Below are positions 1 to 34,217 of a DNA stretch of 34,217 nt, in pieces. The notes under the pieces are model-generated. The model was not told where the DNA came from, made no database searches, and was given only the letters and a program-made list of their open reading frames with translations. This DNA is from an uncultured Saprospiraceae bacterium (GTDB lineage Bacteria; Bacteroidota; Bacteroidia; Chitinophagales; Saprospiraceae). The stretch is taken from NCBI GenBank assembly GCA_937929885.1, contig CALFUQ010000277.1, forward strand, positions 1 to 34,217, read 5' to 3'. Each line of letters opens with the position of its first letter. Position 1 is the stretch's first letter. Both the position numbers and the translations under genes were made by a program.

Positions 1-1
1 G

Positions 2-1843
2 CTAAATGCAAACAGACATATCATAGGTATAGATACCACACAAGTAATAGGTTCATTCCCGTCATTTATTCCTGGGGGGGTTGCAATGTTTGATCAGTAT
101 CAAACCATGATCGAGACTAATTCTGATCTTCTCTTCTTCCAAAGATTAAGAGAGCTTACAGGACAAACCGTTAATGAATATGCAAATGTAAATGGGATAA
201 ATCCTAATGACCTTTCGCTAGATATGTTTTCAGCATCGGAGCTTAATGACTTCGGAATAGTTTCATACTATGGTTACGATTACTTAGGTAACAAGACCTC
301 TAACAGTTCGAACTTCGATGATTTCTTTACAGGTAGAGATGGAGACAGAAGGTCATTTGATGTAGCTCCTGATAATCCTATTTACGGATCATTCTTTATT
401 CAAGATAAATTCTCCTATAAGGATATCATCTTTAGATTAGGGCTGAGGGTAGATTATTATGATGCAAATACCAAAGTACTCATAGACCCGTATTCACTTT
501 ATGAAATTGAAACGGCTGCAGATTTCTTTGCTAGAACTGGTCAAGAACAGCCAACTGCAATAGGGGATGATTACAGAGTATACATTGCAGATGAAGGCTC
601 CAATGAAGTTATTGGCTACAGACTGGGTGAGCAATGGTTTCAACCAAATGGTACAGCAGTATCTAGTGGAGGTGACCTGTTTGGTGGTGGGGTAGTTACG
701 CCCGCACTCGCAGGTGCATCAGAAGGTCGAGAGCTAAATATACAGAGTCCAGATTTTGATCCAAGCACATCGTTTACAGATTATGAGGCACAGATAAATT
801 TTATGCCTAGGCTAGCATTTTCATTCCCTATTTCGGATAATGCTGGATTCTTTGCACACTATGACGTGCTAGTGCAGAGACCTCCTTCAAACACAATCGC
901 AACAGGTAGGAGTTATTTTTACTTCGCTGATCCTAATAGAACACCGAGTGGTAATCCTAATCTGAAACCAGAGAAGACTATAGACTATGAAGTTGGGTTT
1001 CAACAAAAAATAAGTAGCTCATCAGCTATTAAAGTTTCTGCTTATTACAAGGAGTTGAGAGACATGATTCAGAATAGGATATTGACGAATACTTTTCCTG
1101 TTACCCAGTATGACACCTATGACAATATAGATTTTGGAACGATAAAAGGATTCTCTTTTAATTACGACCTACGGAGAACTAGCAATTTTGAATTACAAGC
1201 AAACTACACTTTGCAGTTTGCTGATGGGTCAGGTTCTGATGCTAATTCTTCTCGTGGATTAAATAGTCGCGGGGCAATTAGAACACTGTCAGCACTTAGC
1301 TTTGATGAACGACATAGGATAAATGCGATCCTAGATTACAGGTATGGTTCAGGAGCAAGATATAATGGTCCGAGAATTGGAGACGTTGAGATTTTTGCCA
1401 ATACTGGGCTTAATGTTCAGATTACCGCAGTATCGGGAAGGCCTTATACTCAACGAAGAACGGTTGTTCCTTTTGGAGGTACTGGCTTCGTAGGCGGAAT
1501 CAATGAAGCAAGGTTGCCATGGACGACTAAGATGGATCTGAGGTTGGATAAAAACTTCAAACTGTTTGACAATGGTAACAGGAAACCAATGTTTCTAAAT
1601 GCCTATCTCAGAATACAGAATGTCTTAAACACTCAGAATGTAAGAGCAGTGTACAGCGTATCTGGAGATCCGTTAAACGACGGATACTTACAATCTTCTT
1701 TTGGAGAGGATAGAATATCGCAGGTAGAGGATAATGGGCAAAGTGTAGACAACTTCACGGATGCATATTCATGGAGATTATTAGATGCAGACTTTTACAC
1801 TTTACCTAGAAGAATTTATTTAGGAGCAATTATAGAATTTTAA
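2..1843 (+). CDS. TonB-dependent receptor, C-terminal plug/barrel part (5' partial)
   Basis: The reading frame is open from base 2, so the gene enters from outside the left edge. The ATG at 86 is internal, not the start. What remains is mostly an outer-membrane beta-barrel: alternating aromatic strands, the receptor hallmark GNPNLKPEKT (around 955-985), and a C-terminal residue Phe (IIEF) as in barrels inserted by the BAM machinery. Such receptors import a ligand using TonB energy, or act as surface scaffolds. The N-terminal carboxypeptidase-like and plug parts are missing, so the substrate cannot be guessed. The next gene starts 6 bases after the stop and a PorV-like gene follows, so the three are probably one operon. 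A run of seven G at 74-80 lies in the coding frame. TonB-type receptor is secure; its role is unknown. Confidence 0.9.
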   Translation, partial: LNANRHIIGIDTTQVIGSFPSFIPGGVAMFDQYQTMIETNSDLLFFQRLRELTGQTVNEYANVNGINPNDLSLDMFSASELNDFGIVSYYGYDYLGNKTSNSSNFDDFFTGRDGDRRSFDVAPDNPIYGSFFIQDKFSYKDIIFRLGLRVDYYDANTKVLIDPYSLYEIETAADFFARTGQEQPTAIGDDYRVYIADEGSNEVIGYRLGEQWFQPNGTAVSSGGDLFGGGVVTPALAGASEGRELNIQSPDFDPSTSFTDYEAQINFMPRLAFSFPISDNAGFFAHYDVLVQRPPSNTIATGRSYFYFADPNRTPSGNPNLKPEKTIDYEVGFQQKISSSSAIKVSAYYKELRDMIQNRILTNTFPVTQYDTYDNIDFGTIKGFSFNYDLRRTSNFELQANYTLQFADGSGSDANSSRGLNSRGAIRTLSALSFDERHRINAILDYRYGSGARYNGPRIGDVEIFANTGLNVQITAVSGRPYTQRRTVVPFGGTGFVGGINEARLPWTTKMDLRLDKNFKLFDNGNRKPMFLNAYLRIQNVLNTQNVRAVYSVSGDPLNDGYLQSSFGEDRISQVEDNGQSVDNFTDAYSWRLLDADFYTLPRRIYLGAIIEF

Positions 1844-1849
1844 AATCTG

Positions 1850-4800
1850 ATGAATAAAATGAGATTTATTTACTTAATGCTTTTTCTGTTTGGGTCACAA
1901 ACTATGTTTGCGCATATCAATCCTTTGCGTAAGAAAAAACTTAAGACGGATAGAATCGCAACCATCAGGGAAGAGTGCAGATCAGCAGTAGCTCAGATCG
2001 ATCAAGAGATAAATAATGTAAGAGCAAGACTATTAACTGGAGGTGATGTATGGTGGGATCTTACGGAAGGTAAATATATTGTACCAAAGACACAGCCAGG
2101 AGAGGACGAAGTCTCTTCTATGTTCGCAGCATCTGTATGGTTGGGAGGGTTAGACCCAGTGGGTAATTTAAAAATCGCTGCAGTGGATTATAGGAGCGGG
2201 GGGCAGACTGATTATTATACAGGACCTATCGATCCCAATAGTGGAGCAACTGACTTAGAGGTTTGTCAAGATTGGGATCAGTTCTTTAAAGTGTTAGCAG
2301 TAAATGTAGAGGAGCATAATCAAAACTGGGAATTAGCACAAGCTAGTGGAGAAGCAATAGAAGCGAGTAGTGTGCCAGACGATGTTAGATATTGGCCAGG
2401 CAAAGGGAATCCTTTCTTTGCACAAAAGTTTGAATTTGAGTTGCCTAATACTGGCCAGGGCTTAGGATCATTTTGGGATGAAGACGGCGATGAAAATTAC
2501 GACCCAACGAAAGGAGATTTCCCGATAATAGATATCAGAGGATGTAAGCCAGCTAATAGAGCTGAGGCGAAAGAGATTGTTCCTGATGAGATGATCTTTT
2601 GGATTTATAATGACGCTGGAGGACCCCACACCCTAACGCAAGGGACTCCGATACTTATGGAAGTACAAGTGCAAGCATTTGCTTTCTCTTCTAATGATGA
2701 GATTAATGATATGACCTTTCAGCGGTACAAGTTGATTAATAGAGCGTCATCAGATATTAGAGACTGCTACTTTGCTATGTGGATTGATCCAGATTTAGGT
2801 TGCCATACTGATGATTATTTGGGTTGCGATATTGATAGAAGTTTAGCCTACGTCTATAATGAAGATGCATTAGATGGTCAGAATGGTTGTACTTGCGACG
2901 GTGGTGTAAATACCTACTGTGATGAGGTGCCAATTTTAGGAATAGATTATTTCAGAGGGCCACTAGCACCTAGAAATTTTGATGCAGATGGAAATGCTAC
3001 GATCACTCCGCCTCTGGGCACTGATGGTGATACATTAGTAGAGCTAGGGATGTCATCATTTGTTTATTATAATAACGCGGCGATAGGTGACCCAGATCCT
3101 ACAACAACTGACCCAACGATCGATGTAGAATATTATAACTATTTACGAGGACTATGGAGAGATGGGTCAGCTATCACGTTTGGTGGGGATGGATTTAATC
3201 CAGGTAGTGTAGACTCGGTAAGATATGCTTTCCCAGATGCTCCTAACCAGACTGGATGGTCGATGTGCGAGGCCGATTTGCCATTCGGAGATAGAAGGAT
3301 GTTACAAGCTTCTGGTCCATTTTTGTTAAAACCACAAGCCGTTAACGAATTAATAATCGGAGTAGCATGGGTGCCAGATTTAGATTATCCATGTCCAGAT
3401 ATCTCTAGACTGCTTTTCGCGGATGATCTTGCACAGTCATTATTTGATAATTGTTTTGAAATTAAAGATGGTCCTGATGCACCAGATGTAGATGTGATAG
3501 AATTGGATAGAGAGTTAGTATTTGTTTTGACTAATGATAACATAACATCTAACAATGCATTTGAAGCTTATCAAGAAGAGGATCTTAATCCAGTAGATGC
3601 AGGTTTGGATTCTCTATACCGTTTTGAAGGCTATCAAATTTTCCAGTTGGCTGATGCAAACGTAACAGCCCAAGAATTAAACCTCGTCGATAAGGCAAGG
3701 TTAGTTAGACAGGTAGATATAAAAAATGGTATCGCTAATTTATATAATTGGAAACCAGCACTAGAAGACCCTACACCAAACAATACAGAAATCGTATGGA
3801 CCTTTGAGAAAAAGGTAGAAGCTGCGGACGAAGGGTTGAGCCATACCTTTAGAGTCGACGAGGATGAATTTGCAGAGGGAGACAGGAGAATGATAAATCA
3901 CAAAGAGTACTACTATATGGTACTTGCTTATGCACAAAATAACTGGGCAGAGTTTGATCCATCTGATGGCTTAGGACAGCGATCACCATACTGTGCAGGT
4001 AGAAGAAATATAAAAGTAACGACAGGAGTCCCAAGGCCAATTGTATATGAAAACCAAAATGCAGACTTCGGTGATGGAGCAGTCATAACGAGAATCGCTG
4101 GGCAGGGAGCTGGCACAGTGTTTTTAGATCTTGATGATAGTATGTATGATCAGATACTAGAAGGTACTGCAGATGGGATAGTGAAATATAAAGAAGGAGC
4201 AGGACCACTAGACATAGAAGTTTATAACCCTTTAGAAGTTAAGAATGGAAACTTTAGACTTTCGTTTACAGGAGACTTTAAAGGAGGTACTACTTGTGGC
4301 ATACTACCAGGCGCGAGATGGGTGCTAGAGGATTTAGGGACAGGACAAACGATAGCCTCCGAGACATCTATAGATATCATTAATGAACAAATCATAAGTG
4401 AGTACGGATTTACAATTTCTATAGGCCAGACAGATGACGCAGGAGATAAACTTGATGACTCTAATGGAGTGATAGGAGCCAGGGTAAGCTATCCAGATGC
4501 AGAGACTAATCCATGGTTAGGATTTATTCCCGATGATTCAGGGCCTGTTTATAATTTTTTAAGAACAGCAAGTAATGAAGAAGATAATGAATTAGATCCT
4601 AAGCAAGCTTTTAGTCTGATTGGTGATGCGGCATTTGTACCCTTTGCATTGGCGGATTTTAGATCGGATTTACAGACGATATCACCAGGATGGAAAGATT
4701 TTAATGGAGGAGAAGCATTGAGAAGTAAATCTACGCTTGCAGAACTTAACAACGTAGACATTGTTTTCACAAGTGATAAATCTAAGTGGAGTAGATGTGT

Positions 4801-5884
4801 TATTGTTGAAACATCTAACACGCAATTCAGTGAAGCAGGTTATGAAAATATCGGTAATGTAGATCAGTTTGATCTACGTGATTCGCCTTCGGTAGGACTT
4901 GATGATAGTGATGGTGATGGGAGACCAGATCCTGATGGTGATGGAGTAGGAATGGGTTATTTCCCTGGCTATGCAGTGGATGTAGAGACTGGTGAACGTC
5001 TTAATATATTCTTTGGTGAAAACTCAACTTATAATGATGACTTAGCGGAGTTTATAGAAGGAGGAGGAATTGGAAGTGATATGATGTACAATCCATCGTC
5101 GCAAGCATTTACGGAAGGTGTGCCAGGCGCACCTGTTTCGCTTTGGAATTTTGTGTCTGGAGGTCAGCACCATATTTATGTAACTAGACAAGAGTATGAT
5201 GGATGCGAGCAGATAAGACAGCGACTAGGTAAAAATTTTGTCTTCACCTTTAAACGTGATGCGCTTAAGTTAGTTACGTGGACAGGGATACCGATCTTGC
5301 CTCCAGGTATCAATATGAGATCGTATGCTGACGGTTTAGTGCCAGGAGATGGAATCATAAAGTTAAGAGTAGATAACCCTTATAACAGAGAAACTAATTA
5401 TGGGTTAGGATCTGAACTTTTCTCTTGTGATGCTATAGGTGACTTGCCTATCTACGAGTTTGAGATTGCAGGTAAAGAATCTACAGCACTAGAAGGAGGT
5501 CAAATAGACTCTGCGTTAGCACTGGTAAATGTAGTGCCTAATCCATACTTTGCTTATTCTGAATATGAAACTAGTAGATTAGAAACAGTAGTCAAGATAA
5601 CTAACTTACCAGCTAGAGCAACTGTTACCATCTATAGTCTTGATGGCAAATTCATTAAACAGTTTAAGAGAGACGAACGTGGAGTGCTAACTGATAACAG
5701 GACAAATCCAGGAGTAAGATCTTCTCAGATAATACCTGACATAGAGTGGGACTTAAAAAATAGCAGCGGTATATCTGTGGCAAGTGGTGTGTACTTAATA
5801 CATGTATCAGCACCAGAGTTAGGAGCTGAGAGAACAATTAAATGGTTTGGTATAAATAGGAAATTTGATCCTGCAGGATTGTAA
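1850..5884 (+). CDS. Large exported protein with C-terminal FlgD/T9SS-like domain
   Basis: I do not recognise a named family across the 1344 residues. Residues 1-21 form a signal peptide (basic start, hydrophobic core, cleavage near MFA-H). The mature protein is acidic and rich in Asp, Gly and aromatic residues, typical of extracellular beta-rich proteins. Around residues 1018-1032 is an Asp-rich DSDGDGRPDPDGDG stretch like a thrombospondin type-3 calcium-binding repeat. From about residue 1225 the sequence (NVVPNPY, then TIYSLDGK and ASGVYLIHV) matches the FlgD-like/type IX sorting fold. It is followed by an unusual tail, IKWFGINRKFDPAGL. Its position between a TonB receptor and a PorV/PorQ-like protein suggests surface export or anchoring at the outer membrane. 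That role is inferred. Two Met codons (residues 1 and 4) could start it; I chose the first. Confidence 0.8.
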   Translation: MNKMRFIYLMLFLFGSQTMFAHINPLRKKKLKTDRIATIREECRSAVAQIDQEINNVRARLLTGGDVWWDLTEGKYIVPKTQPGEDEVSSMFAASVWLGGLDPVGNLKIAAVDYRSGGQTDYYTGPIDPNSGATDLEVCQDWDQFFKVLAVNVEEHNQNWELAQASGEAIEASSVPDDVRYWPGKGNPFFAQKFEFELPNTGQGLGSFWDEDGDENYDPTKGDFPIIDIRGCKPANRAEAKEIVPDEMIFWIYNDAGGPHTLTQGTPILMEVQVQAFAFSSNDEINDMTFQRYKLINRASSDIRDCYFAMWIDPDLGCHTDDYLGCDIDRSLAYVYNEDALDGQNGCTCDGGVNTYCDEVPILGIDYFRGPLAPRNFDADGNATITPPLGTDGDTLVELGMSSFVYYNNAAIGDPDPTTTDPTIDVEYYNYLRGLWRDGSAITFGGDGFNPGSVDSVRYAFPDAPNQTGWSMCEADLPFGDRRMLQASGPFLLKPQAVNELIIGVAWVPDLDYPCPDISRLLFADDLAQSLFDNCFEIKDGPDAPDVDVIELDRELVFVLTNDNITSNNAFEAYQEEDLNPVDAGLDSLYRFEGYQIFQLADANVTAQELNLVDKARLVRQVDIKNGIANLYNWKPALEDPTPNNTEIVWTFEKKVEAADEGLSHTFRVDEDEFAEGDRRMINHKEYYYMVLAYAQNNWAEFDPSDGLGQRSPYCAGRRNIKVTTGVPRPIVYENQNADFGDGAVITRIAGQGAGTVFLDLDDSMYDQILEGTADGIVKYKEGAGPLDIEVYNPLEVKNGNFRLSFTGDFKGGTTCGILPGARWVLEDLGTGQTIASETSIDIINEQIISEYGFTISIGQTDDAGDKLDDSNGVIGARVSYPDAETNPWLGFIPDDSGPVYNFLRTASNEEDNELDPKQAFSLIGDAAFVPFALADFRSDLQTISPGWKDFNGGEALRSKSTLAELNNVDIVFTSDKSKWSRCVIVETSNTQFSEAGYENIGNVDQFDLRDSPSVGLDDSDGDGRPDPDGDGVGMGYFPGYAVDVETGERLNIFFGENSTYNDDLAEFIEGGGIGSDMMYNPSSQAFTEGVPGAPVSLWNFVSGGQHHIYVTRQEYDGCEQIRQRLGKNFVFTFKRDALKLVTWTGIPILPPGINMRSYADGLVPGDGIIKLRVDNPYNRETNYGLGSELFSCDAIGDLPIYEFEIAGKESTALEGGQIDSALALVNVVPNPYFAYSEYETSRLETVVKITNLPARATVTIYSLDGKFIKQFKRDERGVLTDNRTNPGVRSSQIIPDIEWDLKNSSGISVASGVYLIHVSAPELGAERTIKWFGINRKFDPAGL

Positions 5885-5895
5885 GAAGTCAAAGA

Positions 5896-6942
5896 ATGAA
5901 AAGAGTTATAACAACAAGTCTGATATTCTTCTTTGCGATTAGCTTAAGCTATGCAGGTAATCCTGACAGACAAGGAGAAGCAGGCGCAGGTGAGTTACTT
6001 TTTAATCCATGGGCTAGGAGTGCTGGATTGCATACGCTTGGTACAGCTTCTATAAGAGGAGTAGAGTCTATGCGATTAAACATCGCTGGGCTCGGAAGGA
6101 TAAATAAAACAGAACTCCTAATTGCAAACACTAGATTATTTACGGGTACAGAGATGCAGCTAAATGCTGTTGGCTTCGCACAAAAGATTGGAGAAAACAG
6201 TGCATTTGGAATAAGTCTTACTTCAGTAGATTTTGGAGAGATACCTGTTACAACTACCCTCCAGCCAGAAGGAACTGGTGGTACATTCTCCCCTAATTTT
6301 TTCCACCTAGGGTTGGGATATTCTTACACCTATGCTAATAAAATTTCTGTTGGATTATTGGTTCGAGGAGTATCAGAGTCTCTGGCAAATGTTTCAGCAT
6401 TTGGTATTGCATTAGATGCTGGAGTTCAATATGTAAGTGGCGAGAAGGAAAATTTTAAATTAGGAATTTCCCTTCGTAATGTGGGATCACCTATGAGATA
6501 CAGTGGAGAAGGGCTGTCTTTCGAAGTAGATAACCCAGGCACAAATGGGGAGTATAAAATCACTTTCGATAGTAGATCAGAAGACTTTGAATTACCATCC
6601 GTTTTGAATATTGGACTTTCGTACGACTACTATTTTGGAGATGATCAGATTATGATCAGAGGACTTGCCAATTTCACCTCTAATTCTTTTTCTCAAGATC
6701 AATTAGGAGTTGGTGGAGAATTATACTTCAAAGATTTTGTAGCACTCAGAGCAGCATACAAAAAAGATATAGGAAGTGTAAATGAAGGTGAGCGCAACGT
6801 ATACTCTGGCTTTGCTGCAGGTATGTCTCTAAACTTACCGCTAAGCAAAGATAGTGATAGAAAAGTAGGTTTTGACTACGCTTATCGGACAACTGATCCA
6901 TTTCGAGGGACACATAATTTCACGGTTAGATTAACCTTATAG
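5896..6942 (+). CDS. PorV/PorQ family outer-membrane protein
   Basis: A 348-residue protein with a clear signal peptide (residues 1-20, ending SYAG). The body has FadL-like PorV/PorQ features: the early motif NPWARSAGLHTLGTA, the N-I-A-G-L segment where the family has NPAGL, and repeated Gly/aromatic beta strands up to a terminal TVRLTL strand. In type IX secretion, PorV binds the sorting domain of cargo and carries it from the SprA translocon to the attachment complex; PorQ paralogues have related roles. This copy is more likely a paralogue serving the upstream 1344-residue protein than the housekeeping PorV, because it starts 11 bases after that gene. No cargo can be proven from sequence alone. 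The family call is firm and the partner is inferred. Confidence 0.82.
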   Translation: MKRVITTSLIFFFAISLSYAGNPDRQGEAGAGELLFNPWARSAGLHTLGTASIRGVESMRLNIAGLGRINKTELLIANTRLFTGTEMQLNAVGFAQKIGENSAFGISLTSVDFGEIPVTTTLQPEGTGGTFSPNFFHLGLGYSYTYANKISVGLLVRGVSESLANVSAFGIALDAGVQYVSGEKENFKLGISLRNVGSPMRYSGEGLSFEVDNPGTNGEYKITFDSRSEDFELPSVLNIGLSYDYYFGDDQIMIRGLANFTSNSFSQDQLGVGGELYFKDFVALRAAYKKDIGSVNEGERNVYSGFAAGMSLNLPLSKDSDRKVGFDYAYRTTDPFRGTHNFTVRLTL

Positions 6943-7098
6943 GTCTTATCAGGTTGAATTTTACCCAAAAAAGAAATACATTTCATAGATTATAATAAAT
7001 CATCTAATTTTATGTTTTAGTCTGATTAGAATGAAAGAAGATTCTAAACCAACTTCCTAAATCTAGACTAAGATAATTTTCAAATTAAAATATTTACA

Positions 7099-7569
7099 AT
7101 GGGTATTTCCTATATGACACAAGAGGGGTATGATAAAATTATGGCAGATTTAGATCAACTTAAATCTGTTGAAAGAGCACAGATTGCTAAGGAGATTTCT
7201 GAGGCGAGAGATAAGGGAGATTTATCTGAGAACGCAGAGTACCATGCTGCAAAAGATGCGCAAGGCTTATTAGAGGCTAAAATCAATAAGCTGGAGCTTC
7301 AACTTGCAGATTCTAAGATTATAGATGAGAGTAATATAGATACTTCGCAAGTTTCAGTATTAACTACTGTCACAATCAAGAACAGAAAGAACAATAAACA
7401 AGTTGCCTATAAATTAGTTTCTGAAGCAGAAGCGGATCTCAAACTAAAAAAGATATCAGTCACCTCACCAATTGGGTCTGGGTTGCTCGGTAAGAAGGTT
7501 GGAGAAATAGCAGAGGTAACCGTTCCTACAGGAATAATAGAATTTGAAATTATTTCTATAGATATCTAA
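7099..7569 (+). CDS. greA: Transcription elongation factor GreA
   Basis: A 156-residue protein, the usual GreA length. Residues 1-75 form the antiparallel coiled coil that enters the RNA polymerase secondary channel. The tip motif ARDKGDLSENAEYH carries the two acidic residues, Asp41 and Glu44, that hold the catalytic Mg and stimulate cleavage of backtracked RNA. Residues from about 80 on are the FKBP-like C-terminal domain (SPIGSGLLGKKVGE is conserved). Its stop codon shares a base with the start of the HIT gene (TAATG at 7567-7571), so the two are translationally coupled. The 156-base leader (6943-7098) is AT-rich with no consensus promoter that I can defend. Confidence 0.97.
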   Translation: MGISYMTQEGYDKIMADLDQLKSVERAQIAKEISEARDKGDLSENAEYHAAKDAQGLLEAKINKLELQLADSKIIDESNIDTSQVSVLTTVTIKNRKNNKQVAYKLVSEAEADLKLKKISVTSPIGSGLLGKKVGEIAEVTVPTGIIEFEIISIDI

Positions 7570-7961
7570 TGCCAAGCATATTCACAAGCATAGTCAATGG
7601 AGAGATACCCTGCTACAAAGTAGCAGAGTCGGAGACGTGCTTAGCTTTCTTAGATATCAATCCACTGACTAAAGGGCATACGTTAGTCATCCCAAAGTTA
7701 GAAGTAGATTATTTCTATGATCTTACTGATGAGGTCTTAAGTGATGTAATGGTCTTTTCTAAAAAGGTAGCGAAGGCTATCCAAAAAGTTATTCCTTGTG
7801 AAAGGGTAGGAGTAAGCGTGATTGGGTTAGAGGTCCCTCACGCTCATGTACACCTAATCCCTTTCCATAAAATGTCTGAGCTGAGTTTCGCAAATCCAAA
7901 GCTGAAATTCTCCCATGAGGAATTTACTGCCATCGCAAACTCGATTTCTGCGAATATTTGA
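7569..7961 (+). CDS. HIT family nucleotide-binding hydrolase
   Basis: A 130-residue histidine-triad protein of the Hint/HIT branch. The triad is seen as HAHVHLI with His91, His93 and His95, and the N-terminal half has the usual IFTSIVNGEIPCYKV and LDINPLTKGHTLVIPK blocks. Family members hydrolyse nucleoside phosphoramidates, AMP-lysine or dinucleoside polyphosphates in the cytoplasm. The real substrate here is unknown. The start codon overlaps the greA stop (TAATG), so it is probably made from the same mRNA. Pairing with greA recurs in Bacteroidota as far as I know, but its meaning is unclear. Length and motif are complete and nothing is degenerate. Confidence 0.95.
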   Translation: MPSIFTSIVNGEIPCYKVAESETCLAFLDINPLTKGHTLVIPKLEVDYFYDLTDEVLSDVMVFSKKVAKAIQKVIPCERVGVSVIGLEVPHAHVHLIPFHKMSELSFANPKLKFSHEEFTAIANSISANI

Positions 7962-8019
7962 ACCTTGGTTAGTTAAACCATTCTGCTAAAAATCCATTAA
8001 GTTTAATAAATCAACTTTT

Positions 8020-8895
8020 ATGGAAAACTTATCTACCCCAAAGCGTTTACTTATAATTCTAATTGTTCTGCTGATTATATCAGGGGTTTCTTTTGCTGGC
8101 GGTAATAATGGAGCTGAGGTTGGTCCTGTTTCGGTTTTTATGTTGTGTGGTATCATTGCTGTAGCAATCAATTGGTTGGTTTTTATTCCATCTAACTTTG
8201 CCAAGAGTGAGCACTACTTTGACTTGACAGGTACGCTTACTTATCTAAGTGTAATTGCAGCGGCTATGTATTTCACACCAGATGTCAGTGTTAGAGGAAA
8301 GATTATAGCAGCAATGGTAACCATCTGGGCCTTAAGACTTGGTATATTTTTGTTTACCAGGGTGAATAGAGTTGGCAGTGATGATCGGTTTGATAAAATC
8401 AAGGTAGACCCTCTGAGGTTTTTCATGGTTTGGACTATTCAAGCGCTTTGGGTTATACTTACAGTTGCTTGCGCTCTTGTAATAATCACAGGTGGAGTTG
8501 ATAAAAAATTTGGGGTAGTTGGTTTTGTAGGAATTGCTATGTGGGTAATTGGATTCTTAATCGAAGTATTGGCAGATAAACAAAAGACAGCCTTTAAAAA
8601 AGATAAATCGAATAAAGGGAAGTTTATCAATAAAGGCTTGTGGGCATGGTCTCGCCATCCTAATTACTTCGGAGAGATTTTGTTGTGGGCTGGAATTGCA
8701 GTTGTAGCATTACCGATCTTGAATGGATGGCAGTATGTGACATTGATTTCTCCTTTGTTTGTATTTCTATTACTCACGAAAGTAAGTGGTGTACAGCAAT
8801 TAACTGCTAAAGGAAAAGCGCGATGGGGTGATGATCCAGCTTATCAAAAGTACATGGCTAATACTTCTATGTTGATTCCGTTGCCGCCTAAGTAG
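8020..8895 (+). CDS. DUF1295 integral membrane protein (steroid-reductase/ICMT-like fold)
   Basis: A 291-residue membrane protein with about seven hydrophobic segments (near 8-27, 37-57, 71-86, 93-115, 134-156, 166-184 and 221-258). The DUF1295 signature is near the C-terminus: NKGLWAWSRHPNYFGE (residues about 204-219), followed by a conserved PAYQKY-type end. Relatives include steroid 5-alpha-reductase-like and isoprenylcysteine methyltransferase-like enzymes, which modify lipids using NADPH or SAM; the activity here is unknown. It follows the HIT gene after 58 bases and ends only 7 bases from the convergent ruvC stop. The ATG at 8020 precedes a charged start and the first membrane helix, so it fits well. 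Confidence 0.9.
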   Translation: MENLSTPKRLLIILIVLLIISGVSFAGGNNGAEVGPVSVFMLCGIIAVAINWLVFIPSNFAKSEHYFDLTGTLTYLSVIAAAMYFTPDVSVRGKIIAAMVTIWALRLGIFLFTRVNRVGSDDRFDKIKVDPLRFFMVWTIQALWVILTVACALVIITGGVDKKFGVVGFVGIAMWVIGFLIEVLADKQKTAFKKDKSNKGKFINKGLWAWSRHPNYFGEILLWAGIAVVALPILNGWQYVTLISPLFVFLLLTKVSGVQQLTAKGKARWGDDPAYQKYMANTSMLIPLPPK

Positions 8896-8902
8896 TAAGA
8901 CT

Positions 8903-9457
8903 TTATTTAATCTTCCCAGGGTTATCCTTAATGAAGCTACCCCATCCAGAATACTTCTTACTACCTCCCAGTGGAGACCCCATCTGATTATAATGAGTGT
9001 AAGCCACGCCAAGCGCATCAGTAGCATCCAACTTGTATTGCGAAAGATCAATCTTTAGGATAGCTTGGAGCATCCCCGCAACTTGCTCTTTAGAAGAGTT
9101 ACCATTGCCTGTAATAGATTGTTTAATCTTCTTAGGAGCGTATTCTGAGATGTTAAGACCCATGGTTATAGCTGCAGCTATGGATACTCCTTGAGCACGT
9201 CCAAGTTTAAGCATGGACTGCACATTCTTACCATAGAAAGGTGTCTCTACAGCCATCTCCGTAGGTAGATAAGTTTCGATAATTTCTTGGAGTTGTAGAT
9301 AGATTTCTTTGAGTTTAGTCTGGTGGTCAGGGAAGGATTGTAAGTTAATCACACCCATGCTTTGGACAGTGACTTTCCCTTCTTTTATCTCGATTACAGC
9401 GTATCCCATGATATTAGTACCAGGATCTACGCCAAGTATTTTGCAATCCTTAGTCAT
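8903..9457 (-). CDS. ruvC: Crossover junction endodeoxyribonuclease RuvC
   Basis: A 184-residue Holliday-junction resolvase. All four catalytic acids are visible: Asp11 in ILGVDPGTN, Glu71 in MAVETPFYGKN, and Asp144 and Asp147 in YKLDATDALGVAY. The fold is RNase H-like; the protein acts as a dimer on four-way junctions moved by RuvAB, which is not in this window. The C-terminal tail past residue 160 is short and Lys/Gly-rich. It is transcribed alone toward the DUF1295 gene, leaving 7 bases between stops, and is divergent from the YbhN-like gene with an 84-base AT-rich spacer. Function is secure from the active-site pattern and length. Confidence 0.97.
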   Translation of the reverse strand: MTKDCKILGVDPGTNIMGYAVIEIKEGKVTVQSMGVINLQSFPDHQTKLKEIYLQLQEIIETYLPTEMAVETPFYGKNVQSMLKLGRAQGVSIAAAITMGLNISEYAPKKIKQSITGNGNSSKEQVAGMLQAILKIDLSQYKLDATDALGVAYTHYNQMGSPLGGSKKYSGWGSFIKDNPGKIK

Positions 9458-9541
9458 AAGTCGTTAAAAGTATAGAATAAGTACGATTATTGAACTAATG
9501 ATAGTATAACCAGCGTCTTATATATTAATTCACATCATTAA

Positions 9542-10561
9542 ATGTTTTTGAAAACGGATAGCAAGGCTTCATTTTCTTTGGGCGGGTCTAGGACGCTCAA
9601 TTGGATAATCAAAGGTGCATTAGTATGCATCTTCATTGCACTTATCACCTATCAGATTTCACAAGAAAATCAATTAGAAGCATTATGGGCCTCATTCATT
9701 AATACGCTTAGCTATGATAAGGTTTGGTATCTGGCATTGGCCATAGTTTTAATGCCAGTCAACTGGAGCCTAGAAGCTGTTAAGTGGGGTGGACTAATTA
9801 ACAAATTTGAGCAGATTTCATTTAAGGATTCTTATGCTGCGATTATGAGTGGATTGACTTTAGGAATTATGACGCCAGCGAGAATAGGTGAGTATGGAGG
9901 GAGAGTGCTGTACGTGAAGGCAGAAAATAATTGGAAGGCAGTCATCACAACCTTCGTAACTAGTATAAGTCAGAATCTAGTCAACTTAACTGTCGGTTCG
10001 TGTAGTGCGATTGCTTTCGTCTATTTTAATTTTGGATTGGATCATATGCTTTTAATTGCTAGTTTGTTTTTTGTTTTTGTATTGACTCTAATCACATACA
10101 CACTTTATTTCCATATAGATTCTCTTAAGAAACTCCTTAAAAAGATATCTCTCCCGTTTCTATCAGATGCAATTTCTAAGCACTTAAAAGTATTAAAGCT
10201 GTTTTCTAAGTTAGATCTGCTAAAGGTCTCGATATGGTCTTTGATTAGGTACATCGTTTATAGCTCACAATTTATATTGTTGTTGTACTTCTTTGGTGTC
10301 GAAGGTTCGTTTGGTATGTTGTTTTTAGGAGTGTCTACTGTATTCTTAATTCAATCAATGATGCCTCTCCCTCCGATGCTCAATGTATTTGCAAGAAGCG
10401 AGATAGCATTAATTGTCTGGGGAATATTCAGTATAAATGAAATTGCAATTATATCTTCTTCGTTTGGGCTTTGGATCATTAACTTATTGATACCAGCATT
10501 TGTAGGATTGCTGTTATCACTAAACAAAAATGTAGTGAAGTCATTTGGCTATGAAAAATAG
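9542..10561 (+). CDS. YbhN/AglD-like LPG-synthase transmembrane domain protein
   Basis: A 339-residue protein with about eight membrane helices of the LPG_synthase_TM (UPF0104/YbhN) family. The family block MTPARIGEYGGR lies at residues 110-121, after the W-x-L-E-x-x-K-W motif at 75-82. The family includes the flippase half of MprF and other lipid or isoprenoid-linked sugar transport proteins; there is no synthase domain here. It overlaps the DUF3108 gene by 11 bases (ATG at 10551), so the two are translationally linked and may act on the same envelope component. A lipid-related role is inferred from family only. Confidence 0.85.
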   Translation: MFLKTDSKASFSLGGSRTLNWIIKGALVCIFIALITYQISQENQLEALWASFINTLSYDKVWYLALAIVLMPVNWSLEAVKWGGLINKFEQISFKDSYAAIMSGLTLGIMTPARIGEYGGRVLYVKAENNWKAVITTFVTSISQNLVNLTVGSCSAIAFVYFNFGLDHMLLIASLFFVFVLTLITYTLYFHIDSLKKLLKKISLPFLSDAISKHLKVLKLFSKLDLLKVSIWSLIRYIVYSSQFILLLYFFGVEGSFGMLFLGVSTVFLIQSMMPLPPMLNVFARSEIALIVWGIFSINEIAIISSSFGLWIINLLIPAFVGLLLSLNKNVVKSFGYEK

Positions 10562-11369
10562 TTTTCTCTTTTTCTTATTGTTTGCGTTTTGTTCGCTTGA
10601 GCTATCTGCTCAGCAAACGCAAGAAGTGGATCTATGTCAAATAGATAACCAGTCCTTCCAGGGTGGAGAAAAGTTACGGTTCAGGATTTACTACAATTGG
10701 AAATTCGTGTGGGTGCCAGCAGGAGAGGTAGAATTTTCTGTTGAGGAAGATGAGACTGACTACCATGTCGAAGTAATCGGTAAAACTTACGCAGCCTACG
10801 AGAACTTTTTTAAGGTGGATGATTACTATGGATCAAGGATAGATAAGAACACACTCTTGCCAGAATATTTTTTGCGGAATGTAGAAGAGGGAAGTTATAA
10901 TCGATATGATTCAATACTATTTGATCAGGAAAGCTTACATCTCGAATCTTACTGGGGTAAGCATAGAGAAGATGCAGAGCTAAATGAGTTTGACATGGTT
11001 GGCTGTGTGCAGGATATGGTAAGTATACTATACTTTGTACGCAACTTGGATTACAACTCCTATGCGGATAATACGATCATCCCAGTTAGTATTTTTTTCG
11101 ATAAAGAGTTGTACCCGCTCAAGATGGAAATCAACAAAAGAGAAAAGAAAAAAATCAAAGGCATGGGAAAATTCAAGACCATCAAGCTAATTCCAGAGGC
11201 TGTTGACGGTCATGTATTTGATGAGGATACTAAGATGGATGTTTGGATCTCAGATGATAAAAATAAGATACCGCTTCTTATCGAGTCTCCCTTAACTATC
11301 GGCTCAGCCAAAGCTGTCTTGATTAAGCATGAGGGGTTAAGGTATCCGTTGGATGCTAAGTTGAAGTAA
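10551..11369 (+). CDS. DUF3108 domain envelope protein
   Basis: I place the start at ATG 10551, giving 272 residues. It begins a proper signal peptide (basic MKNS, hydrophobic LFFLLFAF, cleavage after SA-QQ). A TTG two codons earlier (10545) is open but adds only Met-Ala. The mature part matches DUF3108: a beta-rich periplasmic domain with the typical GEKLRFRIYYNW opening, a later segment on backbone conversion (TLLPEYFLRNVEEG), and a C-terminal DVWISDDKNKIPLLIES strand set. Family proteins are periplasmic and often sit next to lipid, polysaccharide or outer-membrane genes. No catalytic residues are known to me. It overlaps the upstream YbhN-like gene and is convergent with the receptor gene 47 bases downstream. 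Confidence 0.82.
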   Translation: MKNSFLFFLLFAFCSLELSAQQTQEVDLCQIDNQSFQGGEKLRFRIYYNWKFVWVPAGEVEFSVEEDETDYHVEVIGKTYAAYENFFKVDDYYGSRIDKNTLLPEYFLRNVEEGSYNRYDSILFDQESLHLESYWGKHREDAELNEFDMVGCVQDMVSILYFVRNLDYNSYADNTIIPVSIFFDKELYPLKMEINKREKKKIKGMGKFKTIKLIPEAVDGHVFDEDTKMDVWISDDKNKIPLLIESPLTIGSAKAVLIKHEGLRYPLDAKLK

Positions 11370-11378
11370 AGACTCTAT

Positions 11379-11406
11379 TAGCTGCCTCTTTTTCAAGAGA
11401 GAGCTA
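11379..11406. terminator. Imperfect hairpin between convergent genes
   Basis: Two 12-base arms (11379-11390 and 11395-11406) pair except for two central bases, around a 4-base loop. It lies between the stops of the DUF3108 gene and the convergent receptor gene, where a shared terminator would be expected. There is no clear T-run on either side, so a termination role is only possible. Confidence 0.35.
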
Positions 11407-11416
11407 GGGAAAGATC

Positions 11417-13804
11417 CTAATGACCCCTATGTCCCTTATTTCCACTGAACTCCATCGCTTCTCCTTTCCCAAACCCATAACTCACACCGAAGGATACGAA
11501 TCTACCTCGCTGTCTAAAAGTATAAGCATAGAAATTAGTAGCATTAGTTTCTCCTTCTCTTACTCGAGAAGCAAATAAATCTCTTACACTTAGGCTGAGT
11601 ATCGTTCTGCCTTTCATGAGTTTTTTACGCAGTCCTAAATCTACAGATGTGTATCCAGAGTATATTGCTTGGAAATTCTTAGTTCTAGATCTGAGACTAC
11701 CAGTAACTTCTGCATCTATATCAGCAGGAAGTTTCATCTTCGCCCTTAATCTCCCTGTCCACCTATCAGCTGAGAAGTCAAAGATATCTTCTTCAAAATT
11801 TACACTTCTATCTTCATAGTTGTAATTGAAATCTCCAGTAAAGGATATTTTTTTACTGGCATTGAATTTTCCACTCATCTCGAAGCCATAAGTTTTATTG
11901 GTTCCAATATTTAGAGGAAGGGTAGTGCTGATATTATTTTCAAAAGTGGTTATTCTCTCTACCGCATCGGTTGTATACCTATGGTATACTCCGAAGTTGA
12001 AAGAGAACTTTTGAGCTACATAGATTCCATTGACTTCATACGAATCAGTAAACTCTGGTTGTAAATTAGGATTACCTGTATAGACATTAAAAGTATTTCT
12101 TATGTTGAAGAAAGGATTTAAATGCCACATCCTAGGTCTATAGATTCGCTTAGAATATCCTGCCTGAAAAGACAACGCTTCTGTCACTTTGTAACTAGCA
12201 TGTGCACTCGGAAACAAGTTAGAGTAATTTTGATCACCTACCTCTCCAGTATTTGTCAACAACGTACTTAGATCAGTATTCTCTAATCTTAGCCCACCTT
12301 TAAATCCCCATTTATCTCCTTCATATCCTGCTGTGACATAGGTGCCAAGAACTTTCTGATTGAATTCAAAGTTATTTGTTAGTTTATCATTTAATATCCA
12401 ATCAGCGCCAATGAGGTCTTCAACACCATAATCATTACCGACATCATTAATAAGATATTGAGCACCGGTCTCAAGAATAAAAGCATCACTAAATGGTTTA
12501 GTATAATCTAGCTTGTAAGCAAAATTAGCATCCTTAAAATCAGTCCTTACATTTTGTTGATTAGTATTAAGAGTTCCTGTAGTCAGAAGATTCTCAAATT
12601 CTGAAGTTTGGTCCTTTCCAAAAAACCGACCAGTCGCACTTATAAGTAACGCATGTTCCTTATGATCTTCAAAATCACTTTTGTATTGTAATTCGTATTG
12701 ATACTTTGGGTTAGTAGCTTCAGTGATCTCATTTCTTTCATACTGAGTATCTAGATTGTTAGGCGAGCTAAACTGACTGAACTCCGTAGACGAATTTTCT
12801 TTTTCTATCTCGAGCGCATAACTTCCACTTAAGGTGATTACATTATTCTTATTGATATGATAGTCTGTCCCGAGAATCAAGTTGTAGAAGTTTTCATTCT
12901 TGTCTCCTGTTCCGAAACTTTCTACGGAGGAATTATTTAGTTCATTTCTGTTGAGAGACTCCGTTTTACTAGGATAGGTACGATAACCTGCTCCTAGCTG
13001 TGTGAATAAATTAAACTTCTCTGTTCTGCGATTTAGACTTAGACCAAAACTATGATTATTAGGTATGCCAGAATTTAGGGTTACTGAGCCATTGATTCCT
13101 TTTTTCTCATCCTTTTTTAAAACAATATTTACGATCCCAGTAGAGCCTTCCGCATCATACTTTGCTGATGGGTTAGTAATTACTTCGACTTTCTCAATCA
13201 TGTCAGCAGTTATACTGCCGAGAGCATTTCCTCCATCTGAGAGTACACTTGGTTTGCCATTGATCAGTATCTGCACTCCAGCATTTCCTCTTAGCGATAT
13301 TTCTCCTTCAATACTCACAGCTACAGATGGCACATTGTCTAACACTTCAAATGCACTTGCACCAGATCGACTTAAGTCCTGACCCACATTAAAAACTCTT
13401 TTGTCCAATTTAAATTCAGTCTGTGATCTCTCGGCCCTTACTGTGACCTCATCTAATGTCTCGCCATCTAGCTTAAGTTGTACATTACCTAAATTCACTC
13501 TGTTGTTAGAGATGCTGTAATCATCAATTATCAATTCACTGAACCCTATAAAACTCACGTTGATATTAAATTCTTTTTCGTCTGTACTGATTAAAAATTT
13601 ACCATCTTGATCTGTCGTCGTTCCAGTAATCATTTCATTGGTCGACTTACTAGTTAACATGACGGTAGCAAATTCGATGGGTTGGCTATTTGTGCTTTCT
13701 ACGACCTGGCCATTAATTATGGTTCTAGCAGATTGAGCAGATGCATTTACACCTAGTATTAGGCTTAAGCACAGGATTTGTATGGTGAGTAGAGTAGATT
13801 TCAT
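11417..13804 (-). CDS. Outer-membrane TonB-type receptor, OMP_b-brl_3 family
   Basis: A complete 795-residue receptor. Residues 1-24 are a signal peptide ending ASAQ. About 29-115 form a carboxypeptidase-regulatory-like domain (INGQVVESTNSQPIEFATVML). About 125-235 form the plug, with DNVPSVAVSIEGEISLRGN and the IEKVEVITNPSAKYDAEGSTGIVNI block. The rest is a barrel of the outer-membrane beta-barrel protein 3 type, including the hallmark YTGNPNLQPEFTDSYE. The C-terminus is not the classic aromatic residue but a Gly/His-rich tail, GNKGHRGH, which is common in this branch. These proteins sit in the outer membrane; their ligands are mostly unknown (ferric compounds or peptides). It is a single gene, with no SusD or sigma/anti-sigma partner next to it. 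Confidence 0.93.
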   Translation of the reverse strand: MKSTLLTIQILCLSLILGVNASAQSARTIINGQVVESTNSQPIEFATVMLTSKSTNEMITGTTTDQDGKFLISTDEKEFNINVSFIGFSELIIDDYSISNNRVNLGNVQLKLDGETLDEVTVRAERSQTEFKLDKRVFNVGQDLSRSGASAFEVLDNVPSVAVSIEGEISLRGNAGVQILINGKPSVLSDGGNALGSITADMIEKVEVITNPSAKYDAEGSTGIVNIVLKKDEKKGINGSVTLNSGIPNNHSFGLSLNRRTEKFNLFTQLGAGYRTYPSKTESLNRNELNNSSVESFGTGDKNENFYNLILGTDYHINKNNVITLSGSYALEIEKENSSTEFSQFSSPNNLDTQYERNEITEATNPKYQYELQYKSDFEDHKEHALLISATGRFFGKDQTSEFENLLTTGTLNTNQQNVRTDFKDANFAYKLDYTKPFSDAFILETGAQYLINDVGNDYGVEDLIGADWILNDKLTNNFEFNQKVLGTYVTAGYEGDKWGFKGGLRLENTDLSTLLTNTGEVGDQNYSNLFPSAHASYKVTEALSFQAGYSKRIYRPRMWHLNPFFNIRNTFNVYTGNPNLQPEFTDSYEVNGIYVAQKFSFNFGVYHRYTTDAVERITTFENNISTTLPLNIGTNKTYGFEMSGKFNASKKISFTGDFNYNYEDRSVNFEEDIFDFSADRWTGRLRAKMKLPADIDAEVTGSLRSRTKNFQAIYSGYTSVDLGLRKKLMKGRTILSLSVRDLFASRVREGETNATNFYAYTFRQRGRFVSFGVSYGFGKGEAMEFSGNKGHRGH

Positions 13805-14054
13805 TTTAAAGTTTGATTCACGTATTGATATATAACACTGATGTATTAGACTTAGTTATATAATGAAGGTTTAATTTTCTTTAATTAACTCCACAAGAAT
13901 ATTGGAGAAGAGGAAGATTTTATTTGTAAAAATGGAGTTCTATCTCCCATATATTACCAATGATTGCCATAAAGCAATAATTAGAATGGGCAAAATTCTA
14001 TTTATTCATTATTAAATCTATTTTAGCTTTCAATCAATCAAACACTTCTTATAA

Positions 14055-15800
14055 ATGAGCGATAAATTAGCTTTTCCCAAGACAGGTGATGTATTAGGAC
14101 ATCCTTCACAACTTTTTGTACTCTTCTTTACAGAGATGTGGGAGCGATTCTCCTATTATGGGATGAGGGCTTTGCTAGTACTATTCCTTACTGCAGCGAT
14201 CTTAGATGATGGTACTGGAGGATATGGATGGGATCGGAGTAATGCTTTAGAATTATATGCATTATATACAGGTTTGGTTTATTTCACACCACTTATTGGA
14301 GGTATGTTGGCAGATAAATATTTGGGCTATCGTACCGCTGTTATTATGGGCGCGTTTATAATGGCGCTTGGTCATGGATTTATGGCATTAGAGATCCCAT
14401 TTTTCTTTTACGCTGGGTTAACTGCCTTGATACTTGGTAATGGATTGTTTAAACCTAATATCTCTTCTATGGTTGGCCAGTTGTATGGGGGCGAAGAGGA
14501 CAAGAAGGATTCTGCTTATACGATCTTTTACATGGGTATTAATGCAGGAGCATTCTTAGGAATTTTACTTTGTGGGTATATCGGTGAAAAAATTAGTTGG
14601 TCATATGGTTTTGGACTAGCCATGATATTTATGATAGCTGGAGCACTACAATTTTGGTGGTCTGGAAAAATCTTTGGAGAGATCGGCAAGAAGCCTCAGA
14701 ATGATGGACTGGCAGATGTGAAAGTAATAGATGAGCATAAAGATAAAACTGAGAGCTCTGGTAGAATTATTAAATGGTCTGTAATAAGTATTGTGATAGG
14801 TGTAGCAGTACATTTCATGATGCGCAGCTTTCATGGTGATAGTCTTGATAATGTTTTGAGTATTATTAATAATCTATATATGCCTGGGTTGCTATTAGGT
14901 AGTGTCATAGGTACGGTTGGGTATATAGTTACTGATCCTTTTCTTTCTAAGGTCGAAAGGGATAGAGTATGGGTAATTATTGCTTATTCTTTTTTTGTTG
15001 TTTTCTTTTGGTGGGCATTTGAACAGTCAGGAGGGTCAATGACGGTCTTTGCTGCTGATTATACAGATAGAACATTAGAAGGAAGCGGAGCCATAATTTT
15101 TAATACGGTCAATGCTATTTTGACATTGGGAGCTATGGGAGTTATAACCTGGGTTCTTTTAAAACTATTTAAGGTCACTTGGTCAGAGATAAGTTTAGGT
15201 AATACGATTCTAGCCGCAAGTTTTATTCTGATATGGGGCTTAGTCATTTGGATGCTTTATAGAGAATTTGTAGCTGAGAAGTCAGAGGTGCAGGCTTCAT
15301 GGTTTAGTATTCTAAATTCATTTTTCATAATCACCCTCGCGCCACTCTTTACTAAATTTTGGGAAAAGAAAATAGTTACTTCGGGGCCTATGAAATTTGC
15401 ACTAGCCTTATTTTTAGTAGGTCTAGGTTTTGCATTTTTAGCTTTAGGAAGTGCAGGTATAGAGCAAGGTGCTCAGACTGCATCGGTGAGTATGTTATGG
15501 TTGATTTTGGCTTACTTTTTCCATACTAGTGGAGAGCTTTGTATATCGCCAGTAGGCCTATCTTATGTAAGTAAATTAGCACCAGTAAGATTATTAGGGC
15601 TTATGTTTGGTATTTGGTTCATTGCAAACTTTATTGCTAATTGGGCAGCTGGGATGACAGGTAGTTATATTGATGTTATTGTAAAGAACAATAGCATGTC
15701 CACTTTCTTTTTAATTTTTACTGCGATAACCATGGGAGTTGCATTGCTATGCGTCATGTTTAAAGGAGTACTTACTAGAAGGATGCACGGGTTCGAATAG
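14055..15800 (+). CDS. POT (PTR2) family proton-dependent peptide transporter
   Basis: A 581-residue member of the proton-dependent oligopeptide transporter branch of the MFS. The family signature E-x-x-E-R-F-x-Y-Y-G is intact as EMWERFSYYGMR (residues 27-38), and the second signature region GNGLFKPNISSMVGQLY follows near 135-151. About 14 hydrophobic segments are visible, with a cytoplasmic Lys/Glu-rich linker near 214-235. It takes up di- and tripeptides with protons across the inner membrane. It is preceded by 250 bases of AT-rich non-coding DNA. The last 54 bases overlap, antisense, the end of the CPBP protease gene. Function is clear at family level; peptide specificity is not. Confidence 0.94.
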   Translation: MSDKLAFPKTGDVLGHPSQLFVLFFTEMWERFSYYGMRALLVLFLTAAILDDGTGGYGWDRSNALELYALYTGLVYFTPLIGGMLADKYLGYRTAVIMGAFIMALGHGFMALEIPFFFYAGLTALILGNGLFKPNISSMVGQLYGGEEDKKDSAYTIFYMGINAGAFLGILLCGYIGEKISWSYGFGLAMIFMIAGALQFWWSGKIFGEIGKKPQNDGLADVKVIDEHKDKTESSGRIIKWSVISIVIGVAVHFMMRSFHGDSLDNVLSIINNLYMPGLLLGSVIGTVGYIVTDPFLSKVERDRVWVIIAYSFFVVFFWWAFEQSGGSMTVFAADYTDRTLEGSGAIIFNTVNAILTLGAMGVITWVLLKLFKVTWSEISLGNTILAASFILIWGLVIWMLYREFVAEKSEVQASWFSILNSFFIITLAPLFTKFWEKKIVTSGPMKFALALFLVGLGFAFLALGSAGIEQGAQTASVSMLWLILAYFFHTSGELCISPVGLSYVSKLAPVRLLGLMFGIWFIANFIANWAAGMTGSYIDVIVKNNSMSTFFLIFTAITMGVALLCVMFKGVLTRRMHGFE

Positions 15801-16658
15801 ACTTTGATAAAGTCTAAGATCTGTCTTAAGGAGATAAACTATACATAAGATTAAAATAACAATGGATATCAGAGAGCCTTCGTACCCGAAGGCTCCTCCT
15901 GTTATGTAATCATTGCCAGTTTCTTTTAAGTCTACAAGACTATGAATCTCAATCCCACTCACAGGAAATCCTAAGAAAGCACTTTGCACAAAATTCCAGC
16001 TTGCATGAAAGCCAGTCGGTGCCCAGATGTTTTTGTACTTCAAGAATAAAAGGCCCATCAAGAAACCTCCACAAATAAGATTAATCATACCTAACGGTGA
16101 AGCATTAGGATTGCTTAAATGCACAACAAAAAACAGAAGAGATGAAATTATCAGGGCAGCCATAGTACCGATACGATACTGAAGCATTGGAATTAGAAAT
16201 CCTCTAAAGATAATCTCCTCAGCAAAACTCTGAATAATAAAAAGTAGTATAAAGCCAAAAAAATAAAACGGAATAAAGTCTACTCCTTCAATTTCAATTT
16301 GATCAAAAATGTAGAGGAGAACAAAACCAACACCAACCAACACAAAACCTAAACCCCAACCAATGGAGGAATCTTTTATGACCCTCCTGTTAGTAAAACC
16401 AAGTGCTACTTCTGGAATTTTAAAGATGAGTACTTTGACTATATAAGTGGCAGTTAAAAGAACAAAGGTTGCTGGCAAATACTCATTTACAAGCATAGAG
16501 TAAGGATCTAATTCTAGATTATTACTTGTGACAAAAGGTGCTAGGAAAAAATCACCCAATAGAAATATTACTACACCAAGTATTGCCGCGATGACAATAA
16601 ATGTGAGTAGCTCTAAAAAAGCAAATAGAGACTCGACTAGTATACTTTTCTTCTCCAC
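15747..16658 (-). CDS. CPBP family intramembrane metalloprotease
   Basis: A 303-residue membrane protein with about eight helices. The CPBP (Abi/CaaX-protease-like) motifs are present: EEIIFRG with Glu147, Glu148 and Arg152; a His180 at the end of the FFVVH helix; and FHASWNF with His218 and Asn222. These residues bind the metal and cleave or process membrane-embedded substrates; in bacteria many roles remain unknown. It is the last gene of a minus-strand set, 25 bases after the SRPBCC gene. Its 3' end runs 54 bases into the convergent transporter gene, so the C-terminal 17 residues are read from DNA coding on both strands. No cleavage partner is visible. Confidence 0.9.
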   Translation of the reverse strand: MEKKSILVESLFAFLELLTFIVIAAILGVVIFLLGDFFLAPFVTSNNLELDPYSMLVNEYLPATFVLLTATYIVKVLIFKIPEVALGFTNRRVIKDSSIGWGLGFVLVGVGFVLLYIFDQIEIEGVDFIPFYFFGFILLFIIQSFAEEIIFRGFLIPMLQYRIGTMAALIISSLLFFVVHLSNPNASPLGMINLICGGFLMGLLFLKYKNIWAPTGFHASWNFVQSAFLGFPVSGIEIHSLVDLKETGNDYITGGAFGYEGSLISIVILILCIVYLLKTDLRLYQSLFEPVHPSSKYSFKHDA

Positions 16659-16683
16659 TTAAATCTCTGTGATTCTATGAGTC

Positions 16684-17709
16684 TTACTCACTAATGTAAT
16701 AAGTGATTTTAGTCAACCATTTCTTAGGGTCGGGCTCTTCCCCAGGATCCGTTACATACTCTTCTATATACGGTGGATTGTTAAGTATACCATAGTCTCT
16801 CATGAAAGATTGTACTGCAGCATGTGCAGCAGGCGTACCATTGTAATCTCCATAGTAATCTACACTGATCGCATTACTTTCTGGGAGTGTTAGCGATTGA
16901 GCGCCGCGGATAGCAAGTGGCTCTTTGATAGGGATGGCAGCGGACATGTCTACCATTCTTGTAGCATCATTAAATTTGTAAAATAGTCCACAAGGTTTTC
17001 CATCCATCTCCACATCAGCACTTTGTGCCTTGCCAAATAGACCGCCTAAATTCCCAGCATAAAATTGCTGTACATTATCGTACCCCACTTCTTGTCTGTT
17101 ATGTATAAAGTGTTTCTCTGGTTGTGTAATTTCATTTATTTTATAGCCATCGTACATTTTATTGGTGACTCTTTCTTTTGCAAGGGCGGCTATTTTATTA
17201 AGACCATTTTCAAAGTCTTTTTCTAGTGATCCTTTTAAACCAAGCATCATCACAATTCCTCTTTGTAAAAAAGAAATATCACTACCGCCATAGTGCTTCC
17301 AGACCACCTCAGTTTTTCCATCTAACTCATTAAAATTAAACTCTGCTGTAGACGGTTCACCCATTCCTTCAAACAACATATCTGATTTATGCAAAAGACC
17401 AGGTTTGCTTTCGGTTGTAGTCATAGAGCCAGATCCTACTTCCTTATTCCCAGACCACGAATAGCTTGCACCTACACCTTGAGTTGTGGCACCATATTCA
17501 ACTTTCATCTCAGGGTCTTTATCATACCAAGGAGACCATTTCTCCCATGTCTTGAAATCATCCACCATATTGAATAACATATTTTTCGGCGCATCAATGG
17601 TTAGTGATCTTTCGACATCAATATTTTTTGGTGCGATAGCACAAATCCCCACATACACTAATACGAGAAATAGTAAAAAGCCAAGGAAGTAATAAAGTAT
17701 TTTTTTCAT
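16684..17709 (-). CDS. SRPBCC plus GyrI-like effector-binding domain membrane protein
   Basis: I start at the ATG at 17709 (341 residues). It lies 7 bases past the hemJ stop and begins a good membrane anchor (MKKILYYFLGFLLFLVLVYVG). A longer frame, to 17766, would overlap hemJ and add a charged stretch before the anchor, so it is unlikely. After the anchor, residues about 30-165 form a START/SRPBCC lipid-binding-like domain (VERSLTIDAP, then FKTWEKWSPWYDKDP). From about 185 on is an AraC-type effector-binding/GyrI-like domain ending in DPKKWLTKITYYI. This fusion is common in Bacteroidota and its ligand is unknown. It sits in the inner membrane, probably with the domains outside the cytoplasm. 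It is operonic with hemJ and the CPBP gene. Confidence 0.85.
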   Translation of the reverse strand: MKKILYYFLGFLLFLVLVYVGICAIAPKNIDVERSLTIDAPKNMLFNMVDDFKTWEKWSPWYDKDPEMKVEYGATTQGVGASYSWSGNKEVGSGSMTTTESKPGLLHKSDMLFEGMGEPSTAEFNFNELDGKTEVVWKHYGGSDISFLQRGIVMMLGLKGSLEKDFENGLNKIAALAKERVTNKMYDGYKINEITQPEKHFIHNRQEVGYDNVQQFYAGNLGGLFGKAQSADVEMDGKPCGLFYKFNDATRMVDMSAAIPIKEPLAIRGAQSLTLPESNAISVDYYGDYNGTPAAHAAVQSFMRDYGILNNPPYIEEYVTDPGEEPDPKKWLTKITYYISE

Positions 17710-17716
17710 ATCAGTT

Positions 17717-18271
17717 TTATTTAGTCTGTTGTTCTCTTTTGTTTTTGACGGCCTTGGCAATAACATACATTACCAATCCACTAATTAATATACCAATGAT
17801 CGTATAGAGATAGTTCAGATTATTCTGATAAACTGCTATTAAAACGATAGCTATCAAAAATAAGGTAGGTACTTCATTAAATAATCTGAACTGGAATGAG
17901 CTGAAACTGGTCTTCCCAACCACTAGCTTCTTGATCAATCTTCCACAGTAATCAGTATAACCCGATAGCAGTAAAACCATCAATAGTTTAGCATGTAGCC
18001 AGTAATTAACTTTAAACCAATCCATTCCGTAGGTGATTATCATAAGAACTCCAAATACCCAAGTAATTAGCATCGCAGGACGACAAATAATATTGAGCAC
18101 TTTCTTTTCCATGATGTGGAATTGATTACTCAGGATATCTTGATCGGGTTGTTCTTTGTCGTATGCCTCAGTGTGATAAACGAATATTCTCACCATATAA
18201 AATAGCCCTCCAAACCATGCAACAAAGCCAATAATGTGTAGTGCTTTAAATAATGGGAGATACTCAATCAT
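17717..18271 (-). CDS. hemJ: Protoporphyrinogen IX oxidase HemJ
   Basis: A 184-residue membrane protein of the HemJ (UPF0093, CopD-related) family, the usual family length. The N-terminal block LFKALHIIGFVAWFGGLFYMV (residues 7-27) has the conserved His12, followed by Arg28 and His33. The WLHAKLLMV block (His93, Lys95) and FRLFNEVPTL (129-138) match the family. It oxidises protoporphyrinogen to protoporphyrin in the inner membrane, the step before iron insertion in haem synthesis, and probably binds haem itself. It is first in a minus-strand operon and only 29 bases from the divergent lipoprotein gene at 18301, so the two genes likely share regulatory DNA that reaches into coding sequence. 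Confidence 0.92.
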   Translation of the reverse strand: MIEYLPLFKALHIIGFVAWFGGLFYMVRIFVYHTEAYDKEQPDQDILSNQFHIMEKKVLNIICRPAMLITWVFGVLMIITYGMDWFKVNYWLHAKLLMVLLLSGYTDYCGRLIKKLVVGKTSFSSFQFRLFNEVPTLFLIAIVLIAVYQNNLNYLYTIIGILISGLVMYVIAKAVKNKREQQTK

Positions 18272-18300
18272 GCCACTAAGATAAAATGGTATTTTAGAGA

Positions 18301-19515
18301 ATGAGTAAATTTTACTGTTTCTTAATTGTCATTTTACTAATAGCATGTAAGCAAGAGACTACATTTACAATAACAGAACTTTTAAATCCTTCAAATGATA
18401 GCAGTGGAGAGTCATCGCTATTGATTGATAAAGACGGCCAAGTTTATCTATCATGGATAGACCTAGAAGAGGATACAATCAGTAAACTTCAACTCGCTAA
18501 ACTTACCGATGAAAGTTTCAATAATGTTAGCACGATTGCTAGTGGATCAGACTGGTTTGTAAATTGGGCTGATTTTCCAGCTATCACTCAGTTTCCTAAC
18601 AGCAAGAAATTATTAGCCTATTGGTTGCAAAAAAGTGACACAGGCAGCTATGATTATGATGTGAGAATTTCAACCTCGGAAAAATCACAAGAGCAGTGGA
18701 GTGCTGGCAAAATATTACATAACGATGGGATCAATGCAGAGCATGGCTTTGTATCTATGACACCATATCAAGATAAAATGTTAGCCGTATGGCTCGATGG
18801 TCGACATATGACTAAGGAGCAGACAAAGGACAAAGAAAGTCATGATCATGGACATGGCGAGGGAGCAATGACACTGAGGTCTGCAATCATTGCATCGGAT
18901 AATACTATCTCACAAAGGGTTGAACTAGATAACCAAGTATGTGAATGCTGTCAGACAGATGTAGCGATTTCTGATAAGGGACCGATTGTAGTTTATAGAA
19001 ACAGTGAAGCTGGGATTAGAGATATCTATTACACAAGAAAAATTGGGAATGACTGGACCTTACCTAAAGCGATTTATGAAGATGGTTGGCAAATTGCTGG
19101 TTGTCCAGTCAATGGTCCACGTGTAGATGCAAGAGCAAATAATGTAGCGATCACCTGGTATTCTGGAGCTGATCAAAAAGTCAAGACTATGTATTCTACT
19201 GATGGGGGTGATAGTTTTTCTAAACCAATGATAGTAAACGAAAGAGAGACGCTCGGCAGATTAGATATATGCTTCTTAAACGAGAGCGAGTATGCAGTCA
19301 GCTATATGGAATCGGAAGGAGAACTGGCTAAAGTAATGGTAAAAAAATATAGCATTACGGATAGTATCGATCAAGTCATAATGATTGGCAAGACTAGCAA
19401 TTCTAGGGCGAGTGGATTTCCTAGACTTGCTTCTAATGATGATCAATTATATGTTAGTTATACTTATGTAGATTCTACCAGTCAGAGGGTAGTAGTTAAG
19501 TCATTAAATATTTAA
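18301..19515 (+). CDS. Beta-propeller (exo-alpha-sialidase-like) lipoprotein with CxCC and His motifs
   Basis: A 404-residue protein with a lipobox LIAC (Cys16), so a membrane-anchored lipoprotein. The rest shows repeated W/Y-rich blade motifs with BNR/Asp-box character (YSTDGGDSFSKP near 293), as in sialidase-type propellers. I see no full set of sialidase catalytic residues, so I do not call it a glycosidase. Three features stand out: HDHGHG (residues 181-186), CECC (214-217), and GCPVNGPR (267-274, Cys268). These could bind copper, zinc or haem-related ligands, which is an inference. The gene is divergent from hemJ with 29 bases between start codons and is followed by the DUF1080 gene after 60 bases. 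Function unknown. Confidence 0.78.
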   Translation: MSKFYCFLIVILLIACKQETTFTITELLNPSNDSSGESSLLIDKDGQVYLSWIDLEEDTISKLQLAKLTDESFNNVSTIASGSDWFVNWADFPAITQFPNSKKLLAYWLQKSDTGSYDYDVRISTSEKSQEQWSAGKILHNDGINAEHGFVSMTPYQDKMLAVWLDGRHMTKEQTKDKESHDHGHGEGAMTLRSAIIASDNTISQRVELDNQVCECCQTDVAISDKGPIVVYRNSEAGIRDIYYTRKIGNDWTLPKAIYEDGWQIAGCPVNGPRVDARANNVAITWYSGADQKVKTMYSTDGGDSFSKPMIVNERETLGRLDICFLNESEYAVSYMESEGELAKVMVKKYSITDSIDQVIMIGKTSNSRASGFPRLASNDDQLYVSYTYVDSTSQRVVVKSLNI

Positions 19516-19575
19516 AATTTGCTATTTTAGATTTATCACGAATTGCAACTAGAGTTAATCTATTAAAAGGATCAA

Positions 19576-20319
19576 ATGAGAAATAAAATACTTTTTAAGG
19601 CATCTATTTTGATATTTTGTTTTGCCTCTTTTTTAGCTTGCAATTCAACTAAAATAGCGGAGAAGTTTAATGCAGTTGCTCAAGAATCTTCATCATCTGA
19701 TACAAGAGGTGAATGGCAGTCCTTATTCAACGGTAAAAATTTAGAAGGGTGGCATGTATTTAATAATCAGGATACTGATGGTAAATGGAGTGCAATTGAT
19801 GGTACACTATTTTTTGACAGCAGTTCAGATGCAGAAGGAGGAGATCTGGTAACAGATAATGATTATGAGAACTTTGAATTTGCATTAGAGTGGAAAATAT
19901 CTCCCTGCGGTAATAGTGGAATATTTTGGGGCGTGCAGGAAGATGGCAAAATAGATCACACATTCCACTCAGCACCAGAAATGCAAGTGCTAGATAACTC
20001 CTGCCATCCAGATGCCAAAATCAAAACCCACAGAGCAGGAGATCTCTATGACATGATTGAATGTTCTGAAGAAAATGTCAAACCAGCTGGAGAATGGAAT
20101 GCTATAAAAATCATAGCAGATAATGGTAAGTACCAATTTTATCAGAATGGTGTGAATGTAGTTAGCTTCGAAATGTTTAACACAAAGTGGGACGAAATGA
20201 TAGAAGACAGCAAGTTTAAAGGTATGGAGCACTTTGGTAAATACCGCAAAGGAAAGTTTGCCCTACAAGACCACGGCAATGATGTTTGGTTTAGAGATAT
20301 TAAAATCAAAGAAATATAA
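19576..20319 (+). CDS. DUF1080 (3-keto-disaccharide hydrolase-like) lipoprotein
   Basis: A 247-residue lipoprotein with lipobox FLAC (Cys22). The mature part is the DUF1080/PF06439 concanavalin-like domain: WQSLFNGKNLEGWHVF (about 47-62), KWSAIDGTLFFD, then NSGIFWGVQE and the late GKFALQDHGNDVWFRDIKIK strand set. Some DUF1080 proteins hydrolyse 3-keto-glucosides or 3-keto-disaccharides; others are uncharacterised. The AAAGGATCAA leader before the ATG gives a plausible start signal. The MFS gene follows after 49 bases, then a strong terminator, so these form one block with the upstream lipoprotein. A sugar-degrading role is supported by the later Gfo/Idh/MocA and isomerase genes. Confidence 0.9.
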   Translation: MRNKILFKASILIFCFASFLACNSTKIAEKFNAVAQESSSSDTRGEWQSLFNGKNLEGWHVFNNQDTDGKWSAIDGTLFFDSSSDAEGGDLVTDNDYENFEFALEWKISPCGNSGIFWGVQEDGKIDHTFHSAPEMQVLDNSCHPDAKIKTHRAGDLYDMIECSEENVKPAGEWNAIKIIADNGKYQFYQNGVNVVSFEMFNTKWDEMIEDSKFKGMEHFGKYRKGKFALQDHGNDVWFRDIKIKEI

Positions 20320-20368
20320 AATCTACAATTCTTAATAAACGAATAAGCAACACGAAAAACTAACAATT

Positions 20369-21604
20369 ATGGAAAACAACACTTCTGGAGTAAATGCAAA
20401 TAGACTGTTCTATGCAAGTTGCTTCGCCCTGATTACTACAGCATTGTCTTTCAGTTTAAGAGCTGGTATATTACCTCAGGTACAAGCAGAAATTGGTTTA
20501 TCTAGTGGGCAGCTGGGTTTCATTAACTCAATGTGGTTTTTAGGTTTTCCTATTTCCATGATTATTGGTGGGCTAATATATCATACTGTAGGTGGTGGTA
20601 AAATTATGGCTTTTGCTTTTCTAGCTCATGCTGTTGGAATCATAGGTACCATTTATGCTGGTAGTTATGGTGGGCTAATGGCAGCTTCACTTTTGATTGG
20701 CCTCGGGAATGGATGTACAGAAGCTGCTTGTAATCCCATGATAGCAGATGCATATGAAGGAAATATGATGAGCAGAAAGATGAATAGATTTCATATGTGG
20801 TTTCCTGGGGGGATCGTCTTAGGAAGTTTATTATCATTAGGCATGACTAGCTTAGGATGGTCGTGGCAAACACAAATTTGGATCATAATGATTCCTACCG
20901 TCATTTATGCATATTTGTTTTTTGGTCAAGCTTGGCCTAAGGCTAAATCGTCAGAAGCAGCATCTATTGCTGGCAGTATAAAGGGTATGATGAATCCACT
21001 GTTTATTTTTATGTTCTTGGTTATGGCTATCACCGCTTCTACAGAATTTGGTACTACTCAGTGGGTTGAACTAGTGCTAGCAGAGAGTGGAGCTAAACCA
21101 ATGCTTATACTCGCTCTTGTGGCTGGTTTAATGGCTGTTGCTAGATTTTTCGGAGGAGACATGGTTGGTAAGTTTAGTACTACTGGAGTCTTATTAGGTT
21201 CAGCTGTTCTTGCTACTATCGGTATATATATGTTTAGCACGCAGACTGGAACGATGGCTTATGTTGCTGCTATATTCTTCGGACTTGGAGTTGCATATTT
21301 TTGGCCTAATATGATCGGATTTGTAGCGGATTACATTCCACAAAGTGGAGCTCTTGGTTTAGGGCTGGTTGGTGCGATGGGTATGTTTGCCAATGTATTT
21401 ATGCAACCATTTTTTGGATCAACCATAGATTCTAACAGATCATCCTTTGAAGCTAGTGGGCTCACTGGGAGTGAACTAGAATTAGCTACTGGTCAGGCCA
21501 CTTTATCCACCATGTTGTGGTTTCCAATAGCATTGATAGTTCTATTTACAATCCTGTTTTTCTGGATGAGAGGTAAAGAACCAGTCGGAGCAGGTGCACA
21601 TTAA
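20369..21604 (+). CDS. MFS transporter
   Basis: A 411-residue protein with 12 hydrophobic segments in the standard two-bundle MFS layout, split by a loop around residues 190-210. It has the inter-helix GGGK turn after helix 2 and a Gly-rich fifth helix area (FPGGIVLGSLLSLGM). I cannot assign the substrate. Its place directly behind the DUF1080 lipoprotein points to uptake of a sugar or of a product of that enzyme, which is an inference. A long A-rich leader precedes the ATG. A rho-independent terminator begins 20 bases after the stop, so this is the last gene of its transcription unit. Confidence 0.88.
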   Translation: MENNTSGVNANRLFYASCFALITTALSFSLRAGILPQVQAEIGLSSGQLGFINSMWFLGFPISMIIGGLIYHTVGGGKIMAFAFLAHAVGIIGTIYAGSYGGLMAASLLIGLGNGCTEAACNPMIADAYEGNMMSRKMNRFHMWFPGGIVLGSLLSLGMTSLGWSWQTQIWIIMIPTVIYAYLFFGQAWPKAKSSEAASIAGSIKGMMNPLFIFMFLVMAITASTEFGTTQWVELVLAESGAKPMLILALVAGLMAVARFFGGDMVGKFSTTGVLLGSAVLATIGIYMFSTQTGTMAYVAAIFFGLGVAYFWPNMIGFVADYIPQSGALGLGLVGAMGMFANVFMQPFFGSTIDSNRSSFEASGLTGSELELATGQATLSTMLWFPIALIVLFTILFFWMRGKEPVGAGAH

Positions 21605-21624
21605 TTAAGATAAAACGAACAATA

Positions 21625-21661
21625 AAAAATGGTCTGAGGTTAGTCGCCTTAGACCATTTTT
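21625..21661 (+). terminator. Rho-independent terminator after the MFS gene
   Basis: Two 15-base arms, 21625-21639 and 21647-21661, pair with a single G-T wobble around a 7-base loop. The arms end in an A-run upstream and a T-run downstream. This ends the MFS unit and separates it from the DUF885 gene at 21701. The symmetrical A/T flanks would let it work in both directions. Confidence 0.9.
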
Positions 21662-21700
21662 ATCTCAGATATGATGCTCAGTTTTAAGTAATTTGATTTA

Positions 21701-23419
21701 ATGAAGCTACTCAGTTTAATATTTACCATACTCATACTAGGGCACTCATGTGCACCTAAGAAAGCATTAGTAGATACACCTAAAGCTAAAACAACTACTC
21801 TAGCAAGCATCATTAACGACTATGAAACCTTCGATCAAAATCGCCCAGATCGATCATGGAGGATGTATACAGATGAAGAGCAAGATCAGAGGGTAGCTAA
21901 ACTTCAAGAAATAAAAGATGCATTAGATGGTGTAAGAGATAGCGGACTTTCAGCAATGGATATTATCAATCGAGATGTTCTTAAATACATCATAGATAAT
22001 AACATTCAAACTGCTAAGATTGGATTAGACCTCATGCCCATTAATTCCGAGGGAGGATTTGTTACTGGTATTTATTTTAATGTAGCTAATGCTAGATTAA
22101 CAGATGCTGAGTCTAAAGAAAAGTACAAGAAAAAACTAGAATCTTTTCCTGAATATGTCGATTGGCAGATTGGTAAAATGAAGAAAGGAGTAATTGAAGG
22201 AATCACGCTGCCCAAATTAATAATAGAGAAGGCTCTCCCATTGATCAGAGTTCATCGAGACGCTTCTATCGAGGAAAGTGCTTTTTATAATCCGCTTAAA
22301 GATATTGATGATGCTAGTTATGATAGTGAGATTAGAGATTTGATTTCGTCTAAAGTTCTTCCAACTTTTGTAAAGCTCCATAATTATTTAGAGCAGGATT
22401 ATTACAATAGTGCAAGAGATGAAGTTGGGATTTCTGGTATAAAAAATGGCAAAGCATTCTATGAGCAAAGAGTAAAATATTTTACCTCTCTAGATATTAC
22501 ACCAGATGAGGTTTTTAATATAGGACAAAAGGAAGTAGCACGAATACGAAAAGATATGGAAGGTGTAATTGAGGAGTTAAACTTCGAAGGTAGCTTTGCA
22601 GATTTTCTAAAATTTCTGCGTACCGATCCGCAGTTTTATGCTAAGACACCCAAAGAGATTTTAGGCGTAGCTTCATTTCTTTCAAAAAAGATAGAAAACG
22701 AAATGCCAAAGTATTTTGGCAAACTTCCTAGAATGCCATTCTCTGTAAAGCCTGTACCAGCAGCTATCGCGCCTAACTATACAGCTGGGAGGTACTCTGG
22801 AGGAAATTATAAAACTAATAGAGCAGGCCAATACTGGGTGAATACTTATGCACTTGATACGAGACCACTTTACGCTTTGCCTGCGCTAACCCTACACGAG
22901 GCAGTACCAGGTCATCACCACCAGATGATGCTCTCTCAGGAGATTGAAGGAGTTCCAAGTTTTAGAAGGAATAATTACCTAAGTGCGTTTGGAGAAGGAT
23001 GGGGATTGTATTGTGAATATCTGGGCGTAGAGATTGGTATGTATGAAACACCCTATGATCACTTCGGTAGGATGACTTACGAGATGTGGCGCGCCTGCAG
23101 ATTAGTTGTAGATGTAGGGATGCACTACAAAGGATGGACACGTGATGAAGCGGTAGATTTCTTAGCCAGTAATACTGCATTATCCTTACATGAAGTAAAT
23201 ACTGAAATAGACAGATACATTGGTTGGCCTGCACAAGCAGTGTCTTACAAGATGGGCGAAATAAAAATTAGAGAACTTAGAAAAAAAGCAGAGGTAGCAT
23301 TAGGTGATAATTTTAATATCAGAGATTTCCATGATAGGGTTTTAGAAAACGGATCAGTGCTTATGAGTACACTTGAGGTTATCGTAGATAAGTATATTGC
23401 AGATAATCAAAAACCCTAA
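21701..23419 (+). CDS. DUF885 family zinc-metallopeptidase-like lipoprotein
   Basis: A 572-residue protein of the DUF885 (PF05960) family. The signal is lipoprotein-like, with Cys17 in LGHSC; the -3 residue is Gly, so the lipobox is atypical. The body is mostly helical. The metal site is visible as LHEAVPGHH (His399, Glu400, His405), and the helix with GEGWGLYCEY (Glu432, Glu439) supplies the likely third ligand. This resembles gluzincin peptidases, and substrates are unknown for most members. It begins a new transcription unit after the terminator. The Gfo/Idh/MocA gene follows after an 83-base spacer, so co-transcription is possible but not certain. A peptidase inside a sugar-type cluster is unusual. 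Confidence 0.9.
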   Translation: MKLLSLIFTILILGHSCAPKKALVDTPKAKTTTLASIINDYETFDQNRPDRSWRMYTDEEQDQRVAKLQEIKDALDGVRDSGLSAMDIINRDVLKYIIDNNIQTAKIGLDLMPINSEGGFVTGIYFNVANARLTDAESKEKYKKKLESFPEYVDWQIGKMKKGVIEGITLPKLIIEKALPLIRVHRDASIEESAFYNPLKDIDDASYDSEIRDLISSKVLPTFVKLHNYLEQDYYNSARDEVGISGIKNGKAFYEQRVKYFTSLDITPDEVFNIGQKEVARIRKDMEGVIEELNFEGSFADFLKFLRTDPQFYAKTPKEILGVASFLSKKIENEMPKYFGKLPRMPFSVKPVPAAIAPNYTAGRYSGGNYKTNRAGQYWVNTYALDTRPLYALPALTLHEAVPGHHHQMMLSQEIEGVPSFRRNNYLSAFGEGWGLYCEYLGVEIGMYETPYDHFGRMTYEMWRACRLVVDVGMHYKGWTRDEAVDFLASNTALSLHEVNTEIDRYIGWPAQAVSYKMGEIKIRELRKKAEVALGDNFNIRDFHDRVLENGSVLMSTLEVIVDKYIADNQKP

Positions 23420-23502
23420 TCATGTTTTTGAATGTGTCCTCGTTTTCAAATTGGTAAAGACTAGTATCTTTTTTATTTTTAAAAACAACAAATAAATATA
23501 AC

Positions 23503-24663
23503 ATGCCACGAAAATTAAGAATGGGAATGGTCGGAGGAGGCCGTGGAGCTTTTATAGGTGCGGTACATAGAATGGCTGCTGCTCTAGACGGTGAGATAGA
23601 ATTAGTCGCAGGAGCATTTAGCAGTAATCCTCGAAAGTCTAAATTGTCAGGGAAGGACTTTTACTTAGATCCTAAGCGAGTCTATAAATCCTATGAGGAT
23701 ATGATAATGAAAGAGAAGGCACTACCTGCGGATAAGCGGATAGATTTTGTGTCGATCGTAACTCCTAATCATGTTCACTATGGTCCTGCAAAAATGGCAT
23801 TAGAAAATGGCTTCCATGTTATATGTGATAAGCCACTTTGTTTCAGTATGAAAGAGGCTAGAGACTTACAAAGATTAGTGAAGGAGTCAAAACAGATTTT
23901 TGCATTAACGCATAATTATACTGGATATCCGATGGTGAAAGAAGCTAAGGATATGGTCAAGACAGGTAAGCTAGGAAAGATTAGGAAGATAGTTGTAGAA
24001 TATCCACAAGGATGGTTATCAACTCGTCTAGAACAAACTAATCAAAAGCAAGCAGCATGGCGCACAGATCCAAAGAAATCTGGTATCGCAGGAGCAATGG
24101 GTGACATAGGTACGCATGCAGAAAACCTTGCTGAATATATCTCTGGACTTAAGATTAAAGAAGTATGTGCAGACATTACAGCCATAGTTAAAGGGAGACG
24201 ACTAGATGATGATGGTAATGTATTGTTGAGATTTAGTAATGGAGCTAGAGGAGTATTGATAGCAAGTCAAATCTGTGCAGGAGAAGAGAATAGCTTAAAC
24301 ATAAGAGTGTATGGTGAGAAGGCAGGACTGGAGTGGCATCAGATGGAACCTAACACACTCTTAGTAAAGTGGCTAGATAAACCTATAGAAATTGTAAGAA
24401 CAGGAGGTGGCGCATTGTGTGAAGCAGCTCAAGCTGCAACTAGAATACCAGCAGGACACCCTGAAGGCTATTTAGAGGCATTCGCTACTACTTATAAAAA
24501 CTTTGCTAAGTGCATACAAGCTAAAATTGATAGGAAGAAAGTCGATTCGATTTATAAGGATTTCCCGACAGTAAAGGACGGTGTAAGAGGAATGCAATTT
24601 ATAGAGACTGTAATCAAGTCAGGGAAGAGTAAGCAGAAGTGGATTAAAATGCCTAAAACTTAA
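23503..24663 (+). CDS. Gfo/Idh/MocA family oxidoreductase
   Basis: A 386-residue NAD(P)-dependent sugar or inositol-type oxidoreductase. The Rossmann loop GMVGGGRGAFIG (8-19) binds the nucleotide. The active-site block ICDKPLCFS carries Lys110 in the D-K-P form of the usual E-K-P motif. The C-terminal half has GDIGTHAENLAEY, with Asp201 and His205 as the likely catalytic pair. There is no export signal, so it acts in the cytoplasm. Relatives oxidise sugar C3 or related hydroxyls, including in 3-keto-glycoside routes, and it sits near DUF1080 and isomerase genes. Substrate is unknown. The small membrane gene starts 17 bases after its stop. Confidence 0.93.
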   Translation: MPRKLRMGMVGGGRGAFIGAVHRMAAALDGEIELVAGAFSSNPRKSKLSGKDFYLDPKRVYKSYEDMIMKEKALPADKRIDFVSIVTPNHVHYGPAKMALENGFHVICDKPLCFSMKEARDLQRLVKESKQIFALTHNYTGYPMVKEAKDMVKTGKLGKIRKIVVEYPQGWLSTRLEQTNQKQAAWRTDPKKSGIAGAMGDIGTHAENLAEYISGLKIKEVCADITAIVKGRRLDDDGNVLLRFSNGARGVLIASQICAGEENSLNIRVYGEKAGLEWHQMEPNTLLVKWLDKPIEIVRTGGGALCEAAQAATRIPAGHPEGYLEAFATTYKNFAKCIQAKIDRKKVDSIYKDFPTVKDGVRGMQFIETVIKSGKSKQKWIKMPKT

Positions 24664-24680
24664 TCTAAACAAAAACAATA

Positions 24681-25097
24681 ATGGGAACACTTAAACATAA
24701 TTGGCTGGCAATAATTATTACTAGTGTGCTTGCACAAGGTATCGCTGCAGGAATATATGGCTCAATTTCAGAACAATGGATGGAATGGAATCATTTGACT
24801 TTAGAAATGATAGAAGCAGATCAATCTCCTTTACCATTTATCGTCAGCTTTGTAAACACGTTTATCATGGTGTTTTGCTTGTCACTCGTTTTTAAAAAGA
24901 TAGGTGTTCATTCTCTAACAGATGGGTTAAAGTGGGGAGCAATTATTGGATTTGGTTTTGCTTTTTTGGGACGGTATACACAAGGACATTTTCAGTATAA
25001 TATTACTGCTGGATTAGTTGATGCAACTAATCTTTTTCTTGCAGTACTTTTGGCAGGCCTGATTTTAGGAGCATGGAGAAGGTATGAGAATGCTTGA
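24681..25097 (+). CDS. Small DUF1761-like membrane protein
   Basis: A 138-residue protein with four predicted membrane helices (about 8-27, 48-67, 83-98 and 113-131). The Trp near the start (NWLAI) and the later LKWGAIIGFGFAFLGR block resemble DUF1761, a family without a known job. I hold this assignment loosely. It lies 17 bases after the oxidoreductase gene and 41 bases before the TIM-barrel gene, in the same operon, so a link to the transport or handling of the pathway substrate is possible. No conserved polar active-site residues are evident. Confidence 0.65.
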   Translation: MGTLKHNWLAIIITSVLAQGIAAGIYGSISEQWMEWNHLTLEMIEADQSPLPFIVSFVNTFIMVFCLSLVFKKIGVHSLTDGLKWGAIIGFGFAFLGRYTQGHFQYNITAGLVDATNLFLAVLLAGLILGAWRRYENA

Positions 25098-25138
25098 TGA
25101 TAGGAAATAGAATTTGATAAAATAAAAACAATAATAAA

Positions 25139-26188
25139 GTGGGTAAAATAAAAGGACCAGCAATTTTTCTTGCACAATTTATGGGCGATGATGCTCCATT
25201 TAATTCTCTCGACAGTGTCTGTAAGTGGGCATCTGGATTAGGATATAAAGGAGTCCAGATTCCAACATGGGATGCTAGATGTATAGACTTAGAAAAAGCA
25301 GCTACTAGTAAAACTTACTGTGATGAAATCATGGGTACAGTTGCTAAACATGGTATGGAAGTCACAGAACTCTCTACACATCTGCAAGGACAATTAGTTG
25401 CAGTTGCGCCAGCATATGATGCTATGTTTGATGCATTTGCTCCAGAGGAAGTTCATGGCAAACCTAAGGCAAGGACAGCATGGGCTAAGCAACAAGTAAA
25501 GTGGGCTGGAGATGCAAGTAAGCACATGGGACTTACGGAGCATGCTACCTTTTCTGGTGCACTGATCTGGCAGACTATGTATCCGTGGCCTCAACGACCA
25601 GAGGGGTTAGTCGATGCAGCTTTTAAAGAACTAGCAAAAAGATGGAAGCCAATATTAAATCACTTTGATGAGTGTGGGGTAGATGTGTGTTACGAAATCC
25701 ACCCTGGAGAAGATTTGCATGATGGTGCAACGTGGGAAATGTTTTTAGACAAAGTTAAAGGGCACAAGCGAGCAAATATTCTTTATGACCCGAGTCACTT
25801 TGTATTACAACAATTAGATTATTTGCAGTATATAGACTTGTATCATGATCGAATAAAGATGTTCCATGTTAAGGATGCAGAGTTTGTACCTAACGGTAGA
25901 GTAGGAGTATATGGAGGATATCAGGACTGGGCAAACAGAGCAGGAAGATTCCGTTCTCTAGGAGATGGTCAGGTTGATTTTAAATCTATATTCACCCAGC
26001 TTACAAAGTATGGATTTGATGGGTGGGCGGTATTAGAGTGGGAGTGCTGCTTTAAGTCGCCAGAGCAAGGTGCAGCAGAAGGTGCTCCGTTTATATCTAA
26101 TCATATGATTGACATTACGACTAAGACCTTTGATGACTTTGCAGGAGGTGAGGTGGATAAGAAGTTGTTTAAGAAAATAATGGGTTAA
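25139..26188 (+). CDS. Sugar phosphate isomerase/epimerase-like TIM barrel (GTG start)
   Basis: A 349-residue xylose-isomerase-like TIM-barrel protein. The metal ligands are visible in order: Glu186 in CYEIHPGED, Asp217 in LYDPSHF, His243 in FHVKDAEF, and Glu300 or Glu302 in VLEWE. No upstream ATG is possible because a stop lies at 25118-25120 in frame, so the GTG at 25139 is the likely start, an uncommon choice here. The next Met is residue 15. Family members isomerise, epimerise or dehydrate sugars and inositols in the cytoplasm. Together with the oxidoreductase it suggests a keto-sugar route. Its stop codon is followed at once by the shared hairpin at 26196. Confidence 0.93.
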   Translation: MGKIKGPAIFLAQFMGDDAPFNSLDSVCKWASGLGYKGVQIPTWDARCIDLEKAATSKTYCDEIMGTVAKHGMEVTELSTHLQGQLVAVAPAYDAMFDAFAPEEVHGKPKARTAWAKQQVKWAGDASKHMGLTEHATFSGALIWQTMYPWPQRPEGLVDAAFKELAKRWKPILNHFDECGVDVCYEIHPGEDLHDGATWEMFLDKVKGHKRANILYDPSHFVLQQLDYLQYIDLYHDRIKMFHVKDAEFVPNGRVGVYGGYQDWANRAGRFRSLGDGQVDFKSIFTQLTKYGFDGWAVLEWECCFKSPEQGAAEGAPFISNHMIDITTKTFDDFAGGEVDKKLFKKIMG

Positions 26189-26195
26189 AAAAATT

Positions 26196-26231
26196 AATGT
26201 TCGCTGAAGCTCTATAACTTCGGCGAACATT
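26196..26231 (-). terminator. Rho-independent terminator for the DUF3857 pair (convergent hairpin)
   Basis: The 14-base arms 26196-26209 and 26218-26231 pair with one G-T wobble and an 8-base loop. Read on the minus strand the hairpin runs into seven T (complement of 26187-26193), which overlaps the stop codon of the isomerase gene. On the plus strand the following bases are only partly T-rich, so termination in that direction is weaker. Confidence 0.82.
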
Positions 26232-26234
26232 TGG

Positions 26235-28253
26235 TTATACTTTCTTTACGAATACTATTTTTTCTTTAGATTTTTCTACCGCCATATCGTAGAATTTTTT
26301 TACCGCTTCATAGTAAGTTGGCGATATAGTCGGCTGATTAATTTTGAAGCTATAGTGAATCTGGATTTTGCCTTCTAGTGCTGTTGGTGTAAAACTAAAT
26401 AGACCCATTTTCTCAGGCAAGCTTACTATTGCTTTCTCAGGTACAGATTCTACCTCATATCCTTCTGGTATATGCACTACTACAATAATGTTTTCAGTAG
26501 ACTTATTAGGATAAAATATAGGATACTCTCTACGCTCTGCGGTAAACGGATTTTCACTTATTCCATTTCCTAAGATCGCATCTATATATATTTTTTCACC
26601 GATACTTTCTGAGCATCCCTCCATAGTATATGATTCTGTGGTTGCTATTGATCCAGCTTTTCCATCTTTTACTTCTATTGATTCGTAAGCTAGGTTTTCG
26701 TTTGATGTCTCAAGCTCATCCATCCATTCGTCTACTGTCCCAGCTTTAGTAAAATTGGATCTGTAATAGTTTGCGCTCACTCCTCCAAATTTTTGTTGTG
26801 TATTGCACACAAGGTTCAGGTTTTGATCTATCGTTGCATCTACTATTTTTGATATGGATGCTTGGTTTGGATTAGTAATATTTATAGTGATACCTTTTTC
26901 TGCGTTGAGTAATATTCCTTCTAAGTTGATTGCTCTCAGTGGTAGTTGTCCAGGAAGAATATTCTTGTCAGTAGCATCTAAGAAAATCGTTTTTTCATCT
27001 ACTATAGCTGCTGCGTATACATAGTTAAGATCACTTAAGATTGGGTAAGTAGTATTAAGTACCCCTGAGTCTCTTGTTTTAGTCACGATAGGGTAGACTT
27101 CTACACCTGCTTTTCTAAGTGTATTTATAAGAAGTAAATTTATTTCGGACGCTGTACCTTCTCCTGTTTTTATTAAGGACTTAATACCTTTATCTAGCCC
27201 GAGTCCTATTTGCCCATTATAGCTATAATTAGATTGTATATGTTGGTAGACGTCTACTAATGCCTCAGCTGGTTCCTTTGATTTTGATTGATCTATAATC
27301 ACACCTAAATCTTTATGCTTATGTTTTAACTGCTTTCCAAAATCATTATCATCATGCAGCAGTTTCGCTATCTGATCCCATGTTTGTGTATACAGTTGAT
27401 ATGTTTGCCCTGGCCAAGAAGTTGATTCTAACTCAAAAGAAATTCCGCTTCTAAATGAATTTAAATTCGTTACATACTTTTCTGCTTGAATGGACGGAGT
27501 GTTGAATTGAGTTATGATGGTGATCATTCCTTGATAATCTACTTTCTCATTAAAAAACTTGTTCTTCACTATATTTGGGTTATTGCTTACATCTCTTGTA
27601 TAGCTAAAAGTGACGAATCTAGATTTTTGTGATTCTTGTACGTCAAGGGGTAGAGCACCTGTGCTATTTGCTCTATAGGTATAATACTCTGGATGCTCAA
27701 AACGAAAAAAGGTTTCATTGCACGGGATGCCGTGTTGGAAGTACCATCTGTCTACCTGGAATACATAAGGTGAAGTAACCTTATACTTATACTCTATGAT
27801 GCTACCATCTTTTACATTAGGCAAGGCAAATTTAGTCTTAGATCTATTTTTAGATACTTTCTCTTTGAAGATATTCTTTTTGTCAAGCTTTGACTCTTTG
27901 ACTTTATCAGCTTCAAGGTTGTAAGTAACTGCTTTGATGCTACTCACGTTTTCTTCATCTTTGGATGGTGTGTATAGAGACACATTCACATTTGCATAGG
28001 AATCATCAGTAGCATCGTATATCTTAATCTTCTTATATACTTCTGTGATTAACATAAATTGCTTTTTGCTCTTATTGTACTCCATATAATGGTTTCCCTC
28101 TTGGTATAAGATTGCAGCTTTTGCATCTTCCTCTAGGGAGTGTGATTTAGCCATTAATTCCTCTTTTGTAACTTTGCCAAATTTTGATTTCTGAGCTATA
28201 GACTGATTAATAGCGATGGTTAAGAGAACGAGTAATAGAATAAAATTTTTCAT
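26235..28253 (-). CDS. DUF3857 protein with degenerate transglutaminase domain
   Basis: A 672-residue exported protein with a signal peptide at 1-20 ending SIA-Q. Residues about 45-260 form the DUF3857 beta domain. About 320-430 correspond to a transglutaminase-like fold, but the catalytic cysteine position is lost: where the active relative has GDC, this has GEGTASEINLLL (residues 364-375). The Asp of LDATDK (Asp426) is present. From about 540 on is a DUF2569-type or beta domain with PEGYEVESVPEK. It starts 1 base after the stop of the 633-residue relative, so the pair is translated together. Loss of the cysteine suggests a binding or structural role. The family function is unknown. Confidence 0.88.
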   Translation of the reverse strand: MKNFILLLVLLTIAINQSIAQKSKFGKVTKEELMAKSHSLEEDAKAAILYQEGNHYMEYNKSKKQFMLITEVYKKIKIYDATDDSYANVNVSLYTPSKDEENVSSIKAVTYNLEADKVKESKLDKKNIFKEKVSKNRSKTKFALPNVKDGSIIEYKYKVTSPYVFQVDRWYFQHGIPCNETFFRFEHPEYYTYRANSTGALPLDVQESQKSRFVTFSYTRDVSNNPNIVKNKFFNEKVDYQGMITIITQFNTPSIQAEKYVTNLNSFRSGISFELESTSWPGQTYQLYTQTWDQIAKLLHDDNDFGKQLKHKHKDLGVIIDQSKSKEPAEALVDVYQHIQSNYSYNGQIGLGLDKGIKSLIKTGEGTASEINLLLINTLRKAGVEVYPIVTKTRDSGVLNTTYPILSDLNYVYAAAIVDEKTIFLDATDKNILPGQLPLRAINLEGILLNAEKGITINITNPNQASISKIVDATIDQNLNLVCNTQQKFGGVSANYYRSNFTKAGTVDEWMDELETSNENLAYESIEVKDGKAGSIATTESYTMEGCSESIGEKIYIDAILGNGISENPFTAERREYPIFYPNKSTENIIVVVHIPEGYEVESVPEKAIVSLPEKMGLFSFTPTALEGKIQIHYSFKINQPTISPTYYEAVKKFYDMAVEKSKEKIVFVKKV

Positions 28254-28254
28254 G

Positions 28255-30156
28255 TTACTTGATTTTATTGAGAACGATTTTGCGATTGTCTAGTTTTAAT
28301 ATTGTCTTCAAAAACTCTCTGTACTCCTTATATTTTTCTTTTCCGTAATTCCCCTTTCTCGATATGTATTTTCTATTGTAGTATATTGAATGATCACCTT
28401 TTTGCTCTAGTGTAACTTCATAGTTTCCAAATTCACTTTCAATCATTACATCCTCAGGTATATGCTGAAATATCATATCCTTCGGAACATTAAATACCAT
28501 AGAATCTTGATAGCTAGCAGATCGACTTATGACGAATGGTGATTTACGATTACGGACCCTGTCAGGTGCAGATATTCTATTAGGAAATAAATTTGGTGTA
28601 AAGATTATATCCTTCCCTATTGCCTGAGCGAAACCGTCACATGACAGGGTCAGCTTTTCTACAAATTTCGATTCCTTCTTTTGATCTTCGAATTCGTACC
28701 CGTTTATTGTAGTACTTCCTAGATGATTGTATTCACTAATAAATTCTTGCTTAATATCTTTTTCGTTTTGGGATTGCATGTACTGCCTCTTATAAAAGAT
28801 TCCTGAGTGACTCTTTTTTAAAACAATACTAATATTCCCCTCCTCATTGATATTAATCTCTCCTTCCTGTTTTCTTATACTATTAGCTTCATCATAGGTG
28901 GTTGTGTGTTGTATTTTACCTCCTGATGGACTTATGACTAATAAGTCTCGGTCATCCGTAAAATCTCCGATGTAACCGAATGGTGCATCTTGAGACGTGC
29001 ATTCTACCCATATGCTATCTGCGCCATTTGGGTCAGGGACGCAGAGTATAACATGATTCCCTTGCATGCCGTGAAAATCATGTTTGATATTTTCAATCTG
29101 GTTACCTGCATATATTGGACAATAAAACGACTCAATATCTAATACACTTAATAATGCATGTGTATAGTTTGTCAATCCTTTACAATCGCCATAACCTAAC
29201 TCGTGGACTTCTGATGCACTAGTCGGTTTCCATCCTCCTATCCCTAATTGTATGCTGATGTAGCGACTTCTTTGTTGTACAAATTCATAAACTTTTTTAG
29301 CCTTTTCTAAAGGGTCGGTTATGTCTTTAGTAAGTAGTTTGATTTCGGCAACAATGTTGCTCGGTAATATTTTTTGTGCTCTGAGTAAGTTATCATAATA
29401 CCATTTGCCGAATTCTGCCCAGTTAGCAGCAGAACCGTCTACTCCTTCTAGATGAAAGTGATCTAGTGCTACAGAAAGGAATGGAGTTAACTCCTGCAAA
29501 GGAGGGCTTAATGTTTCATGTTTTCTAGCTGGTATATTTTCTAATTGAACAGTAAAGCCACCTGTTATCTCTGATTTAGAAATATCATAATCTTTAAAAT
29601 TAAGCTCTGATACTCTCATGCCTAATTGCTCAGGACAACTAATAGTGTAACTACTTTTTTGTACAGATTTATAGTAGCCAGATATTGGTTGCCATCTAGG
29701 AATAAATACAGTGTTAGGGGTCTCAATCGAATAAGTTACACTCATTGTATAAGGATAATCATTGGTGGGGTGCTCATACATTAATACCCTATTATCACCA
29801 TGAAAATTAGTACCAGTGGCACTGTAGTCTTGAAAATGTTTCTTTTTTAATTGCTTGATTACTGCTCCACGATCATCATATACAGTAGCAGTGAGAGACT
29901 TGATTTTATGAGACTTTGAGTAACTGATGTAGAGTGGTTGCTCTCCATTTATATTTAGTATAGAAACCGTCTCAGCTACCGTATAAGTATAAGATGATTG
30001 CGACTTAATGTCAATTTTAATAGCCTGATTTCGTACTACCAGATTGGCATCTTGTTGTAATTCGATTGGTATATCGTCGATACTATAGTTGTATTGACCA
30101 GATACAGATGTCGGTAATATTAAAAGTACGTACAAGAAGTTACGCATAAAGGACAT
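28255..30156 (-). CDS. DUF3857/transglutaminase-like exported protein (Cys present)
   Basis: A 633-residue exported protein. The signal peptide is at about 1-20 (FLYVLLILPTSVSG-Q); Met1 and Met4 are both possible starts. Residues about 40-230 form the DUF3857 domain. About 260-395 form a transglutaminase-like domain with an apparently intact site: Cys325 in YGDCKGLTNY, His368 in GNHVILCV, and an acidic partner in WVECTSQD. A C-terminal beta domain follows. Such enzymes may cleave or cross-link peptides at the envelope. It is upstream of, and coupled to, the cysteine-less relative. The start is followed upstream by a gap with one possible promoter box at 30221-30228. Function is inferred. Confidence 0.9.
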   Translation of the reverse strand: MSFMRNFLYVLLILPTSVSGQYNYSIDDIPIELQQDANLVVRNQAIKIDIKSQSSYTYTVAETVSILNINGEQPLYISYSKSHKIKSLTATVYDDRGAVIKQLKKKHFQDYSATGTNFHGDNRVLMYEHPTNDYPYTMSVTYSIETPNTVFIPRWQPISGYYKSVQKSSYTISCPEQLGMRVSELNFKDYDISKSEITGGFTVQLENIPARKHETLSPPLQELTPFLSVALDHFHLEGVDGSAANWAEFGKWYYDNLLRAQKILPSNIVAEIKLLTKDITDPLEKAKKVYEFVQQRSRYISIQLGIGGWKPTSASEVHELGYGDCKGLTNYTHALLSVLDIESFYCPIYAGNQIENIKHDFHGMQGNHVILCVPDPNGADSIWVECTSQDAPFGYIGDFTDDRDLLVISPSGGKIQHTTTYDEANSIRKQEGEININEEGNISIVLKKSHSGIFYKRQYMQSQNEKDIKQEFISEYNHLGSTTINGYEFEDQKKESKFVEKLTLSCDGFAQAIGKDIIFTPNLFPNRISAPDRVRNRKSPFVISRSASYQDSMVFNVPKDMIFQHIPEDVMIESEFGNYEVTLEQKGDHSIYYNRKYISRKGNYGKEKYKEYREFLKTILKLDNRKIVLNKIK

Positions 30157-30478
30157 TGTTCATATATAATCAAAGATTACACCAAAAGCATAATGTGCAC
30201 CATTAGTTTATAGACAAAGTCAAACGTAAATACCCTTATTTGGAGGAAGATTAATTATTATTCTAACCAATAGGTCAAAGATATTGAATGCTTTTATAGA
30301 GTTTGATAAGATGGAGGATATTGTAAGTGTACCTTTTAATAGCTCCTAAGGGCAATAGTTAATTAAAATTTCTTCTATTCATTTCTCAGCTAAGATTTAT
30401 AAATCTACCAACGAATAATTTATAAAAAATCAAACGCTAATTAGATCAAATCATTGACCATTTATGAATAGTATTAAA
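30157..30478. other. Gap without a gene (322 bases), possible promoter region
   Basis: I see no gene, tRNA or strong hairpin here. It is AT-rich and should hold the promoter for the DUF3857 pair and the end of the Ku/EEP unit. The only Bacteroidota-like box I find is TACGTTTG on the minus strand at 30221-30228 (consensus TAnnTTTG), without a matching TTTG upstream at the expected distance. Confidence 0.4.
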
Positions 30479-31171
30479 CTACCCTAACTCCACGACCATA
30501 GGAGAATGATCTGCATACTTCTCTTCACGATAACTATGTAAATAGTAGCAATCCGACAAGATAGGCTCAAGATCTTTGTGGATATAACTGTGGTCATATC
30601 GATATCCATTTCCTTGATGGCTATACCAAGAGTACTCTTTCACATCTCCATGCCTGGCTCTGAAGGCATCTATATAGCCTAGCTTATGTGCCTTAGGGAA
30701 AAAGTCAGAATACATGAATGAACTACCTGCTTGATCTACTCCATTGATACCAGAGTTATAATCTCCTACTAGAATGTAAGGCTTATGAGCATCTTCTAAT
30801 TCTTTCAATAGAAAATTAAAAAGTACATGTTTCTTTTTGTGAGGTAAGTAAACGCCATATACTGAGAAAGCATTAAACTCCGCTTTCAAAACTCCGTGAG
30901 CGTAAGTAGGATCTGAAGTGGGAAAATGAAAGCCGTTGAATGGGAGCTTACTACAAATTAGTACGCAATTAGTTTCTTTCTTAGTATGGCTAGAAAGCTG
31001 ATGCGTGTAACCTAGTTTAAGAAAATTATTCCTTAATAATTGACCATGACCATTGTTCCTATACTCTGACAGAACAAATATCTCAGGTTTCTCTTTATCG
31101 ATAGCAGAGATAATCTTGCTGGTTCTAGTGCCACCACCTTGCTGAATATTCCAAGAAAGAATTTTTAGCAT
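30479..31171 (-). CDS. Endonuclease/exonuclease/phosphatase (EEP) family protein
   Basis: A 230-residue EEP-fold protein. The metal and catalytic residues are visible: Asn8 in LSWNIQQGG, Glu36 in VLSEYR, Asp137 and Asn139 in VGDYNSG, Asp193/His194 in YDHSYI, and Asp221/His222 in ADHSPM. This is the pattern of DNase I/AP-endonuclease/phosphatase relatives. The length is short but complete. No export signal is present, so it acts in the cytoplasm. It starts 12 bases after the Ku stop, so it is very likely expressed with Ku and may clean DNA ends before joining. Whether it cuts DNA, removes a 3' phosphate or acts on another phosphodiester is unknown. Confidence 0.92.
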   Translation of the reverse strand: MLKILSWNIQQGGGTRTSKIISAIDKEKPEIFVLSEYRNNGHGQLLRNNFLKLGYTHQLSSHTKKETNCVLICSKLPFNGFHFPTSDPTYAHGVLKAEFNAFSVYGVYLPHKKKHVLFNFLLKELEDAHKPYILVGDYNSGINGVDQAGSSFMYSDFFPKAHKLGYIDAFRARHGDVKEYSWYSHQGNGYRYDHSYIHKDLEPILSDCYYLHSYREEKYADHSPMVVELG

Positions 31172-31183
31172 TTACTATAGTGA

Positions 31184-31969
31184 TTAAGCGCTCTTTTTCT
31201 TAGCTGCATCTATGCTAGCTTTGAGAGCCGACATGATATCAACCACTGGTTTTTCTTCTTCTCCGTCAGATATGCTTACGATTTCTTTCCCTTCTATCTT
31301 ACTGTTGACGAGTTCCATGAGAGCATCTTTATATCTATCCTCAAAATCAACTTTATCGAAAGTAGTAGATAAAGATTCTACTAATGTTTCTGCAAGCTTC
31401 ATTTCACTCTCATTCACTTCTGCTGATCCTATATCTGGTACGTCCTTTACATCTCGAACTTCATACGGGAATCTGAGTTTGTACATGATGAGTGCGTCTT
31501 CGTGGGGAGTTATCAAGACTACATCCTCTTTGTCACGAAGGATTATTCTACCTATACCAGCTTTCTTTGTTTTTTTAAGAACATTGGAGAATAGGGCAAA
31601 AGTTTTCTGAGCAATCTCTCCATTAGGACCTACAAAATAAATAGCCTCAAAGCGAGTAGGGTGTACCTCATCGATGTCCACGAATGCCTCTATATCAATC
31701 GCCCGTGTACTTTTTAATTTAATATTGGCTAGTTCCTCTGGTTTGATAACTACATATTGGTCTGGTTCGTACTCATAACCTTTTACAATATCCCCATAGG
31801 GCACTTCTTTATCACAACTTTTACAAACTTTTTTATAACCTATTCGGCTATTATCTTCGTTGTGTAGCTGCTTAAAACTGATGTTATTCTTTTTTTCTAC
31901 AGCGCTAAAAACCTGTATAGGTATGGTTACTAACGAAAACCTGATGTGTCCTTTCCAAACTGATCTCAT
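31184..31969 (-). CDS. ku: Bacterial Ku protein (non-homologous end joining)
   Basis: A 261-residue Ku of usual bacterial length. The N-terminal Ku core is clear: RSVWKGHIRFSLVTIPIQVF, then VCKSCDKEVPYGDIVKGYEY and the QYVVIKPEELANIKLKSTRAI block. The C-terminus ends in a Lys-rich tail (AKKKSA), common in Ku proteins that interact with LigD or DNA. As a homodimer it binds double-strand ends and recruits ligase. LigD is not in this window. It is first in an operon with the EEP-family gene, and its start is 198 bases from the divergent DUF1508 gene. Classification is firm. Confidence 0.96.
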   Translation of the reverse strand: MRSVWKGHIRFSLVTIPIQVFSAVEKKNNISFKQLHNEDNSRIGYKKVCKSCDKEVPYGDIVKGYEYEPDQYVVIKPEELANIKLKSTRAIDIEAFVDIDEVHPTRFEAIYFVGPNGEIAQKTFALFSNVLKKTKKAGIGRIILRDKEDVVLITPHEDALIMYKLRFPYEVRDVKDVPDIGSAEVNESEMKLAETLVESLSTTFDKVDFEDRYKDALMELVNSKIEGKEIVSISDGEEEKPVVDIMSALKASIDAAKKKSA

Positions 31970-32117
31970 AATCTACTAGTTACAATAATTATTCCCATTA
32001 ATAATAGTGCATTAAACAGTAATTGGAAGCGAGACAATTCTTGATAATCTGCGTCTTAAGGTTAATATAGACCTTCATATTATAGAAATGAAGACTATGT
32101 TAAAATTAAATGTGTAT

Positions 32118-32145
32118 AGTGCTAAACACCAATAAAATAAGCACT
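32118..32145. promoter_or_regulatory. Inverted repeat upstream of the DUF1508 gene (tentative)
   Basis: AGTGCT at 32118-32123 is mirrored by AGCACT at 32140-32145, 16 bases apart, in the divergent region between ku and the DUF1508 gene and 22 bases before its ATG. Six-base arms are short and could be chance. It could be an operator or mRNA structure. No partner regulator is visible. Confidence 0.25.
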
Positions 32146-32167
32146 TTTATATATAAACATAACAGAA

Positions 32168-33502
32168 ATGAGCGATCACAACCAAGACGAGTATTTGGAT
32201 CCTTCCGAATATCTAAAACACCCCGCTGATGATGCTGGATTTAACAAATTCGAAGACAACGGGTCCTATTATTTTTCTAAGCTCGATGGAGATCAAGTAA
32301 TCTTCATGAGTCAGGGATACACCTCTGAGGCAGGTAGAGACAATGGAATCGAATCTGTGAAGAAAAACATGGCTCTAAGTGAGCGTTATGTAGCTGAGGA
32401 ATACGATGGTAGATGGTACCTAAGTCTTAAAGCTGGTAACCGACAAGAGATTGCAGTAAGTCCGTTGTTTGCGACTAAGGCTGAAGTAGAGGCAATGATT
32501 CCTGGTGGAGGAGGTTCATCAGCTAGTACAGGAACTAGTGGAGTTGCAGCAAGTAGTGGCAGTGCAGGAGGTACTGTTTCATCTGGTGCAAGTTCTTCAG
32601 GTAAGAGAGCTTCTACTGATGGAAGTTCTAAGATTGCCCCTCTAGTTGCTGGTTCTGGTATTTTAGTAGGGTTCTTAGGAAAAACAGAAATAGCAGATTC
32701 TTCTAGTTCTATCACTAAAGTAAAAGATACAAAGACGAGATACTACACAGACGATAGTTATCTCCCAATGAGTAAATACAATGATAACATTGCTAATAAG
32801 TCGACGATAGATGGTGACTTCATTCAGTTTTCTGAAGGAGGAAAATTCTACTGGGGTCTTTTAGATAGCGAAGGAAAAATGGCGATAAGAAGTGAAGGCT
32901 ATTCTTCTGCAGCAGATAGAGACGGTTCTGTAGCTGAGGTATCTAAAGGTAAATGGCAAGGATCTAACTATAGCATCCTAGAGACGAGAGAAGGCAAGTA
33001 TTATGTACTACTCAAAGACGGAAGTCATAATGAGATTGGAAGGAGTGTAGCGTTTAGCTCTAGAGCTGAGGCTGTAGGTTTTGTACCTGAGACTTCTGTC
33101 ACATATCAGACGATAGCAAGTGGCGGAGGAGCTAAGTGGGAGATGGGTAGTAAAGCAGCTGCAGCGATGGCAGCCGCAAGCCAGTCTAGCTTCGTAGCTA
33201 AGGCAGGCGGAGCAGCAGCGACTGCGGCAGCAACAACTTTTAAGGCAGCACCAGTGATTGCACCGATAGCTACTAAAGCAGCGGCAGCAGCAGGGTGGGG
33301 TCTTGTGCCATGGGCAGCAGGATTGTTATTGTTACCCCTTTTATTTTTGCTCAAGCCAGTGCCTAGTTTGGTGCCACTAGCTCCAGTGATAGCTAAGGTA
33401 GTACCACCACCACCACCAGTAATACCACCGCCGATACCACCCCCGCCGGCTAAGGTCCAGTTAGTTGGGCCAAAGGTAGGTCCTAAGGTGTCTGGGTTTT
33501 AA
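32168..33502 (+). CDS. Tandem DUF1508 (YegP-like) protein with membrane segment and Pro-rich tail
   Basis: A 444-residue protein of mixed design. Two DUF1508 double units are visible: residues about 25-111 (VIFMSQGYTSEAGRDNGIES) and about 213-307 (MAIRSEGYSSAADRDGSVAE), each with a weaker second half. Between them is a Gly/Ser-rich linker (112-155). After residue 320 comes an Ala-rich stretch (330-377), one hydrophobic membrane-like segment (about 378-396), and a Pro-rich tail (413-428, PPPPPVIPPPIPPPP). It ends in VGPKVGPKVSGF. DUF1508 has no firm function, though YegP is linked to stress. I see no signal peptide, so topology is unclear. A terminator follows. Related proteins may carry more C-terminal sequence, so truncation is possible. 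Confidence 0.82.
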   Translation: MSDHNQDEYLDPSEYLKHPADDAGFNKFEDNGSYYFSKLDGDQVIFMSQGYTSEAGRDNGIESVKKNMALSERYVAEEYDGRWYLSLKAGNRQEIAVSPLFATKAEVEAMIPGGGGSSASTGTSGVAASSGSAGGTVSSGASSSGKRASTDGSSKIAPLVAGSGILVGFLGKTEIADSSSSITKVKDTKTRYYTDDSYLPMSKYNDNIANKSTIDGDFIQFSEGGKFYWGLLDSEGKMAIRSEGYSSAADRDGSVAEVSKGKWQGSNYSILETREGKYYVLLKDGSHNEIGRSVAFSSRAEAVGFVPETSVTYQTIASGGGAKWEMGSKAAAAMAAASQSSFVAKAGGAAATAAATTFKAAPVIAPIATKAAAAAGWGLVPWAAGLLLLPLLFLLKPVPSLVPLAPVIAKVVPPPPPVIPPPIPPPPAKVQLVGPKVGPKVSGF

Positions 33503-33527
33503 TAGAAAAATTCAAACTGATTTATAT

Positions 33528-33559
33528 AAGAGCTTTGCCTATGGGCAAGGCTCTTTTTT
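33528..33559 (+). terminator. Rho-independent terminator after the DUF1508 gene
   Basis: The 12-base arms 33528-33539 and 33544-33555 pair with one wobble around a 4-base loop (TATG), followed by a T-run through 33559. It lies 25 bases past the stop of the DUF1508 gene. Confidence 0.92.
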
Positions 33560-33677
33560 ATTTTACCTATCCCCGTGACTGTAGGAAAAGCGAAGTGGAA
33601 GATCTGATAGTTAAATCAAATCAAATTTTTGGAGTAGGAAAGTTTTCTTGATTATAGTAACCACATATTCCGCATTC

Positions 33678-34217
33678 CTACATTTGCTCACCTTCGTTTC
33701 TATTTTGGATGATATAGCTTGCTGAGATACCGATAGAGTTATTAAAAGACCTTTCTGGCAAAATGGTATAGAAGGGAGAAAAAATAAATTTATCCCCCAT
33801 AATATGGAGACCCATCGATAAACCAGTTTTTTTGTCTAGTCTATCTTTAAGTATATACAAGGGCGAAATGCTAAACAAAAATTGTTGTTTATCGCCCAAA
33901 TAGAATGTACTACTTAAGATGGTCAATACATCGCTAGATTCATTCTTTTGGAAGGATGCATCCAAACTAATTGCTACAGGCAATGATTCCTTATGCAGCA
34001 GGTATAGTGAAGCTCCTCCAGAGACCGCGGTAGCATCGGTATTACGATTTTTCCCAAATGGATAGGTAATACCAACATTGAGTTCTGCAGTTCCCTTGAT
34101 AGCAACGCTACCTCCCATAGCTAGAAATGAGGTTCCATCACTATGGGCATATGCGATAGTCGGAGTAGGTCCAGATTTGTCTTTTCCCAATTTTAAAGCT
34201 AATTGTGAGTATGTGTT
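33678..34217 (-). CDS. Outer-membrane beta-barrel-like protein, C-terminal part (5' partial)
   Basis: The frame stays open to the last base of the window, so the gene's start lies outside; the TTG at 34190 is not a real start. The visible 179 residues show alternating hydrophobic and polar strands with Gly and aromatic residues (SGGASLYLLH, LFSISPLYILK, GLSMGLHIMGD, FIFSPFYTIL), as in small outer-membrane barrels. No family can be named. The C-terminus, NRNEGEQM, is polar, not the usual aromatic end. The 175 bases between this gene and the DUF1508 gene hold only the latter's terminator, and no terminator for this gene is evident. Confidence 0.65.
   Translation of the reverse strand, partial: NTYSQLALKLGKDKSGPTPTIAYAHSDGTSFLAMGGSVAIKGTAELNVGITYPFGKNRNTDATAVSGGASLYLLHKESLPVAISLDASFQKNESSDVLTILSSTFYLGDKQQFLFSISPLYILKDRLDKKTGLSMGLHIMGDKFIFSPFYTILPERSFNNSIGISASYIIQNRNEGEQM

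Follow-up and report, generated by a model that had tools for sequence, protein, structure and literature searches.

A conserved three-gene outer-membrane locus of Saprospiraceae that appears to encode a surface machine based on the type IX secretion system

Gene content of the locus

The window analyzed here, a stretch of 34,217 nucleotides, is the entire contig G000:C277 of a Saprospiraceae bin. Three genes on the + strand open it: the C-terminal 613 residues, or barrel part, of a TonB-dependent receptor (2..1843), a large exported protein of 1344 aa (1850..5884), and a PorV/PorQ-family barrel of 348 aa (5896..6942). By ORF coordinates, the gaps between them are 6 and 11 bases, exactly the spacings and layout described in an earlier sequence-only reading of this DNA. 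The receptor frame is open on its 5' side, where it is cut off by the start of the contig and thus of the window. The receptor part in the window matches PF14905 (Pfam, E = 6e-16). Intact orthologues are about 1200–1280 aa long, and the one scanned (L002) carries CarboxypepD_reg and Plug domains; the assignment as a TonB-dependent receptor is based on the barrel in the window and the plug in this orthologue.

The large protein begins with a signal-peptide-like stretch and was assigned no family in the Pfam scan, and its sequence profiles found no match in the PDB. The predicted fold of residues 22–1221 is confident (pLDDT 87.4, pTM 0.73). The PDB matches of this body in Foldseek were weak and confined to small parts (best E = 3e-4), most of them beta-sandwich parts of sugar-active enzymes; they were too weak for this likeness to be kept as a functional claim, and contact of the body with carbohydrate is possible. 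The N-terminal module (residues 41–545) is common to other T9SS-type proteins. A family of T9SS-type proteins of about 550–930 aa with this module (SSIFAGAVWLGG...DFWPGPL) occurs at loci L205–L222, with up to three members in tandem at L212. An extra copy of the large protein lies 3' of the barrel gene in L018, L024, L029, L030, L045, L050, L072, L075, and L077, and a third copy in L030; some of the extra copies are shortened or split. In such loci, one barrel may serve several cargos.

The Ig/FlgD-like C-terminal domain (5528..5881), the last ~118 residues, is the best-conserved part of the large protein, with a mean column identity of 73%. Within it, the C-terminal stretch ERTIKWFGINRKFDPAGL (5825..5881) includes an extension past the usual last strand, and the last 19 residues reach a mean column identity of 82%, compared with 47–69% in the other large mature regions before the domain, so the "atypical tail" noticed in the sequence-only reading is real and conserved. 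Its motifs (PNP, Ig-like strands, GVYLIHV) come in the same order as in type A T9SS signals. TIGR04183 gave 16.5 bits for the whole large protein and 25.2 bits for the isolated domain against a cut-off of 23, PF18962 (Por_Secre_tail) gave 12.4 bits against a cut-off of 27, and the match to FlgD_ig (PF13860) was also below the Pfam cut-off. The FlgD/T9SS-like end proposed earlier appears related to type A signals; its Pfam matches are sub-threshold, and TIGR04183 passes on the isolated domain alone. No type B domain (TIGR04131/PF13585) was matched in the large protein, and the locus does not classify as a type B cargo with a PorP/SprF partner.

The nearest named relatives of the domain are attachment-complex proteins: the C-terminal part of the PorZ model was matched by 27 of 27 C-terminal domains and that of PorU by 24 of 27. 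PorZ and PorU are T9SS proteins that keep their C-terminal domain and are held on PorQ and PorV, respectively (PMC10202324, PMC5562754). A search of the C-terminal-domain profile against the PDB yielded only a sub-threshold PorZ chain (5m11, E = 0.65), ranked below chance matches. Within its own genome, the domain is unique. The extension after the last strand reads FDPSGL in Saprospiraceae; the other families of the order show RPxDLDxF instead, and other classes have either xxQLNVY or QKQIQRF. A second group of trios lacks the extension, ending at TFAIIK or similar. Proteins of about 700 aa with ends like the trio domain (TGKFLIIK), without a receptor or barrel, are present in other classes (L188, L192, L197, L200, L203); two of them were tested and matched no named family, and all five loci were left out of the trio counts.

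The earlier identification of a PorV/PorQ-type protein directly 3' of the large protein is borne out by NF033709, which the barrel matches with 121 bits (cut-off 90), as do 55 of 55 members of barrel set A2. The barrel scores below the cut-offs of the named equivalogs for PorV (NF033710, 53/250 bits), PorQ (NF033711, 64/220), and PorV2 (NF052325, 24.5/325), and a weak match to the PorP family is seen in 24 of 55 barrels. According to NCBI equivalog scores, the five PorV/PorQ-family members of the genome are two PorV, one PorQ, one PorV2, and the window barrel; two full PorV equivalogs stand in tandem at G000:C321 (L180). The barrel was modeled with 14 strands, and in the PDB the model is most similar to the PorV chains 8gl6_F and 6h3i_F, followed by FadL and BamG-type chains. 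By FadL topology, we take the loop that joins strands 3 and 4 to be extracellular; it is more conserved than the strands (0.79 vs 0.69), suggesting a partner contact there. The mature N-terminus of the barrel (GNPDRQGEAGA..., 5956..6030) is invariant, with a mean column identity of 90%, and recalls the conserved barrel N-terminus of BamG (PMC12578637). As a BamG signature it was rejected as not diagnostic; a weaker form, RxGxxxAxxLL, occurs in the PorV-like barrels of other classes.

The trio is followed by GreA-like and HIT-like genes (7099–7961). Elsewhere in the window lie, on the - strand, two neighboring genes of the DUF3857/transglutaminase-like and DUF3858 type, one base apart (26235–30156) and a bacterial Ku protein (31184–31969; TIGR02772, 286 bits) with no obvious ligase partner in the window, as well as a protein with three DUF1508 stretches and an alanine/proline-rich end (PPPPPVIPPPIPPPP; 32168–33502).

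Conservation of the trio in Bacteroidota

The three-gene order was sought in relatives and its copies counted. The Saprospiraceae set comprised 79 records from named genomes, 70 of them independent and with both flanks. In 69 of these 70, the receptor, large protein, and PorV/PorQ barrel follow one another in this order on one strand, and the gaps have medians of 61 and 82 bases. In L072, the one deviating record, it is the second tandem copy that breaks the pattern, and the first copy has a barrel behind it. Neither unlinking of the three genes nor loss of the C-terminal domain was encountered in these relatives. The large protein was present in 55 of 61 genomes searched, its own included. 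Across the order, the C-terminal domain was detected in 132 of 199 genomes, nearly always as a single copy, and families f19 and f21 mostly lack it, while in the phylum sample 142 of 296 genomes matched its profile.

Beyond Saprospiraceae, at least 12 more families of the order have the trio, and it was also found in other classes of Bacteroidota. Profiles of the three proteins were run against every reading frame of 60 distant regions. There, the receptor precedes and the barrel follows the large protein, except for regions cut by contig ends, the ~700 aa proteins of the L192 type, and the loci L155 and L185, which have the large protein without a receptor or barrel. An additional reading frame lies between the receptor and large protein in L146, and several genomes carry two or three trios. 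Among 55 Saprospiraceae loci, 44 have GreA and 41 have HIT 3' of the trio, and both genes also follow it through the order. In other classes, both are gone and the trio is kept, at varying positions and with several copies in a genome, so that the linkage of the trio exceeds the background of gene order.

SprA (PF14349) is encoded in the genome under study (E = 2e-123) and was detected in every trio genome among 80 tested save one bin that is 57% complete. Many genomes encode SprA but lack the trio, which suggests that the trio depends on the T9SS and not the reverse.

Partnership of the large protein and the barrel

Trees of the receptor, body, C-terminal domain, and barrel from 68 trios gave distance correlations of 0.87–0.95; linked inheritance alone could yield such congruence. 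Copies were also re-paired within each of ten genomes that carry two or three trios; the true pairing was the best of 9216 within-genome pairings for each of five gene pairs, by a small margin over the best alternative (e.g., 0.8762 vs 0.8751). As far as trees can tell, this shows that the sets move as units, from which binding does not follow.

As a paralogue control, 21 copies of the N-terminal module in shorter proteins from the same families were examined at 18 loci, with flanks of several kb where the contig allowed. Nearly all copies that reach their end have ordinary type A-like tails; a weak match to the special C-terminal domain was seen in L206, in a broken frame. No PorV-like or receptor gene was found beside any of the 21 copies in the fetched flanks, which indicates that the partners go not with the N-terminal module but with what follows it, either the middle part or the special C-terminal domain. 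A barrel stands directly 3' of the cargo in 69 of 70 trios, compared with 0 of 21 module copies with other tails.

In L016, the large protein and barrel genes lie in one frame, 12 bases apart, and could be modeled jointly by reading the stop as serine. The joined chain consisted of the C-terminal domain, a linker including the signal peptide of the barrel, and the barrel, and its alignment had 6 joined and 72 separate rows. For this one pair, AlphaFold2 returned a mean pLDDT of 85.7 and a pTM of 0.84, with the tail at low confidence. As the pTM with an unplaced C-terminal domain was estimated to be at most ~0.72–0.76, the domain is probably docked on the barrel in this model, which is support for binding rather than proof of it.

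A C-terminal OmpA domain is fused to the trio barrel in three genomes (L167:3981-6146, L173:9070-10836, L174:3086-5287). As predicted from the domain content, this fusion would tie the barrel, and thus the surface set, to peptidoglycan. PorE links PorP to peptidoglycan, and the same role has been proposed for some SprF-like shuttles (PMC9143113, PMC12618676).

The sequence-only reading had also proposed that the three genes form a dedicated partner set for exporting or anchoring the large protein, with the receptor as energizer or docking site. For the large protein and the barrel, this is supported by gene order, trees, paralogues, OmpA fusions, and the joint model. The receptor is linked to the large protein as tightly as the barrel is, in both trio records and trees, and this linkage is the whole basis for counting it as a partner. 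A role as energizer of export is unsupported, since it is the PorLM/GldLM motor that powers the T9SS (PMC10202324); a putative role in docking or uptake is more plausible.

Proposed function and relation to known systems

We propose, with a probability of roughly 0.6, that the large protein is a T9SS cargo with a private shuttle that also serves as its permanent anchor, and that the receptor belongs to the assembly. The signal peptide would carry the large protein across the inner membrane, and the Ig-like C-terminal domain would route it through the SprA translocon, where the neighboring barrel, and not the general shuttle PorV, would collect it; both the export and this hand-over are extrapolated from what is known of the family. 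The C-terminal domain would stay uncut, held by its extra conserved tail and the private barrel. Such retention without cleavage may be expected from the resemblance to PorZ and PorU, the tail, and the OmpA fusions, and binding of the domain to the barrel is consistent with the joint model. The barrel would end as a permanent outer-membrane anchor, like PorQ for PorZ and SprF/PorP for type B proteins, and the receptor would join the assembly, most likely as an uptake channel covered or fed by the large protein.

It is also conceivable that uptake comes first, with the large protein acting as the capture lid of the receptor in a SusCD-like manner, the FadL-like barrel as a channel for hydrophobic or sugar nutrients, and an ordinary PorV delivering the lid. 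The tight linkage of the receptor, the likeness of the barrel to FadL next after PorV, and the weak matches of the body to sugar-enzyme beta-sandwich folds would all fit such a scheme. However, the nearest relatives of the barrel in both sequence and fold are T9SS shuttles, the OmpA fusion is better explained by anchoring than by transport, and one extracellular loop of the barrel is more conserved than its strands, and we therefore consider this scheme unlikely. Quite improbable is the scenario in which PorV carries and PorU cuts the large protein as an ordinary type A cargo, with the barrel and receptor being separate envelope genes of the same operon: in its favor, the isolated C-terminal domain barely clears the TIGR04183 cut-off and the genome has its own PorV, but the conserved tail is atypical for type A, the paralogues with ordinary tails lack the partners, and the trio is retained across classes. 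Chance spacing or general conservation of gene order without functional meaning, to which the retention of GreA and HIT 3' of the trio might point, has a very low probability and is contradicted by the distant loci, where the trio persists without these neighbors.

The proposed private shuttle and anchor has its closest parallel in the type B/SprF pairs, SprB/SprF and Fjoh_3952/3951/3950 of F. johnsoniae and PG1035/PorP/PorE of P. gingivalis, in which the cargo gene is likewise directly followed by its own FadL-like barrel gene and the barrel has been proposed as shuttle and permanent anchor (PMC12618676, PMC9143113). Unlike these pairs, the trio has an Ig/FlgD-like C-terminal domain nearer type A than type B, a barrel of the PorV/PorQ rather than the PorP/SprF family, and a TonB-dependent receptor as a constant third member, and the OmpA-like link to peptidoglycan, often a separate PorE in the type B systems, is fused to the barrel in the three genomes. 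In the PorZ-PorQ and PorU-PorV pairs of the attachment complex, an uncleaved type A-like domain sits on a PorV/PorQ-family barrel (PMC5562754, PMC10202324). However, PorZ and PorU act for all cargos and have no tie to a receptor, and the large protein lacks the body of either and comes from a genome with its own PorV and PorQ. SusCD pairs resemble the trio in that a TonB-dependent receptor with CarboxypepD_reg adjoins the gene of a large surface protein, but this protein is a lipoprotein in SusCD and is apparently delivered by the T9SS, with its own barrel partner, in the trio. In BamG-BamH of the Bacteroidota BAM complex, a FadL-like barrel with a similarly conserved N-terminus binds a surface protein by its outer loops (PMC12578637); the trio has no link to BamA, and by fold score its barrel lies closer to PorV than to BamG.

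Type A signals have all been said to use the general shuttle PorV, with private shuttles assigned to type B cargos (PMC12618676), and no paper describing a private shuttle of the PorV/PorQ family that forms a trio with a receptor was found in the open-licence literature. Kept together in almost all relatives and in other classes, the three genes appear to be an old, undescribed surface machine based on the T9SS. The trio suggests that PorV/PorQ-family barrels are also used as private shuttles and anchors, with a single copy in almost all genomes of the family and several copies in other parts of the phylum. Tentatively, and at somewhat below even odds, it may represent a phylum-wide, undescribed class of T9SS complexes composed of a receptor, a surface protein delivered by the T9SS whose C-terminal domain is extended and retained, and a private PorV/PorQ-family shuttle-anchor that is sometimes tied to peptidoglycan by a fused OmpA domain. 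If true, such a class would parallel, within the T9SS, both SusCD and the type B/SprF system and would give functions to unnamed barrels and to large proteins without Pfam domains, and the trio makes the retention or release of T9SS cargo a testable question.
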